This document shows positions 1 to 64,000 of a stretch of 64,000 nt of DNA, piece after piece. Position 1 is the stretch's first letter. Every line of letters begins with the position of its first letter. The notes beneath the pieces were generated by a model. That model did no database searches and had not been told where the DNA came from. It saw only the letters and a list, made by a program, of their open reading frames with translations. The stretch comes from Pseudohongiella sp. (GTDB lineage Bacteria > Pseudomonadota > Gammaproteobacteria > Pseudomonadales > Pseudohongiellaceae): NCBI GenBank assembly GCA_030651695.1, contig JAUSCD010000033.1, positions 62,001 to 126,000 on the forward strand, in the 5' to 3' direction. The translations under genes were made by a program, and so were the position numbers.

Positions 1-86
1 GGTTAGCAACTCTCTGAGGAAAGTTGGCCCAAAAAGGCCTGCGAAAAAAGGCGCCCTGGTTTCAAATCGCCTGGCGAGGCTCAGTT

Positions 87-1502
87 TCAGCTTTCAGTAC
101 GGGCCTGCGCTTCGCGCCGGGCAGCATCAATAATTTCAAACAGATCACGGCTCTGCATGCGCTGTAAGTCCATCATGCGCTGCCAGTCTACCAGCCGGGC
201 ACGTGCCTCTGTGGTATTGCCTGTCAGCAGATTCTGACCAACTGTCACCACCCAATCCCCGGCTTTGATGCCGCGCACACCGGATGCCATACGGCCGCTG
301 GCAATCACATCAACCGGCACAAAACTGACAGGTAGCGAAGGGGTTAATGCGGGGGCACCATCCACCTCAGCCTGGGGCCGGAATTCATCACCGACTGGCG
401 GCTGCATAACAAAAATACCTTCGACCCCTGTGCGCGGATGACGATATATCGCGCTGTTTGGAATCAGCACTGCTTCCTCAGACTGGCCATAGAGCACATC
501 AACAGTTACAAACATGCCGGGACGCATCAGGCCATCCTGATTGCTGACATCGATATATGCCTGGGTGCGCAAGGTACTGCTGTCAAGAAACGGGGATACG
601 CGAGCTATGTCGGCCGATATCATGAGATCCGGCCAACTGTCGGAATACAGGTTAACCGGCATACCTTGGCGAATATAGGTCAGATTGCGTTCAGTCAGCA
701 GAATTTCCACCTGCATCTGCGTCAGATCTCCAATCAGAAACAGGCGGGTGTTCTGACTGGCAATCTGGCCACGTTCGGCGTTGCGCAAACCAATGGTGCC
801 ACTGGTAGGCGCACGCACGGTCGTGCGGGCAAGCTCCATTCGCCGCTCTTCGAGCTGGGATTCCACTTGTCGTTGCTGCGCCTGACGCAATTGCACATCG
901 GCCTGGGCCACTGCCACCTGGGCACGGACCGCTTCCAGCGCGGACACAGTCTCAAGCTGGCGCGTACGCAATTCCTCAATCCGGATCAGCTGATTGGCCA
1001 GTACCTGAAAATTGGCTTCAGCCTGGCGCGTCTGAGCACGTGCGACCTCAAGCTGCGACTCTGCCTGCTGTAAGCGCTCCCGGTATTCCGTGTCACGGAT
1101 TTGCACCAACGGATCACCGGCATTCACAAATTGGCCATTATCGGCAAATATCTGAACAATCGGGCCGCCGACTTCAGGGAAAATTTCAGCCTGATTGCGT
1201 GCAGTTACCTGGCCGGTCAGACGCTCTTCCAGGGGCAAGCCACCGTATTGGGCGGCGACCACTTCAACGGCGGGAATCAGACCCGGAGGCATTCCGCCCT
1301 GACCACCAAATCCCCCCCCAAAACCACCAGGACCGCCGCGCATGCCGCCCTGCGGCCCTGCAGGCGCAGCACCAGTCTGACTGGTATTGCCTGTCTCAGA
1401 CTCGGAGCTACAGGCAGCTACCAGCATCACTACAACAAGCAGGACTATCCTACAGGGTCTGAAACTGAGGCCGTGTGGATTACTGTGAAATTGCTTGATC
1501 AT
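87..1502 (-). CDS. RND efflux membrane fusion (adaptor) lipoprotein
   Basis: Periplasmic adaptor of a resistance-nodulation-division efflux pump (HlyD/AcrA-like family), linking an inner-membrane pump to an outer-membrane channel. From the ATG at 1502 the product is 471 aa. It starts with a lipoprotein signal whose lipobox is LVAAC (Cys31), followed by a Gly/Pro-rich linker, a biotinyl-lipoyl half-motif (VGGPIVQIFADNGQFVNAGD), a long Gln/Glu/Arg-rich coiled-coil hairpin and beta-barrel domains. The reading frame continues upstream to a GTG at 1580, but that would bury the signal peptide, so the ATG is preferred. No pump gene is visible. On this strand it would lie to the left of position 1. 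The substrate cannot be told. Confidence 0.88.
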   Translation of the reverse strand: MIKQFHSNPHGLSFRPCRIVLLVVVMLVAACSSESETGNTSQTGAAPAGPQGGMRGGPGGFGGGFGGQGGMPPGLIPAVEVVAAQYGGLPLEERLTGQVTARNQAEIFPEVGGPIVQIFADNGQFVNAGDPLVQIRDTEYRERLQQAESQLEVARAQTRQAEANFQVLANQLIRIEELRTRQLETVSALEAVRAQVAVAQADVQLRQAQQRQVESQLEERRMELARTTVRAPTSGTIGLRNAERGQIASQNTRLFLIGDLTQMQVEILLTERNLTYIRQGMPVNLYSDSWPDLMISADIARVSPFLDSSTLRTQAYIDVSNQDGLMRPGMFVTVDVLYGQSEEAVLIPNSAIYRHPRTGVEGIFVMQPPVGDEFRPQAEVDGAPALTPSLPVSFVPVDVIASGRMASGVRGIKAGDWVVTVGQNLLTGNTTEARARLVDWQRMMDLQRMQSRDLFEIIDAARREAQARTES

Positions 1503-1846
1503 AGTGTTGGTCTCTGTAACTTCTGTGGCCAAACAGCCTGAATGACTCGGAACTACGCACAGCATACGCCATCGGGCCACTAAAATGGTGTCAAAACCCT
1601 AGCAATTACAGGGCATTCGTCCTGTCAAACGCGGCATTCACAGCAAGCTGTAACAAGAGTTTTCAGGAACATCAAATCTGCCACATTTCTGACAGATTTC
1701 TCTTCCATTACGCTATTCTTGGCATAGACTTCTAGCTGGTTTAACGTAACGCGACATTTTTTCCGTCTCGCGCCGGTTAATTATGTTTTTCCGACGGCTA
1801 CGAAAGCAGTAATAGCAGCTTTTTTTATGAATCAGCGGGGCACGTT
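1503..1846. other. Divergent intergenic region between efflux adaptor and speB
   Basis: This 344-bp gap separates divergently transcribed genes, so it should hold both promoters. A nested, imperfect inverted repeat is visible at 1741-1780 (TTAAC and CGCGA pairing with TCGCG and GTTAA), followed by a T-rich stretch. A second weak stem with a run of seven T lies at 1803-1827, just before speB. These could be a leader or attenuator for the polyamine genes, but pairing is too weak to call a terminator. No reading frame here looks like a gene. Confidence 0.4.
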
Positions 1847-2797
1847 ATGAGCACATGGGACAACGCGATCACCGGCACACCGGGTACCGGGGCTGTCAAT
1901 TCGCACAGCTTCGGAGGCGCGGTCAGTTTTTTCCGCACACCGTTCGGCCGCGACCTGACGGGCATTGATGTTGCCGTCATGGGCATTCCGCTGGACATTG
2001 CAGTCACCAACCGTTCAGGTGCCCGTCTTGGCCCCCGGGCTATCCGCAATGCTTCAATGTCGCTGGCATGGGAGCGGCCCTGGCCATGGAAAACAGATCC
2101 TTTGCAGGCTCTGAAAGTTGTCGACTATGGTGACTGTGAAAACAAAAGCGGCGGTGGTCTGACCAGCGTCAAACACATTGAAGGCTGGGTTGATCAGATC
2201 CTCGATGCAGGAGCCGCCGCGCTTTTGCTGGGGGGTGATCACTTCATCAGTTACCCAAGCCTGCGCGCACACTTTAAAAAACACGGTAAAATCAGCCTGA
2301 TTCACTTTGACGCGCACACTGACACCTGGCCAAGTTCCGGTGAAGGCATCAATCATGGCACGATGTTTTATCAGGCAGCCAAAGAAGGCATTGTCGATCC
2401 TGCTACGTCAATACAGATCGGCATTCGTACAACCAACGACGACACCCTCGGTTATGAAATTGCCTCAGCCACTGATGTGCATGAGCAAAGCATTGCCGCC
2501 ACTGTCAAACGGGTGCGTGAGCGTGTTGGTAACAACCCGGTTTACATAACCTTTGATATCGATTGCCTTGATCCTGCATTTGCACCCGGCACCGGCACCC
2601 CGGTCCCGGGTGGCCTGAGCTCGTTTCAGGCACTCAGCATTATTCGCGGGCTGGTGGGTATCAATCTGATTGGCATGGATGTGGTAGAAGTGGCACCTGC
2701 CTATGATCACGCCGAAATGACTGCACTGGCGGGTGCGCAGATTGCCATCGAATTGCTCGCTCTGTACGCCGAATGTCGTGCCGCACACGCTCTTTAA
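1847..2797 (+). CDS. speB: Agmatinase (agmatine ureohydrolase)
   Basis: Ureohydrolase of the arginase/agmatinase family, 316 aa. It would hydrolyse agmatine to putrescine and urea in the cytoplasm. All six manganese ligands of the family are present: H132 in GGDHF, D155, H157 and D159 in FDAHTDTW, and D237 and D239 in FDIDCLDP. The C-terminal GTGTPVPGGLSS stretch is also typical. The gene lies 12 bp upstream of an arginine decarboxylase, which makes agmatine, so agmatinase is favoured over arginase, guanidinobutyrase or proclavaminate amidinohydrolase. The two genes form a self-contained arginine-to-putrescine operon, with the second enzyme of the pathway encoded first. Confidence 0.88.
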   Translation: MSTWDNAITGTPGTGAVNSHSFGGAVSFFRTPFGRDLTGIDVAVMGIPLDIAVTNRSGARLGPRAIRNASMSLAWERPWPWKTDPLQALKVVDYGDCENKSGGGLTSVKHIEGWVDQILDAGAAALLLGGDHFISYPSLRAHFKKHGKISLIHFDAHTDTWPSSGEGINHGTMFYQAAKEGIVDPATSIQIGIRTTNDDTLGYEIASATDVHEQSIAATVKRVRERVGNNPVYITFDIDCLDPAFAPGTGTPVPGGLSSFQALSIIRGLVGINLIGMDVVEVAPAYDHAEMTALAGAQIAIELLALYAECRAAHAL

Positions 2798-2809
2798 CAA
2801 GGAATCCTG

Positions 2810-4762
2810 ATGACCGATTTAACTGCAAAAAATGGCCCGAAATGGACTGTCGAAGACGCTCAGGAACTGTACGCACTGGACACTTGGGGGGATGGTTTTT
2901 TTAGCATCAATGACAAAGGCCATGTCAGTGTGCGCCCTATTGAAGGCCAGGACATATCGGTAGATCTTATCGATGTTGTAGAAGAAGCATTACAGGAAGG
3001 TTCAACTCTGCCCCTGCTGGTCAGGTTTCAGGATATCATCAGTTCACGCGTGAAAAAGTTGAACCGCAAGTTCCGCGAAGCCATTGAAGCAGCGGAATAC
3101 GAAGGCCGTTACCGCAGCATTTTCCCCATCAAAGTGAATCAGCTGCACGAAGTCGTAGCCGAAGTTCTGGACGCCGGCAAGGAATTTGATATCGGGCTGG
3201 AGTGTGGTTCAAAAGCCGAGTTGATGGCCGCGTTGCCTCTGGTTGGCTGTGAAACACTGTTGCTGTGCAATGGTGTAAAAGATCACGTTATGCTGACCAT
3301 GATGCTGAACGCACAACAGATGGGTCAGCAGGTCATTCCGATTATCGAAAAGTACTCGGAATTTGACCAACTGATGATTCTGGGCGAACAACGTCAGCAG
3401 GCACCGAGACTGGGCGTACGCGTAAAATTGAATACACGTGGCGCCGGCCGCTGGTTTGAATCCGGCGGTTCACGCTCAAAATTCGGTCTGACAATTCCGG
3501 AGCTGGTACGACTGGTCAGCGAACTGGAAAAGAAGAACATGCAAAACTCGCTGGAGCTTTTGCACTTCCACCTGGGCAGTCAGATTTCTGATATTCAGGT
3601 GCTGCGCGCAGCCGTAAAAGAAATCACCCATATTTATGCCGAACTGATCAAACGCGGTGTCGCAGTCAGGTTTCTGGATGTTGGTGGTGGCCTTGGGGTG
3701 AACTATGGCGGCGACTATGACAATCCCGAATCGTCCATCAACTATGGTTTGCGTGAATACGCCAACGTGGTGGTGTACGCGGTAAAAGAAATCTGTGATG
3801 AACGCGGTGTTCCCTGCCCGACCCTGTTATCGGAAAGTGGACGTGCGCTTACCGCACATCACTCCATGCTGGTAATACCGGTACTGGGCGTACACCGACC
3901 AGACAGCCCGCCGGTCAACGATCTGCCGCCGGACTCGCCATCGGTCGTCGCACGCATGGAAACGTCATATCAGGAAGCCTGTGCCACCGATGTCACCGGA
4001 ATCCTGCTTGAGTGTTATCACGACGCACAGGAAGCCCGACAGGAAGCCGACCAAATGGCGCGTCTGGGTTACCTGACGCTGGATCAGATGGCACATACCG
4101 AAAGCATGTACTGGAGCACCTGTCGTGAAGTGCTGCGCAAACTGATTGCAGCCGACCTGACGCCTCCGCCCAATGAACAGCTGGAACTGGAAGAGCAACT
4201 GACAGATTTGTATCTGTGCGATTTCTCCGTTTTTCATTCCATCATCGACCACTGGGCAATTGAACAGGTATTCCCTGTGCTGCCGCTGCACAAACACACC
4301 CAGCGTCCTGAGCGCCGGGCACAGGTAGTCGATCTGACGTGCGACTCTGACGGAAAAATTGATCAGTATGTGGTAGGCAGCGGCAACACCAGCTGGTTGC
4401 CATTGCACAAACATCAACACGGCGAGCCGTATTACATCGGCATTTTTCTGGTGGGTGCGTATCAGGAAATTCTGGGTGATGCCCATAACCTGCTTGGCCG
4501 CGTGGATGAAGTCCACGTATACGCCCGCGAGGACGAAACCGGCAACTTCTGGATCGAGGAAACCCTCAAAGGCATCAGCACCAAGGATATGCTCAATCAG
4601 GTTCAGTACTTCCCCAATGACCTTGATCGCCGAATGACCGAACTGGTGCGCAAACAGATCAACGCAGGCGTAATTAAACCTGCGGAAGGCACACGTATTT
4701 TGAACAACTATACAAAACGCCTGGAAGAGAGTACTTATTGCACCACCGAGGTTGTTCGGTAG
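2810..4762 (+). CDS. speA: Biosynthetic arginine decarboxylase
   Basis: PLP-dependent, fold-III arginine decarboxylase making agmatine for polyamine synthesis, 650 aa, close to the usual length of the SpeA family. The PLP-binding lysine is K108 in YRSIFPIKVNQ. The family features LLHFHLGSQ, FLDVGGGLGVNYGG and LLSESGRALTAHH are all present in order. The start ATG is preceded by an AAGGAA-type ribosome binding site and is separated from speB by only 12 bp, so the genes are surely cotranscribed. No spermidine synthase or ornithine decarboxylase is encoded nearby. Confidence 0.93.
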   Translation: MTDLTAKNGPKWTVEDAQELYALDTWGDGFFSINDKGHVSVRPIEGQDISVDLIDVVEEALQEGSTLPLLVRFQDIISSRVKKLNRKFREAIEAAEYEGRYRSIFPIKVNQLHEVVAEVLDAGKEFDIGLECGSKAELMAALPLVGCETLLLCNGVKDHVMLTMMLNAQQMGQQVIPIIEKYSEFDQLMILGEQRQQAPRLGVRVKLNTRGAGRWFESGGSRSKFGLTIPELVRLVSELEKKNMQNSLELLHFHLGSQISDIQVLRAAVKEITHIYAELIKRGVAVRFLDVGGGLGVNYGGDYDNPESSINYGLREYANVVVYAVKEICDERGVPCPTLLSESGRALTAHHSMLVIPVLGVHRPDSPPVNDLPPDSPSVVARMETSYQEACATDVTGILLECYHDAQEARQEADQMARLGYLTLDQMAHTESMYWSTCREVLRKLIAADLTPPPNEQLELEEQLTDLYLCDFSVFHSIIDHWAIEQVFPVLPLHKHTQRPERRAQVVDLTCDSDGKIDQYVVGSGNTSWLPLHKHQHGEPYYIGIFLVGAYQEILGDAHNLLGRVDEVHVYAREDETGNFWIEETLKGISTKDMLNQVQYFPNDLDRRMTELVRKQINAGVIKPAEGTRILNNYTKRLEESTYCTTEVVR

Positions 4763-4801
4763 CGTATTTATTGACAGTCATGTTCCTGATGGTGAACTCA
4801 T

Positions 4802-6517
4802 ATGAAAGCTGACTACCTGCCAAGGCCTGCGTTGTTAAAGGCATCTGCCGTTATATTTTCAATCACCTTGCTTGCTGCCTGCAGCCCGCCAGCAACGCAA
4901 ACAGAAACAGCGACCGAAACAGTTGCAGCTGCAAATCCAGGCAGTCTGATAGAGGCTGAATTACACCAGCACATCGCGGTGCTGGCATCAGATGAATTTG
5001 GCGGTCGCGCACCTGCAACGCCAGGTGAAAAACTGACCACGGACTATTTGCAGCAGCAATTTGAGTTGCTCGGTATACAGCCTGGCAACGGCGACAGCTA
5101 TTTGCAATCAGTCCCGGTAACAGAAATTACCGTCACTAATACCCCTACCCTGAGTTTACGCGGCGGCGATTATATTGCTGACCTGAGTTACGCAGATGAG
5201 ATGGTCGTCGCCACCTATCAGGAAACTGACTCGGTGGAGCTGGTCAACAGTGAAATGGTGTTTGTTGGCTATGGCATTGTTGCACCCGAGCGCGGCTGGG
5301 ATGATTACGCCGGGGTGGATGTGCGTGGCAAGACTGTGGTCATCCTTGTTAATGATCCGGGTTATGCAACACAAAACCCGGAACTTTTTAACGGTAACGC
5401 CATGACCTGGTATGGGCGCTGGCCTTACAAATACGCCGAAGCCGCGCGTCAGGGCGCGGCCGGTGCGTTGATCATCCACGAAACCGGTGCCGCCGCGTAC
5501 GGCTGGGATGTGGTACGTAACAGCTGGACCGGCTCGCAAATTGTGCTGAGCAATGAGCAATCGGTTGCCAACAACAGCGCGGTGATCGGCTGGCTGACCC
5601 AGGACTCGGCACGACATCTGTTTAATGGCGCCGGACTGAATTTCGATGAATTGGTCAGCGCCGCTGCGCAGCCGGATTTCAGAGCAGTGCCTTTGAAAGA
5701 TATTCGCGCCAGCACCAGCTTGCGCAACAATGTTCGCAACTCATCGTCCAATAACGTGATTGCAATGATTGCGGGTACAGAACGCCCGGATGAAACCATT
5801 ATCTACACAGCGCATTGGGATCACCTCGGCACCAATCCGGATTTACCCGGCGACAACATCTACAATGGTGCCGTCGACAATGCTGCCGGCACAGCTGCAT
5901 TGCTGTCGCTGGCAAGAGAATTTTCGCAACATCCGGAACCGCCGAAACGATCAATAGTTTTCCTCGCCGTCACTGCCGAGGAATCGGGCTTGCTGGGGGC
6001 ACAGTGGTACACCGAAAATCCGGTATTCCCGTTAAGCAAAACAGTCGCAAATATCAATATTGACGCACCCACGGTCAGTGGCCCGATGAACGATATTGTG
6101 GTCATTGGTTACGGCAACAGCGAGCTGGAAGACTATCTGCGTGAAGAGCTGGTCAACCAGCCCGGGCGTTATGTGGTCGCTGAACCCCACCCGGAGCGCG
6201 GCTCCTATTACCGCTCTGACCACCTGAATTTCGCTCGCCAGGGGGTACCCGCTCTGTACGCCAAATCGGGGCAGGACAGCGCCGAACACGGCCCGGAATG
6301 GGGTGCTGCACAGGCCCAGGACTACGTTGACAATCGCTACCACTCACCCGCTGATGAGTATGACCCTGCCTGGGATCTTAGCGGCACCGTGCTGGATATC
6401 GAGCTGTATTTTGCTATTGGCCATCGGCTGAGTCAGGAAACACTCTGGCCAAACTGGTATGAAGGCAACGAATTCAAAGCGATTCGCGATGCCAGTGCTG
6501 CGGAGCGTTCTGAGTAG
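4802..6517 (+). CDS. M28 family zinc metallopeptidase, lipoprotein
   Basis: Predicted exported aminopeptidase or carboxypeptidase, 571 aa. It begins with a lipoprotein signal (ITLLAAC, Cys27). A protease-associated (PA) insert around residues 140-290 precedes and partly interrupts the catalytic domain. Zinc ligand motifs of family M28 are visible: TAHWDHLG, GAVDNAAGTA, and the general-base pair in AVTAEESGLLG. A later SYYRSDHLNFARQGVPALY supplies the last histidine. The enzyme probably works at the cell envelope on peptides; specificity cannot be read. It follows speA by 39 bp but has its own signal peptide and unrelated function, so cotranscription is possible rather than certain. Confidence 0.88.
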   Translation: MKADYLPRPALLKASAVIFSITLLAACSPPATQTETATETVAAANPGSLIEAELHQHIAVLASDEFGGRAPATPGEKLTTDYLQQQFELLGIQPGNGDSYLQSVPVTEITVTNTPTLSLRGGDYIADLSYADEMVVATYQETDSVELVNSEMVFVGYGIVAPERGWDDYAGVDVRGKTVVILVNDPGYATQNPELFNGNAMTWYGRWPYKYAEAARQGAAGALIIHETGAAAYGWDVVRNSWTGSQIVLSNEQSVANNSAVIGWLTQDSARHLFNGAGLNFDELVSAAAQPDFRAVPLKDIRASTSLRNNVRNSSSNNVIAMIAGTERPDETIIYTAHWDHLGTNPDLPGDNIYNGAVDNAAGTAALLSLAREFSQHPEPPKRSIVFLAVTAEESGLLGAQWYTENPVFPLSKTVANINIDAPTVSGPMNDIVVIGYGNSELEDYLREELVNQPGRYVVAEPHPERGSYYRSDHLNFARQGVPALYAKSGQDSAEHGPEWGAAQAQDYVDNRYHSPADEYDPAWDLSGTVLDIELYFAIGHRLSQETLWPNWYEGNEFKAIRDASAAERSE

Positions 6518-6531
6518 AAAGTCACCACAAA

Positions 6532-7419
6532 ATGAAAACACTCCGCATATTGCTGACTTTTTCGACCGCGCTGCACTTACTGGGTTGGTGCAGCACGGTT
6601 TTTGCTGAAACCGGATCTGCCCTGAGCCTGTCAGTCAGCTACCACAACAATATTCCAAACGCGGTGAGTGAGCCGGATATATTCGGCGACAGCTTTACGG
6701 ATATAAACTACCGGCTGGATCGCTTTTTTGTCGCCAGCCCCGGTAATCGCCTGTCTGTAGGCACAACACTGAGGGCACGCCAATACCGCCACTCTCAGGG
6801 CCTTGAAAGTATCAGTGCCGGGCTGGCGATGGCATATAGTCATCGGGCCGGTCTGGGTGCATATGCACCGCGCTTTAATATAAGTTTTGAACTAGCCCGA
6901 TACGAATTCAGCGAAGCCATCCGGGATGCCTGGCTCGCATCGCTGGACATGAATATGAGTAAACGCATCAGTCCTGAGTGGCTATTGACGCTGGGACTGT
7001 TGTTCGAGGATCGTGATGCCAAAACCCGCTCTGAGCTTCAATTCAGACCGGACTTTACTGCAGGTGTTTTTGACCAGAAATCCGCAACAGTCAGCGGGAG
7101 ACTTGACTACACATTGCCCAATTACTCTTTGCTGAGTTTTGGATACCGGTTTCGCGACGGAGACATCGATGCCAGCTCCCGCCCCGGATCACCGCTGTTG
7201 CGGGTAGCAAAGGCCATTGCCCGCGACACCGGACTGGGAAGAAACTACGTGGCATACCTGATCGAAGCCAGAAGCCACAGTTTCAGCGTGGACTGGGCGG
7301 TTGCAGTGACTGATAATTCAAGTATCGGAATCGGTTATCAACGCTCAATAGCCGATGCTGGTCGCGGCATTGAATATGACCACAACAACGTTCGCGCGGA
7401 ATATACCCTGCGCTTCTGA
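6532..7419 (+). CDS. Predicted outer-membrane beta-barrel protein of unknown function
   Basis: Protein of 295 aa with an N-terminal signal peptide ending near VFAETG. The rest is a series of alternating amphipathic strands and ends in an aromatic residue (AEYTLRF), the usual C-terminal signature for outer-membrane insertion. I do not recognise a named family. The gene lies 14 bp after the M28 peptidase and 13 bp before a cupredoxin-like secreted protein, so these three probably form one operon with envelope functions. Confidence 0.6.
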   Translation: MKTLRILLTFSTALHLLGWCSTVFAETGSALSLSVSYHNNIPNAVSEPDIFGDSFTDINYRLDRFFVASPGNRLSVGTTLRARQYRHSQGLESISAGLAMAYSHRAGLGAYAPRFNISFELARYEFSEAIRDAWLASLDMNMSKRISPEWLLTLGLLFEDRDAKTRSELQFRPDFTAGVFDQKSATVSGRLDYTLPNYSLLSFGYRFRDGDIDASSRPGSPLLRVAKAIARDTGLGRNYVAYLIEARSHSFSVDWAVAVTDNSSIGIGYQRSIADAGRGIEYDHNNVRAEYTLRF

Positions 7420-7432
7420 CAGGATCGCTGAT

Positions 7433-8098
7433 ATGCACCTGAAAACAACTGCGTTCGCGGCCCCCCGGATTATTGTGCTGGCTTTTTTGTTCGCGCCATC
7501 GCTGACTGCGGGTGAACTGGAAGTCGTATTCAAAGATGACAGTGGCCAGCCGATCGCCAATGCGGTGGTTGAGGTAATATCGCCAGAGGTTTCTCTACCG
7601 CTGGGTCTCGCACTGACCGGCATGATGGACCAGGTTGATAAAGAATTTGTTGGCCCGGTATTGCTGGTTGTGCAAAACAGCCTGGTTCAGTTCCCTAACA
7701 GCGATGATATCCACCACCACGTCTATTCTTACTCCGACACCAAACGCTTTGAATTGCCTTTGTATACCGGCAACACAGCTGAGCCGGTGCTGTTTGATAA
7801 GGCTGGGGTTGCAACCATAGGCTGCAATATTCATGACTGGATGGTGGGATACATCTACATCAGCCAGACGCACCTGGCTGCGCTATCCGACAGTGACGGT
7901 AGAGCGGTACTCACGGAACTGGATGCTGGCGAGTACAAATTCAGAATCTGGCACTCACGCATAAAAAACAGGGATCAGGCCACTGAGTACACCGTGATTG
8001 TCCCGGAATCAGGCACATTGCAGATGGCCCTTGAATTGGAACTTAATCCGGATCGCCGAATTCGCAGGGCGCCTGTTTCAGGCAGAACAAATTATTGA
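7433..8098 (+). CDS. Secreted cupredoxin-like protein (methylamine utilisation protein-like)
   Basis: Secreted protein of 221 aa with a signal peptide of about 24 residues. It contains an Ig-like or carboxypeptidase-regulatory-like segment (GELEVVFKDDSGQPIANAVV) and a cupredoxin-type copper motif: a histidine cluster (IHHHVYSY), then C-x-x-H-x-x-M in IGCNIHDWMVGYIY. Proteins of this type are often labelled methylamine utilisation or plastocyanin-like, though there is no methylamine dehydrogenase here. The upstream reading frame opens at 7355 inside the previous gene; the ATG at 7433 is chosen because it begins the signal peptide. It may shuttle electrons or bind copper in the periplasm, which is inference. 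Confidence 0.65.
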   Translation: MHLKTTAFAAPRIIVLAFLFAPSLTAGELEVVFKDDSGQPIANAVVEVISPEVSLPLGLALTGMMDQVDKEFVGPVLLVVQNSLVQFPNSDDIHHHVYSYSDTKRFELPLYTGNTAEPVLFDKAGVATIGCNIHDWMVGYIYISQTHLAALSDSDGRAVLTELDAGEYKFRIWHSRIKNRDQATEYTVIVPESGTLQMALELELNPDRRIRRAPVSGRTNY

Positions 8099-8105
8099 GG
8101 GTGTT

Positions 8106-8933
8106 ATGACAGCAGGACGCAGCAATTTTGATGCAATGGTGGCCAAATGGAATACAGATGGTTATCTGGTTCTACCCGGTTTCTTCGATAATAAACGCAT
8201 TGCCCGCGTCAATGACCTGGTCGATGAACTGTGGGACTCGCGCGCCGCCAAACCCAATCAGCTGATTATTGATACATTTCTGGGGACTCCCGAAACTCGA
8301 CGAACACGCTTTTCCACTGTCCCGGATCAGGTGCGTGAATCTCCTTATAAACTGAATGATCTCTATCTGGACTATGAGGATGTCAGACAAGTCGTGTTGG
8401 ACAAAGAACTGGCGAAAATTGTGGGTTTGTTGCTTGGCGGCAAAGCGCTGGTCTTTAATACGCTGAATTTCGAATATGGCTCCGGGCAAGACGATCATGT
8501 AGACACGTTCTACATGCCACCAAAACAAGCCAATCGGATGCTGGCTAGCTGGATGGCGCTTGAAAATATTTCCCCGGACTCCGGGCCGCTACGCTACTAC
8601 CCAGGCAGCCATCTGATACCTCCGTATTTGTTTTCAAACGGTAAGACCAATGTTATTGGCGCAGAACTGCCGGCGTTTTACAGCTATATGAAGCTGGAAC
8701 TGGAAAAAAGAGGAATTGAGCCGGTGAGTTTTCTGGCCGGGCGCGGAGATGTATTCATCTGGCATGCCCAGTTGTTCCATGGAGGCACACCCATCATTGA
8801 CCCGCAACAAACACGTCGCTCACTGGTGACGCACTATTACCGCACAGCAGAATACAGACACTTGTTCTGGCGGCTCAAAAAAGTCAATGAGCACGGGTAT
8901 TACTACAGGCGGCCACATCAAACACCGCATTGA
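8106..8933 (+). CDS. Phytanoyl-CoA dioxygenase (PhyH) family protein
   Basis: Non-haem Fe(II)/2-oxoglutarate dioxygenase fold, 275 aa. The iron-binding facial triad can be read as H131 and D133 (DDHVDTFY) and H225 (QLFHGGTPI). An arginine for 2-oxoglutarate binding follows in TRRSLVTHYY. The ATG at 8106 has a GAGGG-type ribosome binding site and sits 7 bp after the cupredoxin gene, so it may be translated from the same message. The substrate is unknown: PhyH relatives act on CoA esters, ectoine, phosphonates, halogenated metabolites and others. Confidence 0.8.
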   Translation: MTAGRSNFDAMVAKWNTDGYLVLPGFFDNKRIARVNDLVDELWDSRAAKPNQLIIDTFLGTPETRRTRFSTVPDQVRESPYKLNDLYLDYEDVRQVVLDKELAKIVGLLLGGKALVFNTLNFEYGSGQDDHVDTFYMPPKQANRMLASWMALENISPDSGPLRYYPGSHLIPPYLFSNGKTNVIGAELPAFYSYMKLELEKRGIEPVSFLAGRGDVFIWHAQLFHGGTPIIDPQQTRRSLVTHYYRTAEYRHLFWRLKKVNEHGYYYRRPHQTPH

Positions 8934-8946
8934 ACTCAGGCTTTCC

Positions 8947-9558
8947 TCAGGCCAGGTTTCTGAAGAAAAATCTCATGAATTTTGGCGCATGCTCGGACAT
9001 CACGATGCCATTGGCATCGCGCAGATAGTCCACCACGATGCCTGTGATGTATGCCATCAATGCCATGCTGAGAACAGTTGGATCTACATCAGCGGACAGA
9101 TGTTTGTGTTTTTTGGCGCGTGTGAAGTACTCGGAGAAGAGTTCGGTGTTCTTCTTCTTGCGGGCGTTTTGCAAGTTCAGGAAGTGCTCCATCTCTCCGG
9201 TATAGTCACATTTAAAAAACAGAATACTCAGTACTTTGAACTTGTATTGGTTTGTCTCCAGATCGATGAGTAAGTCGGAGCACAAACGTTCAAGCTGCAG
9301 TAACGGATGCGGATGATCGTTGCGCAGATCACCGAGGATGGTGTCCGCAAATGACAACTGCAACTGGTCGTGCAATGCATCAAAAACATCCAGTTTGTTC
9401 TTGAAATGCCAATAGATGGCGCCGCGGGTGACTTCTGCCCGTGTGGCTATGTCATTCAGGGTGGCGTTCGCCACCCCGCGCTCGAAGAACACGTCCACAG
9501 CCGCATCCATGATGCGACTGCGTGTTTCTAGCGCCTCTTCCTTGGTACGTCGGACCAT
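8947..9558 (-). CDS. AcrR-like TetR family repressor
   Basis: TetR-type repressor of 203 aa, similar in layout to AcrR/TtgR/MtrR. The N-terminal helix-turn-helix (TLNDIATRAEVTRGAIYWHF) is nearly canonical and a helical ligand domain follows. It is divergent from an AcrAB-type efflux operon and almost certainly controls it and itself through the 50-bp palindrome at 9605-9654. The frame extends to a GTG at 9570, but the ATG at 9558 has a GAGA element upstream and gives the normal AcrR N-terminus. The effector is presumably a hydrophobic drug or metabolite exported by the pump. Confidence 0.88.
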   Translation of the reverse strand: MVRRTKEEALETRSRIMDAAVDVFFERGVANATLNDIATRAEVTRGAIYWHFKNKLDVFDALHDQLQLSFADTILGDLRNDHPHPLLQLERLCSDLLIDLETNQYKFKVLSILFFKCDYTGEMEHFLNLQNARKKKNTELFSEYFTRAKKHKHLSADVDPTVLSMALMAYITGIVVDYLRDANGIVMSEHAPKFMRFFFRNLA

Positions 9559-9604
9559 GTGCTGTCTCACAAAAATGAATCAATCATAATTCAAAATTTA
9601 TATC

Positions 9605-9654
9605 GAATGGCGGCTATTATACATACGTTCATGTATGTATAATAGCCGCCATTC
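9605..9654. promoter_or_regulatory. 50-bp perfect palindrome: AcrR-type operator with divergent promoters
   Basis: Two 22-bp arms (9605-9626 and 9633-9654) are exact reverse complements around the hexamer GTTCAT. The core TACATAC-N6-GTATGTA matches the half-site of the Escherichia coli AcrR operator (TACATAC, from memory). Each arm carries a TATAAT box, one per strand (9638-9643 on plus, complement of 9616-9621 on minus), so both divergent promoters overlap the operator. Repressor bound here should shut both the tetR gene and the pump operon. Confidence 0.85.
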
Positions 9655-9715
9655 ACAAATCTGCGACCACCTAAAATAAGAACTCAGGTTGCCTCATCCC
9701 AAAAGAAGAGAAACT

Positions 9716-10846
9716 ATGAAAACCCGAGTTCTGGTTGCCATAAGCGCCGCAGCGTTTTTAAGTGCCACCGCAATTTATCAACTTTTGTCTGGGCAAGTCA
9801 GTGTTTCAGCGTCCGATTCGCCTGAAGCATCCATATCGGCCATGCCGTCGCCCACTGTCACATTGGTCGAAGTCACTGAAGCGGATTTTGAAGCGGTTGA
9901 GCGCCTTCCGGGGCGCACTCACGCCTATCGTCTTGCAGAAATCCGGCCACAGGTCAGCGGACTTTTGCTGGAACGTCTGTTTGAGGAAGGCGAGCTGGTG
10001 GAACAAGGTCAGCCTCTGTATCAGATTGACTCTTCGCGATATGAGCTGGATTTGCAGCGCGCCGAAGCAAATCTTATGACAGCGAAGGCTAATGCCGAAC
10101 TGGCCGGGCTTAATCTCAGTCGGGTAGAGAGTCTTCGTCAGTCAGACGCCATCAGCCAGTATGATGTTGATCAGGTGCAAAACGCCCTGGCGCAATCGCA
10201 AGCAGCACTGATGACTGCCAATGCCGCAAAACGCGATGCTGAACTCAATATCGAATATACCCGGGTCTATGCTCCGATTTCTGGTCAGATCAGTCAGTCT
10301 CTGATCACGGAGGGCGCATTGGTCACAGCAAATCAGGCACAACCGATGGCGGTCATCACTCAACTTGATCCCATCTATGTAGATGTAATGCAAAGCAGCG
10401 CTGATCACATGCGCATGCGATCGGCGTTGGCCAACGCCGGCAGCCTGCCGGTTACGCTGGAGCTTGCTGATAGATCAAGCTACGAACAAACGGGCCAGTT
10501 GCAGTTCTCCAGTGTGTTTGTCAGTGAAAGCACCGGTTCGGTGCAACTGCGGATGCTGTTCCCCAACCCGGAGCACACCTTGCTGCCGGGGTTATTTGTA
10601 CACACCCGTTTGCCAATCAGCGCACAGCGCGGATTTCTGGTTCCGCAGCAAGCCGCCATCCGCGATAACAACGGAAATCTCACGGTATGGAAAGTGCAGC
10701 CGGACAACTCGGTACGCCCGGTTGCGATTGAAGTCGCAAGAGAACAGGGCAATCAGTGGCTGGTGACCAGTGGATTACAAAGCGGTGACCGTATTGTGCT
10801 GGAAGGTTTTCAGCGTCTGGCGCCTGGTGTCGTAGTTAACTATTGA
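9716..10846 (+). CDS. RND efflux periplasmic adaptor, AcrA-like
   Basis: Membrane fusion protein of 376 aa for a tripartite drug efflux pump. After an N-terminal hydrophobic segment it shows the family order: lipoyl half (AEIRPQVSGLLLERLFEEGE), alpha-hairpin, second lipoyl half (YTRVYAPISGQISQSLITEG) and beta-barrel. Unlike E. coli AcrA there is no lipobox cysteine, so it is either anchored by an uncleaved N-terminal helix or free in the periplasm. The ATG at 9716 follows AAGAAGAGA. It is the first gene after the palindromic operator and is followed 59 bp later by the pump gene. Confidence 0.9.
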   Translation: MKTRVLVAISAAAFLSATAIYQLLSGQVSVSASDSPEASISAMPSPTVTLVEVTEADFEAVERLPGRTHAYRLAEIRPQVSGLLLERLFEEGELVEQGQPLYQIDSSRYELDLQRAEANLMTAKANAELAGLNLSRVESLRQSDAISQYDVDQVQNALAQSQAALMTANAAKRDAELNIEYTRVYAPISGQISQSLITEGALVTANQAQPMAVITQLDPIYVDVMQSSADHMRMRSALANAGSLPVTLELADRSSYEQTGQLQFSSVFVSESTGSVQLRMLFPNPEHTLLPGLFVHTRLPISAQRGFLVPQQAAIRDNNGNLTVWKVQPDNSVRPVAIEVAREQGNQWLVTSGLQSGDRIVLEGFQRLAPGVVVNY

Positions 10847-10905
10847 TCAGCCAACTATTAAGTAGCCAGCGCTAATCTGTCACTCTATTTCCAGCGGGTA
10901 TCAAC

Positions 10906-13900
10906 ATGTCCACATTCTTTATTAATCGCCCGGTTTTTGCCTGGGTGATCGCTATTGTCATTATGCTGGCCGGCGCGCTTTCCATTCTGCGCCTGCCTAT
11001 CGAGCTTTATCCCGGTGTCGCTCCGCCCTCGGTAACAATCAATGCCATGTATCCGGGCGCCTCTGCGCAGACTGTAGAAAACAGTGTCACGCAGGTCATT
11101 GAACAACGCCTGACAGGTATAGACAAGCTGCGCTATTTTGTCTCCAACAGCTCTGATGGCTCGGTGATGATCACGCTGACTTTTGAACCTGATGCTGATC
11201 CGGATATCGCACAGGTCCAGGTTCAGAACAAAGTTCAGGGCGCACTGTCACAGCTGCCTCAGGAAGTACAGGCGCTGGGCGTCACCGTGAACAAAGCCAA
11301 CAGCAACTTTCTGCTGGTGGCGGGTTTTACCTCTACTGATGGCAGTCTGAGCCAGCGCGAAGTGGGTGACCTGGTATCTTCCACCGTTCAGGACGTTATC
11401 TCCCGGGTTAACGGCGTGGGTAGCGTTACCGTATTTGCCGAACCGCACGCCATGCGGATCTGGCTGAATCCGGAGAAAATGCTGGCTTATGCACTGTCCG
11501 TGATGGATGTCCAGACTGCTGTACAAGCGCAGAACACTGATGTTTCAGCCGGTCAATTGGGTGGATTGCCCGCCGTGGCCGGGCAGCAAATCAACGCAAC
11601 CATTTCAGCACAATCACGCCTGCAAACTGTGGAAGAGTTCGAGCGCATTCTGGTGCGCGTAAATCCTGACGGTTCACAACTGCGACTGGCGGATGTCGCC
11701 CGGGTGGAATTGGGTTCACAGGGTTACAGTCAAATTGTGCGATACAAAGGTCGTCCTGCTGCTGGTATCGCTGTGACTCTTGGCACTGGCGCCAACGCGC
11801 TGGAGACTGCGCAGGCGGTCAAAGATCGTATTGAAGCGATGCGCGATTCACTGCCCGCCAACATTGAAGTGGTTTATCCCAACGACTCCACGCCCTTTGT
11901 TCGTGTCTCTATCGAAAGCGTGGTGATGACGCTGATCGAAGCCTTTGTCCTGGTATTTATTGTGATGTTTGTGTTCCTGCAGAACATACGCGCGACAATA
12001 ATCCCGGCAATTGCAGTGCCGGTCGTATTGCTGGGCACCTTTGCCGTGCTGCTGGCGTTTGGTTATTCAATTAACACACTGACTATGTACGCTGTTGTGT
12101 TGTGTATTGGTTTGTTGGTAGACGACGCCATTGTGGTGGTGGAAAACGTCGAACGCCTGATGCACGAGGAAGGCCTGTCGCCGCGCGAGGCAACTATACA
12201 ATCCATGGGGCAGATCTCTGGCGCATTGATCGGCATCGCGCTGGTGCTCTCAGCAGTGTTTGTTCCAATGGCGTTTTTTGAAGGCTCCGCCGGAGTGATT
12301 TACCGGCAGTTCTCGGTCACCATGATTACCGCTATCAGCCTGTCGGTATTTGTTGCCATGGTCTTGTCACCTACTCTTTGTATCGCCTTCCTGCGCCCGT
12401 CAAAACATCACGGCGGGGAAGGCCCGCAAAAAGGGTTCTTTGGCGCCTTTAACCGCGGCTTCGACAGGCTCAGGAATTTCTATATCAGATCCAGCTCATA
12501 TATGGCGCGTCGCATCCTACGGTTTGTGGCGCTTTATGTCGGACTGGTGGTGATCACGGGTTTCCTGTTCATGCGTCTGCCGGGATCATTCCTGCCAAAC
12601 GAAGATCAGGGCATTCTGTTTTTCCAGGTTACTGCTCCCCCCGGTGCTACTGTTGAACGCACACTGGAAAGTGTGAAACTGGTTGAACAGTACATGCTTG
12701 AGCAGGAAGGCGACAACATTGAACATATGCTGACCGTCAGTGGTTTCAACTTCGCCGGCATGGCACAAAACGCTGCGCTCGGTTTTATCATGTTAAAAGA
12801 CTGGGACGAACGCCCCGATGCAGATCAGTCAGTGTTTGCAATAGCACAGCGGGCCATGGGCGCGTTTAGTGGTATACGTGACGCCATGGCCTTTGCATTT
12901 TTCCCGCCTCCGATTCAGGAACTGGGCAACGCTTCCGGTTTTGATATGCAGCTGATTGATCTTACCGGACAGGGACACGATGCACTGGTGGCCGCGCGCA
13001 ATGAAGTGCTCGGTAAAGCCAATCAGAACCCTGCTCTGGCAGGTGTGCGCCTGAACGGATTTGAAGATGTTCCGCAGTTCAGGGTAGACATTGATACAGA
13101 ACGCGCAACAGCGCTGGGTATCTCACAAACCGAAATTAACCAGACCTTACAATCTGCGTGGGGTTCACGTTATATCAGTGACTTTATTGATGCCGGCCGT
13201 ATCAAGCGGGTTTATCTGATGGCCGATGCGGAGTTCCGTATGTTGCCGGAAGATATCGGTCGCTGGTATGTACGCAACAACAATGGCGAAATGATTTCTT
13301 TTAACGAGTTTGCCAGTACACGCTGGACCTATGGTTCACCGCTGCTCACACGCTTTAACGGCAGCTCGTCCGCCAATATCCAGGGCTCACCAGCGCCGGG
13401 CGTAAGCTCGGGCGTGGCGATGGATGAGATGGAGCGCATCGTTGGGGAACTTGAGGGCGGATTCGGCCTGCAGTGGTCAGGCATTTCCTACGAGGAAAGG
13501 CTGACTGGCTCTCAAGCACCAGCACTGTATGCATTGTCTATTCTGATCGTATTCTTGTGCCTTGCCGCTCTGTATGAAAGCTGGTCGGTGCCGTTCGCCA
13601 TCATTTTTGTGGTGCCGCTGGGCATCATGGGGGCAGTCGTGGCGAGTCTGACGCAAGGCATGGCCAACGATGTGTACTTTCAGGTAGCGCTGCTGACATC
13701 CATCGGTTTGTCGGCAAAAAATGCCATTCTGATTGTTGAGTTCGCCAAAAAACTGGTGGAGGAAGGACAAGGCGTGTTTGAGGCAACCATGGCAGCAACC
13801 CGGCAGCGTTTCCGCCCTATCATCATGACCTCAATGGCCTTTATGTTGGGGGTAGTGCCCATGGCAATCGCCACCGGAGCAGGTTCTGCCAGTCAGAATG

Positions 13901-14016
13901 CAATCGGTATCGGGGTGTTGGGTGGTATGTTCTCGGCGACTTATCTGGTTACCTTTTTTGTACCGTTCTTTTATATTGCTGTCATGAAGTTGATCGGCGG
14001 GCGCAAAGCATTCTGA
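10906..14016 (+). CDS. RND multidrug efflux pump, HAE1 (AcrB-like) family
   Basis: Proton-driven inner-membrane pump of 1036 aa, the standard length for AcrB/MexB. The start MSTFFINRPVFAWVIAIVIM is the canonical first transmembrane helix. The transmembrane aspartate pair of the proton relay lies in LLVDDAIVVVENVERL, and the second half has GLSAKNAILIVEFAKKL. It should take up amphiphilic drugs, dyes or bile-salt-like compounds from the periplasm. No TolC-type outer-membrane factor gene follows, so the complex must borrow one from elsewhere. A hairpin at 14038-14064 may end the operon. Confidence 0.93.
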   Translation: MSTFFINRPVFAWVIAIVIMLAGALSILRLPIELYPGVAPPSVTINAMYPGASAQTVENSVTQVIEQRLTGIDKLRYFVSNSSDGSVMITLTFEPDADPDIAQVQVQNKVQGALSQLPQEVQALGVTVNKANSNFLLVAGFTSTDGSLSQREVGDLVSSTVQDVISRVNGVGSVTVFAEPHAMRIWLNPEKMLAYALSVMDVQTAVQAQNTDVSAGQLGGLPAVAGQQINATISAQSRLQTVEEFERILVRVNPDGSQLRLADVARVELGSQGYSQIVRYKGRPAAGIAVTLGTGANALETAQAVKDRIEAMRDSLPANIEVVYPNDSTPFVRVSIESVVMTLIEAFVLVFIVMFVFLQNIRATIIPAIAVPVVLLGTFAVLLAFGYSINTLTMYAVVLCIGLLVDDAIVVVENVERLMHEEGLSPREATIQSMGQISGALIGIALVLSAVFVPMAFFEGSAGVIYRQFSVTMITAISLSVFVAMVLSPTLCIAFLRPSKHHGGEGPQKGFFGAFNRGFDRLRNFYIRSSSYMARRILRFVALYVGLVVITGFLFMRLPGSFLPNEDQGILFFQVTAPPGATVERTLESVKLVEQYMLEQEGDNIEHMLTVSGFNFAGMAQNAALGFIMLKDWDERPDADQSVFAIAQRAMGAFSGIRDAMAFAFFPPPIQELGNASGFDMQLIDLTGQGHDALVAARNEVLGKANQNPALAGVRLNGFEDVPQFRVDIDTERATALGISQTEINQTLQSAWGSRYISDFIDAGRIKRVYLMADAEFRMLPEDIGRWYVRNNNGEMISFNEFASTRWTYGSPLLTRFNGSSSANIQGSPAPGVSSGVAMDEMERIVGELEGGFGLQWSGISYEERLTGSQAPALYALSILIVFLCLAALYESWSVPFAIIFVVPLGIMGAVVASLTQGMANDVYFQVALLTSIGLSAKNAILIVEFAKKLVEEGQGVFEATMAATRQRFRPIIMTSMAFMLGVVPMAIATGAGSASQNAIGIGVLGGMFSATYLVTFFVPFFYIAVMKLIGGRKAF

Positions 14017-14037
14017 GTTCGCTCCACAACTCCAGTG

Positions 14038-14064
14038 CCCGGACATCTGTAACAGGTGTCCGGG
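14038..14064 (+). terminator. Hairpin after the RND pump gene
   Basis: Arms of 12 bp at 14038-14049 and 14053-14064 pair with a single mismatch around a 3-nt loop (CCCGGACA against TGTCCGGG). It starts 21 bp after the pump stop codon. There is no T tract, so it may be a processing or rho-assisted end rather than a classical intrinsic terminator. Confidence 0.45.
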
Positions 14065-14164
14065 GCAACTGCTGCGCGGAACGTTTAATGTTGACCCCAC
14101 CCGCTTGTTTCTATATTTTCGCGCTACCCCCTTCTAAAAACAGAACACATAAAGGAGTCGTGTG

Positions 14165-14746
14165 ATGATCAAATTCTGTCAACTGCTTGCAGCAGCCGCA
14201 ATAGGCCTGCTGAGTCTGGGCGCCCACGCTCAGGCCCCTGCCAACTTTGTTCTGACCGTGGACGGTTTCGAGTCCGGCGGGGACATCCCCGTACGATTCT
14301 CTCAGGCTGCTGAAGGCGCAGCACCCGGGGGCGGCACCTCACCGGAGTTAAGCTGGGTTAACGCTCCGGCTGGCACGCAGAGTTTTGTGGTGAACATGGT
14401 CGATCTCGACTTCGCCCCTAATCGCGGCACCAAGACACAAGTGCACTGGGTAGTGTGGAATATTCCTGGTGACGCGACGGGTCTGGCAGAAAATCAGCCA
14501 GCGGGTGATCAGCTTCCCAATGGCGCTTCCCAGATCAGCGCTACCGGCCGCGTTTACCGCGGTCCCGGTGCGCCGGCTACACGTCCGAAACACCATTACC
14601 TGTTTGAAGTGTATGCACTGGATACCACAATCGACGTGACGGCTACTGACGATCCGATTGCAACCCGCGACGCTGTGATGGCGGCGATGGAAGGCCATGT
14701 GCTGGCTAAATCCGTCTACATGGGCCGGTTTAATCGTCCGCAGTAA
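14165..14746 (+). CDS. YbhB/YbcL-type PEBP family protein, exported
   Basis: Phosphatidylethanolamine-binding (Raf-kinase-inhibitor-like) protein, 193 aa with a signal peptide ending at AHAQA. Family landmarks are present: FVVNMVDLDFAP, VHWVVWNIPGD, and the C-terminal GPGAPATRPKHHYLFEVYALD. The frame opens one codon earlier at a GTG, but AAAGGAG at 14151-14157 is spaced correctly for the ATG at 14165. The role of periplasmic bacterial PEBPs is not known. It stands alone, flanked by the pump hairpin and a REP-like repeat. Confidence 0.85.
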   Translation: MIKFCQLLAAAAIGLLSLGAHAQAPANFVLTVDGFESGGDIPVRFSQAAEGAAPGGGTSPELSWVNAPAGTQSFVVNMVDLDFAPNRGTKTQVHWVVWNIPGDATGLAENQPAGDQLPNGASQISATGRVYRGPGAPATRPKHHYLFEVYALDTTIDVTATDDPIATRDAVMAAMEGHVLAKSVYMGRFNRPQ

Positions 14747-14758
14747 AGCGTAATGAGC

Positions 14759-14798
14759 GTAATGGGGACGGAGGACTTCTGCCCTGTGTCCCCATTAC
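14759..14798. repeat. REP-like hairpin, copy A
   Basis: Eleven-base arms GTAATGGGGAC (14759-14769) and GTCCCCATTAC (14788-14798) enclose GGAGGACTTCTG-like sequence. It starts 12 bp after the PEBP stop codon. It shares the GGGGACGGAGGAC core with copies near 17.8, 19.6 and 22.2 kb, but its right half has lost the CCTCCG part. It may act as a transcription end signal. Confidence 0.75.
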
Positions 14799-14816
14799 TC
14801 TGTGCGGAATAAACTC

Positions 14817-15752
14817 ATGAAAGCAGTCATGCTAGATGCAGACAGCATGGGCAGCGGCATCGATTTTAGCCCGATACAGCAGTTGGTGGATACGTTGGTG
14901 CTGTACCCACAGTCTCAGCCAGCCGACTGTATTGGCCGGTTGCACGATGCAGACATTGCCATCAGCAACAAGGTCATGCTGGACGCCGCAACATTAAAGG
15001 CCCTGCCTTCTCTCAAACTGGTATGTGTAGTTGCCACTGGCATGAACAATGTCGACGTGGCTGCTGCCGGGCATCTGGGCATACAAGTGCGAAATGTTGT
15101 GGCCTACGGCACGGCAAGCGTAGCACAGCACACCATGATGTTGCTGCTGGCGCTGGCTAACCGTCTGCCGCGCTATCAGTCTGAAGTGGCGGCAGGTCTC
15201 TGGCAACGCAGCGACAGTTTTTGCCTGCAGGGTCACACCACCCTGCAACTGGAAGGCAAGCACCTTGTCATTGTTGGCAGTGGCGAACTGGGCACCCGGC
15301 TTGCGCATTTAGCTGAAGCCTTTGGCATGCGCGTGAGTTTTACCGCCAGACCGGGGCACGAAAACGAGGACTCCCGACCGTCACTGGTTGAGCTGGCGCC
15401 TTTCGCTGATGTCATCAGCCTGCACTGTCCGCTGAATAGCCATACTCGCGGCATTATCAGCCGCAAACTTCTTGCCACTTTAAAACCCCGCTGCATTCTG
15501 ATCAATTGTGCGCGCGGCGGTCTGGTAGATGATCAGGCTGCACTCGATGCGCTAAAAGCCGGAGAGCTTGGCGGGTACGGTGTCGATGTGCTGCCACAGG
15601 AACCCCCTCGTAATGGACATATCCTGCTCGACGCCTTGCACTTGCCGTTGAACCTGATTGTAACGCCGCACAATGCGTGGATCACGCCGGAAGCACGTCA
15701 GAATCTGATCAATAAAACAGCCGACAACATCCGCAATTTTTTACAAAAATAG
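14817..15752 (+). CDS. D-2-hydroxyacid dehydrogenase (glycerate dehydrogenase-like)
   Basis: NAD(P)-dependent 2-hydroxyacid dehydrogenase, 311 aa. The Rossmann motif VIVGSGELGTRLA and the catalytic set are visible: Arg in NCARGGLVDD, Glu in VLPQEPP and His in VTPHNAW. Overall it resembles hydroxypyruvate/glycerate dehydrogenases (HprA-like) rather than SerA, as it has no ACT domain. The frame opens 15 bp earlier, but the ATG at 14817 gives the usual N-terminus. It would reduce hydroxypyruvate or glyoxylate; the exact substrate is inference. Confidence 0.85.
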   Translation: MKAVMLDADSMGSGIDFSPIQQLVDTLVLYPQSQPADCIGRLHDADIAISNKVMLDAATLKALPSLKLVCVVATGMNNVDVAAAGHLGIQVRNVVAYGTASVAQHTMMLLLALANRLPRYQSEVAAGLWQRSDSFCLQGHTTLQLEGKHLVIVGSGELGTRLAHLAEAFGMRVSFTARPGHENEDSRPSLVELAPFADVISLHCPLNSHTRGIISRKLLATLKPRCILINCARGGLVDDQAALDALKAGELGGYGVDVLPQEPPRNGHILLDALHLPLNLIVTPHNAWITPEARQNLINKTADNIRNFLQK

Positions 15753-15770
15753 CAATCAGGGATTTTGCCT

Positions 15771-17789
15771 ATGAAACGCACCAAGCTGTTGCTCGTCACC
15801 CTGTCTGCTGTGATCGGCCTGTTTGTCGCCAATGCACAGGCCGAGCTTCGTCGTGTTGAGGTGACTGGTAGCGAACTTCTGGGTGTTGACCCCAGCCCGG
15901 TGCAGTATCAGGCAATTTATGGGGTGCTGCACTTTACGCTGGACCCTGCAGACAACAGCAACCAGAAGATTGTAGATATCCGGTTGGCTCCCACAAATAC
16001 CGAAGGACTGGTAGAGTTTTCAACCGATTTTAAACTTCTGCTACCACGCAGGGGCAACATAAGCTCAACCCTGATGTACCACGTCAACAATCGCGGGGGC
16101 AGCCGTTTACCTCCCGAAATAGCACTCGATCACCCTCTGGCCTTACAAGGACACAGTTTTCTGGCAACCGGCTGGATTGCAGAACTGACCGCTGCCGACG
16201 CGAGGCTGCGATTGCAGGTGCCTGTTGTCACTGATAACGGCAATCCGGTCACAGGTGATGTACGTTACGAAATTGTGCCTGACCGTGCGGTGGACATTGT
16301 CAACGTCGCCGGCTCTGGACATCTTGCTTATACACCCACTGCTTCGGGTATCGAGCATGCGCGTTTGACAGTGCGCGCCTTACAGGCAGATATGCGCCAG
16401 CCTGTACCGCGCGAGCTGTTTACGGTGGCTACCGAGCCACGCGACGACAATCTGCAGCCTCAAGTCAATCTCAGCGTTGAAGGTGGATTTCAACCCGGCA
16501 TGATTTATGAGCTGATTTATCAGGCAAAGGATCCTGTACTCAGCGGTGCAGGCCTGGCAGGCATCAGGGATATTGTGTCCGCCATTCGGCAGCAACATGA
16601 AGCGCTCGGCGAGCTCGACATGCCGCAGATTACGCATGCGGTGGCCTGGGGTTACTCACAAAGTGGCAGACTGCTTCGCCAGTTTCTGTATCAGGGCTTT
16701 AACGAGGATTTGCAGGGTGACCAAGTCTTTGATGGTGTGGTTCCCTTGATTGCAGGCGCAGGATTCGGCATGTTTAACCAACGATTCGCCATGCCAACCC
16801 GCACCAATGGTCAGCATGAAAACGATCGTTATCCCAACGACTTTTTCCCTTTTACTTATGGTGACAGCGCTGATCCTTACAGTGGCCGCGTTGATGGCAT
16901 CCTGAAAAAATCGCGCGAGTCCGGCACCGAACCTAAACTGATGCATATCCAGACAACCAACGAGTACTGGCTGCGCGCAGGATCGTTAGCGCATACCGAT
17001 CCGCTTGGACAACAGGATGCAGATATACCGGACAATGTGCGCTTTTACACCATCGGAGGCTCACCTCATAGCCCCGGGAATGGTGTTGTTAGCCTGCCAA
17101 CTATCGGACAATTGCCAGGCAATCCTAACTTCTGGACACCGATTGCGGACTCCTTGTTATCAGCCATGGTGGATTGGGTGAGTGAAAACAGCGAGCCACC
17201 ACCATCGGTCTATCCGCTCATCAGTGATGGCAGCCTGCAACGCTCCCATCTGGAGGATGGGAGCATCAATCCGACAGTGTGGCGCAGCATTCAGGGCATC
17301 AACGAACCGCATACTATGTACCAGGTTATACATATAGATGCCGGCCCACGTTTTATGACACACGGCATAGCAGACAGGGTAATCCCGGACAGCGCCGGCC
17401 GGTATGTTGCACTGGCACCTGCAACCGGGGCTGACAACAATGATCTGGCAGCCAGTACCATTTTGCCGCCTGTGACATCTGTGCCACTAGCCACCTTTGT
17501 TGCCTGGAATCTCAGGTCACAAGCCAGCGGAGCCAGCACTGAACTGGCGCGTTTGACAGGCGGCTGGATTGCGCTTGAGGCGACGCGTTCTGATGCAGAA
17601 ACAAGAGGCGATCCACGGCCAGCCATCTCAACTCTGTACCGTGACGACAGGGATTATTTGCAACAGTATGAGGCTGCCACTGACAAACTGATTGAGGATG
17701 GTTATCTGTTGCCTGCGTTCAAACAAGCGATCATGGCAATGGGGACGGTTGCATTGGGGACGGAGGACTTGCGTCCTCCGTCCCCATGA
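15771..17789 (+). CDS. Exported alpha/beta hydrolase domain protein (Abhydrolase_10-like)
   Basis: Secreted protein of 672 aa with a signal peptide ending at ANAQA. It resembles the large 'alpha/beta hydrolase domain' family (I believe Pfam PF20091), with the nucleophile elbow GYSQSG and the following RLLRQFLYQGFN, VPLIAGAG and FFPFTYGDSADP. The substrate is unknown. The ATG at 15771 is preferred to a TTG at 15765. The C-terminus is odd: its last 17 residues (AMGTVALGTEDLRPPSP) and the approach to the stop codon are encoded by REP-like repeat DNA at 17738-17786, so the natural end of the protein has probably been replaced or extended. Confidence 0.75.
   Translation: MKRTKLLLVTLSAVIGLFVANAQAELRRVEVTGSELLGVDPSPVQYQAIYGVLHFTLDPADNSNQKIVDIRLAPTNTEGLVEFSTDFKLLLPRRGNISSTLMYHVNNRGGSRLPPEIALDHPLALQGHSFLATGWIAELTAADARLRLQVPVVTDNGNPVTGDVRYEIVPDRAVDIVNVAGSGHLAYTPTASGIEHARLTVRALQADMRQPVPRELFTVATEPRDDNLQPQVNLSVEGGFQPGMIYELIYQAKDPVLSGAGLAGIRDIVSAIRQQHEALGELDMPQITHAVAWGYSQSGRLLRQFLYQGFNEDLQGDQVFDGVVPLIAGAGFGMFNQRFAMPTRTNGQHENDRYPNDFFPFTYGDSADPYSGRVDGILKKSRESGTEPKLMHIQTTNEYWLRAGSLAHTDPLGQQDADIPDNVRFYTIGGSPHSPGNGVVSLPTIGQLPGNPNFWTPIADSLLSAMVDWVSENSEPPPSVYPLISDGSLQRSHLEDGSINPTVWRSIQGINEPHTMYQVIHIDAGPRFMTHGIADRVIPDSAGRYVALAPATGADNNDLAASTILPPVTSVPLATFVAWNLRSQASGASTELARLTGGWIALEATRSDAETRGDPRPAISTLYRDDRDYLQQYEAATDKLIEDGYLLPAFKQAIMAMGTVALGTEDLRPPSP
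17738..17786. repeat. REP-like repeat copy B inside a coding region
   Basis: A half copy AATGGGGACGG (17738-17748) is followed by a perfect hairpin: TGGGGACGGAGGAC (17755-17768), loop TTGC, GTCCTCCGTCCCCA (17773-17786). The element runs in frame to the TGA at 17787-17789 of the upstream hydrolase and ends 10 bp before the next gene. It therefore supplies C-terminal codons and could form a terminator-like stem between the two genes. Confidence 0.85.
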
Positions 17790-17796
17790 TTTACTC

Positions 17797-18219
17797 ATGA
17801 CATACCTGTCTCTGTTTTTTGCGGGTTTCATTGCCGCCACGTTGTTTCCGGCCTCTTCGGAAATTTTTTTACTGGCGCTTTTTCAGCAAGGCTACATTCC
17901 CTGGCTTCTTTGGCTGGCGGCCACTGCGGGCAACACGCTGGGCTCTTGTGTTAACTGGTATCTCGGGCGTGAAATTCTGCGTTTGCGGCATAAACGCTGG
18001 TTTCCGGTAACGGCAGAGCAATTGCAACGCGCGGAAATGCAGTTCAAACGCTACGGTATCTGGTCATTGTTGCTGGCATGGTTGCCGGTCGTCGGGGATC
18101 CACTGACGTTTATTGCCGGTAGCTTGCGGGTGCGCTTTGATTTATTTTTTGTGCTGGTGGCGATTGGGAAAGGCTTGCGTTACGCTGCACTGATTTTCCT
18201 GGCCAGTCGTTTTCTTTGA
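17797..18219 (+). CDS. DedA/YqaA-type VTT membrane protein
   Basis: Small inner-membrane protein of 140 aa related to YqaA in the DedA/SNARE-associated (VTT) superfamily. Four hydrophobic stretches and the motif FPASSEIFLLALF near the N-terminus, plus a Gly/Pro-rich LPVVGDPLTFIAGSLRV, match the family. DedA proteins are implicated in lipid flipping and membrane homeostasis. The frame opens upstream inside the previous gene, but the ATG at 17797 gives the standard N-terminus. No good ribosome binding site is seen, because the REP-like element directly upstream occupies that position. Confidence 0.82.
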   Translation: MTYLSLFFAGFIAATLFPASSEIFLLALFQQGYIPWLLWLAATAGNTLGSCVNWYLGREILRLRHKRWFPVTAEQLQRAEMQFKRYGIWSLLLAWLPVVGDPLTFIAGSLRVRFDLFFVLVAIGKGLRYAALIFLASRFL

Positions 18220-18248
18220 TTACTGATAAATAGTCTTTAGTGTGAACC

Positions 18249-18473
18249 ATGCCTAAAACCCTGATTGTTGATCTGCACATTCCGGCCGAACAGTACCTGC
18301 GTCACTATCAGGGCTCGGTGAAACAGGTTATCTGCACCTCGCGTGATGGCCGCAAGGTTCAGTTTCCTACCGGGGTACTGCAACGGTTTGTCACTCACGA
18401 TGGCATCAGCGGAAGTTTTCGTTTAGAGATTGATGACAATAACAAACTGGTATCAATCAGTCGGATCCGATAG
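18249..18473 (+). CDS. DUF2835 family protein
   Basis: Short cytoplasmic protein of 74 aa. It matches the DUF2835 family by its pattern: a YLRHYQGSVKQVICTSRDGR segment followed by KVQFPTGVLQRFVTHDGI and GSFRLEIDDNNKL. The family is widespread in gammaproteobacteria and has no known function. It stands 29 bp after the DedA-like gene on the same strand. Confidence 0.82.
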   Translation: MPKTLIVDLHIPAEQYLRHYQGSVKQVICTSRDGRKVQFPTGVLQRFVTHDGISGSFRLEIDDNNKLVSISRIR

Positions 18474-18484
18474 CTCTCGACTTT

Positions 18485-19453
18485 TTATCCGGATGCGAAT
18501 TGTGCCTGATATTGCCTGGGCGAAACCCCCAGCGACTTACGGAAGTGATGACGCATGGTAACCGCGTTGGTAAACCCGGACTGCTCGGCAATCATTTCAA
18601 TATTGTATTGACCCGGCTTATGCTTGTCCGGGTTGTTAACACCCGACTCAAGCATCCCCTTTGCCACATTCAGCTTCTGCTGTATCAGCCATTCATTCGG
18701 TGTCATGTTGAATGTACTGCGGAATTTTCTGTCAAATGTCCGGCGGGACATACGGGCCTTTTCTGCCAGTATGTTGATATCAATGGTGTCGCGTATATTT
18801 TTTATAGCCCAGTCCAGCGCCTCCGAGAACTGATCGGCCCTTTCCAGCACCGGTGTTTCCACAAACTGCGATTGTCCACCTTTGCGGTGAGCCGACATCA
18901 CCAGCCGGCGCGCCACCTGATTGGCAATGCGATAACCGAAGTCCCGACGAACCACTTCGATACCAAGGTCGATAGCCGCTGCACTGCCCGCTGAACAACC
19001 GATGCGACCATCGTAGACATACAACACGTCATCTACATATTTCACAGCCGGAAAACGTTGTTTGAACTTGTCGGCGTAACGCCAGTGCGTAGTAGCTTGT
19101 TTGCCATCCAATACACCTAGCTCTGCCAGCAAAAAGGCGCCAGAACAAAAAGATAACAGGCGTTTGCCCACCGAATAAAAGCGCAGCAGTGCATCCTTAT
19201 GCTGTTCTTCCAGCTCAGCCCCTGCTGCGGGCCAACCCGGAACAATAACCATGTCAAACTCATCCAGACTGTCCACTTGACGTGCGCTCAGTTGCAGACC
19301 GCCTGGCATATTCAGTGGGCCATGCGTAAAACTCACCACCTCACACAGATACCAGGGATTAAACTCTGGTCTGGACAATGCAAACAGCTCCAGCGCACAA
19401 CCCAGCTCAAAAAAAGCGCCATTGTCTCGAATGAGTACAGCTACGTTGATCAT
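18485..19453 (-). CDS. GlxA/FtrA family transcriptional regulator (DJ-1/PfpI plus AraC)
   Basis: Regulator of 322 aa with two domains. Residues 1-180 form a DJ-1/PfpI-like sensor with a nucleophile-elbow cysteine (LLSFCSGAFLLAELG). Residues 210-320 form an AraC helix-turn-helix pair (NILAEKARMSRRTFDRKF; MIAEQSGFTNAVTMRHHF). This is the GlxA/FtrA architecture. It is divergent from a rhodanese and a GNAT gene, its likely targets. The AraC half is complete. The effector is not known; sulfur or aldehyde signals would fit the rhodanese neighbour but that is speculation. Confidence 0.85.
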   Translation of the reverse strand: MINVAVLIRDNGAFFELGCALELFALSRPEFNPWYLCEVVSFTHGPLNMPGGLQLSARQVDSLDEFDMVIVPGWPAAGAELEEQHKDALLRFYSVGKRLLSFCSGAFLLAELGVLDGKQATTHWRYADKFKQRFPAVKYVDDVLYVYDGRIGCSAGSAAAIDLGIEVVRRDFGYRIANQVARRLVMSAHRKGGQSQFVETPVLERADQFSEALDWAIKNIRDTIDINILAEKARMSRRTFDRKFRSTFNMTPNEWLIQQKLNVAKGMLESGVNNPDKHKPGQYNIEMIAEQSGFTNAVTMRHHFRKSLGVSPRQYQAQFASG

Positions 19454-19549
19454 GCAGGCTCCCGGAGGTTGCGGATGGCCTGATATTAACGAAGAATGTC
19501 TTTTAAGCCAATAGCAGACCTCAATGCCATATCTGATACTGCGCAGGCA

Positions 19550-19593
19550 GGAGGGGGGCCGTCCCCCTCAAAAAACCTGCTCCTCCGTCCCCA
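19550..19593. repeat. REP-like repeat, degenerate copy C
   Basis: GAGGGGG pairs with CCCCCTC around 19551-19569, followed by the half-repeat TCCTCCGTCCCCA at 19581-19593. The half-repeat is identical to the right arm of the other REP-like hairpins in this window. It ends 20 bp before the rhodanese start codon, so it lies in the 5' leader of that gene, unlike the other copies. Confidence 0.65.
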
Positions 19594-19613
19594 CTTTAAA
19601 AAAGGAATTTGTT

Positions 19614-20015
19614 ATGTCATCTGCAGTATCAAGACCTTCAGCTGCTTCCAGCCCGGAAGCACTGGCCCACTTTGAATCCCTGCTTGCGTATGAAACTGAC
19701 TGCTGGGATGTGCATCACGCCATTACCCACGGTCGCCAGGACTTTGTGTTGCTGGACGTGCGCGGAGAAGAGTCATGGAAAAAAGGCCATATCATGACGT
19801 CCGTCTCTTTACCTCATGCGCGTATCAGTGAGGAGACACTTTCAGCCTACCCCCCTGACACGCTGTTTGTTGTCTACTGCGCTGGCCCGCACTGCAACGC
19901 TACGGAAAAAGCCGCAATAAAACTGGCCCGCCTCGGCCGCCCCGTGAAAAAAATGATCGGCGGTGTCTGCGGCTGGATTGACGAAGGTTTTACATTGGAA
20001 ACCACCAATGCCTGA
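19614..20015 (+). CDS. Rhodanese-like domain protein
   Basis: Single-domain rhodanese of 133 aa. The active-site loop is VVYCAGPHCNATEKAA, with the catalytic cysteine in the expected place after a VLLDVRGEESWKKGHI motif. It would transfer sulfane sulfur to an acceptor. The upstream frame extends to 19524 through repeat DNA. The ATG at 19614 follows AAAAAAGGAA and is chosen. The gene overlaps the next gene by 8 bp (ATGCCTGA), indicating translational coupling, and is divergent from a GlxA/FtrA-type regulator. Confidence 0.87.
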   Translation: MSSAVSRPSAASSPEALAHFESLLAYETDCWDVHHAITHGRQDFVLLDVRGEESWKKGHIMTSVSLPHARISEETLSAYPPDTLFVVYCAGPHCNATEKAAIKLARLGRPVKKMIGGVCGWIDEGFTLETTNA

Positions 20016-20463
20016 CTCTATGATTATCCGGAATGCACAGCGCAGCGATATTGCTGCGCTGCTGTCCATGATGAAAGCACTGGCGGTGTTTGAGGGCTAT
20101 GCTGACAAATTCCGGGTCACTGCACCTGAGCTGGAAAAACGGCTTTTTGACCACCGGGATTTTGATGTCCTGGTAGCGGATCATTATGGACAAGCTTGCG
20201 GCATGCTGGTGTACTACCGACTACCCTTCAGCTATGACCTGAAACCCTGGGTCTATATGAAAGAGCTGTTCGTACAAGAGCACATGCGCTCAGCCGGCGT
20301 CGGCAAAAAACTGATGCAGTCTTTTATAGCCGGATGCAAACAACAAGGTGTCGCAAAAATTCGTTTTGATGTTTTAAGCAGTAACGAACGGGCACAGAAG
20401 TTCTACAAGTCGCTTGGCGCTGAGGCGACAATTGAGTGGCAGTTGTTTGGAATAGACTTGTAG
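20008..20463 (+). CDS. GNAT family N-acetyltransferase
   Basis: Acetyl-CoA-dependent N-acetyltransferase of 151 aa. The acetyl-CoA binding region is MKELFVQEHMRSAGVGKKLM, with the R/Q-x-x-G-x-G/A pattern, and FYKSLGAEATIEW near the end. The overall pattern (VFEGYADKFRVTAPELEKRL) resembles diamine (SSAT-like) acetyltransferases. Two starts are possible: the ATG at 20008 overlapping the rhodanese stop, or the ATG at 20023. The first is preferred because of the overlap. It is probably coregulated with the rhodanese by the divergent regulator. Confidence 0.85.
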   Translation: MPDSMIIRNAQRSDIAALLSMMKALAVFEGYADKFRVTAPELEKRLFDHRDFDVLVADHYGQACGMLVYYRLPFSYDLKPWVYMKELFVQEHMRSAGVGKKLMQSFIAGCKQQGVAKIRFDVLSSNERAQKFYKSLGAEATIEWQLFGIDL

Positions 20464-20558
20464 TTTTACTGTCACCACTTTGTCGCAAATCGGCGTTAGC
20501 CTGTGAGATATTTCCGCAAGTGCCTGACACTCGCCACCACCCGACAAAGGAACCCAGT

Positions 20559-22190
20559 ATGAGCCAACGTTTTGCACTGAGCCGCCGCCGTTTTCTGGCT
20601 ATTTCCGCCGCAACCCTCGGCACTCTCGCTGTGCGTGGCCTGCCCGTGCAGGCAGCAGCCCCGGCGCATTTTACGCATGGTGTTGCGAGTGGCGATCCAT
20701 TGCAGGACAGAGTCATTCTGTGGACACGTGTGCTACCGGGCAGCGGGCAGCCAGTAGCGCTTGATGTGAGCTGGGAGATTGCCAGCGACCAGCGCTTCAG
20801 CAACATAGTTGCGTCGGGCACAACACAAACCGGACCAGTGCGGGATTACACCGTAAAAGTCGATGCCCCAGGGCTTGAGGCTGGCAAGAGTTATTTCTAC
20901 AGATTCACCGCCGAAGGTGTAGCCAGTGTGACCGGTCGTACGCGAACTTTGCCATCTGCCGGTGTGGCACAGGCAAGACTGGCAGTTGTGTCGTGCTCTA
21001 ATTACCCGCAAGGTTATTTTAATGCCTACAAGGAAATCGCAACGCGTGACTGTGATGCCGTCCTGCATCTGGGTGACTATATCTATGAATATGCAGACGG
21101 TGGTTATGCCAACCCGCAGATTCTGGAAAAGGGCCGTCATGTTGAGCCGGTGCACGAGATCGTGTCGCTGGACGACTACCGCATGCGCTACGGCCTCTAC
21201 CGAACTGATGCTGACCTGCAGGCTGTGCATCAGGCACACCCATTCATTTGTGTTTGGGACGATCATGAAATCACCAACAACACCTTTAAAGCCGGTGCTG
21301 AAAACCACAACCCGGATCTCGGCGAAGGTGAGTTTGAACCGCGTCGTCTGGCAGCGATTCAGGCTTTTTATGAGTGGCTGCCTATCCGGGAACAGGGCTC
21401 TGTTGCTGATGGCATAATTTACCGCAGCTTTGATGTGGGCGACCTGGCATCGCTGATCATGCTCGACACCCGCCTGGTCGGCCGCGATGAGCAATTGACA
21501 CATAATATGAATATCGATCAGTTGCGCAGTCAACTGGCTGATCCTGACCGCAGCATTCTGGGTGCCGAGCAGGAATCCTTCCTTGCAAGCGAACTTCAGC
21601 GCTCTAAAGACGCCGGTATTCCATGGCAGGTAATTGGTCAGCAAGTAATCATGGGGCGCAAGAATATACCGTTGGTTGCAGACGAAGAGTTCGCGCCGGA
21701 AGTGCGTGAGGCCGTAGCCAATAGCCGTTACGCCATGCTGCGCCAACGCGGACAGCTGGGCCTGCCGTTGAATCTGGATGCCTGGGACGGTTATCCGGGC
21801 AATCGCGAACGTGTGCTGCAACAATTCCGTGAACACGCTAACAATGTAGTTGTGTTAGCCGGTGATACCCACAGCTCGTGGGCGTTTGACCTGCAAGATG
21901 ATCACGGTGATGCAGTTGCAGTTGAATTTGGAACACCAAGCGTGACGTCACCCGGCTTTGAAGGGTTTATGCCGCTGCCGGAGCAGCAGTTGGTGGATGC
22001 CTTTATGCGCAACAGCCCTGAAATGCGTTATATGCGAGGATTCGGCCGTGGCTGGATGGAACTCGACGTTACGCGCGACCAGATTGCCACACGTTACTAC
22101 TACGTATCGAGCGTGCTCGAGCAAGAGTATGAAGTAGAGGAAACCGACGCGTTTGTCTGCGCTGCGGGCGAACATGTGATTCGGGCATGA
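20559..22190 (+). CDS. phoD: Alkaline phosphatase D family protein, Tat-exported
   Basis: PhoD-type phosphodiesterase/phosphatase, 543 aa. The N-terminus has a twin-arginine signal (SRRRFLAIS) and cleavage near VQAAAP. The N-terminal PhoD domain begins FTHGVASGDPLQDRVILWTR. Metal-binding motifs include VLHLGDYIYEY, CVWDDHEITNN and VVLAGDTHSSW. The enzyme folds in the cytoplasm with its metals and is exported to the periplasm to release phosphate from esters. The ATG at 20559 has AAAGGAA upstream. The gene ends 3 bp before a REP-like hairpin. Confidence 0.9.
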   Translation: MSQRFALSRRRFLAISAATLGTLAVRGLPVQAAAPAHFTHGVASGDPLQDRVILWTRVLPGSGQPVALDVSWEIASDQRFSNIVASGTTQTGPVRDYTVKVDAPGLEAGKSYFYRFTAEGVASVTGRTRTLPSAGVAQARLAVVSCSNYPQGYFNAYKEIATRDCDAVLHLGDYIYEYADGGYANPQILEKGRHVEPVHEIVSLDDYRMRYGLYRTDADLQAVHQAHPFICVWDDHEITNNTFKAGAENHNPDLGEGEFEPRRLAAIQAFYEWLPIREQGSVADGIIYRSFDVGDLASLIMLDTRLVGRDEQLTHNMNIDQLRSQLADPDRSILGAEQESFLASELQRSKDAGIPWQVIGQQVIMGRKNIPLVADEEFAPEVREAVANSRYAMLRQRGQLGLPLNLDAWDGYPGNRERVLQQFREHANNVVVLAGDTHSSWAFDLQDDHGDAVAVEFGTPSVTSPGFEGFMPLPEQQLVDAFMRNSPEMRYMRGFGRGWMELDVTRDQIATRYYYVSSVLEQEYEVEETDAFVCAAGEHVIRA

Positions 22191-22193
22191 ATA

Positions 22194-22238
22194 GGTAATG
22201 GGGGACGGAGGAGGTATCCTCCTCCGTCCCCCATTACC
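22194..22238. repeat. REP-like hairpin, copy D (longest), between convergent genes
   Basis: Perfect 21-bp arms (22194-22214 and 22218-22238) surround the loop TAT. The core is the same GGGGACGGAGGA as in the other copies, with GGTAATG added outside. It lies between phoD and the convergent cysC, and the cysC stop codon (complement of 22234-22236) lies within the right arm. It probably works as a bidirectional transcription stop and mRNA 3' end stabiliser. Confidence 0.88.
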
Positions 22239-22770
22239 TCCCCAGCAATGCCAACACTTTTGCCAGAGATTCTTCCGGCAATTCCTTGTCCGTATAAACC
22301 CGCAACGCTGGCGTCAGCGGTGCTTCATACGGCGAATCAATACCCGTAAATTGTTTCAGCAATCCGCTACGGGCTTTTTTGTACAGCCCTTTAACATCAC
22401 GGCCCTCCGCGACGGACAATGGCGCATCAATAAAAATCTCCAGAAAACGATCGGCGCCAATGATCTCTCGTGCCCGTGCTCTTTCGTTTTGAAACGGAGA
22501 GATCAACGCCACAATAACCGTCGTACCGGAATCACTCATCAAGCGGGCAATCTCAGCAACCCGGCGTATATTCTCCGCGCGGTCGCTATCGGAAAACCCC
22601 AGATCACTGGACAAACCTTTGCGCACAGCATCGCCGTCCAGAACACAACAGCGTGTACCGGTACCTTCGAGCTCCACTTCAAGCAAGCGGGCAATTGTCG
22701 ACTTGCCCGCACCTGACAGACCTGTCAACCAAATGACCGGGGGGAAAGACTGCTTCTGATTATCCTGCAC
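22234..22770 (-). CDS. cysC: Adenylylsulfate kinase
   Basis: APS kinase of 178 aa that phosphorylates adenosine 5'-phosphosulfate to PAPS for sulfate assimilation or sulfation. The P-loop GLSGAGKST spans residues 17-25, followed by [19 protein letters not shown] and a complete C-terminus. The start appears to be a GTG at 22770 with AAGGAA upstream. No ATP sulfurylase (cysDN) or PAPS reductase is nearby, so it is an orphan copy. The last codons and stop are embedded in a REP-like hairpin. Confidence 0.92.
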
Positions 22771-22809
22771 AGATGTTATTTCCTTGGATTACTTGCCCAT
22801 TGCGACTCA

Positions 22810-23448
22810 TTACCCTTGTTCCGCAGCCCGCCACATATACCAGCTTGCCACACTGCGATAAGGCTGCCATTTCAGCGCATGTTGCGTCATCAGCTTTTTG
22901 TCGGGCATCACATCAAGTCCGTAGGTCAGCATAAAACCTTTGCGCACACCCAGATCGTCCACCGGCAGTACATCTGACCGGCCAAGCTGGAACATCAAAA
23001 ACATTTCTGCAGTCCAGCGCCCGATACCGCGCACCTGGATCAGATTCTGGATAATGTCCTCGTCCGGCATTGTCTCGAGTGTGCTCAATGGCAGCACTGA
23101 ACCGTTCTCAATTTTGTCCGCCAGATCCAGCACCGCCAATGACTTGGCTCTGGACAAACCAACCGAGCGTAATTGCTCCTCAGTCACCCCTGATAACTGC
23201 GCCGGCTGCGGTTTCTTGTCCCCGGCACCCAACAACACACAAAAGCGTGCAAAAATAGTGGCAGCGGCTTTGCCTGATAACTGCTGGCTGACGATGGCAT
23301 CGGCCAGCGTGCCGAACAAGTCCGGATGGTTTTTACCCCCCAGACGGCACTCACCGACTTGCCTGATCAAAGCGGCCAGTTTTTTGTCTTTACGGCTCAG
23401 ATGCTCAATGGCCCTTGCACGGTGCGCGTCGTCCAGCATAATTATCAT
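22810..23448 (-). CDS. DNA-3-methyladenine glycosylase II (AlkA-like)
   Basis: HhH-GPD superfamily base-excision glycosylase, 212 aa. The helix-hairpin-helix is IQVRGIGRWTAEMFLMF and the catalytic aspartate lies in the LPVDDLGVRKG segment (D164 or D165). It lacks the extra N-terminal domain of E. coli AlkA, so it is of the compact type. It removes alkylated purines. The ATG at 23448 follows CAGGG; the frame opens earlier but without a plausible start. It is divergent from an Ada-like methyltransferase with only 77 bp between them. Confidence 0.88.
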   Translation of the reverse strand: MIIMLDDAHRARAIEHLSRKDKKLAALIRQVGECRLGGKNHPDLFGTLADAIVSQQLSGKAAATIFARFCVLLGAGDKKPQPAQLSGVTEEQLRSVGLSRAKSLAVLDLADKIENGSVLPLSTLETMPDEDIIQNLIQVRGIGRWTAEMFLMFQLGRSDVLPVDDLGVRKGFMLTYGLDVMPDKKLMTQHALKWQPYRSVASWYMWRAAEQG

Positions 23449-23525
23449 GTCATATCCCTGTTTATCTACCCTGACACCGCAAGATCCGGTTCGACACCAC
23501 AAATTTGTCGCTACATACTGCCCGC

Positions 23526-24365
23526 ATGATGAATGACTACCAACGTATTGCCAAGGCCATCGACTTTCTGAGCCAGCGCGTCCAGCAACAACCGACGCTG
23601 GAAGAAGTGGCTGCTCAGGTGCACTTGAGCCCGTTTCACTTTCAACGGCTGTTTTGTCAGTGGGCGGGCATTAGTCCCAAGAGGTTTCTGCAAATCATGA
23701 CGCTGGAAAATGCCAAGTCGCTGGTCAGTGAAGACAGCTCTCTGTTGGAAACTTCTGACCGGCTGGGCCTGAGCAGCACATCACGGCTTTATGATCATTT
23801 TGTTGCGCTGGAAGCAGTGACACCAGGGGAATTTAAAAGCGGCGGTCATGGCTTGAACATCGATTATGGACTACACATGACGCCGTTCGGCGAGCTGCTG
23901 GTGGCGAAAACCCAACGCGGTATTTGCAAAGCAGCGTTTACTGAAACGGAAGGAACAAAAGCTGAGATCGAGCAACTGCATCAACAGTGGCCAAACGCAG
24001 TAATCGTTGAAAATCACATGAGCACAACAGAAATCGCCCGGTCTGTCTCAGCGCTTTCCAGCGGCATAAAACCCACCGGAAAACTGTCGCTGCATATCAG
24101 CGGCACCAATTTCCAGGTCGCGGTCTGGCGTGCATTATTGAATTCAGGCCCAGGTGACACACTCAGCTATTCAGCTATCGCTGACAGCATACAGAAACCA
24201 GAGTCGGTGCGTGCAGTGGCTAATGCAGTGGGCGCCAATCCGGTCGCCTTGTTGATTCCCTGTCATCGGGTAATACGCAAAAGTGGTGCCTTGGGTGGAT
24301 TCCGCTGGGGTGAGCAACGCAAGCGGGTCATCCGTTTTTATGAACAAATAACTCAGCACGCCTGA
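23526..24365 (+). CDS. Ada-like protein: AraC helix-turn-helix fused to O6-methylguanine-DNA methyltransferase
   Basis: Bifunctional protein of 279 aa. Residues 1-105 are an AraC-type DNA-binding domain (TLEEVAAQVHLSPFHFQRLF). Residues about 112-279 are O6-alkylguanine-DNA alkyltransferase, with the acceptor cysteine C246 in IPCHRVI and the RAVANAVGANP and GGFRWG signatures. The N-terminal Ada domain with the four zinc cysteines that senses methylphosphotriesters is absent, so it cannot be activated the way E. coli Ada is. Two adjacent ATG codons at 23526 and 23529 are equally likely starts. It faces alkA across a 77-bp promoter region. Confidence 0.9.
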   Translation: MMNDYQRIAKAIDFLSQRVQQQPTLEEVAAQVHLSPFHFQRLFCQWAGISPKRFLQIMTLENAKSLVSEDSSLLETSDRLGLSSTSRLYDHFVALEAVTPGEFKSGGHGLNIDYGLHMTPFGELLVAKTQRGICKAAFTETEGTKAEIEQLHQQWPNAVIVENHMSTTEIARSVSALSSGIKPTGKLSLHISGTNFQVAVWRALLNSGPGDTLSYSAIADSIQKPESVRAVANAVGANPVALLIPCHRVIRKSGALGGFRWGEQRKRVIRFYEQITQHA

Positions 24366-24366
24366 G

Positions 24367-24921
24367 TTACTTGCCTCTGTTTTTAAACAGTTTGACCAAT
24401 TGTTGAATGGCCGCGTCTCCGCGCGCAATCTCGCCGGGAAACAGTACCAGCTGCCCGTCAACAGCTGCCAGAATCAGTGCGGCCACAGCTTTTTTCTCTG
24501 GTTCAGGAACGGCAAGCAAATTTGCCATCCATTCGATCCAGCCCTCGCTGATCTGCCGTACAATCGCCAACAATAGAGGGTCACCACGATTGGCATGCGT
24601 TGACAGATCCAGCCACAGCCTCAGGTGGGGTTTGAATGCCTCGCTTTTGGCCGCTTCCCATAATGTTTTCAGTATCGTGTCTGGGGTTTTGGGTGTTGTC
24701 CCAAACAGCTCATTCAGCGCAGCAGTCAGACCGCCGGCAATATGTGCAAGCACCGCCGCCACCAACTCGTCCTTGTTATCAAAATAGTAAAGCAACATAC
24801 GATCACTGGAACCGGCAACCTCAGCCAGACGACGCAGCCCCGTATCTCCCAGCCCTGTTTCCAGAAAGTGAACGGCAAGCAGATCTATCACCTCTGCCCT
24901 TCTGTTTTCCTTTTTACCCAA
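24367..24921 (-). CDS. TetR family repressor
   Basis: TetR-type regulator of 184 aa. The DNA-binding helices are in GLRRLAEVAGSSDRMLLYYF. The start appears to be a TTG at 24921 with GAGG 8 bp upstream; there is no in-frame ATG before the DNA-binding domain. It is divergent from a small membrane protein gene, and the 103 bp between them hold two near-identical palindromes that are the likely operators. The inducer is unknown. Confidence 0.85.
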   Translation of the reverse strand: MGKKENRRAEVIDLLAVHFLETGLGDTGLRRLAEVAGSSDRMLLYYFDNKDELVAAVLAHIAGGLTAALNELFGTTPKTPDTILKTLWEAAKSEAFKPHLRLWLDLSTHANRGDPLLLAIVRQISEGWIEWMANLLAVPEPEKKAVAALILAAVDGQLVLFPGEIARGDAAIQQLVKLFKNRGK

Positions 24922-24962
24922 TCGCTCATCCTCGGAACCCGACGTCAGTCGGCAGTTTTTTA

Positions 24963-25006
24963 TTGTAGCGATCGCTACAAAGGCATAGACTGTAGCGGTC
25001 GCTACA
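24963..25006. promoter_or_regulatory. Twin TetR operators over the divergent promoter
   Basis: Site 1, TTGTAGCGATCGCTACAA (24963-24980), is a perfect 18-bp palindrome. Site 2, TGTAGCGGTCGCTACA (24991-25006), differs only at its centre. Centres are 27 bp apart. A plausible plus-strand promoter has TTGTAG at 24963-24968 and TAGACT at 24986-24991, spaced 17 bp, so site 1 covers the -35 box and site 2 begins at the -10 box. Confidence 0.82.
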
Positions 25007-25024
25007 TAATCAGGAGCCTATGCC

Positions 25025-25456
25025 ATGTTGACTGCCAAACCCATAAACATCAAGCGCCAGATTTGCTGGATGATGTTGATCTCAGTTATTGCCTGGTTAG
25101 CATTTTTACTGTTCTTCAGAGGTTTCTGGCCTGGCGGGACAAATGCCGGCGGATCGCTGGCAGTGTTCTGGCTGTGGATTGTGCTCGGTTTTGCAGGATC
25201 TGCCCTGACTGCCGTAATAACCTTCCGGCTGTTTAAAACACCACGGGCCTGGTGTGTTCATGCTGCTGCCGCACTGACGGCGCCAGCCATGTGTCTGGAC
25301 GTCCTGGGCACTGTCTATTTTGAACGCTGGTTTCCCAATGCAGGGACTATGGACGACCGCCTTTACCCCGCCATGATTCTTGCCGGTGTGGCAGCAATTC
25401 TGTTTACGGGTTTATGGGTTGCCAGGCCACCGTCCCACACTCTCAGACCGGAATGA
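25025..25456 (+). CDS. Four-helix membrane protein (DUF5367-like), TetR-controlled
   Basis: Inner-membrane protein of 143 aa with four hydrophobic helices and an acidic extracytoplasmic loop (YFERWFPNAGTMDDRLYP). It resembles the DUF5367 group, with weak certainty. Its promoter carries the twin palindromes of the divergent TetR gene, so it is probably the repressor's main target; a role in tolerance to a compound would be the usual inference. It overlaps the next, convergent gene by 14 bp at their 3' ends. Confidence 0.65.
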   Translation: MLTAKPINIKRQICWMMLISVIAWLAFLLFFRGFWPGGTNAGGSLAVFWLWIVLGFAGSALTAVITFRLFKTPRAWCVHAAAALTAPAMCLDVLGTVYFERWFPNAGTMDDRLYPAMILAGVAAILFTGLWVARPPSHTLRPE

Positions 25457-26849
25457 TATCAAGCGCAACAGTGAGCCGGGACTGCGTACCCGTAAATGGC
25501 ACTGTGCCATGCCACATGTAGGACGGGAATAGAACCAGCATTCCCGGCTCCGGTTTTACAAAATGCTGCGCGGGTTGATGCGGCTGAACTACAGCCCCCG
25601 CCTCTCCAAAGCGAATCCAGCCCTCATGGTTTTCATCTTCGACGGCTTGCGGCAGCTCGACATAAAATGCCGATGATAACCAGCCTTCGGGATGCACATG
25701 ATCAACATGGAACCCGCCCGGCCTGAGCAACACCGACCAGATACCTTGTATCTGCCAACGCCCGGTGTTTCGTCCAACCAGTGGTAAAGGCTGGTTTCCA
25801 ATGCTGGAAAGATGATCAATATGTTGTTGCACCGGGGCTGCCAGGGCCTGACGAAACGCTTGCATAGCGGGTGTCTGCACCGTGAGTAAATTCGGCAGTT
25901 GGCTTCCTTCGCGCACCGAATGGCCAAAAGGATGCGTACGGTACTGATGCGCGGCTTTGAGCTCTGCCGCCAGATCTTTTAAATAGTCCGCCCGACTGCT
26001 CCAGCCTGCTGGCGGTTCAATCAGATAAGATCGCACCACATTCTTGTAGTCATACAGCACGTCAAACCTGGGATCATCCAACATCCGCCATACCGTGGCC
26101 TGCAATGCCAGCACATGCTGATTCAATGGACTGCGGACACATGCTTCGGCGGCAGCCGCAGCTGCACCAACTCTGTCTCCGCTCGCAATCGCCGCCCGCA
26201 GCAAGGTCAGTAAAACACCCAGCGAAACTTTGTCAGACTGGTAGGCCTGCATCGCAAGCTCACGCGCCATATCCAGTGCATCAATTTCGATAAGTAAATC
26301 GGCGGCTTGTGCGATCAGGGATGCATCCGCGCCACCACGCGAAGCCAGATCCAGAAGCACCTGCGCTGCCGCTTTTCTATCGCCGGTAAATGCCAACGCC
26401 TGCGACAACGAAAAATGGAGCGGACCCGACATCGGATTAGCGCGCACAGCATCAACGAGTGGTTGCAGTGCCAATACTTTGTTGGCCGTGCTCATCCAGA
26501 TCAGTTGGGATAATTCAAAAAGCGCAGGAGCCATATCTGACCGCAGATTGATCGCGTCCCGGTAAGCGGATTGCGCAGGGCCTGTTTTGCCGCTATGGGT
26601 CAGCGCACGTGCCAGCACCAGATGCGTCTCCGGCGCTTTGAGTCCCATTTTAATCGCGCGACTTGCGGTTGACGCTGATTCCTCATGGTGGCCCAGATCG
26701 CCCAGAATTGACGCCAGATTGTGCACAGCGACGGCACTTTGCGGCCACGACTCGACAGCAAGACGATAAATCAGCAGAGCATCCTGATAATTACCCCGGG
26801 CCTTGAGTGCATCGGCACGGGCGGTCATCGACTGCAACGATTCGGTCAT
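25443..26849 (-). CDS. TPR protein with C-terminal 2OG-Fe(II) oxygenase domain
   Basis: Protein of 468 aa. The first 250 or so residues are tetratricopeptide-like helices (ARGNYQDALLIYRLAVESWP and several repeats after it). The C-terminal 150 residues are a putative 2-oxoglutarate/Fe(II) oxygenase domain with facial triad H381, D383 (FHVDHVHPEGWLS) and H447 (MWHGTVPF), and R458 for 2-oxoglutarate. Such TPR-oxygenase fusions are common in marine bacteria and of unknown substrate; protein hydroxylation is a reasonable guess. The ATG at 26849 is preferred to the frame opening at 26894. Confidence 0.83.
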   Translation of the reverse strand: MTESLQSMTARADALKARGNYQDALLIYRLAVESWPQSAVAVHNLASILGDLGHHEESASTASRAIKMGLKAPETHLVLARALTHSGKTGPAQSAYRDAINLRSDMAPALFELSQLIWMSTANKVLALQPLVDAVRANPMSGPLHFSLSQALAFTGDRKAAAQVLLDLASRGGADASLIAQAADLLIEIDALDMARELAMQAYQSDKVSLGVLLTLLRAAIASGDRVGAAAAAAEACVRSPLNQHVLALQATVWRMLDDPRFDVLYDYKNVVRSYLIEPPAGWSSRADYLKDLAAELKAAHQYRTHPFGHSVREGSQLPNLLTVQTPAMQAFRQALAAPVQQHIDHLSSIGNQPLPLVGRNTGRWQIQGIWSVLLRPGGFHVDHVHPEGWLSSAFYVELPQAVEDENHEGWIRFGEAGAVVQPHQPAQHFVKPEPGMLVLFPSYMWHGTVPFTGTQSRLTVALDIIPV

Positions 26850-26970
26850 TTGTGTTCCTGTCTGGTCAGCGATATTCGTGGGATGCGGAATCATAACAGT
26901 AATGCTGCAGCAGTTTGATAGTCATCTGCGAACATCTTTCATCAACAATAATGAAAATATTGCTTGCATT

Positions 26971-26991
26971 AATTATTGCATGGCAATAATT
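26971..26991. promoter_or_regulatory. Inverted repeat upstream of the DUF2975-XRE pair
   Basis: Perfect 9-bp arms AATTATTGC and GCAATAATT with a 3-bp spacer, in an AT-rich region 33 bp upstream of the DUF2975 start. A further ATTGC occurs at 26959-26963. It is a good candidate operator for the XRE regulator encoded as the second gene of the operon. Confidence 0.6.
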
Positions 26992-27023
26992 TAACAACAC
27001 AAAACAGTAATGGAGGCATAGTC

Positions 27024-27539
27024 ATGTCAATCCGCACAGCAGAAGAACTTAAACACGCTCAAAACCTCGCTACCACTGCCCAGACACTGGCTATCATTGC
27101 CATGGTGACATTGATTGTTGCCATTGTGGCCAGGGGTGGCACTGTAATCGCCGGCAATCTGTTTTCATCAGAGACGACCTGGAGAGACGGTATACAAAAT
27201 ATCGGGCTGGTGCTGATTGAACTGCTTCCGGCGTTTTTATTTATCGAAGCCATCAATCATCTGCGCCGCGCACTGACAAAATTTGGTAGCGGTGAGTTCT
27301 TCCGCTCCGATGTGTCGCAGCATGTTGCAGAGGCTGGTTCTTTCGCTATTTACGCCATGCTAGCTTTGATGGTGATTACACCCAATCTGACCCTTTGGGT
27401 CAGCCATCAAGGGGGATTTGATGTGCGCATTGAACCTGAATACATCGGCATGCTTGCTTTTGCCGTATTCGTTTGCGCGGTAGGGAAAATTCTGTCGGCA
27501 GCCACCGATATCAAATCTGAAAATGACGCCTTTGTATGA
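27024..27539 (+). CDS. DUF2975 membrane protein
   Basis: Membrane protein of 171 aa with four predicted transmembrane helices and the DUF2975 pattern (INHLRRALTKFGSGEFFRSD). The gene overlaps the next, an XRE regulator, by the tetranucleotide ATGA. DUF2975 plus a short YozG-type XRE protein is a widely conserved two-gene module, perhaps a membrane sensor with its DNA-binding partner. The ATG at 27024 follows a GGAGGC ribosome binding site. Confidence 0.82.
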   Translation: MSIRTAEELKHAQNLATTAQTLAIIAMVTLIVAIVARGGTVIAGNLFSSETTWRDGIQNIGLVLIELLPAFLFIEAINHLRRALTKFGSGEFFRSDVSQHVAEAGSFAIYAMLALMVITPNLTLWVSHQGGFDVRIEPEYIGMLAFAVFVCAVGKILSAATDIKSENDAFV

Positions 27540-27775
27540 AACAGATTATAGTCAGACTTGATGTGATGCTGGCGCTGCGCAAAATGCGCTCCAAGGAACT
27601 GGCAGAGCGCATCGGAATTACCGAAGCCAATTTGTCACTCCTGCGCACAGGAAAAGTGAAAGGTGTGCGTTTCGATACTCTGGCAAAACTGTGTGAAGAA
27701 CTGGATTGTTTGCCGGGTGATCTTTTGGATATCGGCGACGCAACTGAGAACAGACAAGGAGAACCTCATGCCTAA
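27536..27775 (+). CDS. XRE/Cro-like helix-turn-helix regulator (YozG type)
   Basis: Small DNA-binding protein of 79 aa. Most of it is one helix-turn-helix (MRSKELAERIGITEANLSLL) followed by the conserved DTLAKLCEELDCLPGDLL segment. It is translationally coupled to the DUF2975 gene. It overlaps the following DUF1330 gene by 8 bp, so all three are likely cotranscribed. The likely target is its own promoter (26971-26991). Confidence 0.87.
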   Translation: MKQIIVRLDVMLALRKMRSKELAERIGITEANLSLLRTGKVKGVRFDTLAKLCEELDCLPGDLLDIGDATENRQGEPHA

Positions 27776-28061
27776 AGGTTACTGGATTGTGCAGGTTGAT
27801 ATCAGAGAGATGGAAACATTCAAGGCTTACATGGCAGCCAATGCCGAACCGTTCAAAAAGTACGGCGCAAAATTTCTGGTACGGGGCGGTCGTTTTGAGA
27901 ACCCTGAGGGCAGCTCCCGCTCCCGACATGTCATGCTCGAGTTTCCGGATTACCAGACCGCACTGGATTGCTGGCATTCGCCTGAGTATCAGTACGCCAT
28001 ATCGCTGCGCGCACCGGTTTCTGATCTTGATATGGTTATCATTGAGGGTTACGCCGATTGA
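27768..28061 (+). CDS. DUF1330 family protein
   Basis: Ferredoxin-like alpha-beta barrel protein of 97 aa. The pattern GYWIVQVDI, FLVRGGRFE, HVMLEFPDYQTALDCWHSPE and MVIIEGY is characteristic of DUF1330 (dimeric, of unknown function). The ATG at 27768 has AAGGAGAA upstream. It overlaps the XRE gene by 8 bp and ends 2 bp before the next start, so translation is tightly coupled. Confidence 0.87.
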   Translation: MPKGYWIVQVDIREMETFKAYMAANAEPFKKYGAKFLVRGGRFENPEGSSRSRHVMLEFPDYQTALDCWHSPEYQYAISLRAPVSDLDMVIIEGYAD

Positions 28062-28063
28062 GC

Positions 28064-28654
28064 ATGCGCATCGGGATTTTCCTGTTTGAAGACATCGAAG
28101 CGCTGGATTTTGCCGGACCTTATGAGGTATTCACAACTGCCAGCCGGGTCGCTCAGAAATCAGGTATGGTTGCGCCATTTGCAGTATTTTCGGTCTCTGC
28201 TTCCGGGCACGCCGTGCGTGTGCGCGCAGGTATGAAAGTCATTCCTGACTTCACATTTGAGGATACCCCTGCCATTGATGTGCTGATTGTGCCTGGTGGT
28301 GTTGTCACTGCAGAAATGCAAAATCGTGTTGTCGTCGATTGGATAAAAGACACGTCCTCAAACGCCAAACTGATTGCATCGGTGTGCACGGGTGTATTTC
28401 TATTGGCAAAGGCAGGTGTTGTGACTAATCAAAAAGTCACTACACATTGGGAAGATATTGCTGACCTGCGCCGGCAATTCCCTGATCTGACAGTCAGGGA
28501 AAATGTGCGCTGGGTGGATGAGGGACAGATCGTGACGTCAGCCGGCATTTCTGCCGGCATCGATATGAGTCTGCATCTGGTTGAGCGTCTGGCTGGCAAG
28601 GCATTGGCTATCGCCACTGCCCGGCAGATGGAGTTTGACTGGCACGAAAACTGA
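28064..28654 (+). CDS. DJ-1/PfpI family protein
   Basis: Protein of 196 aa with the DJ-1/PfpI fold. The nucleophile-elbow cysteine lies in LIASVCTGVFLLAKAGVV, and VLIVPGGV and VTSAGISAGIDMSLHLVE are further family marks. It most resembles isonitrile-hydratase-like or GlxA-sensor-like members, but has no DNA-binding domain. A TTG at 28058 is in frame; the ATG at 28064 is preferred. It is the last gene of the DUF2975-XRE-DUF1330 run. The activity is not known. Confidence 0.83.
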   Translation: MRIGIFLFEDIEALDFAGPYEVFTTASRVAQKSGMVAPFAVFSVSASGHAVRVRAGMKVIPDFTFEDTPAIDVLIVPGGVVTAEMQNRVVVDWIKDTSSNAKLIASVCTGVFLLAKAGVVTNQKVTTHWEDIADLRRQFPDLTVRENVRWVDEGQIVTSAGISAGIDMSLHLVERLAGKALAIATARQMEFDWHEN

Positions 28655-28671
28655 ACTTTAAGTCCACTTTT

Positions 28672-29175
28672 TTACTCGCGCTCAATCTCATCAGGCACAA
28701 TCAGGTCCAACGTCTCTTTGATCTCCTCCATCACAATGTAACTTTTGGATTCTCTGACGCCGGGCAATTTCAGCAGAATATCACCCAGCAATTTGCGGTA
28801 AGACGCCATCTCGGAAATGCGCGCCTTGATCAGATAATCAAAATCCCCCGATACCAGATGGCACTCCATCACATGCGGCAACTTGATTACAGCACGGCGG
28901 AAGTCATCAAAAATACTGGCTGACTTGGACTCCAGACTGATCTCTACAAATACCAGCAGATTGGCTTCGAGCTTTTGCGGATTCAGGCGTGCGCCATAAC
29001 CCAGAATGAACTTCTCGCGCTCCAACCGGCGCACCCTCTCCATACAAGGCGTAGTGGATAAACCCACCCGCTCCCCCAGCTCCACAAATGAGATGCGACC
29101 CTCGCGCTGAATGATGCGCAGGATGTTGCGATCGATGTTATCCAGCTCGCGGCTGGAGGCTCTCCGAGTCTTCAT
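28672..29175 (-). CDS. Lrp/AsnC family regulator, probable dadA activator
   Basis: Leucine-responsive-type regulator of 167 aa. The N-terminal helix-turn-helix is RISFVELGERVGLSTTPCMERV and the C-terminal RAM (ligand-binding) domain follows (DFDYLIKARISEMASYRKLL). The sequence is close to global Lrp. It is divergent from dadA, and amino-acid-responsive Lrp proteins (DadR in Pseudomonas) control alanine catabolism, so alanine or leucine is the likely effector. Direct repeats at 29208-29253 are candidate binding sites. Confidence 0.88.
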   Translation of the reverse strand: MKTRRASSRELDNIDRNILRIIQREGRISFVELGERVGLSTTPCMERVRRLEREKFILGYGARLNPQKLEANLLVFVEISLESKSASIFDDFRRAVIKLPHVMECHLVSGDFDYLIKARISEMASYRKLLGDILLKLPGVRESKSYIVMEEIKETLDLIVPDEIERE

Positions 29176-29207
29176 GTTTTTACCCGTTTTTATCTGGCTA
29201 ATTCAAG

Positions 29208-29253
29208 TTAATACAGAAATATTTCCTGCTAATGGCAATTAATACAGAAAATA
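29208..29253. promoter_or_regulatory. Candidate Lrp sites: direct repeats 31 bp apart
   Basis: TTAATACAGAAATA (29208-29221) and TTAATACAGAAAATA (29239-29253) are nearly identical and start 31 bp apart, about three helical turns, in the AT-rich gap between lrp and dadA. Phased AT-rich sites are how Lrp octamers wrap DNA, so this is likely the regulatory region of both genes. Confidence 0.6.
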
Positions 29254-29334
29254 CACGCATGCCAGCGCCCTTACAATAGCGACATTTACCGGCAGACGAT
29301 TACCGTGCGCCGGTCACACAATCAGGAGTTGGGC

Positions 29335-30633
29335 ATGAAGGTTCTGGTTTTAGGCAGCGGTGTTATCGGTATCACCAGCGCATGGTATCTGGCAAAAGCC
29401 GGCCATGACGTTACCGTGATCGATCGCCAGCCCGGCCCGGCACTGGAAACAAGTTTTGCCAACGCCGGCATGATTTCCCCCGGTTATTCAGCGCCCTGGG
29501 CTGCGCCCGGCGTACCGGTTAAAGCCATCAAATGGTTGCTGGCCAAACACGCTCCGCTGGCTGTGCGCCCGACCGCCGACCTGTCGCAGTACCGATGGGT
29601 GTTACAGATGCTGATGCAGTGCAACGGCAACAGCTATGCTGTTAACAAGTCACGCATGATGCGACTGGCTGAATACAGCCGTGACTGTCTGATAGATCTG
29701 CGCAGGCAAACCGGCCTGGACTATGAACATCGCGAACTGGGCACGCTGCAGGTATTCAGAACACAAAAGCAAATGGACGCCGCTGCCAAAGACATTGCGG
29801 TGCTGCAGGAATGTGGGGTGCCGTTTGAAGTGCTGGACAGAGCGGGCTGTATAGCCGCCGAACCCGGTCTTGCCAACAGCGCCGAAAAGATTGTGGGCGG
29901 CCTGCGTTTGCCTCGCGACGAAACGGGTGACTGTCATTTGTTCACTACACGCCTGGCACAGCAATGTGAAACGCTGGGTGTCAAATTCCGGTACGGGGTT
30001 GCTATCGATGAATTGCTCAGCGATGGTCAACGTATCTCCGGCGTTCGGGTTGGCGACAAGGCGATCACTGCCGATCGTTATGTGCTTGCCCTTGGCAGCT
30101 ATTCACCACAATTGCTTAAGCCACTGGGCATCAATTTACCGGTGTATCCGGTAAAAGGTTATTCCATGACAGCGCCGGTCGCCGACGCCAATGTTGCGCC
30201 GATTTCCACCATTATGGACGAAACCTACAAAATTGCGATCACGCGCTTTAACGACCGCATCCGTGTTGGTGGTATGGCAGAACTGGCTGGTTTCGACACA
30301 AAACTTCGTGCGCGTCCACAAGGCACTCTGCGTATGGTGCTGGACGATTTGTTCCCGGGCGCAGGGCATTCTGAACAGGCAAGCTACTGGACCGGATTGC
30401 GCCCGATGACACCTGACGGCACACCCGTGGTCGGGGCCACCAAACTGACCAACCTGTTCCTCAACACCGGACATGGCACACTGGGCTGGACTATGTCCTG
30501 CGGCTCAGCGCAGTTATTGGCTGATCTGATCAGTGGCAGCAAAACCTCAATCAGCACAGAAGGTTTTGATCTGCGGCGCTATCAGTCGTCGCAACAAGCC
30601 AGACCAAGTGTTCATCCTGTTCCTGCACACTAA
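29335..30633 (+). CDS. dadA: D-amino acid dehydrogenase small subunit
   Basis: FAD-dependent D-amino acid dehydrogenase, 432 aa, the same length as E. coli DadA. It oxidises D-alanine (and other D-amino acids) to 2-oxo acids and passes electrons to the respiratory chain at the inner membrane. The dinucleotide-binding N-terminus [20 protein letters not shown] is nearly identical to the family consensus; [14 protein letters not shown] and [16 protein letters not shown] are at the C-terminal end. The usual catabolic alanine racemase partner (dadX) is not next to it; a strong terminator follows immediately. Confidence 0.94.
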
Positions 30634-30650
30634 GCGATCGTGCAGGATTT

Positions 30651-30697
30651 GCCGGGCCCTGTCTCAGCCACTGTGACAGGGCCCGGCAATTTTTTTC
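30651..30697 (+). terminator. Intrinsic terminator after dadA
   Basis: Perfect 13-bp GC-rich arms GCCGGGCCCTGTC (30651-30663) and GACAGGGCCCGGC (30675-30687), an 11-nt loop, then AA and seven T. It starts 17 bp after the dadA stop codon and is one of the clearest rho-independent terminators in the window. Confidence 0.93.
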
Positions 30698-30703
30698 AGC
30701 GCT

Positions 30704-30744
30704 TTTTTGTTAATCCCTTTTTGTTAATCCTTTTTTGCTGATCC
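30704..30744. repeat. Three tandem 14-bp repeats
   Basis: TTTTTGTTAATCC at 30704-30716 and 30718-30730, then TTTTTTGCTGATCC at 30731-30744. The T-rich repeats follow directly on the dadA terminator and look like slippage-type duplication. No function is apparent. Confidence 0.75.
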
Positions 30745-30788
30745 ATTTTACGCAACCCTTTTAACTCAAGCAGAACCACAAAACTTAA

Positions 30789-30804
30789 GCAACCTTTCGG
30801 TTGC
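30789..30804. promoter_or_regulatory. Candidate ArsR operator upstream of the SRPBCC-ArsR operon
   Basis: The inverted repeat GCAACC-TTTC-GGTTGC lies 49 bp before the start codon. A second, imperfect version (GCAACC at 30835-30840 with GCTGC at 30846-30850) overlaps the ribosome binding site. Repeats of this shape are typical of ArsR-family operators, and the operon encodes an ArsR protein. Confidence 0.55.
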
Positions 30805-30852
30805 ATTTATTCCCGCAAATGATCTATTCTTTATGCAACCAGGAGGCTGCCC

Positions 30853-31308
30853 ATGAATAGTCACGATCAGATTGTAAAAACTGTCGATATCAAAGCGCCA
30901 GTCGCACGCGTCTGGCAGGCACTAACCGATTATCAGCAGTTTGGCGAATGGTTCCGGGTCAAGCTGAATGAGCCATTTTCCCCCGGGTCTCGCTCAACCG
31001 GCGTTACAACGTATCCCGGTTATGAGGGCCATCAGTGGTTTGCCACCATAGAAACCATGGAACATGAATCACTGTTCTCCTTCCGTTGGAATCACGACAA
31101 TATTGAGGCTGGTCTGCCGCCTGAGCAGCAACCCACCACCCATGTTGAATTCAAACTGGAAAAAACCGGAACCGGCACCCGGCTCACAATTACCGAATCA
31201 GGTTTTGCTGCGCTGCCCGAATCCAAACGTGGCGCCATCATGCGCGGCAATACCGAGGGCTGGAATATTCAAAGCCAGAACATCAGCGACTATGTCACAG
31301 GTGAATAA
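30853..31308 (+). CDS. SRPBCC (AHSA1-like) domain protein
   Basis: Protein of 151 aa with the START/Bet v1-like fold of activator of Hsp90 ATPase homologues. It begins KTVDIKAPVARVWQALTDYQQFGEWF and ends with the long helix containing GNTEGWNIQSQNI. These proteins bind hydrophobic ligands in a deep pocket. The start has AGGAGG upstream. The gene overlaps the ArsR gene at its end. SRPBCC-ArsR pairs are a common two-gene unit, but here the order is reversed, with the regulator second. Confidence 0.87.
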   Translation: MNSHDQIVKTVDIKAPVARVWQALTDYQQFGEWFRVKLNEPFSPGSRSTGVTTYPGYEGHQWFATIETMEHESLFSFRWNHDNIEAGLPPEQQPTTHVEFKLEKTGTGTRLTITESGFAALPESKRGAIMRGNTEGWNIQSQNISDYVTGE

Positions 31309-31639
31309 TGTGTACTCCCCAATGCCCGATGATGCAGCCATCATATTTGCGGCACTCGGCGATAACACACGACTGAATCTGTTGGCCAGACTTCGCGACG
31401 GCCAGTCACATGCCATTGTTGAGCTCACCGACGGCACCGGTCTGACGCGCCAGGCCATCAGCAAACATCTGCATGTGCTGGAAAACGCAGGACTGGTGCT
31501 CAGTGAAAAAAGCGGACGTGAAAGTCGTTATCTTTTTGACGCCGGCGGTTTTCAGAAAGCTCAGGCCTATCTGGACGTGGCGTCAGCGCAGTGGGATGCC
31601 GCCCTCCTGCGTTTAAAAGACTTTATTGAAGAGACTTGA
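31292..31639 (+). CDS. ArsR family transcriptional regulator
   Basis: Winged-helix repressor of 115 aa. The pattern FAALGDNTRLNLLARLRDGQ followed by LTDGTGLTRQAISKHLHVL is the ArsR DNA-binding core. No Cys-based metal site is seen, so it is probably not a metal sensor. The start is uncertain: ATG at 31292 within the preceding gene, GTG at 31301, or ATG at 31322. It likely autoregulates the SRPBCC-ArsR operon. It overlaps the convergent EVE gene by 17 bp. Confidence 0.85.
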   Translation: MSQVNNVYSPMPDDAAIIFAALGDNTRLNLLARLRDGQSHAIVELTDGTGLTRQAISKHLHVLENAGLVLSEKSGRESRYLFDAGGFQKAQAYLDVASAQWDAALLRLKDFIEET

Positions 31640-32078
31640 TGGCTTTCCATTCCGCATCGCTGACGGGCATAACCGACAACCGGCTGCCCTTTTGCACCAG
31701 CGCCAGATACTCCAGCTCTGGCATGGACCTCAGTTGATCAAGCGTAATGATCTGAGGGAATTTGCTGACAAACACCATGTCAACCGCACTCCAGCGCGGA
31801 TTGTCTTTTGCGCTTTTGCCATCAAAATAAGGTGATGTTTCGTCAAACTGTGCAGGATCCGGGTATGCCTCGCGAGCCACTTTCACAATACCCGCAACAC
31901 CAATGTATTTGCAGCTGGAGTGATAAATAAAAATTTCATCACCGGTTTTCATATCACGTAAAAAATTACGCGCCTGATAATTACGCACACCTTCCCAGAC
32001 GATAGCCTTGTCAGGTTTATTGGTAAAATCGTCAATACTGCACTCTGATGGTTCTGTTTTGGCTAACCATTTGGCCAT
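31623..32078 (-). CDS. EVE domain protein
   Basis: Protein of 151 aa, essentially one EVE (PUA-like) domain. It has MAKWLAKTEPSECSIDDF, VWEGVRNYQARNFLRDMK and FIYHSSCKYIGVAGIVKV, which form the family's nucleobase pocket. EVE domains are thought to read modified DNA or RNA bases. It lies 52 bp downstream of the TauE-like gene on the same strand, so may be cotranscribed with it, but no functional link is apparent. Confidence 0.9.
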   Translation of the reverse strand: MAKWLAKTEPSECSIDDFTNKPDKAIVWEGVRNYQARNFLRDMKTGDEIFIYHSSCKYIGVAGIVKVAREAYPDPAQFDETSPYFDGKSAKDNPRWSAVDMVFVSKFPQIITLDQLRSMPELEYLALVQKGSRLSVMPVSDAEWKAIKSLQ

Positions 32079-32130
32079 GATAGATATCCTTTCTCTCTGA
32101 ATTCGTATGTGTCTGATTAGCAGGTTACTG

Positions 32131-32934
32131 CTATGCGATGACTGTTCTCAACATCTGCAATGCCAGCACAATGATCAGTGCTGCAAATAATTTCTTAAGT
32201 GTGGCAACTGGCAGCTTGTGTGCCAGCCTTGCACCCATCGGGGCGGAAAAGAGACTGGCGACTGCCATGGCCAATACCGCCGGCCAATAGATAAAACCCA
32301 ATGTGTACGCTGGTAAACCAGCCGTGCCCCAACCATTAAGCAGGTATCCAAGAGCACCCGCCAGTGCAATCGGCAAACCTACAGCAGCCGATGTGCCAAT
32401 TGCTGTCTGCAGGCGGACGTTACACCAGGTGAGAAATGGCACCGTCATGGTGCCGCCGCCGATCGCGACCAAAGCAGAGATTCCGCCAATGCCTGCGCCT
32501 GCTGCAGACAACCCTGCCAGACCCGGCAGCTGGCGTGAGGGACTTGGTTTTCTGTTCAGCACCATCTGCGCGGCTACATAAGTCATAAAAATACAGAAAA
32601 ATATAGCAAGTGGGCGTGGTGACAGAGCAGCGGCAAGAAACGTCGCTGCAAAAGTTCCCACCAGAATACCGGGTGCCAACCCGCGTACCGCCGGCCATAA
32701 CACTGCGCCATGCTTATGATGTGCATTCAGACTGGATAGCGAGGTGGGAATAATGGTGGCCATGGAGGTACCCAGCGCCAGATGCACAACATAATCCGGC
32801 GCAAAACCCTGGGCAGCAAACATGACAGTCAGTACCGGCACCATGACAGCGCCGCCGCCTATACCAAACAGACCGGCCAGAAATCCGGTGATTACACCCA
32901 GCAGCACATAGGCTAACAACCACAAGTCCAACAT
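32131..32934 (-). CDS. TauE/SafE family sulfite exporter-type permease
   Basis: Membrane permease of 267 aa with about eight transmembrane helices. Family repeats are visible: GVITGFLAGLFGIGGGAVMVP near the N-terminus and GIGGISALVAIGGGTMTVPF in the second half. TauE/SafE proteins export or import sulfur-containing anions (sulfite, sulfoacetate, taurine products). No sulfur metabolism genes are adjacent, so the substrate is open. Confidence 0.88.
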   Translation of the reverse strand: MLDLWLLAYVLLGVITGFLAGLFGIGGGAVMVPVLTVMFAAQGFAPDYVVHLALGTSMATIIPTSLSSLNAHHKHGAVLWPAVRGLAPGILVGTFAATFLAAALSPRPLAIFFCIFMTYVAAQMVLNRKPSPSRQLPGLAGLSAAGAGIGGISALVAIGGGTMTVPFLTWCNVRLQTAIGTSAAVGLPIALAGALGYLLNGWGTAGLPAYTLGFIYWPAVLAMAVASLFSAPMGARLAHKLPVATLKKLFAALIIVLALQMLRTVIA

Positions 32935-33119
32935 AGCTCAGGCACTCAAACCAATCAGGGTGCAATCATGCAAAAATTGAATGCTCCCTGCAACGAAGGA
33001 TTTCCGCCTGCCCATAAAAATAGCCCATAAATATAATTGCGCCCTGCGTCCGCTCTGTGCAATTATCTCAACAAGTTACAGAAAAACTCCTCAATCTGCC
33101 CGGGACCAGTACTTCTGTC

Positions 33120-33550
33120 ATGACAGACATCAGCGGCCATACCTCTCAGTTTTTTATTACCAGGCAGGTACCCAAAGCCCTCTCCCGCTATGTTGAGAAC
33201 CTGTGGATCTGGTGTGGAGCGCCCAGACCAAACAGCCTTGACCACATCTTGCCAACCGGGGCACCGGGCCTGATTATCAACCTGCTCGAAGACGAAACCC
33301 GTATTTACAAAAGTGGCGATAACACCTTAAGTCAACGCCTCGATGGATGTGGTTTTGATGGTGCGCACACGAGTCCTTTTGTGGGCATCAGCATAAATCA
33401 GATGGCCTGATCGACTGGACAGACCTTGCACTGCGTTACGGCTATTACGATCAGGCACATTTCTCCCGCGAATTTAAAGATTTTTCGGGTTTTACGCCCA
33501 CCAGCTATCTGCCTTTGATTGGAGAGTTTGAAAATCACGTTGCAGTTTAA
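33120..33550 (+). pseudogene. AraC family regulator with an internal deletion
   Basis: Two parts of an AraC regulator survive in different frames. From the ATG at 33120, frame 1 encodes the start of a DUF6597-type N-terminal domain (SRYVENLWIWCG, HILPTGAPGLIINLLEDE, then SPFVGISI) and stops at 33408-33410. From about 33392 another frame encodes the end of an AraC helix-turn-helix (DWTDLALRYGYYDQAHFSRE, FSGFTPTSY) and ends at 33548-33550. The roughly 100 residues that normally join them are missing, so an out-of-frame deletion has inactivated the gene. The VOC gene downstream was probably its partner. Confidence 0.8.
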
Positions 33551-33650
33551 TGAGTACACGGATTGTATTTCGCTTTTTTACAAGACAGGGAAATTGCACG
33601 CTCTACACTGACCTCACTGAACAAAAACATCTGATCAAGGAGATCTTCTG

Positions 33651-34064
33651 ATGGCTTCTACCATAGTACCCTGTCTGCTTTACCGCGATGCCCCAGGCAT
33701 GATCGACTGGTTATGCACCGTGTTTGGTTTTACTAAAAAAGCCGTCTACATGGACGGCGAAAAGGTCGCACATGCTGAACTCACCCTGGGTGCCGGCATG
33801 CTGATGATAGGATCAACGCCTGATGCAAATTCAAATCAGCCGTGGGCTGAACTGATACGGCAGCCTGACGATATAGATTTTGCAGAGACTCAGAGTCCGT
33901 CTTTACAGGTGGGTGATCCTGATGCCGTCTATGAATTGGTTAAAAAACATGGCGGCAGTGTTGTGCTGGATATTGAGGACAAGAATTACGGCGGCAGAGG
34001 ATTTACCTGCCGTGATCCGGAAGGGCATTTATGGGCGGTGGGTAGCTACAATCCCTGGGCCTGA
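33651..34064 (+). CDS. VOC (glyoxalase/bleomycin resistance-like) family protein
   Basis: Vicinal oxygen chelate fold protein of 137 aa. It starts IVPCLLYRDAPGMIDWLCTV and ends GGRGFTCRDPEGHLWAVGSY, typical of the PhnB/YdeJ-like VOC group. It has AAGGAG upstream of its ATG. AraC-VOC pairs of this kind are common, and the AraC gene upstream is broken here. Enzymatic activity cannot be assigned. A short hairpin repeat follows the stop codon. Confidence 0.85.
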   Translation: MASTIVPCLLYRDAPGMIDWLCTVFGFTKKAVYMDGEKVAHAELTLGAGMLMIGSTPDANSNQPWAELIRQPDDIDFAETQSPSLQVGDPDAVYELVKKHGGSVVLDIEDKNYGGRGFTCRDPEGHLWAVGSYNPWA

Positions 34065-34072
34065 GCAGGTCC

Positions 34073-34099
34073 GCCGTTTTTTGCTCCTGCAAAAACGGC
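34073..34099. repeat. Hairpin repeat shared with the 57.9-kb island
   Basis: GCCGTTTTTTG and CAAAAACGGC flank CTCCTG and form a stem with one bulged T. The core TTTTTGCTCCTGCAAAA recurs at 57961-57977 with the same stem plan. It sits between the convergent VOC and icmF genes and may serve as a terminator on both strands, as its T and A runs are inside the stem. Confidence 0.7.
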
Positions 34100-34101
34100 C
34101 T

Positions 34102-37100
34102 TCACATGTTCCTGCGGTATTGGCCGCCTACTTCGAAGAATGCGTGGGTGATCTGGCCGAGCGAGCAATACTGCACAGCGTCCATCAGCACTTCAAACAC
34201 GTTCTGATCGTTGATGGCCGCTTGTTTCAGTCGTTCAATGGCAAGCTCTGATTCGAACTGATGACGCTGGTGGAAATCACGCAGCCGGCGGATCTGGTTT
34301 TGTTTTTCATCATCAGTAGAACGTGCCAGCGCGATGCTGAACTCACCTTTGTTATCATCGCCGTTGGGACTCAGATAGGTATTCACACCTACAATCGGCA
34401 AAGAGCCGTCGTGTTTTTTGTGTTCGTAATACATGGACTCATCCTGAATCCGGCCACGCTGATAACCGGTTTCCATGGCACCCAGCACACCACCGCGCTC
34501 GGCAATGCGTTCAAATTCGACCATGACAGCTTCTTCGAGCAGGTCTGTCAGCTCATCGATAATAAACGCGCCCTGATTGGGGTTCTCGTTTTTAGACAGG
34601 CCCCATTCTTTGTTGATGATGAGCTGAATGGCCATGGCGCGACGCACAGATTCTTCGGTTGGGGTGGTCACCGCTTCATCGTATGCATTGGTATGCAGAC
34701 TGTTGCAGTTGTCATAAATCGCGATCAGTGCCTGCAGCGTGGTGCGGATGTCGTTGAAGGACATCTCCTGCGCATGCAAGGAACGGCCGGAAGTCTGAAT
34801 GTGATATTTCAGTTTCTGGCTGCGTTCGTTGGCGCCGTATTTTTCGCGTAATGTGGTTGACCAGATACGTCGTGCGACACGACCCAGCACGGTGTATTCA
34901 GGATCCATACCATTGGAGAAAAAGAACGACAGGTTGGGCGCAAAATCGTCAATGTGCATGCCCCGCGCCAGCCAGGCTTCGACAAAGGTGAAACCGTTGG
35001 ACAGCGTAAAGGCAAGTTGCGAAATCGGGTTCGCGCCAGCTTCGGCAATGTGATAACCGGAAATGGACACCGAATAAAAATTGCGCACTTTATTGGCGAT
35101 AAAATATTCCTGAATATCGCCCATCAGCTTCAGACTGAATTCAGTGGAGAATATGCAGGTGTTCTGGCCCTGATCCTCTTTCAGAATATCGGCCTGCACA
35201 GTGCCGCGCACCGACTCCAGTGTTTTTGCTTTCACTTGCAGAGCTTCCGCAGCATCCGGTTCGCGCCCATGCTGTGCGCGGAACACTGCCATCTGCTGGG
35301 CAATTGCTGTATTCAGAAACATGGCCAGAATGGTGGGCGCCGGCCCGTTGATGGTCATGGACACCGAGGTTGAGGGATGACACAAATCAAAACCATCGTA
35401 CAAGGCTTTCATATCATCCAGCGTAGCAATTGAAACGCCGGAGTTGCCCACTTTGCCATAAATGTCCGGGCGCTCATCGGGATCAAAACCGTACAACGTC
35501 ACGGAATCAAACGCGGTCGACAGACGCTTGGCATCGGAGTGTTCTGACAAGGCTTTAAAACGACGATTGGTGCGGAAGGCATCCCCCTCGCCGGCAAACA
35601 TACGTGTGGGATCTTCACCTTCACGTTTGAACGGGAACACACCGGCTGTGTATGGGAAGCGACCCGGCACGTTTTCCAGCATCAGCCAGCGCAGCACGTC
35701 ACCATGATCGTTAAAACGCGGCAGCGCCACTTTGGGTACGCGAGTACCGGACATACTGGTCCAGGTCAATTCTGTACGCATCTGCTTGCCACGCACTTCA
35801 GTCACCAACTCATTAGCGGCATATTCAGCCTGCATGATTGGCCACTGTTCCAGCAGGCTGCGGCACTCACCATGAAGGAGCAACTCACGTTGTTTGATCA
35901 GCGCTTGCAGATTGTCAGCAACAGCAGTTGATCCGGACTTTACCAACATCTGCGCAGACGCCTGCAGCTGCTGCACTTCACGCGCCAGCACTGCCTGCTG
36001 TTCAACATGGCGACGGTAATTGCGTACGGTTTCAGCAATCTCCGCCAGATAACGCTGACGCTGCGGCGGCACAATCGCTGACTGACGGGTTGATGTGCGT
36101 GTTGCTACGCGCGCGAGTTTGCCCTCAAAAGATTTTAAACCTTTGTCACGCAGCACCGGCATCAGGCCCTGATACAAGGCGGTGACACCATCATCATTAA
36201 AGCGTGAGGCAATCGAACCATACACCGGCATGGCTTCGGTGGGTTTATCAAACGCCATGCGATTACGCTGCACCTGTTTGCTGACATCACGCAGCGCATC
36301 TTCGCCGCCCTTGCGATCATATTTGTTGATCGCAATCACATCGGCATAATCCAGCATGTCTATTTTTTCCAGCTGACTGGCCGCACCGAACTCAGGTGTC
36401 ATCACATACAGGGAGGCATCCACATACGGCACAATGCCGGCGTCACCCTGACCAATGCCGGGTGTTTCCACAATCACCAGGTCGAAACCGGCCACCCGCA
36501 CGGCTGCGATGATGTCGCGCATATACGTGGGCACTTCAGTTTCAGAGCGACGGGTAGCGATCGAACGCATATACACCGAGGGATGATAAATTGCATTCAT
36601 ACGCACCCGGTCACCCAGCAAGGCGCCACCGGTTCGGCGTCGGGTCGGATCAATGGCCAGCACCGCAATTTTTAAGGCATCGCCGCTGTCCTGACGGAAG
36701 CGCAGGATCAGCTCATCTGTGAGCGATGATTTGCCCGCACCACCCGTGCCGGTAATACCCAGCACAGGCACACTGGCAGCCACCTTTTGCGCCAGCGTAT
36801 GCAGCTGTTGTTTGCCAGCCTCATCCACCAAGTCGTTTTCCAAAGCACTGATCAACCTCGACAATTGCAATCGATCACCACCTGTTACATCGCCCGCGCT
36901 TAACACCAGCGGTCCGCGCGAACCATTGGCAACACGCTGCATGATGTCGTCAATCATGCCCTGCAGGCCCATGGTCTGGCCGTCTTCCGGCGAATACAGC
37001 CGGCTGACACCATAATCGTGCAGCTCTTTTAATTCGCTGGGGATAATCACGCCGCCGCCACCACCAAACACCTGAATGTGGCCGGCGCCGCGCTCGCGCA

Positions 37101-37410
37101 GCATATCCACCATATATTTGAAGTATTCGATGTGCCCGCCCTGATAGGAGCTGATGGCAATGGCCTGTGCATCTTCCTGCAAGGCGGCTTCCACCACTTC
37201 CTGCACAGAACGGTTATGTGCCAGATGAATCACCTCAGCCCCGGAAGCCTGCAGCATACGACGCATGATGTTAATGGCTGCGTCGTGACCATCAAACAGG
37301 CTGGCAGCCGTTATAAAGCGCGGGTATTGCGTTGTTTGAGGCTGAGCAATGGAACTGGTCTCAGTCGGGGCAGAGGCCAGATCCGGCCGGATAGAAACAA
37401 CTGAGGACAC
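34102..37410 (-). CDS. icmF: Fused isobutyryl-CoA mutase (B12-dependent), IcmF
   Basis: Adenosylcobalamin-dependent acyl-CoA mutase that interconverts isobutyryl-CoA and n-butyryl-CoA. About 1102 aa carry the IcmF order: N-terminal B12-binding domain with the [18 protein letters not shown] motif, a MeaB-like G-protein chaperone ([18 protein letters not shown]-loop, [12 protein letters not shown]), and a large mutase domain. Methylmalonyl-CoA mutases lack the fused GTPase in the middle. The start is uncertain. The frame opens with an ATG at 37446 that has no Shine-Dalgarno, while the GTG at 37410 has GGGAG six bases upstream and is chosen here. The gene is divergent from a LiuR-type regulator. 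It may help metabolise valine-derived or branched acyl-CoAs. Confidence 0.92.
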
Positions 37411-37473
37411 AAAAGACTCCCGGGCTCCTGAAGAGCACAAAACCATAAATTGAACTGAGTGCGATGCTGGATT

Positions 37474-37500
37474 ATTATATTGACGTTAACGTCAACGTCA
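37474..37500. promoter_or_regulatory. LiuR-type operator and icmF promoter
   Basis: TTGACGTTAACGTCAA (37480-37495) is a perfect 16-bp palindrome resembling the LiuR box of proteobacteria (from memory). On the minus strand, TTGACG (complement of 37496-37501) and TATAAT (complement of 37474-37479) are 16 bp apart and enclose the palindrome, the MerR-family arrangement. The start site would fall about 20 bp before the upstream-most icmF ATG. Confidence 0.75.
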
Positions 37501-37515
37501 ATCGAAGACCAACTT

Positions 37516-37974
37516 ATGACAGATCTTACCCAGATACTCAGCGACAGCTTCCTGCGCAGCAATGCACTCGATCCACGCGATAACCACGGCCATAAGCGTT
37601 ACACCATTTCCGAACTGGCCAAGGAATTTGATATCACCACCCGCGCCATTCGTTTTTACGAAAGCGAAGGCCTGTTAAATCCCGACCGCGATGGCCGCAA
37701 TCGCCTGTACAGCCAGCGTGATCATACCCGCCTCAAACTCATACTACGCGGTAAACGCCTGGGTTTTGCGTTGGAAGAAATCCGTGAAATGTTTGAGCTG
37801 TATGATTCTGCCACCGGTGAACTCGCGCAGTTAAGGCATGTGCTCGACAAGGTTGAAGCGCGCAAACAGGTACTGCGTCAGCAGATGGAGGATATTCAGC
37901 TCAGTCTGCATGAGTTGAAAGAATTTGAAACGCAGTGTCGGACACGCTTGCGACAAATGCGCAGCAACCACTAA
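37516..37974 (+). CDS. liuR: MerR family regulator, LiuR-type
   Basis: MerR-type regulator of 152 aa. The winged helix is RYTISELAKEFDITTRAIRF followed by YESEGLLNPDRDGRNRLYSQ, then a dimerisation coiled coil (VEARKQVLRQQMEDIQLSLHEL). It lacks metal-binding cysteines, as expected for LiuR, which controls leucine and valine degradation genes in gammaproteobacteria. Its divergent promoter carries the candidate LiuR box. The ATG at 37516 is chosen over an upstream in-frame codon at 37459 that would lie in the operator. Confidence 0.85.
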   Translation: MTDLTQILSDSFLRSNALDPRDNHGHKRYTISELAKEFDITTRAIRFYESEGLLNPDRDGRNRLYSQRDHTRLKLILRGKRLGFALEEIREMFELYDSATGELAQLRHVLDKVEARKQVLRQQMEDIQLSLHELKEFETQCRTRLRQMRSNH

Positions 37975-38094
37975 AGAGCTCCCCGGAACCGCTGCCGCGG
38001 CGTTGAATCAGACGCTCAGAATGCTCATTTACTATTTGTAAACTCCGCTTCTTCGCGCCCGATTCGCCTTGCTGCAACAATTCCGGGGAACTCT
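37975..38094. repeat. 120-bp element with 14-bp terminal inverted repeats
   Basis: AGAGCTCCCCGGAA (37975-37988) and TTCCGGGGAACTCT (38081-38094) are inverted copies with one mismatch. Inside is TTTACTATTTGTAAA-like dyad sequence and CTCCGCTTCTTCGCGCCC. It fills almost the whole gap between liuR and the thiolase gene. It looks like a dispersed palindromic element rather than a promoter; I recall similar elements in other gammaproteobacteria but cannot check. Confidence 0.6.
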
Positions 38095-38124
38095 TAAAAC
38101 ACTCTATGGGAAGGATTTTACAAA

Positions 38125-39318
38125 ATGAGCAAAGATTCGGTTGTCATTCTGGGTGGCGCACGCACGCCTATTGGTGGATTTCAGGGTGTATTCAGCGGCG
38201 TCACTGCACCGGCACTCGGCGTGTTGGCCGCACGCGCTGCGCTGGAACGCGCGGGTCTGCATCCGGACCAACATGAAAATGCCATTGATGATGTCTTGAT
38301 GGGCTGCGTATTACCTGCTGGTCTCGCTCAGGCACCGGCGCGTCAGGTTGCGTTGGGAGCAGGCTTACCCGTGACAACGCCCTGCACCACCGTCAACAAG
38401 ATGTGTGGTTCCGGCATGAAAACCGTGATGATGGGTGTGGATCAGATTCTGGCCGGCAGCGCTGATGCCATTCTGGCCGGCGGCATCGAAAATATGACTC
38501 AGGCACCCTACCTGATTCCCAAAGCACGTGGCGGTTTGCGTCTCGGCCATGGTGAACTTAAAGACCATATGTTTCTGGATGGACTGGAAGACGCCTACAC
38601 CGGCCGCCTGATGGGCAGTTTTGCGCAGGAAACAGCCGACAAACACGGCCTGACACGCAAAGACATGGACGATTACTCTATTGCCTCGTTAACCCGCGCG
38701 CAGGATGCCATCAAAAACGGCTGGTTTGATGCCGAGTCTGTAGGCGTGCCGGTTAAAGCCGGTAAAACCGACACCGTCATCCTGCATGACGAACAACCCG
38801 GCAAAGCCAATGCCGACAAAATCCCGCAACTGCGCCCGGCGTTTTCTGCCGACGGCACAATTACTGCCGCAAACTCTTCGTCAATTTCTGATGGTGCTGC
38901 AGCCGTAGTGTTAATGCGTGCAAGCACTGCAAAAGAAAAAGGCCTGAAACCCATGGCGCGAATTGTGGCGCAAGCCAGCCACGCGCGTCACCCGAGTGAA
39001 TTCACTATTGCTCCGATCGGTGCAATTGAAAAAGTCCTGGCTCGCGCAGGCTGGACAACCGCCGATGTCGATGTATGGGAAATCAACGAAGCCTTTGCCA
39101 TGGTGCCAATGCTGGCAATGCGGGAGCTGGAGCTCGATCACAGCAAGGTGAATATTCACGGTGGTGCGTGTGCACTTGGCCATCCGGTGGGCGCATCAGG
39201 CGCACGTATTATTGTGACGCTGATGTATGCGCTGAAAAAACTCGGTAAAACCAAAGGCGTTGCGAGTTTGTGTATTGGCGGTGGTGAGGCGGTTGCGGTG
39301 GCGATTGAGATGGTTTGA
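38125..39318 (+). CDS. Acetyl-CoA acetyltransferase (thiolase)
   Basis: Type II (biosynthetic-type) thiolase of 397 aa. The nucleophilic cysteine is C94 in NKMCGSGMKT, with the second active-site set in NEAFAMVP, HGGACALGHPVGASGAR and CIGGGEAVAVAIE. It condenses two acetyl-CoA to acetoacetyl-CoA or cleaves it. Its position after liuR suggests a role at the end of leucine or ketone-body catabolism. The ribosome binding site GGGAAGGA is strong. Confidence 0.9.
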   Translation: MSKDSVVILGGARTPIGGFQGVFSGVTAPALGVLAARAALERAGLHPDQHENAIDDVLMGCVLPAGLAQAPARQVALGAGLPVTTPCTTVNKMCGSGMKTVMMGVDQILAGSADAILAGGIENMTQAPYLIPKARGGLRLGHGELKDHMFLDGLEDAYTGRLMGSFAQETADKHGLTRKDMDDYSIASLTRAQDAIKNGWFDAESVGVPVKAGKTDTVILHDEQPGKANADKIPQLRPAFSADGTITAANSSSISDGAAAVVLMRASTAKEKGLKPMARIVAQASHARHPSEFTIAPIGAIEKVLARAGWTTADVDVWEINEAFAMVPMLAMRELELDHSKVNIHGGACALGHPVGASGARIIVTLMYALKKLGKTKGVASLCIGGGEAVAVAIEMV

Positions 39319-39363
39319 CCTTTACATTGCCTGCCAGCCTTTCCATTGCCTGCCAACATCAAA

Positions 39364-39390
39364 GTGAGGCGCCTGACTTCAGCGCCCCAC
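39364..39390. terminator. Hairpin between convergent thiolase and DUF418 genes
   Basis: GTGAGGCGC (39364-39372) pairs with GCGCCCCAC (39382-39390) at eight of nine positions with a 9-nt loop. No T run follows. Upstream, ATTGCCTGCCA is repeated within 39326-39355. It may act as a weak end signal. Confidence 0.4.
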
Positions 39391-39462
39391 AAGCTCACGC
39401 ACCGCGCCATCATGTTTATTCAGCACAACGACTCGCTTCTCCGCTCCCAAGTAGCGGTCTGG

Positions 39463-40686
39463 TCAGCTAACCATCTGTCGCGGCACCCGCATCGGCTGCA
39501 GCTGCCAATACGTCAGCGAGCGCCACAACCATTCCAGCGGACCAAAACGGAAGTGGCGCAGCCAAATGGGTGATAACCACAACTGAAACACCCAGATACC
39601 CATCACCACCAGCACTTGCCCGGCGCGCTCCATCTGACCAAACAGACCAAGTCCGTGTCCATAAAAAATCAGACCGCACAGTAATGTGTGCATGATGTAG
39701 TTGGTGAATGCCATACGCCCGACTGCTGCCAGACGATTGGTCAGTGCAGACAGTGCACGGTTTTTTAACAGCAGCAAAATGGCTGACATCCAACCCAGAC
39801 TGACCAGCAGACTGCCCCAGTAATTGAACTGGGAACCCCAGAACATGGAAGTAATCTGCCATTCATTGCGATAGTTCCAGAAGATGCCGAACGCAATAAC
39901 AGGCAGACCAACTAACAGAGCCAGCAGAAGAATCCGGCGGTATGTCGCTTTATCTGCAGCGCCTGTCAGAATGCCGGTTTTGTACAGAGCCATGCCCAAT
40001 AACATCATGCCGCTGGCACGCCAGAATCCCCACAAAAATAAAGCCAGCCCCTGCATTTCCTGAGTCAGTGGCACACGCGCTGACATTTGAGTGACCCAAT
40101 TCCCTTGCATCGCTGCTATTTCTGCGGCAATCAACGACTGATCCGGCTGCCACATCGGCATCATTTGCTCGTCTAACACCTCCTGCGGCATAGACTTCAG
40201 ACTGAATCCTGTCAGCAGATAAAGTATTGAGGAGACGGCCAGAAAAACAATGCCAAGTTTAAACAGGGAGCGAGCAGATCGATTACGCAGAGGAAAAAGC
40301 AGAAAAGCACAAAGCGCATACAAAAAAAGAATATCGCCATGCCAGAGCAGATAACCATGCATCAGCCCAAAAATCATCAGCCAGCCATTGCGCCGGTAAT
40401 GATAACCCGCCTCTGACTTTCCGGAAGCTGCTGCGCGTTCACAAAACAGTACGATGCCCGCACCAAACAGCATGGAAAACAGCGCCATCATTTTCTGATC
40501 AGTCAGCAAATGGCTGAGCGCCCAGACAGCGCCGTGAACGCCTTCGAGTGATCCGTAAGCGGTAGGGTTCAGGTAAGCTGCCATGGGCATGGCAAAGGTC
40601 TGGATATTCATGACCAGGATGCCTAAAACTGCAAAACCACGTAAGGCATCGAGTGCGTCTATCCGCTGCTCTGAAGGTGTTACCAC
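39463..40686 (-). CDS. DUF418 family membrane protein (YeiB-like)
   Basis: Inner-membrane protein of 407 aa with about ten hydrophobic helices. The N-terminal ALDALRGFAVLGILVMNIQT and the later MAFTNYIMHTLLCGLIFYGH and FGPLEWLWRSLTYW are typical DUF418/YeiB landmarks. The family is distantly like acyltransferase 3 and has no established reaction. The start is a GTG with AAGGAG upstream. Confidence 0.87.
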   Translation of the reverse strand: MVTPSEQRIDALDALRGFAVLGILVMNIQTFAMPMAAYLNPTAYGSLEGVHGAVWALSHLLTDQKMMALFSMLFGAGIVLFCERAAASGKSEAGYHYRRNGWLMIFGLMHGYLLWHGDILFLYALCAFLLFPLRNRSARSLFKLGIVFLAVSSILYLLTGFSLKSMPQEVLDEQMMPMWQPDQSLIAAEIAAMQGNWVTQMSARVPLTQEMQGLALFLWGFWRASGMMLLGMALYKTGILTGAADKATYRRILLLALLVGLPVIAFGIFWNYRNEWQITSMFWGSQFNYWGSLLVSLGWMSAILLLLKNRALSALTNRLAAVGRMAFTNYIMHTLLCGLIFYGHGLGLFGQMERAGQVLVVMGIWVFQLWLSPIWLRHFRFGPLEWLWRSLTYWQLQPMRVPRQMVS

Positions 40687-40813
40687 AGCTGCTCTCCTTG
40701 CTTGTTATTTTGACCACTTTTTTTGCTGTGGAAGTTATAACAAACTTAAGAAAAGCAGGTAATCCCCCGATCGTCACAAAATTCTGCTTATAGCTGCTGG
40801 TAAGCCCGGACAG

Positions 40814-43810
40814 TCAATGCATGTCCTGCCAGTGAATGACGCGATCATGTCCGCCATACTGGCCGAATTCAGCTGTAGCAGAGGGATTGTTATCGTCCGC
40901 GCTCTCTGACTTTAACCATTCCGGCGCGAGGAACATAAACCTGATGAACCCCGGCGCACCTGGCGCAGTCCATAACAGGCTACCGTACAGAGAGCGTCCA
41001 TTGGATAACTGCCCCGGATATCCTGATGGAATAGTTACCAGCCCATCTGTATTCAAAATGATTTCCAGATTGTCAGGCTCAGTAGAAGTGCACTGGTCTG
41101 CTGTATTTCGACGGAAGCGCTCTCCATCCCAGAAATATGCGAGCAGAGCCACCTCCACGCTTTCAGTTTCAGGGCCATAGGTATCTGCCAGTACCATTTC
41201 TCCATAAATAAAACGGAATTCTTCATTAAACAGGACTGCGTCACAATCTACTGTGCAATCTCTGTCAGCCTCCCTGAAATCAGAATCGGCCATCGGTACA
41301 TGAGGGCCTTCTTCCAGACCATCGTCAACTCGTATCGCCAGACTGACAGACTCGAAGGGTCCATCCACATCGTTATCTGGTAACTTTGTCAGCGTCACTT
41401 CGGCAGCAGATAGTATTCCTAATCCCTGAGCCCAGACCGGCACGTGAGCTGATGGTGACAATCGGCTGCTCAACACCAGATCGGCAGCAGCATCCCTGGC
41501 CTGAAGCCTGAGCACTGCCGGCGTTGCGGTATCCGGGTAATTCAAGGTCAGCTGCTGATCCCGATTACGTGCGGAGAGATTCACCGTCATAACAAAGGGC
41601 TGATCCATATAGGTAAAAATATCATCCATTACATTGCAGGCTGGCTCAACCCAGGCATTGTCAACATGGAACTGCCATGGCAAAAACCGACCAGTAGCAT
41701 CACTTTGTGCTGTCAGGTTCCCTGTGCCTAAATAGTCCATGCCGACGGCATGAGCGGTAAATACTGCCGTGCCAACTTCGGTATAACGTATCTGCGAGCT
41801 ACTGAATATGCCATCGTCAAGCCAGGTGAACGGCTGCAAAATCTGCACGCTGCCATCTGTACCGTCCTCTGGAACAACAGCGTTGCCCAGTGTTGAAAGT
41901 GTCAGTGCCGCTGGCTGGTTCTCCTTACCGAAATTGGGCGTAATGTGACCCGTTGACGTCAATGCGGAGAGCTCGACTTGCAGATCATCTCCGGCGCGCG
42001 CAAATACACCTGTGGTATATGTAACAGGATTGGTCACATCAATTCCTATAGTGGCAGGTCGCACAACAAACTCAGCTGACACACCTGACAACACAAGCTG
42101 TCCAATATCGGCTCGTGCGTGCAATCTGATGCGGCCAGCATCAGCGTAATCCATTTCAAGTACTGCTGACCCGCTATTGTCAAACTGCACGGGCACCGCT
42201 GTATAAGCCGGAAATTCAGATGCCGGAGAACTCTCTGCACTGAGCAGAACACCATCGTCGAAGCAGCTGTCCGGATCGAGGCACGTGACTGACACATCGA
42301 TTTGCGTAAGCCCCTGAACCGCAGCGACACAAGCACCGGTATTGGTATCCGCTCTAACCGCATCCAACTGCACCTGAAAAGGGCTGCCCGCAGTTTGCGT
42401 GGGAATATCTTGCCAGAAAAGTGCAGCGTCGACAGCAGTCAACTGACACCCACCGGTGCATTGCACCGGATCGGAGGCAGCTACAGGTACACTGTCCAGG
42501 GAAAGAGTATAGGTGCCCGGAGTAGTTATCGGCAGAGATAACCCGGCGGCAGCACTATTGCCAAAACTTCCTGTCGAAACATATTCAGTAATACCTGACG
42601 CTCTCACAGCAACAGCACCCGTAAGGTCAACTCCTCCAACACAGGCCAGGTCAGCGCAAGCCCGCACAATGATGCTTGCTGCCTCACAGGTCAACGCGGA
42701 CCCACTGTGTTCGATGTGGTAGAACTGTACACCCGATCCGCCTCCGCTGCAGGGGCCCTCGTTGGAATTCTGGTCACATACGGGTCCGCCTACGTTACCG
42801 GTGTTGGCAACTTGTTCCGCATTGGGTGCGTTAACGTAACCGGTAACTGTCCCATTATCTGTGTAAACAGGTCCGGTTGAATTCACGTTTCCATTGATCG
42901 TTCCCTGATTCGACACCTGACCATTGGAATCTACGCTGCCATCAATGACAGCTGAATTTCCGATGTTGATGTTGTTGCCTGATACATTGCCATCGATGTA
43001 GCCATTGCTGTTCATGTTGATATCACCGATGGCGTCAACTTCGCCGATAACCTGGATACCCGGACCAAGGTTTGCGTTTCCGGTTACAGAAATATCGCCT
43101 TGAATCTGGATGCCGGTAGTATTGGCGTTCAGATTGCCGCCAGCTGTGATCGTGCCATTGACGGTACTATCCTGAGACAGGTTCACATTCCCGGTTGCGG
43201 ACAAATTTCCATTTGCAGTGGCATTGTTGTTGATATTGATAGTGCCACCGGAGAGGTTGCCGTTTGCAGTGCTGCCCGACCCCAGTGTCAGGGTGTTGGT
43301 AGCTGACAAATTGCCGGTGAGTGTCGAATTACTTCCAATCCCGATAGAGCCCGCGGTCACAGTACCGCTCACTTGTGCATTGGCTCCGATGCTCATCTGC
43401 CCCTGAATGACATGGTTACCTGTCATAATGATGTTACTGCCGGTTGCATAGACATTGCCCGCAACTATGTTTGCAACAATGTGGCTGTCACTGCCAACAC
43501 TCAGACTGGTGTTATTGATCAGTTCAATCGTCAGATTTGCAGCATTGCCTCCAACATTGACATTGGCGCCGTTCATTGCGCCTGCATTCAGTCTGAGGGT
43601 AACAGGAGTTGAAACCGCTATATTGCGGACGTTGGTCCAATCGGAGTAACCAGTACACGTCACTATAGAACCGGCAGCACTGCATCCCCACCACGCTGGC
43701 AACGAGCTTACCTGACCCGGGAGGGTGAATGTCTGAGCTAACAATTTTTGCGGGCATACTATGAACATTGCCAGAAAAAGCAGCAATGACCATTTGGGGA
43801 GTTTCATCAT
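40814..43810 (-). CDS. MshQ-like (DUF6701) surface protein with beta-solenoid repeats
   Basis: Exported protein of 998 aa. After a signal peptide (ending near KLLAQ), residues about 60-330 are a repetitive Asn/Gly/Thr-rich region of the type GNVSGNNINIGNSAVIDGSV, as in bactofilin-like or parallel beta-helix folds. The second half is the DUF6701 region of MSHA pilus protein MshQ: LPWQFHVDNAWVEPACN in the middle and the typical end FGQYGGHDRVIHWQD. No MSHA pilus genes are nearby, so this is an orphan. It is probably displayed at the cell surface, perhaps as an adhesin tip-like protein. Confidence 0.8.
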   Translation of the reverse strand: MMKLPKWSLLLFLAMFIVCPQKLLAQTFTLPGQVSSLPAWWGCSAAGSIVTCTGYSDWTNVRNIAVSTPVTLRLNAGAMNGANVNVGGNAANLTIELINNTSLSVGSDSHIVANIVAGNVYATGSNIIMTGNHVIQGQMSIGANAQVSGTVTAGSIGIGSNSTLTGNLSATNTLTLGSGSTANGNLSGGTININNNATANGNLSATGNVNLSQDSTVNGTITAGGNLNANTTGIQIQGDISVTGNANLGPGIQVIGEVDAIGDINMNSNGYIDGNVSGNNINIGNSAVIDGSVDSNGQVSNQGTINGNVNSTGPVYTDNGTVTGYVNAPNAEQVANTGNVGGPVCDQNSNEGPCSGGGSGVQFYHIEHSGSALTCEAASIIVRACADLACVGGVDLTGAVAVRASGITEYVSTGSFGNSAAAGLSLPITTPGTYTLSLDSVPVAASDPVQCTGGCQLTAVDAALFWQDIPTQTAGSPFQVQLDAVRADTNTGACVAAVQGLTQIDVSVTCLDPDSCFDDGVLLSAESSPASEFPAYTAVPVQFDNSGSAVLEMDYADAGRIRLHARADIGQLVLSGVSAEFVVRPATIGIDVTNPVTYTTGVFARAGDDLQVELSALTSTGHITPNFGKENQPAALTLSTLGNAVVPEDGTDGSVQILQPFTWLDDGIFSSSQIRYTEVGTAVFTAHAVGMDYLGTGNLTAQSDATGRFLPWQFHVDNAWVEPACNVMDDIFTYMDQPFVMTVNLSARNRDQQLTLNYPDTATPAVLRLQARDAAADLVLSSRLSPSAHVPVWAQGLGILSAAEVTLTKLPDNDVDGPFESVSLAIRVDDGLEEGPHVPMADSDFREADRDCTVDCDAVLFNEEFRFIYGEMVLADTYGPETESVEVALLAYFWDGERFRRNTADQCTSTEPDNLEIILNTDGLVTIPSGYPGQLSNGRSLYGSLLWTAPGAPGFIRFMFLAPEWLKSESADDNNPSATAEFGQYGGHDRVIHWQDMH

Positions 43811-43959
43811 ATTGTGGGGCTCCCGGATATGACCGGACATCTCGCTGGAGATGGCTCAGCCACTGCATTCCGATTCTGCCGTCAAATTGACTTCATACCT
43901 GGTTACTTTAAGGGCTCAGGTTTTTGCGCCCAATGTTGCTCCTGCACTTGTAACACTTA

Positions 43960-45534
43960 TCAAGGCAACATAAAACCACGGATGGCATAAAACAGAAATG
44001 CCGACATCAGCGCAGATGCCGGCACTGTAATCAGCCATGCGCCCGCAATCCGGAAAATCTGCGAACGTTTGACCAGCTCCTGTCGGTAACCTTTTTTCAG
44101 ACTTTTGCGATCGAGTTTGGAGAATAGTTCATGGCCGTCTGATTGCTGCGCCCGTTGTTTGAGTTCACGTAGCATGACACCGCGCTCCTGCACAGTAGCA
44201 GCATCGAAAAGCGCGATGAACGCATCAATTTCAGCCGCGTCACTCTCCGGGTGATGCGCTTTTATTTCTGCAATCATGCGTGCATAGTTGCTCTTCAGAT
44301 ACTCGCGCAGGAAACCCACACCAAATACGCCGCCAACTGCAATATGTGTTGAACTGACAGGCAGGCCCATCTGACTGGCAAGAATCACGGTCAGACTTGC
44401 AGACATGGCAATACAAAATGCGCGCATCTGATCCAGTTCAGTAATTTCCGTGCCAACTGTGCGAATCACTTTCGGGCCAAAAAGCACGAGGCCAAGTGCA
44501 ATACCCAACGCACCTATGACCATTACCCAAGTAGGAATGGCAGCAGTGGTGTGAACGACTCCGCCGGACATCACTACATCGATAATGGCAGCCAGGGGCC
44601 CGATGGCGTTAGCCACATCGTTGGATCCGTGAGCAAAACTAAGCAGTGCCGCAGCACATACAAGCGGCACATTAAATAGCGAATTCACACTTTGTTTTGA
44701 GTTGTCGATCAGACCGGCGCGTCTGGAAACAATTCTGCGCACAAACCAGAAAACAACAACACCTATCATCAGGCCATAAAACACGGCAGCACCAAAACTC
44801 ACAGGCCATATCCGGTTAAGCCCTTTCAGGAGCAGATAAGTGGAGAAAGTCCATCCCATCAAACCCACCAACACAGGTACAGTAGCACTCGCCGCATCGG
44901 CCATATTCGATTTGTAGGTAATACTGCGCTTGATCACATACAGAAACACTGCTGCAAATATTCCGCCCAGAACGGGTGAAATCACCCAGCTTGCAGCAAT
45001 GTTCCCCATAGTAGGCCAGTCAACAATTTGTGGCCCCGCCGCCGCCATGCCACCACCGAGTACTGCACCTACGATCGAATGTGTAGTAGAAACCGGCGCG
45101 CCGACAGCGGTTGCCAGATTCAGCCAGATAGCGCCTGCAAGTAATGATGCCAGCATGATCCAGACAAATGTGTCTGCGTCGGCAATGAGCTCCGGATTGA
45201 TAATGCCACTGCGTATAGTGCCAACAACTTCGCCACCCGCAAGGATCGCTCCGGCTGCCTCAAAAACAGCAGCAATCACCAGCGCTCCACCCAGTGTCAG
45301 CGCTTTGGAACCTACTGCAGGGCCCACATTGTTGGCAACATCGTTGGCGCCGATATTCATTGCCATATAAGCGCCTACCACACTGGCAACAACCAGCATG
45401 ATACTGACTCCGCCTGCCGTGACCGACATCGCGTACAACACCACACCAACAACAAACAACAACGCCAGGGCCAGCCGTAACAACTCGGCACCACGCGACA
45501 TTTCCTTTTCTTTTAAAGGTTTTGCATTTTTCAT
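43960..45534 (-). CDS. Inorganic phosphate transporter, PiT family
   Basis: Secondary phosphate transporter of 524 aa. Both PiT repeats are visible: MAMNIGANDVANNVGPAVGSKAL and LLSFAHGSNDVANAIGPLA. An insertion with a charged helical region near residues 420-480 gives it a length above the bacterial mean. It imports phosphate (or metal-phosphate) with protons or sodium. It lies 20 bp downstream of a Ca/Na antiporter on the same strand. The start could alternatively be the internal ATG at 45501. Confidence 0.9.
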   Translation of the reverse strand: MKNAKPLKEKEMSRGAELLRLALALLFVVGVVLYAMSVTAGGVSIMLVVASVVGAYMAMNIGANDVANNVGPAVGSKALTLGGALVIAAVFEAAGAILAGGEVVGTIRSGIINPELIADADTFVWIMLASLLAGAIWLNLATAVGAPVSTTHSIVGAVLGGGMAAAGPQIVDWPTMGNIAASWVISPVLGGIFAAVFLYVIKRSITYKSNMADAASATVPVLVGLMGWTFSTYLLLKGLNRIWPVSFGAAVFYGLMIGVVVFWFVRRIVSRRAGLIDNSKQSVNSLFNVPLVCAAALLSFAHGSNDVANAIGPLAAIIDVVMSGGVVHTTAAIPTWVMVIGALGIALGLVLFGPKVIRTVGTEITELDQMRAFCIAMSASLTVILASQMGLPVSSTHIAVGGVFGVGFLREYLKSNYARMIAEIKAHHPESDAAEIDAFIALFDAATVQERGVMLRELKQRAQQSDGHELFSKLDRKSLKKGYRQELVKRSQIFRIAGAWLITVPASALMSAFLFYAIRGFMLP

Positions 45535-45554
45535 GATGGGGACAAGTACTCAGT

Positions 45555-46637
45555 TCAGGAAGGAGTTTTGCGACTGCGCTGATAACGCCATGCCATGGTT
45601 AACAACATGATCACCGTGGCGGGCATAACAAACCAGACCATGGCCGTGCCAAAGGTATGCAGATTTTCGTGCTGCTGCGCCGCCATAAGCAGATAGATGG
45701 TATAGGCGACGTAATAGAACAGGAACAGAACGCCGCTGGTACGTGAAATCAGATAGCCGGTAAAAAAGATTGGCAGGCAGATCAATGCCACTCCAATCAT
45801 CACCGGGATGTCAAAGACCAGAGCGGCATCAGCCACCTGAACGCCGTCAGGCGCAACAATACTGGATAAGCCCAGCACTGCCAGCAAGTTAAACAGGTTA
45901 CTGCCAACCACGTTACCCACAGCTATATCGCGCTCGCCTCTCAAACTGGCAATCACTGAAGTTGCCAGCTCTGGCATGGACGTGCCTGCCGCGACAATGG
46001 TCAGGCCTATCACCAGTTCAGTCATACCGAGGTATTGCGCGATCTGCACTGCGCTGTCCACCAGCCAGCGAGAGCCGAGCACCAGCAGACCCAGACCTGC
46101 CACGATAAAAACAGCATCACGCACATGCTGCATACGTGTGTCTGATCGGACACTGTACCCGGCGTCATATTGCTCGTGTACAACAGCGCTCGATTCACGG
46201 CGGCTCTGACGGATCAGAAAAAACGTGTATGCAAGCACAGTTCCGAACAGGATAAGGCCATCAATACGGGAGATTTTATTATCCAGCCCCATCAGTAAAA
46301 CAGCGACAGAGGCTGCAATCATCAGAGGAACATCGAGCCGGACAAGTTGCCGGGATACAACCAGCGGCGCCACAATTGCAGACAATCCGAGAATAAGCAG
46401 TATGTTAAAAATATTACTGCCAACAACGTTGCCCAGCGCCAGATCAGCCTGACCGGTCCAGGAGGCGCCGATACTCACTGCCATCTCAGGCGCGCTGGTG
46501 CCAAAAGCAACAATGGTCAATCCAATAACAAGAGGCGAAATACCCAGGCTTGAGGCAAGTCGTGAGGCGCCGCGCACCAGAATCTCAGCGCCAAACACCA
46601 ACAACACCAGTCCTGCTATCAGGTACACAATGACCAT
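45555..46637 (-). CDS. Calcium/sodium antiporter, CaCA family (YrbG-like)
   Basis: Cation exchanger of 360 aa. The two alpha repeats of the CaCA family are clear: LTIVAFGTSAPEMAVSIGAS with GNVVGSNIFNILLILG, and LTIVAAGTSMPELATSVIAS with GNVVGSNLFNLLAVLG. It would extrude Ca2+ in exchange for Na+ or H+. It is followed by the PiT transporter in the same direction with a 20-bp gap, pointing to a calcium-phosphate pair. The C-terminal 40 residues are an extra hydrophobic and basic tail. Confidence 0.9.
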   Translation of the reverse strand: MVIVYLIAGLVLLVFGAEILVRGASRLASSLGISPLVIGLTIVAFGTSAPEMAVSIGASWTGQADLALGNVVGSNIFNILLILGLSAIVAPLVVSRQLVRLDVPLMIAASVAVLLMGLDNKISRIDGLILFGTVLAYTFFLIRQSRRESSAVVHEQYDAGYSVRSDTRMQHVRDAVFIVAGLGLLVLGSRWLVDSAVQIAQYLGMTELVIGLTIVAAGTSMPELATSVIASLRGERDIAVGNVVGSNLFNLLAVLGLSSIVAPDGVQVADAALVFDIPVMIGVALICLPIFFTGYLISRTSGVLFLFYYVAYTIYLLMAAQQHENLHTFGTAMVWFVMPATVIMLLTMAWRYQRSRKTPS

Positions 46638-46762
46638 AAGAATCCCGGGAGCTAAATCTTGTTACGGCCTGAATCAGGTGTTCGGGCGGCGCATGATACG
46701 CCTAATCCGCAGCAGACTAAAGAGGCCCCGAAGCTTCCGGAAATCTATTGCGGCGATACCGC

Positions 46763-49333
46763 TCATGCGGAGTTTCTGGCTGCGTTGATATTGCCAAACA
46801 GTGTACGTACAACCATTTTCTCATACAGAGACAAGCGTTGCGGATCGTCCTCTTCACGACTTTCGCGGATGCGAATCAGTGCATATTGCTGGATCATCAA
46901 CAGCGGCATTACCACGCGCTCACGCAGGCGAATGCTGAGCCGGCTGCGCGGGTTGTCTTCAAGCAATTCGGTTTGTCCTGACACTTTTAGTGCCATCTCG
47001 CGGCTCAGGCTATACTCCTGATAAATATCCTGCCAGAACTCACCAAAACGTTGATCAGACTCCATGTAGCGAGTCAGTTCAAAATTGGTTTTACTCATGC
47101 TTTGCATGCTGTTGGCAATCAATGCACGAAAAAAACGCGAATGCTGATACAGGCTTACGCAAGCATCCAGCTGACCCAGATCCTCCTGAGCTTTCAGCGC
47201 CGAGCCCAGGCCGTAAAATCCGGGAACATTCTGTTTAAGCTGACTCCATGCGCCGACAAAAGGAATGGCGCGAAGGTCTTCAAATTTTAACGCCCCGTCA
47301 CCACCACGTTTGGATGGGCGGCTGCCGATATTGGCCATGGCGTAGTATTTGAGCACACTCATTTCTTCAAGATATGGCATAAACAGATCGTGTTGTTTGA
47401 ATGCCTCATAACGAGCATAACTGCGTTCCGCCAGATCCCTGATCAGGTTACGCTGAAGATCATCCAGCTCCCGGTCGGCACGATCAATCAGATTATTTTC
47501 CAGTCCCGCTGTCATCAACTGGCCAAGATTATTAGTGGCTGCCGCTTTGATGCCGTAATGGGAGCTGATGGTCTGCCCCTGTACCGTCAGCTGGATTTGA
47601 TTGCTTTCAATTTTTATCCCGTGCGCGGCATAAAAAAGATACGCGTCACCGCCGCCACGCGCGGGTGGTCCGCCCCGGCCATCGAAGAATATCACTTCCA
47701 CACCGGCATCGCGCGAAACTGAGGTAATGGTCTCTTTGGCAGAATAAATGGCCCAGTTAGCCATCAGATAACCACCGTCTTTGGTGCCATCTGAAAAACC
47801 CAGCATGACCGTCTGGCGTCTACGCCGCTGCGAAATATGGGCCTGATAATATTTGTTTTGATAAAGACTGATCATGGAGTCGCCAGCGCCTTGCAGATCG
47901 CTGACGGTTTCGAACAATGGGACTATATCGACGCTGATTGCGTTGTCACCCCATCCACACAGGCGAAGCAGCGCGATAACTCTGGCAACATCTACCGGCC
48001 CGCGGCAGTTGCTGATGATGTAACGGTGCGCACCACGCTCACCATTGCGTTGCTGGATCCGCCCAATGACAGACATCGACTCTATGGTGTCCCGAACCAC
48101 AGGATCGTCGGATACAGAACTGTCCGCAATACCGGAGCAGGTCAGCAGAGCACTGATCTGCTCCTGCTCCGTCAGTTGCGAAAAGTCAGCAGGCAAAATC
48201 TCTGGCTGGTTGGCAAGCACTGAATCCAGCGTGCGCTTGATGATGCGGCTGTCTTGCCGGATATCAATACTGGCAAAGTGCAGACCAAACAGAGATACCT
48301 TGCGACGAAAGGACTGCAATTGATCCACAAACATCGACTGATATTTTGTTGTAATCAGCTCTTCCGCTTCATCGAGCACCGAAAAAATATTTTCCAGTGT
48401 TATAGGTTGACGATGGTCCTTTTCAACAAGTTCTTCGTGTATACGTTTTTCCAGCCTGTCCAGCAGGTCATAAACACCGGCGAATGTCAGTCTGCGTTTG
48501 ATGTGGCGCAGATCATGGTGATAACACTGCAAGATCGTGTAGCGCAGACGTGCAGCCACTTTTAACGTGGTGTCTGTGGTCACAAACGGATTGCCGTCCC
48601 GGTCTCCGCCCGGCCAGAAACCAATACTCACCAATTCGCTGTTGCTGTTCACTTGTTCTGGAAAACGCTCCGCCAATGGGTCCACCAGATCGCCAATGGC
48701 CGGATAAAAAATATTGCCCAGATACCAGGTCAGCAACACAGCTTCGTCATAGGGCGTGGGTTTTTGTTTCTGAAAAAACGGCGTGTTTCCCAACTGCTGT
48801 AACAGGTCACGCATTTCCCCGATGCGCGCTCCGGAAATGGCATCGGTCAGATCTGAAATAATCGCCAACACCTGCCCCGGGTAGAATTGGGTCGGGTGCG
48901 CGGTCAACACCACACGCACACCAAAATTCTGCAGAACCTGACCCAGCTTGTCAGTGCGCCCCTCATCCGCTGCGCGCTCAGTCAGACGTATCAGAGAACT
49001 CTTGTTGTCGATCTGATGAATACGGCTGTATGCCGCATCTTCCAACGCATCAATCAGCACCACCTGGCGCTCTACATACTGGATAATTTTGAACAGAAAC
49101 TGTATCTGTTCTTTTTCTGTAAAGTGGGCACGATGCTGATTAAAAAACTCGGTGAGGATGGCGACCGGATCATGGCCTTTTTGCAGACCATCCTCGCAGG
49201 CTTCCGTGAGTAAAGGCAACAAGGTACCGGTTTGCTCCACCGCATCCAGCGGCAGTGTCAGGAACAGGCTGTTGTACAACTGATAATTCAGCTCCACCAG
49301 TTCTTCGAATAATCGCGCTGTCTGATCCGTCAT
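46763..49333 (-). CDS. ppc: Phosphoenolpyruvate carboxylase
   Basis: Anaplerotic enzyme making oxaloacetate from PEP and bicarbonate, 856 aa from the ATG at 49333 (a TTG at 49348 opens the frame). The catalytic histidine lies in VLTAHPTQFYPGQ, and the loops GFWPGGDRDGNP, LGFSDGTKDGGYL and FFDGRGGPPARGGG are intact. The C-terminus ends AARNSA, unlike the usual (Q/R)NTG end that reaches the active site, a variation worth noting. The activator-binding region cannot be judged. It may be cotranscribed with upstream yfbR and the MFS gene. Confidence 0.92.
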   Translation of the reverse strand: MTDQTARLFEELVELNYQLYNSLFLTLPLDAVEQTGTLLPLLTEACEDGLQKGHDPVAILTEFFNQHRAHFTEKEQIQFLFKIIQYVERQVVLIDALEDAAYSRIHQIDNKSSLIRLTERAADEGRTDKLGQVLQNFGVRVVLTAHPTQFYPGQVLAIISDLTDAISGARIGEMRDLLQQLGNTPFFQKQKPTPYDEAVLLTWYLGNIFYPAIGDLVDPLAERFPEQVNSNSELVSIGFWPGGDRDGNPFVTTDTTLKVAARLRYTILQCYHHDLRHIKRRLTFAGVYDLLDRLEKRIHEELVEKDHRQPITLENIFSVLDEAEELITTKYQSMFVDQLQSFRRKVSLFGLHFASIDIRQDSRIIKRTLDSVLANQPEILPADFSQLTEQEQISALLTCSGIADSSVSDDPVVRDTIESMSVIGRIQQRNGERGAHRYIISNCRGPVDVARVIALLRLCGWGDNAISVDIVPLFETVSDLQGAGDSMISLYQNKYYQAHISQRRRRQTVMLGFSDGTKDGGYLMANWAIYSAKETITSVSRDAGVEVIFFDGRGGPPARGGGDAYLFYAAHGIKIESNQIQLTVQGQTISSHYGIKAAATNNLGQLMTAGLENNLIDRADRELDDLQRNLIRDLAERSYARYEAFKQHDLFMPYLEEMSVLKYYAMANIGSRPSKRGGDGALKFEDLRAIPFVGAWSQLKQNVPGFYGLGSALKAQEDLGQLDACVSLYQHSRFFRALIANSMQSMSKTNFELTRYMESDQRFGEFWQDIYQEYSLSREMALKVSGQTELLEDNPRSRLSIRLRERVVMPLLMIQQYALIRIRESREEDDPQRLSLYEKMVVRTLFGNINAARNSA

Positions 49334-49388
49334 GCCATACCTGCTCAAGATTTGTGTATTTAGCTGCTATTTGCCTGGATTGTGAGAT

Positions 49389-50657
49389 TCAGCCAGCCGG
49401 GCGCTGCCTCAAGGGTCGGGCATTCAGCGGGTACGACAGATTCATCAGTACCAGCGCGACAAACACATACAGCGCGCAACTGCCAAACAGCCCTGCTGCC
49501 GAGACTCCGTTATCAATGAAGTATCCAAACAATACTGGTGCGGCTGAGGTGGATATCACCATGACCGACATGTTCATCGCCCGTATGGCGCCCAGTTTAC
49601 GCGTCCCATAGATTTCAGGCCACAGAGAACCTGATATGGGCGGGCTGCTGCCAGCTGACATACCCAGACAAACCATCATCAGTACAGCGGCCCAATCGCC
49701 GGGCACATACGCAGCCACCAGCATACAAACCAGAAGCGGCAGCAAAAATACGGGCAGTAAACGCACCGGTTTGAATCGATCAACCAATGCACCACTCACC
49801 AGTGAGCTGATCCAGTGCACGGCGCCGTAAACCACAAAACAGGTCGCCAGCCAATTCAGACTCCAGTCCTTGCTGCTCGCCAGAAAATTCTGGTGAATAA
49901 AAATACCGGTGATGAGAAACGGGTTGGCCACAATCCCCGGCAGCGCCAGCCAGTATCTGTAGTCCAGCAGAACTTCTCGCCGGCCCGCAGCAAAATCCTC
50001 ATCATCAGGTACCGCGCCGGTCAGCCCATCGGCAGGCGCGGCGGTTTGCTCGGCCTGCGCCACATCTGCCGTGTGATCTGCACGCACAAGCAGGGCAAGA
50101 AATAGTGGCACCAGCAGTAGCGGAACAATAAACGCCAGCCATAAAAAGGTCTGTTGCCACCCCAATGCAGCAATCAAGCTTACTGCCAGCAAGGGCAACA
50201 CGATTTCGCCTATGGGCACAGCGGACATGGCCACACTGACCGCTTTGCCTCTTTGCTCATCAAAATAACGTGTTAATGTGGTCATGCCGGTGTGGGGCAA
50301 CAACGATTGACCAAAAAGGCGCAGCAGGAAAAAGCCTGCCATGAGCATCAACAGACCGTCAGCCTGCGACAGTAACAACATCGCAGCACCCAGCCCTGCA
50401 ACCACCGCCAGCGTATAACTGCGCAGACTGACACGGTCGATCAAACCACCAGCCCACAACACAACAAACGCGGACACCAGTGTCCCGAGTGAATAAGCAC
50501 TGCCATACTCGGCGGCACTTAATCCCAGCGAGCGTTGAATATCAGAGCCAAACCACGCCACAAAAAATGACTGTCCGAAATTACCGGCAAACACCGCAAG
50601 AAAGCCGAATACCAGCAAAGTCCACTGTTGCCTGATAAAACTCAGATAGGAAATCAC
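49389..50657 (-). CDS. MFS transporter
   Basis: Major facilitator superfamily permease of 422 aa with twelve predicted helices. The loop 2-3 region reads GTLVSAFVVLWAGGLIDRVS, a typical MFS signature, and residues 195-225 form an acidic central loop. It resembles the monocarboxylate or oxalate/formate type antiporters. The start is a GTG at 50657 with GGAG upstream, 34 bp after yfbR, so the two are probably in one operon. Substrate unknown. Confidence 0.85.
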   Translation of the reverse strand: MISYLSFIRQQWTLLVFGFLAVFAGNFGQSFFVAWFGSDIQRSLGLSAAEYGSAYSLGTLVSAFVVLWAGGLIDRVSLRSYTLAVVAGLGAAMLLLSQADGLLMLMAGFFLLRLFGQSLLPHTGMTTLTRYFDEQRGKAVSVAMSAVPIGEIVLPLLAVSLIAALGWQQTFLWLAFIVPLLLVPLFLALLVRADHTADVAQAEQTAAPADGLTGAVPDDEDFAAGRREVLLDYRYWLALPGIVANPFLITGIFIHQNFLASSKDWSLNWLATCFVVYGAVHWISSLVSGALVDRFKPVRLLPVFLLPLLVCMLVAAYVPGDWAAVLMMVCLGMSAGSSPPISGSLWPEIYGTRKLGAIRAMNMSVMVISTSAAPVLFGYFIDNGVSAAGLFGSCALYVFVALVLMNLSYPLNARPLRQRPAG

Positions 50658-50691
50658 CGATTACTCCAACAACCGGCCTGACCGGACTGCA

Positions 50692-51288
50692 TCATTTCAA
50701 CAACTCATCCAGCGTGAGACTGTAGCTGGGGCCAAATGTCTCCAGAAAATATTTCACTTCGGGGCTGGTGTTGCGCTCCAGACGGCGGCGCACATCTTCT
50801 TCAGCTTTTTTAAATTCCGCGTTGCCGGCCTGCACTTCCGCCTTGCATTTAAGCCAGGCGCAGATCATGTCAGCCGACTTGATCACAGTATGCACATCAT
50901 CTGCCAGCTCTTCCTCGATCAGCACCTTACGAAAATCCGGCTTCAGATCAGGCGGCAACAGATTGAGCAACTCATGTCCGGCCTGTTTCTCGATGGCTTT
51001 GTAAGCCCGGGTGATTTCCGGCGAGTGATATTTGATGGGCGAAGGCATGTCACCGGTAATCACTTCGCTGCAATCATGATAAAGAGCGGCAACCACAACG
51101 GCGTTAACGTCCAACTGACCACCAAAATAGCGATTTTTCACCAGCGCCAACACATGGGTGACTGTGGCTACTTCCCAACTGTGCTCCATGACGTTTTCAT
51201 TGATCACATTGCGCTTCATACCCCAGCGCTGCAACCAGCGGAGTTTGCTGATGTAGGCAAAGAAGTGACTGCGCGGTGATTCGGACAT
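50692..51288 (-). CDS. yfbR: 5'-deoxynucleotidase YfbR
   Basis: HD-domain nucleotidase of 198 aa acting on dNMPs. The metal site is made of ENVMEHSWEVATVTH, ALYHDCSEVITGDMPSPIKY and a later aspartate in KSADMICAWLKCKAE. Length and order match E. coli YfbR. It helps balance deoxynucleotide pools. It is the first gene of a likely yfbR-MFS unit. Confidence 0.93.
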   Translation of the reverse strand: MSESPRSHFFAYISKLRWLQRWGMKRNVINENVMEHSWEVATVTHVLALVKNRYFGGQLDVNAVVVAALYHDCSEVITGDMPSPIKYHSPEITRAYKAIEKQAGHELLNLLPPDLKPDFRKVLIEEELADDVHTVIKSADMICAWLKCKAEVQAGNAEFKKAEEDVRRRLERNTSPEVKYFLETFGPSYSLTLDELLK

Positions 51289-51486
51289 GGGGGGAAATAC
51301 TCCAAAGCGGGACAGGCGCCATTCTCAGCGGCCTTGGCACACGAGTCAACCGCCACCCCTAAGCAGAAGCACGCAAGAATGGCCAATTTGCTGATGAGGA
51401 TTGGATCGGATTGACTGCACTGTTAAGATGCAAACGCATTATTATCGATGCATATTCCTATCGATGTAAAAAGAGCCGTAATTGTT

Positions 51487-51810
51487 ATGAGTCATCGCCC
51501 GGAACTACAACAGCCAAGCCCTTTCCGACGCCTGGTTTCAGGACACTACGGGCTGGCGCTGACCTATTGGATACTCTACCTGATCGTTGCGGGGATATTT
51601 TTTGTTGCCGGCAGTGCAGCGGTGGCTGATGGCAACTGGTCAAGCTACACCCTGATGCTGGGGGCGACGCTGACATGGACGTTTATTCTGCTGTTTGGTA
51701 TTCAGCGGGCGTACAAGGGCGAGGACCCGGGCAAAGCGCTGGGACGCATCGCCATACTATTCCTCCTGCTTAACATGACCAATGCACTGGCAACGCTAAG
51801 CTTTATCTAG
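51487..51810 (+). CDS. Small membrane protein of unknown function
   Basis: Protein of 107 aa with three hydrophobic segments (YWILYLIVAGIFFVAGSA; YTLMLGATLTWTFILLFG; IAILFLLLNMTNALATLSF). I do not recognise the family. A start at 51448 is also in frame, but the ATG at 51487 gives a more typical polar N-terminus. It overlaps the convergent XRE gene by 15 bp at the 3' ends. Confidence 0.6.
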   Translation: MSHRPELQQPSPFRRLVSGHYGLALTYWILYLIVAGIFFVAGSAAVADGNWSSYTLMLGATLTWTFILLFGIQRAYKGEDPGKALGRIAILFLLLNMTNALATLSFI

Positions 51811-52119
51811 ATCCGGCTCCTGATCATCACCGCTCTCAGCCACCTGCTTCTCGTGAATGGTGGCCGCTGCTGCCAAACCCCTTCTGAGTGGTGGCTGGTA
51901 GACACGAATGGTGTCGACTGCCGGAAACAGATCACCGACATCCACATGAAATGCCTTGCATAGCTGCTCCAGCGTTTGCAGCGTGACGTTCTGATCTTCA
52001 TTCTCGATTCGCATGATGGTGGATTGCGCCACCCCCATCTTACGGGCGAACACACGCTGCGGAGTAGTGCCCCGCCGCTGCCGGATAAATGCTGCCAATC
52101 TCGAACGCAAGTGAACCAT
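51796..52119 (-). CDS. XRE family regulator divergent from AbgT
   Basis: DNA-binding protein of 107 aa. The Cro/C1-type helix-turn-helix is PQRVFARKMGVAQSTIMRIE with NVTLQTLEQLCKAFHVDVGDL behind it. The tail is a short acidic region. The ATG at 52119 sits inside a palindrome (52114-52127), one of two similar sites in the promoter, so autoregulation is very likely. It faces the abgT-like transporter gene across 314 bp. Confidence 0.87.
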   Translation of the reverse strand: MVHLRSRLAAFIRQRRGTTPQRVFARKMGVAQSTIMRIENEDQNVTLQTLEQLCKAFHVDVGDLFPAVDTIRVYQPPLRRGLAAAATIHEKQVAESGDDQEPDLDKA

Positions 52120-52158
52120 ACATGGTTTATACTTCCTGTAACGAACCACATGCGGTTC
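52114..52158. promoter_or_regulatory. Two XRE operator-like palindromes
   Basis: AACCATACATGGTT (52114-52127) and GAACCACATGCGGTTC (52143-52158) share the pattern AACCA..CATG..GGTT and have centres 30 bp apart. The first covers the XRE start codon. Both are imperfect palindromes. Repressor bound to both would block the regulator's own promoter. Confidence 0.75.
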
Positions 52159-52433
52159 ACATTGTTTCACGATTCTGCCAGCAGGAAGCAACGGTCCGGT
52201 CGGACGGCAGAGGTATGCGATGCAGGGTGTGGTGCCCGGGATATTTCCGGTCAGCCATGCATCGCATATCTCCGACCACCAACTCCCGGTACATGTCTCA
52301 GGCAGTTACCTGCCACCATCGCGCACCTGATAAACCTGTCTTTGCCGTCAGCACTTGTCACCAGGCTTTGCTGCTACGGCGCACCTGCATTATGCTTGGG
52401 CCAATAACAGGGTCTAATCAACAGGAATTTATC
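52120..52433. other. Intergenic region between the XRE regulator and AbgT gene
   Basis: The 314-bp gap holds the XRE palindromes and, at 52214-52224 and 52258-52268, an 11-bp perfect inverted repeat (TATGCGATGCA / TGCATCGCATA) around a 33-nt loop. That stem would lie in the abgT-like leader if transcription starts upstream of it. No gene is evident; an open frame through this region upstream of the AbgT ATG is read as non-coding. Confidence 0.5.
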
Positions 52434-54029
52434 ATGGCGCACACCCCCACTCCTTCAGATAATTCAACTAACCCCGAACGCCAGAAAGGCATCCTGGGGT
52501 GGATTGAATACACCGGTAACCAATTGCCCGACCCGGTATTCCTGTTCTTCTGGCTGATAGGTGGCGTGATCGTGATCAGTGTGATCATGGCCATGCTGGG
52601 TGTCGCGGCCACACACCCGACACAAACGCTGGCCGATGGCAGCCCACTGATAATCGAGGCTGCCAGCCTGCTGTCAGCCGACAATCTGCAACGCCTGCTG
52701 ACCCAGATGCCGGCCACCTTTGCCCACTTCCATCCCCTGGGTTACGTGCTGCTGGTAATGCTCGGCGCCGGTGTTGCAGAACGCAGCGGCTTGTTTGCAA
52801 CAGCTATGAGTTCGGCCGTAAAAATGGCCCCTCTGGCGTTGCTGACACCGGTTGTGGCATTTCTGTCAATGATGGGCAATCTGGCTGTTGACGCTGCGTA
52901 TGTAGTGCTGATTCCTCTAGCCGGCGTCATCTACGCTGCCGCCGGCCGGCATCCAATAGCTGGCATCGCAGCCGCATTCGCAGGCGTATCCGGTGGCTTT
53001 TCAGCGAACCTGATCCCGGGCCAGCTGGACGCCTTGCTGTTTGGCATTACTGAAGCAGCAGTGGTCACCATCGACCAGAGCTGGGTCATGAATATCGCCG
53101 GCAACTGGTTCTTCATTGCCACCATGGTGTTTGTTTACCTGCCGGTCATCTGGTACGTGACTGACAAAATCATCGAACCCAGACTAGGTTCGCCCCGAGA
53201 GATTATTGCCAACAACAGCGTTGGCCTTGCCAGCCGCGAGGACGGCCGCACCAGCGATGCAGAGCGCGCAGGTCTGCGACGTGCAGGTCTGGCGGCTCTT
53301 GGAATCATACTGTTGTGGGTTGTACTGTGTTTTGCGCCGGGCACCCCATTGATCAATGAAGAGGCCGGAGCCGCCAGCCTGCAACCGTTCTACCAGTCAC
53401 TGGTGGCCGCATTTTTCTTCCTGTTTCTGGCATGCGGCTGGGCCTATGGCTCTGCGGCCGGCACCATTAAAGATCATCGCGACGTGGTCGCAATGATGTC
53501 AGGCGCAATGGCGGATCTGTCTTATTACATTGTGCTGGCGTTCGCGGCAGCGCATTTTGTGGCGATGTTCAACTGGTCCAACCTCGGGCTTATTTTTGCA
53601 ATTAATGGTGCGGAGGTCATCCGCTCGGCTGAACTGCCCATGCCTTTGCTGATCGGATTGATTGTGCTGCTGACGGCTTCAATCAATTTGTTTATCGGCT
53701 CTGCCAGCGCCAAATGGGCGCTGCTGGCACCGGTGCTGGTCCCCATGCTGATTCTGTTGGGCATCAGTCCCGAAATGACCACAGCTGCCTACCGAGTCGG
53801 AGACGGCGCGACCAACATCATCACTCCGCTGATGCCCTACTTCCCGCTGATATTGGCATTCTGCCAGCGCTGGAACAAAAACTTCGGGCTGGGATCGCTG
53901 GCTGCAACAATGATTCCCTACAGCATCTGGATGCTGATCACTGGCGTGATTCTGGCGATGATATGGGTATGGCTGGGCTTGCCGCTGGGGCCAGGTGTGG
54001 GGACTGAGTATTTGCTGCCGGTTAATTGA
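52434..54029 (+). CDS. AbgT family transporter
   Basis: Secondary transporter of 531 aa with about twelve hydrophobic helices. The AbgT pattern is seen in GILGWIEYTGNQLPDPVFLF, VLLVMLGAGVAERSGLF and VRVGDGATN-like YRVGDGATNIITPLMPYFP. Members take up p-aminobenzoyl-glutamate or export sulfonamides. The ATG at 52434 is preceded by ACAGGAA. No abgAB hydrolase is nearby, so drug export or folate fragment exchange are both open. It is likely controlled by the divergent XRE regulator. Confidence 0.9.
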   Translation: MAHTPTPSDNSTNPERQKGILGWIEYTGNQLPDPVFLFFWLIGGVIVISVIMAMLGVAATHPTQTLADGSPLIIEAASLLSADNLQRLLTQMPATFAHFHPLGYVLLVMLGAGVAERSGLFATAMSSAVKMAPLALLTPVVAFLSMMGNLAVDAAYVVLIPLAGVIYAAAGRHPIAGIAAAFAGVSGGFSANLIPGQLDALLFGITEAAVVTIDQSWVMNIAGNWFFIATMVFVYLPVIWYVTDKIIEPRLGSPREIIANNSVGLASREDGRTSDAERAGLRRAGLAALGIILLWVVLCFAPGTPLINEEAGAASLQPFYQSLVAAFFFLFLACGWAYGSAAGTIKDHRDVVAMMSGAMADLSYYIVLAFAAAHFVAMFNWSNLGLIFAINGAEVIRSAELPMPLLIGLIVLLTASINLFIGSASAKWALLAPVLVPMLILLGISPEMTTAAYRVGDGATNIITPLMPYFPLILAFCQRWNKNFGLGSLAATMIPYSIWMLITGVILAMIWVWLGLPLGPGVGTEYLLPVN

Positions 54030-54046
54030 TTCAGTCACTTCGGGTA

Positions 54047-54075
54047 GCCGGGTGATCTGAGTCAGAGCACCCGGC
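54047..54075 (+). terminator. Hairpin after the AbgT gene
   Basis: GCCGGGTG (54047-54054) and CACCCGGC (54068-54075) form a perfect 8-bp stem with a 13-nt loop, 17 bp after the stop codon. No T tract follows. Confidence 0.5.
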
Positions 54076-54159
54076 CGACAGAACCAGCGGGAAGTTCCTC
54101 GGCTTATTCGCCTCGCTCACTTTCCACTGTTCCTGCCGTCCTCGATTGGACGCTGCTGG

Positions 54160-55971
54160 TTACTGCACTGAAGCTGTCGCCACCGGCGCTGGCGCCTGCT
54201 CAACATACTGCCAGCTCACTGAACCGAAGAACATTTCGTCCCAGCTCTGCAGACCCCAGGGTACACTTCGGTCCGGATCGGGATTCATCTTGTTCTGGCT
54301 TGAGTTATCAAATGCGCCGGTTGCCACAATTACGGTACCGGCCGGAACCAGTTTCGGTTCTCGCAACTGATAACGCAGCTGCCAGTTATAATTATAGTTG
54401 GCGATATTGATCAGCTCTTCACGTGTGCCGTCCGGATACTGCGCCTCAAAACGCATGCGCTTGCCCCGGAAGTGCATATGCGGCAGGAACGCGTGAAGGT
54501 AGGCGTCACGTGGCACAGTAATCGCTTTGGTCTGCTCAAAATCCGGATCGTTCGGCGGGATATGCGTCCAGTCCGGAGTAAAGATGCACGCACACTGGCC
54601 GGACATACGTTTCTCAGGCACCACACCTTCCGGGTAGAACCAGATGCCAATACGACTATGATCAACGGTTTCGCGGCCATTCGTGGTGTAGTGCAACTGC
54701 AAGGCCAGCTGAGAACCGGCCTTTAACAAGCCACCCGTGTTTTCAGGCTCGTGACTGGGTTCGGCGCCGGGGATATAAGCCGTAATATTGGCTTCATCCG
54801 CGCTGCCACCACCCAGAAACTGACCGCGACCACTGGCGCCCGGAGGCAGAATGCTGTTCAGTGTGTGGTGCAGCACTGTGCGGTCACCGGCAATGTATTG
54901 ACTTGCACGCACCCATCGGTCTTCGGTGAGACCTTCAAATGGCACAACGACATTGATGTAGTCAAGCACACCGGTCGCAGGAATAGTCTGAGGTGGCAAC
55001 TCGACAATCAAATCCGGCTCGCCAAAAGCCCACTCGGTTGGGGGCCACACCAGTTCAGCCAGGGGGTCAACGCTGCCATCGCGCTGAGAACCCTGCGCAA
55101 TCCAATGCAGCAGAGTCTGCTGATCTTCCGGAGTCACAGTGTAACTGTTCACAAAATCGCCAACATGCGGATCAATCTGTCCGGGCGGCATACGCTTGGT
55201 CATCAGTACTTCGCGTATCATCGGAGACCAGCCTTGTGCCATGGAGTGACTGTCCAGTGCAAACGGAGCGATGCCACCATCGCGGTGGCAGCTGGCGCAG
55301 TTTTCAGCCAGAATCGGAGCCACTTCTTTTTCGTAAGACACTGAGCGCGCCATATTGTGATCGCGTGCAGCGTAGGTAATTGCGTCGCCAGTGACAGCAA
55401 CAACAGAATTGCTTACCGGCTGACCTGCGTCTATTTCAGCCAACGCTGTTTCCAGCCCTGTCACAGACCCACGGTATACCAAACGGAAGGAACGGGGATC
55501 ATAAACCAGCACTTCACCCGCGGCTTTAACGTCCATTGATTCGGCAACGAGCTGTGCATCATCAATCAACACCGGAATTTCGTTGCCTGCGGCGGCAACC
55601 GAGCTGATTACCGACTCGCGCGATTGTCCCAACGGGTTGATCATAAAAAACTGGAAACTGTCCTTGTGCGCCGCCTGCAGAGCCTGGAACTGCGGTACTG
55701 CCTGGCGGAAGGATTCACTGCCGTTGGCCTGCACCAGCAGCACAATTGCTTTACGGTTGTCGTACCAGCTCATGTGATGGAAGTAACCGTTCTGATCCAA
55801 CAGGGAAAAATCACCCACTCTCATGCCGATGTCTGAGGAGTTGTTTTGCACTTGAGCACTCTGGGCATGAGCTGATTGCGACAATGCAGGAGCGGACAAC
55901 GCAGTTATCAGCGCAGCGGCGGACAACAGGGATATCAGGTTCAGCGAACGTCTGAACGGAATACTGTTCAT
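54160..55971 (-). CDS. Redoxin-like / cytochrome c / copper type II monooxygenase-like fusion
   Basis: Exported protein of 603 aa with three domains. Residues 45-190 have a thioredoxin or peroxiredoxin fold (VGDFSLLDQNGYFHHMSWYD) but contain no cysteine: the position of the active CxxC reads ANGSESF. Residues 212-300 include one haem c motif CASCH (225-229) and a likely axial Met261. Residues 320-590 resemble peptidylglycine or dopamine monooxygenases: HH 368-369, H427 (LQLHYTTNG), H498/H500 (LPHMHFRGK) and a possible Met580 (WDEM) fit CuH and CuM ligands. It would be a periplasmic copper oxidase or monooxygenase fed by its own haem. The substrate is unknown. GGAG precedes the ATG at 55971. 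Confidence 0.82.
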   Translation of the reverse strand: MNSIPFRRSLNLISLLSAAALITALSAPALSQSAHAQSAQVQNNSSDIGMRVGDFSLLDQNGYFHHMSWYDNRKAIVLLVQANGSESFRQAVPQFQALQAAHKDSFQFFMINPLGQSRESVISSVAAAGNEIPVLIDDAQLVAESMDVKAAGEVLVYDPRSFRLVYRGSVTGLETALAEIDAGQPVSNSVVAVTGDAITYAARDHNMARSVSYEKEVAPILAENCASCHRDGGIAPFALDSHSMAQGWSPMIREVLMTKRMPPGQIDPHVGDFVNSYTVTPEDQQTLLHWIAQGSQRDGSVDPLAELVWPPTEWAFGEPDLIVELPPQTIPATGVLDYINVVVPFEGLTEDRWVRASQYIAGDRTVLHHTLNSILPPGASGRGQFLGGGSADEANITAYIPGAEPSHEPENTGGLLKAGSQLALQLHYTTNGRETVDHSRIGIWFYPEGVVPEKRMSGQCACIFTPDWTHIPPNDPDFEQTKAITVPRDAYLHAFLPHMHFRGKRMRFEAQYPDGTREELINIANYNYNWQLRYQLREPKLVPAGTVIVATGAFDNSSQNKMNPDPDRSVPWGLQSWDEMFFGSVSWQYVEQAPAPVATASVQ

Positions 55972-56369
55972 ATTTTTCTCCGGGGTCAGACCTCGGCCGG
56001 CACGGCATGGAGGCACCCATTAATCATTGTTATTGTCGGACAAACGGCTTTTGAATCTGGTGTTGCAGGCGCGATTTCCCTTGAGCGCCAAACTGAATAC
56101 CATGAATGAATTCAGTTTTCCAACGGACTGGCTGACGCTATCACACGCTCTGGCACGACTCAATAGCACACACGCCAGGAAATCCCCGGTTTCGACTAAC
56201 GGAGTGCCCTCATCGATTTGGGCGACGCGAGCCTGATATTTGGACTTGGGAAATGCCTCAGTCTTCCGGTACACTTGACGGCGAACACATGCTCTAAATC
56301 CAAAAAGACCAAGCCGGTTTTACCGTCTGTCATCAGCCATCCGTCATATAAAGAGAAGAAGGACCGATC
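55972..56369. other. Intergenic region without recognisable features
   Basis: A 398-bp gap between divergently transcribed genes. Several short open frames exist on both strands but none has a ribosome binding site or recognisable product. I see no clear palindrome, repeat or RNA structure, so I record only that both promoters must lie here. Confidence 0.5.
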
Positions 56370-57551
56370 ATGAGAGAAGCCGTCATAGTGGCAACCGCCC
56401 GAACCCCGATTGGTAAAGCCTATCGCGGAGCATTCAACAACACTGAAGGCCCTACCCTGGGCGGCCACGCCATTCGCGAAGCCGTTAAGCGCGCGGGCAT
56501 CGCCCTCAACGAAGTAGACGATGTGGTCATGGGCTGCGCCGTACAACAGGGCACTACGGGTTATAACATTGGCCGCCTGGCATCTGTCGCCGCCGGCCTG
56601 CCAAACACGGTTTCAGGCATGAGCATGGACCGTCAGTGTGCCTCCGGCATGATGGCCATTGCCACAGCAGCCAAACAGATCATCGTCGACAATATGGACA
56701 TCGTTATTGGAGCAGGACTGGAATCCATCAGCCTGGTGCAGAACGATCACCGCAACAAGTTCCGCACTGTTGATCAGAACGTACTGACCATGTCTCAGCA
56801 TGCTTATATGCCCATGCTGCAAACTGCTGAAGTGGTTGCAAAACGCTACGGCATCAGCCGTGACGCGCAGGACGAATACAGCTTGCAGAGCCAGCAGCGC
56901 ACAGCTGCAGCGCAGGCCGCTGGCAAGTTCGACCAGGAAATTGCACCAATGGAATCCTCCATGGGTATCGCCGACAAAGCTACCGGCGAAATCAGCTTCA
57001 AAACTGTCACATTGACCAAAGACGAAGGCAATCGTCCGGAAACTACTCTGGAAGGTCTGAAAAGCCTGAAGCCGGTTATTGAAGGCGGTTGCATCACAGC
57101 CGGTAACGCCAGCCAGTTGTCAGACGGCGCATCTGCCAGCATCCTGATGGACAGTAAACTCGCTGAAAAACGTGGACTGACGCCGCTTGGCGCCTACCGG
57201 GGCATGGCCGTTGCCGGCTGTGATCCGGATGAAATGGGTATTGGTCCGGTGTTTGCGATTCCTGTGTTGCTGAAGCGTTTTGGCCTGAAGATGGAAGACA
57301 TCGGTCTCTGGGAACTCAATGAGGCGTTTGCGGTGCAGGTTCTGTACTGCCGCGACAAGCTGGGCATTCCGGATGAGCTGCTGAACGTTAACGGTGGCGC
57401 GATCTCTATTGGTCATCCTTATGGCATGAGCGGTGCGCGTATGGTTGGTCATGCGTTGATTGAAGGTAAACGCCGTGGAGCCAAGTATGTGGTTTGCACC
57501 ATGTGCATCGGTGGCGGCATGGGCGCAGCTGGCTTGTTCGAGGTTTATTGA
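56370..57551 (+). CDS. Acetyl-CoA acyltransferase (thiolase), FadA-like
   Basis: Thiolase of 393 aa. The nucleophile is C90 in [43 protein letters not shown] and [13 protein letters not shown] complete the active site. It resembles degradative 3-ketoacyl-CoA thiolases. AAGAAGGA precedes the ATG. No fadB-like partner is adjacent. It is divergent from the monooxygenase fusion and followed by a repeat island. Confidence 0.9.
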
Positions 57552-57577
57552 TCTTCGTTGCACTCCGATTGCCAATC

Positions 57578-58060
57578 TGTGCGCCGGGGTGTGTGAGCTG
57601 GACACGCCGTGAACCCATCCATGGGGGCTCGGCGGCGCCCGTCCGGGGCGCCGACGGTCCGGCTCACACACCCCGGCACACAGCTCTCTTTCAGTGGTTG
57701 CGGCTAGATCGCTCACTGCGAAGGAAGCGCCAGCCGCGGCTTCTTTTCAAGGGAGCCGCTGCCGCACCGCAGGTTCATTGATGTTTATTGGCGTGCGGAC
57801 GTAGCACTGCTGTTTGGTTTTCTGTAGTGCGGTTGCCGTCCGATCTGGCACTGCTGTCTGGGTGTTTCTCTTACGGTGGTTGCTGTACGGATTTGGCACT
57901 GCAGCTTGAGTGCCGGTCGTGGTGGGGTTATGACTGCAGGAGCCTCGGCGGACAGGCCGGTTTTTGCTCCTGCAAAACCGGCATTTCCGCCATCCATGGC
58001 GGTCAGACAGTCCGCCGCGGAGCCCTGCATGGACGTACTTGTGGGCGTCTCCTGAAGACA
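57578..58060. repeat. Non-coding repeat island
   Basis: About 480 bp without a credible gene. CCGGGGTGTGTGAGC (57584-57598) and GCTCACACACCCCGG (57662-57676) are 15-bp perfect inverted arms around a nested stem CGGCGCCC/GGGCGCCG (57633-57653). Next come three imperfect direct repeats led by GCACTGCTG (57804, 57848, 57896). Then a hairpin GCCGGTTTTTG..GCAAAACCGGC (57956-57982) and the palindrome CCGCCATCCATGGCGG (57987-58002). The 57956-57982 stem has a relative at 34073-34099. This is probably a cluster of dispersed palindromic elements. Confidence 0.75.
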
Positions 58061-58100
58061 TAACCTCATCGCGGCCGGCACACCGGCGCTGAGGTCAAAA

Positions 58101-58535
58101 TCAAACAGCAAACAATTGCGACTCAATATCACGGAAGGCTTTGAACTCCAGCGCATTGCCCGACGGATCCCTGAAGAACATTGTTGCCTGCTCACCCGGC
58201 AGACCTTTAAACCGGATATAGGGCTCAATCACAAATTCCGTCCCCATCGCACGCAAACGCTGCTCGAACTCAGCGAACTCCTCCATCGTCAGCACCACCC
58301 CAAAATGCGGCACCGGCACACCGTGGCCGTCAACATGGTTGGAATGCTGATGCACGGAACCATCCTTGCCAAGAGTAGGATTCAGATGCACCACCAACTG
58401 GTGGCCAAAAAGATTGTAATCAATCCAGTGATCGGAACTGCGCCCTTGGGGCAGGTTCATGCGCGAGCCATAAAACTCGCGGGCTTCTTCCAGATCACGC
58501 ACGGGGATAGCAAGGTGGAAAGGTCTCAACATCAT
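58101..58535 (-). CDS. VOC family protein (glyoxalase-type)
   Basis: Vicinal oxygen chelate protein of 144 aa. It starts [21 protein letters not shown], a classical VOC beginning with a metal-binding His, and ends [15 protein letters not shown], including the conserved Glu. A middle histidine is in [13 protein letters not shown]. It is probably a metal-dependent dioxygenase or lyase of unknown substrate. The frame runs upstream into arfB; the ATG at 58535 (or 58532) is chosen. Confidence 0.86.
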
Positions 58536-58575
58536 CAAAGGTCCTGAACGGTTTTTTATAAAATATACGGAAACT

Positions 58576-58989
58576 CTAGTCGGCAACCGGTTTGCCACGC
58601 AAGGACTTGACGGTAGACACCTTGCGTTTACTCTCGAGGCGCTGACGTTTTTGCGACTTCGGTATGCGTGTGGCGAGCCTTGGCGGCGCGACTTCGCAGG
58701 CTTTTTCGATCAACGCTTTAAGGCGCTCGATGGCGTCTTCGCGGTTTTTCTCCTGTGTGCGGAAACGCTGGGCCTTTATCACAATAACCCCATCGGCGCT
58801 CATGCGGCGATCGCGTAATGCCAACACCAGCGCTTTCACATCGTCAGGCAAGGAAGAAGCAGGCACATCAAAACGCAAATGAATGGCAGATGACACCTTG
58901 TTGACATTCTGGCCGCCTGCGCCTTGCGCCCGGATCGCTGACAAATCAATATCCTGGGCCAAAATATAATCTGACACTGTCTTACTCAT
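58576..58989 (-). CDS. arfB: Alternative ribosome-rescue peptidyl-tRNA hydrolase ArfB
   Basis: Class I release-factor-like protein of 137 aa. The GGQ motif is at residues 25-27 ([20 protein letters not shown]), and the C-terminal tail is very basic ([18 protein letters not shown]), inserting into the empty mRNA channel of stalled ribosomes. It releases peptides from non-stop complexes. The ATG at 58989 is preferred over the longer frame, which runs into the promoter region of the candidate small RNA. Confidence 0.93.
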
Positions 58990-59161
58990 CAATAAAACCT
59001 TATTTAGACAATACGCTGTCATCATGCACGCTGATGATGCCCCAGCCTGGTGCGCTGGCGTTGAAAAAGAACCAAAACGATACTGACCTGATCTGGCGAA
59101 TATGCCGATACCAACCCTGTTAACCACCCAAAATTGCACGAAAAATTTATTTAAATATAAA

Positions 59162-59208
59162 TATCAAACACTTATTTTTATCGGCCAAAAGCTGGCATAG
59201 CGTATGCA
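59162..59208 (+). promoter_or_regulatory. Sigma-54 type promoter with IHF-like site
   Basis: TGGCATAGCGTATGCA (59193-59208) keeps the invariant GG (59194-59195) and GC (59206-59207) with exactly ten bases between, close to the TGGCAC-N5-TTGCA consensus. TATCAAACACTTA (59162-59174) is a full match to the IHF consensus WATCAANNNNTTR and lies in AT-rich DNA about 50 bp upstream of the expected start. That is where IHF bends DNA for an enhancer-bound activator. No activator site was identified. Confidence 0.7.
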
Positions 59209-59218
59209 TTATATAAAT

Positions 59219-59330
59219 CAAGCATCAGCATTCCCCTGCTGATGGCTTGAATGGAATTGACTCTCCCCTTTTCCATTGATGGGTGATAATTCGCCCACGT
59301 ATGAGCCAAGCTCCACGTGGGCTTTTTTTT
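59219..59330 (+). ncRNA. Candidate sigma-54-dependent small RNA or attenuator leader
   Basis: Starting at the predicted +1 (about 59219), 112 nt can form three stems. Stem 1 is 59218-59229 with 59238-59250 (one bulge, loop ATTCCCCT). Stem 2 is AATGGAA (59250-59256) with TTCCATT (59271-59277, loop with CTCTCCCCTT). Stem 3 is the intrinsic terminator. Both apical loops carry a CCCC run, which could pair with GGGG or AGGAG of ribosome binding sites. It encodes no protein. An alternative reading is a regulated 5' leader of the nuclease gene 133 bp further on. Confidence 0.6.
59293..59330 (+). terminator. Intrinsic terminator of the candidate RNA
   Basis: GCCCACGT (59293-59300) and ACGTGGGC (59315-59322) form a perfect 8-bp stem with a 14-nt loop, followed directly by eight T (59323-59330). 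No coding gene ends immediately upstream on this strand, which is what points to a non-coding transcript. Confidence 0.93.
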
Positions 59331-59463
59331 GCCTGGCATCTATGTTCAGTTCTGCCCTCGTCTTGCTTAGTCTCAACTATACCCTAACAATAAAACAGCA
59401 CACAGCCAGCAATGTTCTGGTCTGTTACACTGTGCGCCTCGCATTTATGCCACAGGCCCATTT

Positions 59464-60477
59464 ATGTTCTTGTATTGCCAAAAATTAAAGCTTGCCAGCG
59501 CGATGTTCGCGGGCCTTGTGGCAAGTCTGATGGCAACCGGTGTTACCGCATGGGATGCCACCGGGCACCGACTGACGGCATACGTCGCTTGGGAATTCAT
59601 GTCAGAGCAGTCCAAAGAACGAACACTGACTATCCTGCGTTCACATCCAAGGTTTGACAGAGATTTTCTGAATGCTATGCCGGACAACGTCCGTGCTACC
59701 GACATGAGGCAACAGGATCGCTGGTTGTTCGGCCAGGCCGCCATCTGGCCTGATCTGGCGCGGAGTTTTTCGGGTGCTGACAGCCGCCGTTACGATCATC
59801 CGGAATGGCACTGGGTCGATGGCGCGTGGGTGCGCGACGAAGCGACTCGTCAGGGCAACCTTTACGTCAATACCGAGGCCTTTGCTGACATCGAGGGAAT
59901 TCCTGCAGAGCGCGTGCAGCGTCGCTCACAGGCGGAAAATGTGGTTACTGCCATTGACCTGGCCGTGTATGAAATGAGTCATGCCCGGGATCCGGCAGAA
60001 CAGGCTCTGGCGCTGAGTTGGTTTTTGCACCTGACCGGGGATATTCATCAGCCACTGCACACCGGAGGGCTGGTCTCTGCACGGATGTTTTCAGACGGTG
60101 ATCGTGGCGGAAATGGCATTCGAGTGCGCTCAGGGAGTACCGGGAGCAATTTACACGCAGTATGGGACGGAGCCTTACGCGGACCAACATTGGAAACATC
60201 TTTGCGGATGCTCATTGATATTGCTGGAGACATTGCTGCCAACAAACAACTTGCTGAGTACGCACCCACCCGGTGGTTGCAGGAAAGCCGTGACTACTTG
60301 CTGAGCAGCGTGTACCCGGACACCGTCATCAGCAACGTACTGCGCAGTGAGAACACCGGCAATCAGCCCGGAACCATTACGCTCAGCGAAGCGTATGAAG
60401 AACAGATGCGTATGATCGCTGCGCAGCGTATCGCCGAGGCCGGCGTCAGGATAGCTAACACACTGGGGAATTTATGA
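59464..60477 (+). CDS. S1/P1 family nuclease
   Basis: Exported zinc-dependent nuclease/phosphodiesterase of 337 aa. Mature protein starts with the conserved Trp (W30 in TAWDATGHRL), whose amino group is a metal ligand in this family. Other ligands lie in FLHLTGDIHQPLHTGG, GDRGGNGIRV and NLHAVWDGAL. It would degrade single-stranded nucleic acids or 3'-nucleotides in the envelope or outside, for phosphate or nucleoside scavenging. It overlaps the next gene by ATGA. Confidence 0.9.
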   Translation: MFLYCQKLKLASAMFAGLVASLMATGVTAWDATGHRLTAYVAWEFMSEQSKERTLTILRSHPRFDRDFLNAMPDNVRATDMRQQDRWLFGQAAIWPDLARSFSGADSRRYDHPEWHWVDGAWVRDEATRQGNLYVNTEAFADIEGIPAERVQRRSQAENVVTAIDLAVYEMSHARDPAEQALALSWFLHLTGDIHQPLHTGGLVSARMFSDGDRGGNGIRVRSGSTGSNLHAVWDGALRGPTLETSLRMLIDIAGDIAANKQLAEYAPTRWLQESRDYLLSSVYPDTVISNVLRSENTGNQPGTITLSEAYEEQMRMIAAQRIAEAGVRIANTLGNL

Positions 60478-61361
60478 CGTTTTTTGAATTCAGAACCAAT
60501 ATGGCATTGCTGCTGGCATTTGCATCAACAGCAATCAGTGGTGCAGTGATCTCAGCTGAACCAGCTGGTGAACCCGTTATGATAGAAAAGCCACTTTGGG
60601 AACTTGGTCTTGGCGCCGGCGCATTGGTACAACCGCATTACCCGTCATCCAGCGAGTATCAGGTAAGGGGGCTGGGCCTGCCTTACGTGGTCTATCGGGG
60701 TGATATTCTGCGTATTGGTGATGGTCAATCGGCGCGCGCAGTAGCGGCAGAAAACAGTCTCTATGAGTTGTCGTTATCGTTTGATGCCGCCTTTGATGCA
60801 GAAAGCGATGGCAATGAGTTACGCGAAGGCATGCCCGATCTGGATTTTATTTTTGAAATCGGACCGCAGATGATATTCCACCTGCAGAAGTTTGAGTTCA
60901 GCGATACCAGTCGCTCCGAAATTCAACTGGCACTGCAGGCACGGGCAGCTTTCTCTACTGACTTTGGCCGGGTTAACCACCACGGCTACGTATTTGAACC
61001 CATGCTGCGATACAGGCATTACGGATTGTTTCACCCCCAACTGGAAGGTACTGTGTCATTGAAGCCTCTGTGGGCAACCCGTGATGTGCACGGTTACTTT
61101 TTTGATGTTGCAAATGAATTTGGTATTGCCGGCCGGGAACCTTATCGGGCGAGCGGCGGCTACTTTGGCACCGGCCTGAATTTCTCCGGCACCTGGCATA
61201 TCAACAATAAAGCCCGCATGTTTGTCGGGATACAGACCAGCTTTTATCAAGGTGCTGAAAACATTCAGAGCCCATTGTTTGAAAAGAAATTTAATGCAGG
61301 GTTCGCAGTCGGCCTGGTCTGGTCGCTTATCGAAAGCAAGCGCACGGTGATGCGCATCTAG
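60474..61361 (+). CDS. MipA/OmpV family outer-membrane protein
   Basis: Protein of 295 aa with a signal peptide and an outer-membrane beta-barrel pattern. ELGLGAGALVQPHYPSSSEY at the mature N-terminus, GLGLPYVVYRGDILRI and AGFAVGLVWSLIESKRTVMRI at the end fit MipA/OmpV. It is coupled to the nuclease gene by a 4-bp overlap. MipA-type proteins are scaffolds or porin-like; here it could let nuclease products pass or anchor the enzyme, which is conjecture. Confidence 0.85.
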   Translation: MTFFEFRTNMALLLAFASTAISGAVISAEPAGEPVMIEKPLWELGLGAGALVQPHYPSSSEYQVRGLGLPYVVYRGDILRIGDGQSARAVAAENSLYELSLSFDAAFDAESDGNELREGMPDLDFIFEIGPQMIFHLQKFEFSDTSRSEIQLALQARAAFSTDFGRVNHHGYVFEPMLRYRHYGLFHPQLEGTVSLKPLWATRDVHGYFFDVANEFGIAGREPYRASGGYFGTGLNFSGTWHINNKARMFVGIQTSFYQGAENIQSPLFEKKFNAGFAVGLVWSLIESKRTVMRI

Positions 61362-61389
61362 CAATCAACTGTTACGGAAAACCCGAACA

Positions 61390-62529
61390 ATGGCTGAGCC
61401 ACTCAAGAACCTTTACGGACCAGAAATCCCCCGACGTATTGCAGACATGATCAGCGCGGCGCATCCGGCCTTCGCACACAATAAATTTCTTGAGTTTGTG
61501 ATGCCGACTTACGAATCCCTCGAGCTGATGCCCCGCGGCTGGCACATGGCAGACGGTCTGCGACATGCATTGCCGGATGACTACGAAAAAGCCGTCGACA
61601 TTCTATTGACGTCATTGCCAACGGCCAAAGCACACGTAGCGGAAACCTCTGCCACCGCAGACCGCGAAGGCAATACGCTGGCGCCATTTTTGTTTATGCC
61701 ACATACATTTTTTGTCGCGCGTTATGGTCTCAACCATTTCGACACCTCGATGCGTGCGCAGTACGAACTGACTCAACGTTTTACTGCCGAGTTCAGTATC
61801 CGGCCGTTTTTACAGCAACACACCCAGGCAACTTTAAAAAAACTGGAAAGCTGGGTGGATGATCCCAGCGAACATGTCCGCCGACTGATATCAGAAGGTA
61901 CTCGTCCACGCCTGCCATGGGCGTCGCGCCTGCATGAGTTCCAAAAAGATCCCGGGCCGGTACTCAGTCTGCTGGAAGCGCTCAAAGACGACCCCTCTCT
62001 CTATGTTCGCAGATCCGTAGCCAACAACCTGAATGACATTGGCAAAGATAATCCGGCCATCATGCTGGACACTGCTGAGCGCTGGATGACGCAGGCATCA
62101 GCGGAGCGTGCGTGGATAGTCAAACACGCGTTGCGCGTCGCTGTTAAAAACGCCGAGCCGCGCGCGTTGGCACTGATGGGATTCGGAAACAAAGCACTGA
62201 TTGAAGTCAGTGACCGGCGTATTTCGCCTGAAGATGTGCGTGAGGGCGACGCGGTGACACTGTCGTGCACATTGCACAGCACGGCTAAAAAATCACAAAC
62301 CCTGCTGATCGATTTTGTTGTGCATTACGTCAAGGCCAACACCAGCACCCGTCCGAAAGTGTTTAAGCTCACCTCATGCAATCTGGCAGCCGGGGACTCA
62401 GTTTTTTTATCAAAAAAACTGTCACTCGCACCGATGACAACCCGACAGCATTACGCGGGCGAACACAAGGTTGCGCTGCTGATCAATGGACAAGAGTTTG
62501 AGTTAGGCAGCTTTAAATTGAATGCCTGA
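61390..62529 (+). CDS. alkC: AlkC-type DNA alkylation repair glycosylase
   Basis: HEAT-like-repeat DNA glycosylase of 379 aa. The segment RPRLPWASRLHEF followed by LLEALKDDPSLYVRRSVANN and LNDIGKDNP is the AlkC hallmark. The C-terminal 105 residues (from RRISPEDVREGDAV) form an Ig-like domain, found in AlkC but not in AlkD. It removes 3-methyladenine and 3-methylcytosine from DNA without base flipping. It lies 28 bp after the MipA gene. The AlkA/Ada cluster is 38 kb away. Confidence 0.87.
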   Translation: MAEPLKNLYGPEIPRRIADMISAAHPAFAHNKFLEFVMPTYESLELMPRGWHMADGLRHALPDDYEKAVDILLTSLPTAKAHVAETSATADREGNTLAPFLFMPHTFFVARYGLNHFDTSMRAQYELTQRFTAEFSIRPFLQQHTQATLKKLESWVDDPSEHVRRLISEGTRPRLPWASRLHEFQKDPGPVLSLLEALKDDPSLYVRRSVANNLNDIGKDNPAIMLDTAERWMTQASAERAWIVKHALRVAVKNAEPRALALMGFGNKALIEVSDRRISPEDVREGDAVTLSCTLHSTAKKSQTLLIDFVVHYVKANTSTRPKVFKLTSCNLAAGDSVFLSKKLSLAPMTTRQHYAGEHKVALLINGQEFELGSFKLNA

Positions 62530-62533
62530 TACA

Positions 62534-63658
62534 TTAAAGCCGGTGCCGTTTCATAAAAGAAAGATCAAGATAATCTTTCCAGCGCCCAAGTAAAGGCGCA
62601 GTAAATCGCCCTCCAAGGCCTAATGATCCATAACTCATCAACGCTCCACCATCTGCTGTTGCCAATAGTGCCAGTGCGTTACCTTGCGGCTGATAACTTT
62701 GCAGCGGAGCATTTTCGAAAACGGCTTTGATGTTATGTGCAATGACAGGGCCATGTCGCACTGAAAATACACCCGAGCGCCGACTACCGTTGGCAGATGC
62801 CGCGTCTCCAGACACAAAGACTGAGGCGGCGCCGACTGCGCACAGTCGTTCATCCACAAGGATAAAACCAGCTGCATCACAGCTCAGACCTGAGCTTCGG
62901 TACCAGGGGTGCGCACTGGCGCCGGTCGCCAGCACTACGGCATCCGGACTCATGACTTTGTTGTCTTCCGACCAGACCGAATCAGCTGCGATGGTATCGA
63001 TATGACAGTTTTCAATCAGTTTGATATCAGCATCCATCAGGCAGTGACGCGCCTGACGCTGAACGCCCGGCGCCAGCGAACCCAGCAGTTGTCCAGAGCA
63101 CACAACACTGACTGCCGTCTGTCTGAATCGTTTGTTGATTGCCATCGCCAGTTCAAACGCGGCAGCGCCACCGCCCAGCACCATCAGACTGACAGGCGGA
63201 GACTGCTGCCAGCTTTTCCACTGCGCAATAAAGTCAGGAAATGGTTTGGCGGGAACCAGCAGCACAGAATTGTCACTATGCTCAGGCATTAATGGACGAG
63301 AGCCGGTGTTCACAGACAGATGCTGATAGCTGATCACCGCTCCCGTGCTTAGCTCAAGCAATTGTTTGTGGCTATCAAGCGCCACAACATCGGCCTGGAC
63401 CAACCCGATACCCAGTTGTTGGCACAATGGCGCAAGGGCAATAGCGCACTCATCGAGCGTAAACCGCCCGGCGATCAGCCCCGGCATCATACCGGAGTAC
63501 CACGCATTGGCTTCAGAGCTGATCAGTAAACTGCCCGGCGGAGGACTCCAGCCAGAGTCCATCCAATGTCGCATGGCCACCAGATGAGCATGGCCAGCAC
63601 CGGCCAGTACCAGTGATGCTGACCGGATGACTGACTGCGTATGTTCAGACTTGGTCAT
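62534..63658 (-). CDS. FAD-dependent oxidoreductase (SelD N-domain/NDH-2-like)
   Basis: Flavoprotein of 374 aa with two dinucleotide-binding folds: [18 protein letters not shown] at the N-terminus and SLMVLGGGAAAFELAMAI in the middle, then SVFVSGDAASANGSRRSGVF. It resembles the NADH:quinone-oxidoreductase-like domain fused to SelD in some bacteria (GAGHAHL is typical), but stands alone without selenophosphate synthetase. It probably reduces quinone or a thiol. The ATG at 63658 is chosen; the frame opens 78 bp earlier. Confidence 0.85.
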   Translation of the reverse strand: MTKSEHTQSVIRSASLVLAGAGHAHLVAMRHWMDSGWSPPPGSLLISSEANAWYSGMMPGLIAGRFTLDECAIALAPLCQQLGIGLVQADVVALDSHKQLLELSTGAVISYQHLSVNTGSRPLMPEHSDNSVLLVPAKPFPDFIAQWKSWQQSPPVSLMVLGGGAAAFELAMAINKRFRQTAVSVVCSGQLLGSLAPGVQRQARHCLMDADIKLIENCHIDTIAADSVWSEDNKVMSPDAVVLATGASAHPWYRSSGLSCDAAGFILVDERLCAVGAASVFVSGDAASANGSRRSGVFSVRHGPVIAHNIKAVFENAPLQSYQPQGNALALLATADGGALMSYGSLGLGGRFTAPLLGRWKDYLDLSFMKRHRL

Positions 63659-63726
63659 GGCGTCGTCCCGCATTACACTGTTATCCCGCATCATACCGCA
63701 AGGACACAGGGCCAGGGACATACTAT

Positions 63727-64000
63727 ATGAGCACACCGTTACACTTTTGCGATTTTCGCAGCGACACCGTCACCAAACCTGCCCCTGCCATGCGGCAAGC
63801 GATGGTGAGCGCCGAGGTTGGAGATGATGTCTGGAGAGAAGATCCTACTGTCATCCTTCTGGAAACCACCCTGGCACAGCGCGCCGGAATGGAAGCGGGT
63901 CTGTTCATGCCTTCTGGCACTCAGTCCAACCTGGTAGCGCTGTTGACACATTGTGGCCGCGGCGACGAATACATCGTGGGACAACAGGCACACACTTACA
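63727..64000 (+). CDS. Low-specificity L-threonine aldolase (partial)
   Basis: The gene begins at the ATG at 63727 and runs off the right edge; 91 codons are visible. They encode the N-terminal part of PLP-dependent threonine aldolase: CDFRSDTVTKPAPAMRQAM, VGDDVWREDPTVILLE and FMPSGTQSNLVALLTHCGRG. The enzyme splits L-threonine or allo-threonine to glycine and acetaldehyde. The PLP lysine lies beyond the window. It is divergent from the flavoprotein gene. Confidence 0.9.
   Translation, partial: MSTPLHFCDFRSDTVTKPAPAMRQAMVSAEVGDDVWREDPTVILLETTLAQRAGMEAGLFMPSGTQSNLVALLTHCGRGDEYIVGQQAHTY

Follow-up and report, generated by a model that had tools for sequence, protein, structure and literature searches.

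Between arfB and an S1/P1 nuclease gene, the window (the whole 64,000-nt stretch of DNA that was analysed, from a marine bacterium of the genus Pseudohongiella) contains a real and apparently undescribed RNA gene, with homologues that have a conserved sigma-54 promoter in several genera of one family (Pseudohongiellaceae). As to function, we favour with some confidence a stand-alone small RNA of nitrogen limitation, driven by NtrC and sigma-54, whose anti-Shine-Dalgarno loops repress mRNAs in trans with Hfq. NtrC bound at about -173 would activate sigma-54 RNA polymerase at a TGGC-N9-GC promoter, and transcription would end at the T8 terminator, giving an RNA of about 112 nt. Its two hairpins would present single-stranded C/U-rich loops (UUCCCC and CUCUCCCC), complementary to G-rich Shine-Dalgarno stretches. 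By base-pairing with ribosome-binding sites, aided by Hfq, these loops would lower the translation of several mRNAs for as long as nitrogen is scarce. The gene, promoter, hairpins, terminator, loop conservation, NtrC-type site and the genes for NtrC and Hfq come from reading and comparing sequences; coordinates are collected in Table 1.

Table 1. Positions of the RNA gene, its parts and its neighbours in the window
Feature	Position	Strand	Remarks
arfB, divergent upstream neighbour	58576-58989	-	NCBIfam ArfB, 170 bits (cutoff 100); flank only
NtrC-type site TGCCCCAGCCTGGTGCG	59038-59054		centre about -173 from predicted start; 12 of 14 letters of the assumed consensus
IHF-like sequence TATCAAACACTTA	59162-59174	+	exact match to WATCARNNNNTTR
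sRNA unit, promoter to terminator	59193-59330	+	RNA of about 112 nt, two hairpins, T8 terminator
Sigma-54 promoter TGGCATAGCGTATGC (-24/-12)	59193-59207	+	GG-N10-GC, equivalent to TGGC-N9-GC; relatives
Hairpin 1	59219-59249	+	apical loop UUCCCC 59231-59236; predicted folds
Hairpin 2	59250-59277	+	stem AAUGGAA 59250-59256 / UUCCAUU 59271-59277; loop with CUCUCCCC 59261-59268
Linker GATGGGTGAT	59278-59287	+	alignment; alternative fold
Intrinsic terminator GCCCACG...CGTGGGC	stem 59293-59322, T8 59323-59330	+	read directly and terminator scan
Extended -10 box TGTTACACT (also noted as TGNTACACT)	59423-59431	+	before the S1/P1 nuclease gene
S1/P1 nuclease gene, downstream neighbour	59464-60477	+	Pfam PF02265

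Taken alone, the sigma-54 motif is not above chance in the 64-kb window (15 sites with at most one mismatch, 18.9 expected), and the IHF-type matches (seven, 3.9 expected) were likewise taken as not above chance. As neither motif exceeds chance by itself, the case for an RNA gene rests on relatives. In these, the GG-N10-GC promoter named in an earlier note on this DNA proved to be fixed in position, the same box being found at the corresponding place in all 15 loci of the genus. The IHF consensus match claimed there is indeed exact over 13 bases, but only in the window's copy; at most one mismatch is seen in just 8 of 27 homologues, the window included, so the match stood while its conservation did not.

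The transcript is predicted to start at or near 59219, at the foot of hairpin 1 (12 nt counted from the C of the -12 element). The stable hairpin at this start, the second hairpin, the C-rich apical loops and the eight-T terminator, all pointed out earlier, are readily seen in the sequence, and the hairpins and terminator are kept in relatives. Stretch 59162-59330 folds at -57.2 kcal/mol, compared with -37.3 for shuffled sequences (z -4.9), and z is -4.5 for 59220-59330. In the minimum-energy fold of the latter, which is the window's RNA, a CUCUCCC/GGGUGAU pairing displaces hairpin 2; in the fold of the longer stretch, hairpin 2 does form. Minimum-energy folds without both hairpins were obtained for three sequences (L001, which is the window's own, L039 and L041). 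Despite this alternative, hairpin 2 is supported because of its covariation across relatives. The linker is almost unvarying within the genus and reads GGGURAU in most homologues of the alignment; its possible pairing partners are loop 2 and the GCCC of the terminator.

A nucleotide search of 56 genomes detected the RNA in 15 of 15 genomes of the genus, with weak matches in two others of the family. We built a covariance model (R1) of the transcript only, from 16 sequences of Pseudohongiella (g1) and g7, leaving the promoter out. Across 137 genomes of the family it gave 29 matches with E<=0.05 and recovered the RNA in g5 and g4, both outside the training set. A second model (R2, 27 sequences) gave 31 matches with E<=0.01 in the family. 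Altogether, 27 homologues were accepted: 15 from Pseudohongiella, one from g7, ten from g5 and one from g4. Outside these counts, L095 (g4, box at -49) is a probable 28th homologue, of which L045 is a cut version, and L094, lacking the box, is uncertain; a match in genome G116 is likewise left out of the counts. Alignment A2 was re-run at E<=0.001, and two spurious rows were removed from it.

Seventeen non-training matches were inspected for the promoter. TGGCA[CT]-N7-GC was present upstream of all ten with E<=1e-5; measured from the model start, it lies at -24 to -26 in nine and at -49 in L039. Because the promoter had been left out of the covariance model, the box in these strong matches constitutes independent support. 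Among the seven weaker matches, the box was found only in L044 (E 0.006, at -27), which was accepted. It was absent from the expected place in L045-L050, including L047, a second match in its genome (G075) with a better E value than L044 (6.5e-4). Twelve candidates (L046-L050, L096, L098, L100, L101, L103, L104 and L106) were rejected by eye, as only the terminator was shared and no sigma-54 box stood at the right place.

The stems of the homologues covary. In the structure-fitted alignment A3, 90.3% of cells were paired, compared with 69.4% in shuffled and 28-40% in slid alignments, and changes on both sides were seen in 21 of 27 pairs; none of 500 shuffles reached these values for paired cells and changed pairs. 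In the MAFFT alignment A1, which was not fitted to structure, both-sided changes affected 12 of 27 pairs (4.9 in shuffles), hairpin 2 being nearly invariant within the genus and hairpin 1 partly misaligned there. Every modelled pair of hairpin 1 (12/12) is changed on both sides in some homologue, and so are six of seven pairs of hairpin 2 across the family, with 95.9% of cells paired. The stem of hairpin 2 reads AAUGGAA/UUCCAUU in the genus versus a GCGGAUC/GAUCCGC type in most of the g5 copies that adjoin an nrtA-like gene, and loop 2 retains CUCUCCCC or a close variant while the stem is replaced. By eye, a C/U run of at least six was assigned to hairpin 2 in all 27 homologues and to hairpin 1 in 25; the latter run is absent in L013 (loop 1 CUCAAC) and was not found in L039. 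Terminator stem and T run occur in all 27. Thus the comparison of relatives, which could have revealed neither stems nor promoter conserved, revealed covarying stems and a conserved -24/-12 box.

For nitrogen control, upstream regions were scored against TGCACCA-N3-TGGTGCA, which we take to be the NtrC consensus. Two sites in the window score at least 12, the one upstream of the RNA being one of them. A dyad scoring at least 10/14 was present upstream of all 27 homologues, the best downstream scores being 8-10; individually, 19 of the 27 sites reached shuffle P<=0.05 and eight were not significant. In 10 of 15 genus loci, the centre of the top-scoring site falls at -172 to -174. In a blind count of 4-N-4 dyads, GCAC-N7-GTGC was the commonest, occurring in 8 of 17 chosen representatives (shuffle maxima 4-5), a count inflated by shared ancestry. 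By the same consensus, glnA is preceded by two sites together with a TGGCAC-type box, and the histidine kinase gene adjoining ntrC by a single site. The source genome encodes NtrC (751 bits, cutoff 559) and Hfq, and carries eight strong sigma-54 activator domains, of which one is that of NtrC and others match NorR and PspF above cutoff. Of the nitrogen, carbon or quorum-type control proposed earlier, the upstream dyad and the NtrC gene point to nitrogen, the one of the three for which binding sites were sought: such control is well supported at the sequence level, and induction by nitrogen limitation would be expected. An apparent second sigma-54/NtrC pair in the window, at about 32383-32454, was set aside since it lies within a coding frame.

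The genomic setting differs among genera, and it bears on a cis-acting alternative, in which the RNA is an attenuated NtrC/sigma-54 leader and a second signal lets transcription pass its terminator into the gene behind (the nuclease in the window, nrtA- or nasA-like genes in g5). We regard this as fairly unlikely for the RNA as a whole. All 15 genus loci do have the nuclease gene downstream in the orientation of the RNA (arfB, upstream and on the other strand, was detected by tblastn in eight of them), and the possible pairing of GGGURAU with the terminator would also suit an attenuator. Against this, 14 of 15 genus loci have a TGNTANNNT extended -10 box no more than 200 nt past the terminator; in 13 it reads TACACT, TATACT or TAAACT (counted without a shuffle control). 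The nuclease gene therefore probably has its own sigma-70 promoter, which argues for the RNA being a separate unit in Pseudohongiella, although some read-through may occur. Likewise, in g4 copies L113 and L114 the next gene is convergent, so that these RNAs, which keep the CUCUCCC loop, are unlikely leaders and seem to stand alone. In g7 the nearest start lies about 290 nt from the RNA. An attenuator would moreover leave the loop conservation in free-standing copies in need of another reason.

The evidence for an attenuator is strongest in g5. In seven of the ten accepted copies of this genus (loci L034-L038, L040, L041, L110 and L111) the RNA has a nasS-like gene on one side and an nrtA-like gene on the other, and in the remaining three (loci L042, L043, L044, L249 and L250) it directly precedes a nasA-like gene. 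Only 27-105 nt separate the terminator from the first matched codon of the next gene, presumably leaving little room for another promoter; with gaps this short, the g5 RNA is likely to act as a leader. The L110 cluster (G029, 1812-8739) encodes a response-regulator/ANTAR (nasT-like) protein, two NMT1-type binding proteins, a permease and an ATPase that exceeds the nitrate ABC transporter cutoff (337 bits, cutoff 292). In L111 (G018) the order is the same, a nasS-like gene, then sigma-54 box and RNA, then an nrtA-like gene directly after the terminator. An ANTAR (nasT-like) domain was found within about 2 kb in all seven g5 genomes with an nrtA-like neighbour; none was found in the three with a nasA-like neighbour, which are 76-90% complete. 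The nasA-like product, full length in two of the three, is a molybdopterin oxidoreductase of 880 residues and carries a 2Fe-2S tail of BFD type, which NasA of Klebsiella also has. No NCBIfam name was assigned above cutoff, the highest scores coming from models of formate dehydrogenase and of assimilatory nitrate reductase, and the nasA-like naming is thus to be read as probable.

A further possibility is that the RNA is a decoy or target of an ANTAR antiterminator of NasR/NasT type, which would bind a pair of hexaloop mini-hairpins having A1 and G4. Two such hexaloop hairpins are required in ANTAR sites, according to excerpts of PMC3369931. With the linker set at about 5-12 nt in our search, all 15 RNAs of the genus can form GGA[AnnGAC]UCU and UCC[AUUGAU]GGG, 7-8 nt apart; in a core that otherwise varies little, positions 2-3 of the first loop do vary, g5 copies adjoining nasT-like genes have GGGU[AAUGUR]GCCC, and 10 of 15 genus genomes possess an ANTAR domain. 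We nevertheless consider this very improbable: the mini-hairpin stems have just three pairs, including G-U, the hexaloop pair occurs in none of the 12 homologues outside the genus, and five of the 15 genus genomes, including the single-contig G009, retain the RNA although no ANTAR domain was found in them. Besides, the mini-hairpins exclude the covarying hairpin 2 and do not overlap the terminator. By analogy with CrcZ, the RNA might not pair with mRNAs but titrate Hfq or some other RNA-binding protein, as sigma-54 control and repeated single-stranded pyrimidine loops would permit. CrcZ motifs are A-rich, however, and motifs of this type are not the conserved feature here, nor is a C-binding partner known, which renders titration highly unlikely. 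Finally, the statement that the region contains no coding sequence holds only in part, as an ORF of 70 aa (59276-59488) begins within the RNA and an 11-codon frame (ATG GAA ... GGG TGA) spans its core. That translation of this short frame accounts for the conservation is extremely improbable and was largely refuted. By eye, it is open in 13 of 15 genus sequences, but L002 and L006 have TAG at codon 3, L006 also has a 1-nt insertion, the frame is changed in L016/L033, and no such frame was seen in g5.

Anti-Shine-Dalgarno action in trans is the most likely mode, and it is in keeping with C/U-rich loops that are conserved while stems change, a feature of this class of RNAs. Hfq binding, translational repression and a set of targets would all be part of it. 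As for targets, GGGGAGA-N3-9-ATG sites numbered 14-20 per genome in seven genomes of the genus once duplicate entries in two of them had been taken out (6-16 for the reversed-pattern control). An ORF of 45 aa or more begins at 75 of the 124 sites in all. The best clusters comprised proteins that, from their sequences, we take to be ETF-QO-like and FleN-like, each in only three of the seven genomes, and the scan returned no gene conserved in at least four of the seven. The proposal that the RNA pairs with G-rich ribosome-binding sites thus agrees with the conserved C-rich loops, but was not matched by a conserved target.

Outside the family, R2 gave three matches with E<=0.001 in 369 genomes of the class (about 0.4 expected by chance), all weak (28-32 bits) and from three other families (L244, L245 and L246, about 1501-1620). 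Two adjoin an engB-like GTPase gene, itself beside a cytochrome c gene, and the third lies between polA and a cytochrome c gene, which is the neighbourhood of ErsA. Each folds into two hairpins with C-rich loops and a terminator. Neither a TGG[CT]-N9-GC box within 90 nt nor an Rfam match was found for any of them; GGAACTTT, presumably an ECF-like promoter element, occurs upstream of two. Their resemblance to the Pseudohongiella RNA may reflect ancestry or convergence. In 390 genomes of the order, R2 gave 17 matches with E<=0.01. Nine come from other families and, judged by eye, have only the terminator in common, save L099, L102 and L097. L099 and L102, from one genus of family f42, have a sigma-54 box, GGGTAATG and a terminator without hairpins 1 and 2, and L097 has an imperfect TGGCA box only. 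A short sigma-54 unit with GGGTAATGAAGCCC and a terminator, again without the two hairpins, was also noted in L115 (G213, about 4816-4905; f42), as well as in L102; that of L115 precedes porin-like and nasT-nasS-like genes.

It is possible, and we suggest it only tentatively, that a single module of two anti-Shine-Dalgarno hairpins and a terminator under NtrC/sigma-54 serves as a free trans-acting sRNA in Pseudohongiella and g4, while in g5 nitrate-uptake and probable nitrate-reductase genes have it as their attenuated leader. A nitrogen sRNA would then have been recruited into an operon leader or have escaped from one, and the module may share ancestry with the ErsA-type RNAs of polA-engB loci. 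The link with nitrate operons is the most surprising part of this analysis; leader placement in a related genus was not foreseen in the earlier note. The two settings, free gene and leader before nrtA- or nasA-like genes, offer a natural comparison for the conversion between leader and sRNA in either direction.

In line with the earlier description of the RNA as undescribed, Rfam searches at gathering and loose thresholds gave sub-threshold matches only, and no family at gathering score. The best were RsaE (18.8 bits), Betaproteobacteria_toxic_sRNA (16.4) and OmrA-B (16.4), with gathering scores of 79, 50 and 40 bits, respectively; these likewise combine a C-rich stretch with a terminator. Plasmid and viral collections contained no match to the RNA, and the open-licence literature yielded neither a publication on it nor an sRNA study of Pseudohongiella. 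With it, Pseudohongiella would gain a nitrogen-stress sRNA family, one that appears to combine an NtrC/sigma-54 switch like that of NrsZ with an anti-Shine-Dalgarno loop design like that of NfeR1.

NrsZ of Pseudomonas, according to excerpts of two reviews, is likewise an sRNA with a gene of its own, expressed through NtrB/C and RpoN when nitrogen is limiting, but it is 226 nt long, is processed, adjoins ntrC and acts through ACAGGCAG. This motif is absent from the 112-nt RNA, whose arfB/nuclease locus is on contig C23 while ntrC is on C30, and the order-level genome scans gave no match recognisable as NrsZ. The nirBD leader NalA of Pseudomonas, in the sections of PMC12830290 that describe it, resembles the g5 copies in being an NtrC/sigma-54 RNA that ends in a terminator before nitrate/nitrite genes. 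It is subject to NasT antitermination, whereas none of the ten g5 copies has the two-hexaloop ANTAR motif, and in the window no nitrate gene follows the RNA. ErsA of Pseudomonas occupies the polA-engB intergenic locus (PMC5819304 and PMC8575079, in part). Set against that locus and a sigma-22-type promoter, the Pseudohongiella RNA has another locus and a sigma-54 box; in its source genome, the polA and engB-like frames overlap, so that there is no room for an ErsA-type RNA between them. NfeR1/alpha-r14 of Sinorhizobium, as far as it is portrayed in parts of PMC10746234, shares several hairpins, an ultraconserved C-rich anti-Shine-Dalgarno loop, variable stems and a tie to NtrC and nitrogen. 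It differs in having three hairpins with identical CCUCCUCCC, a sigma-70 promoter, activation by LsrB and repression by NtrC (same source, in part), compared with two C-rich hairpins, CUCUCCCC, a sigma-54 box and no Rfam match in Pseudohongiella; exact CCUCCUCCC is absent from the C/U runs of the 27 homologues. Our best reading is that the Pseudohongiella RNA acts in the manner of NfeR1 or ErsA, with a control and a sequence different from theirs.
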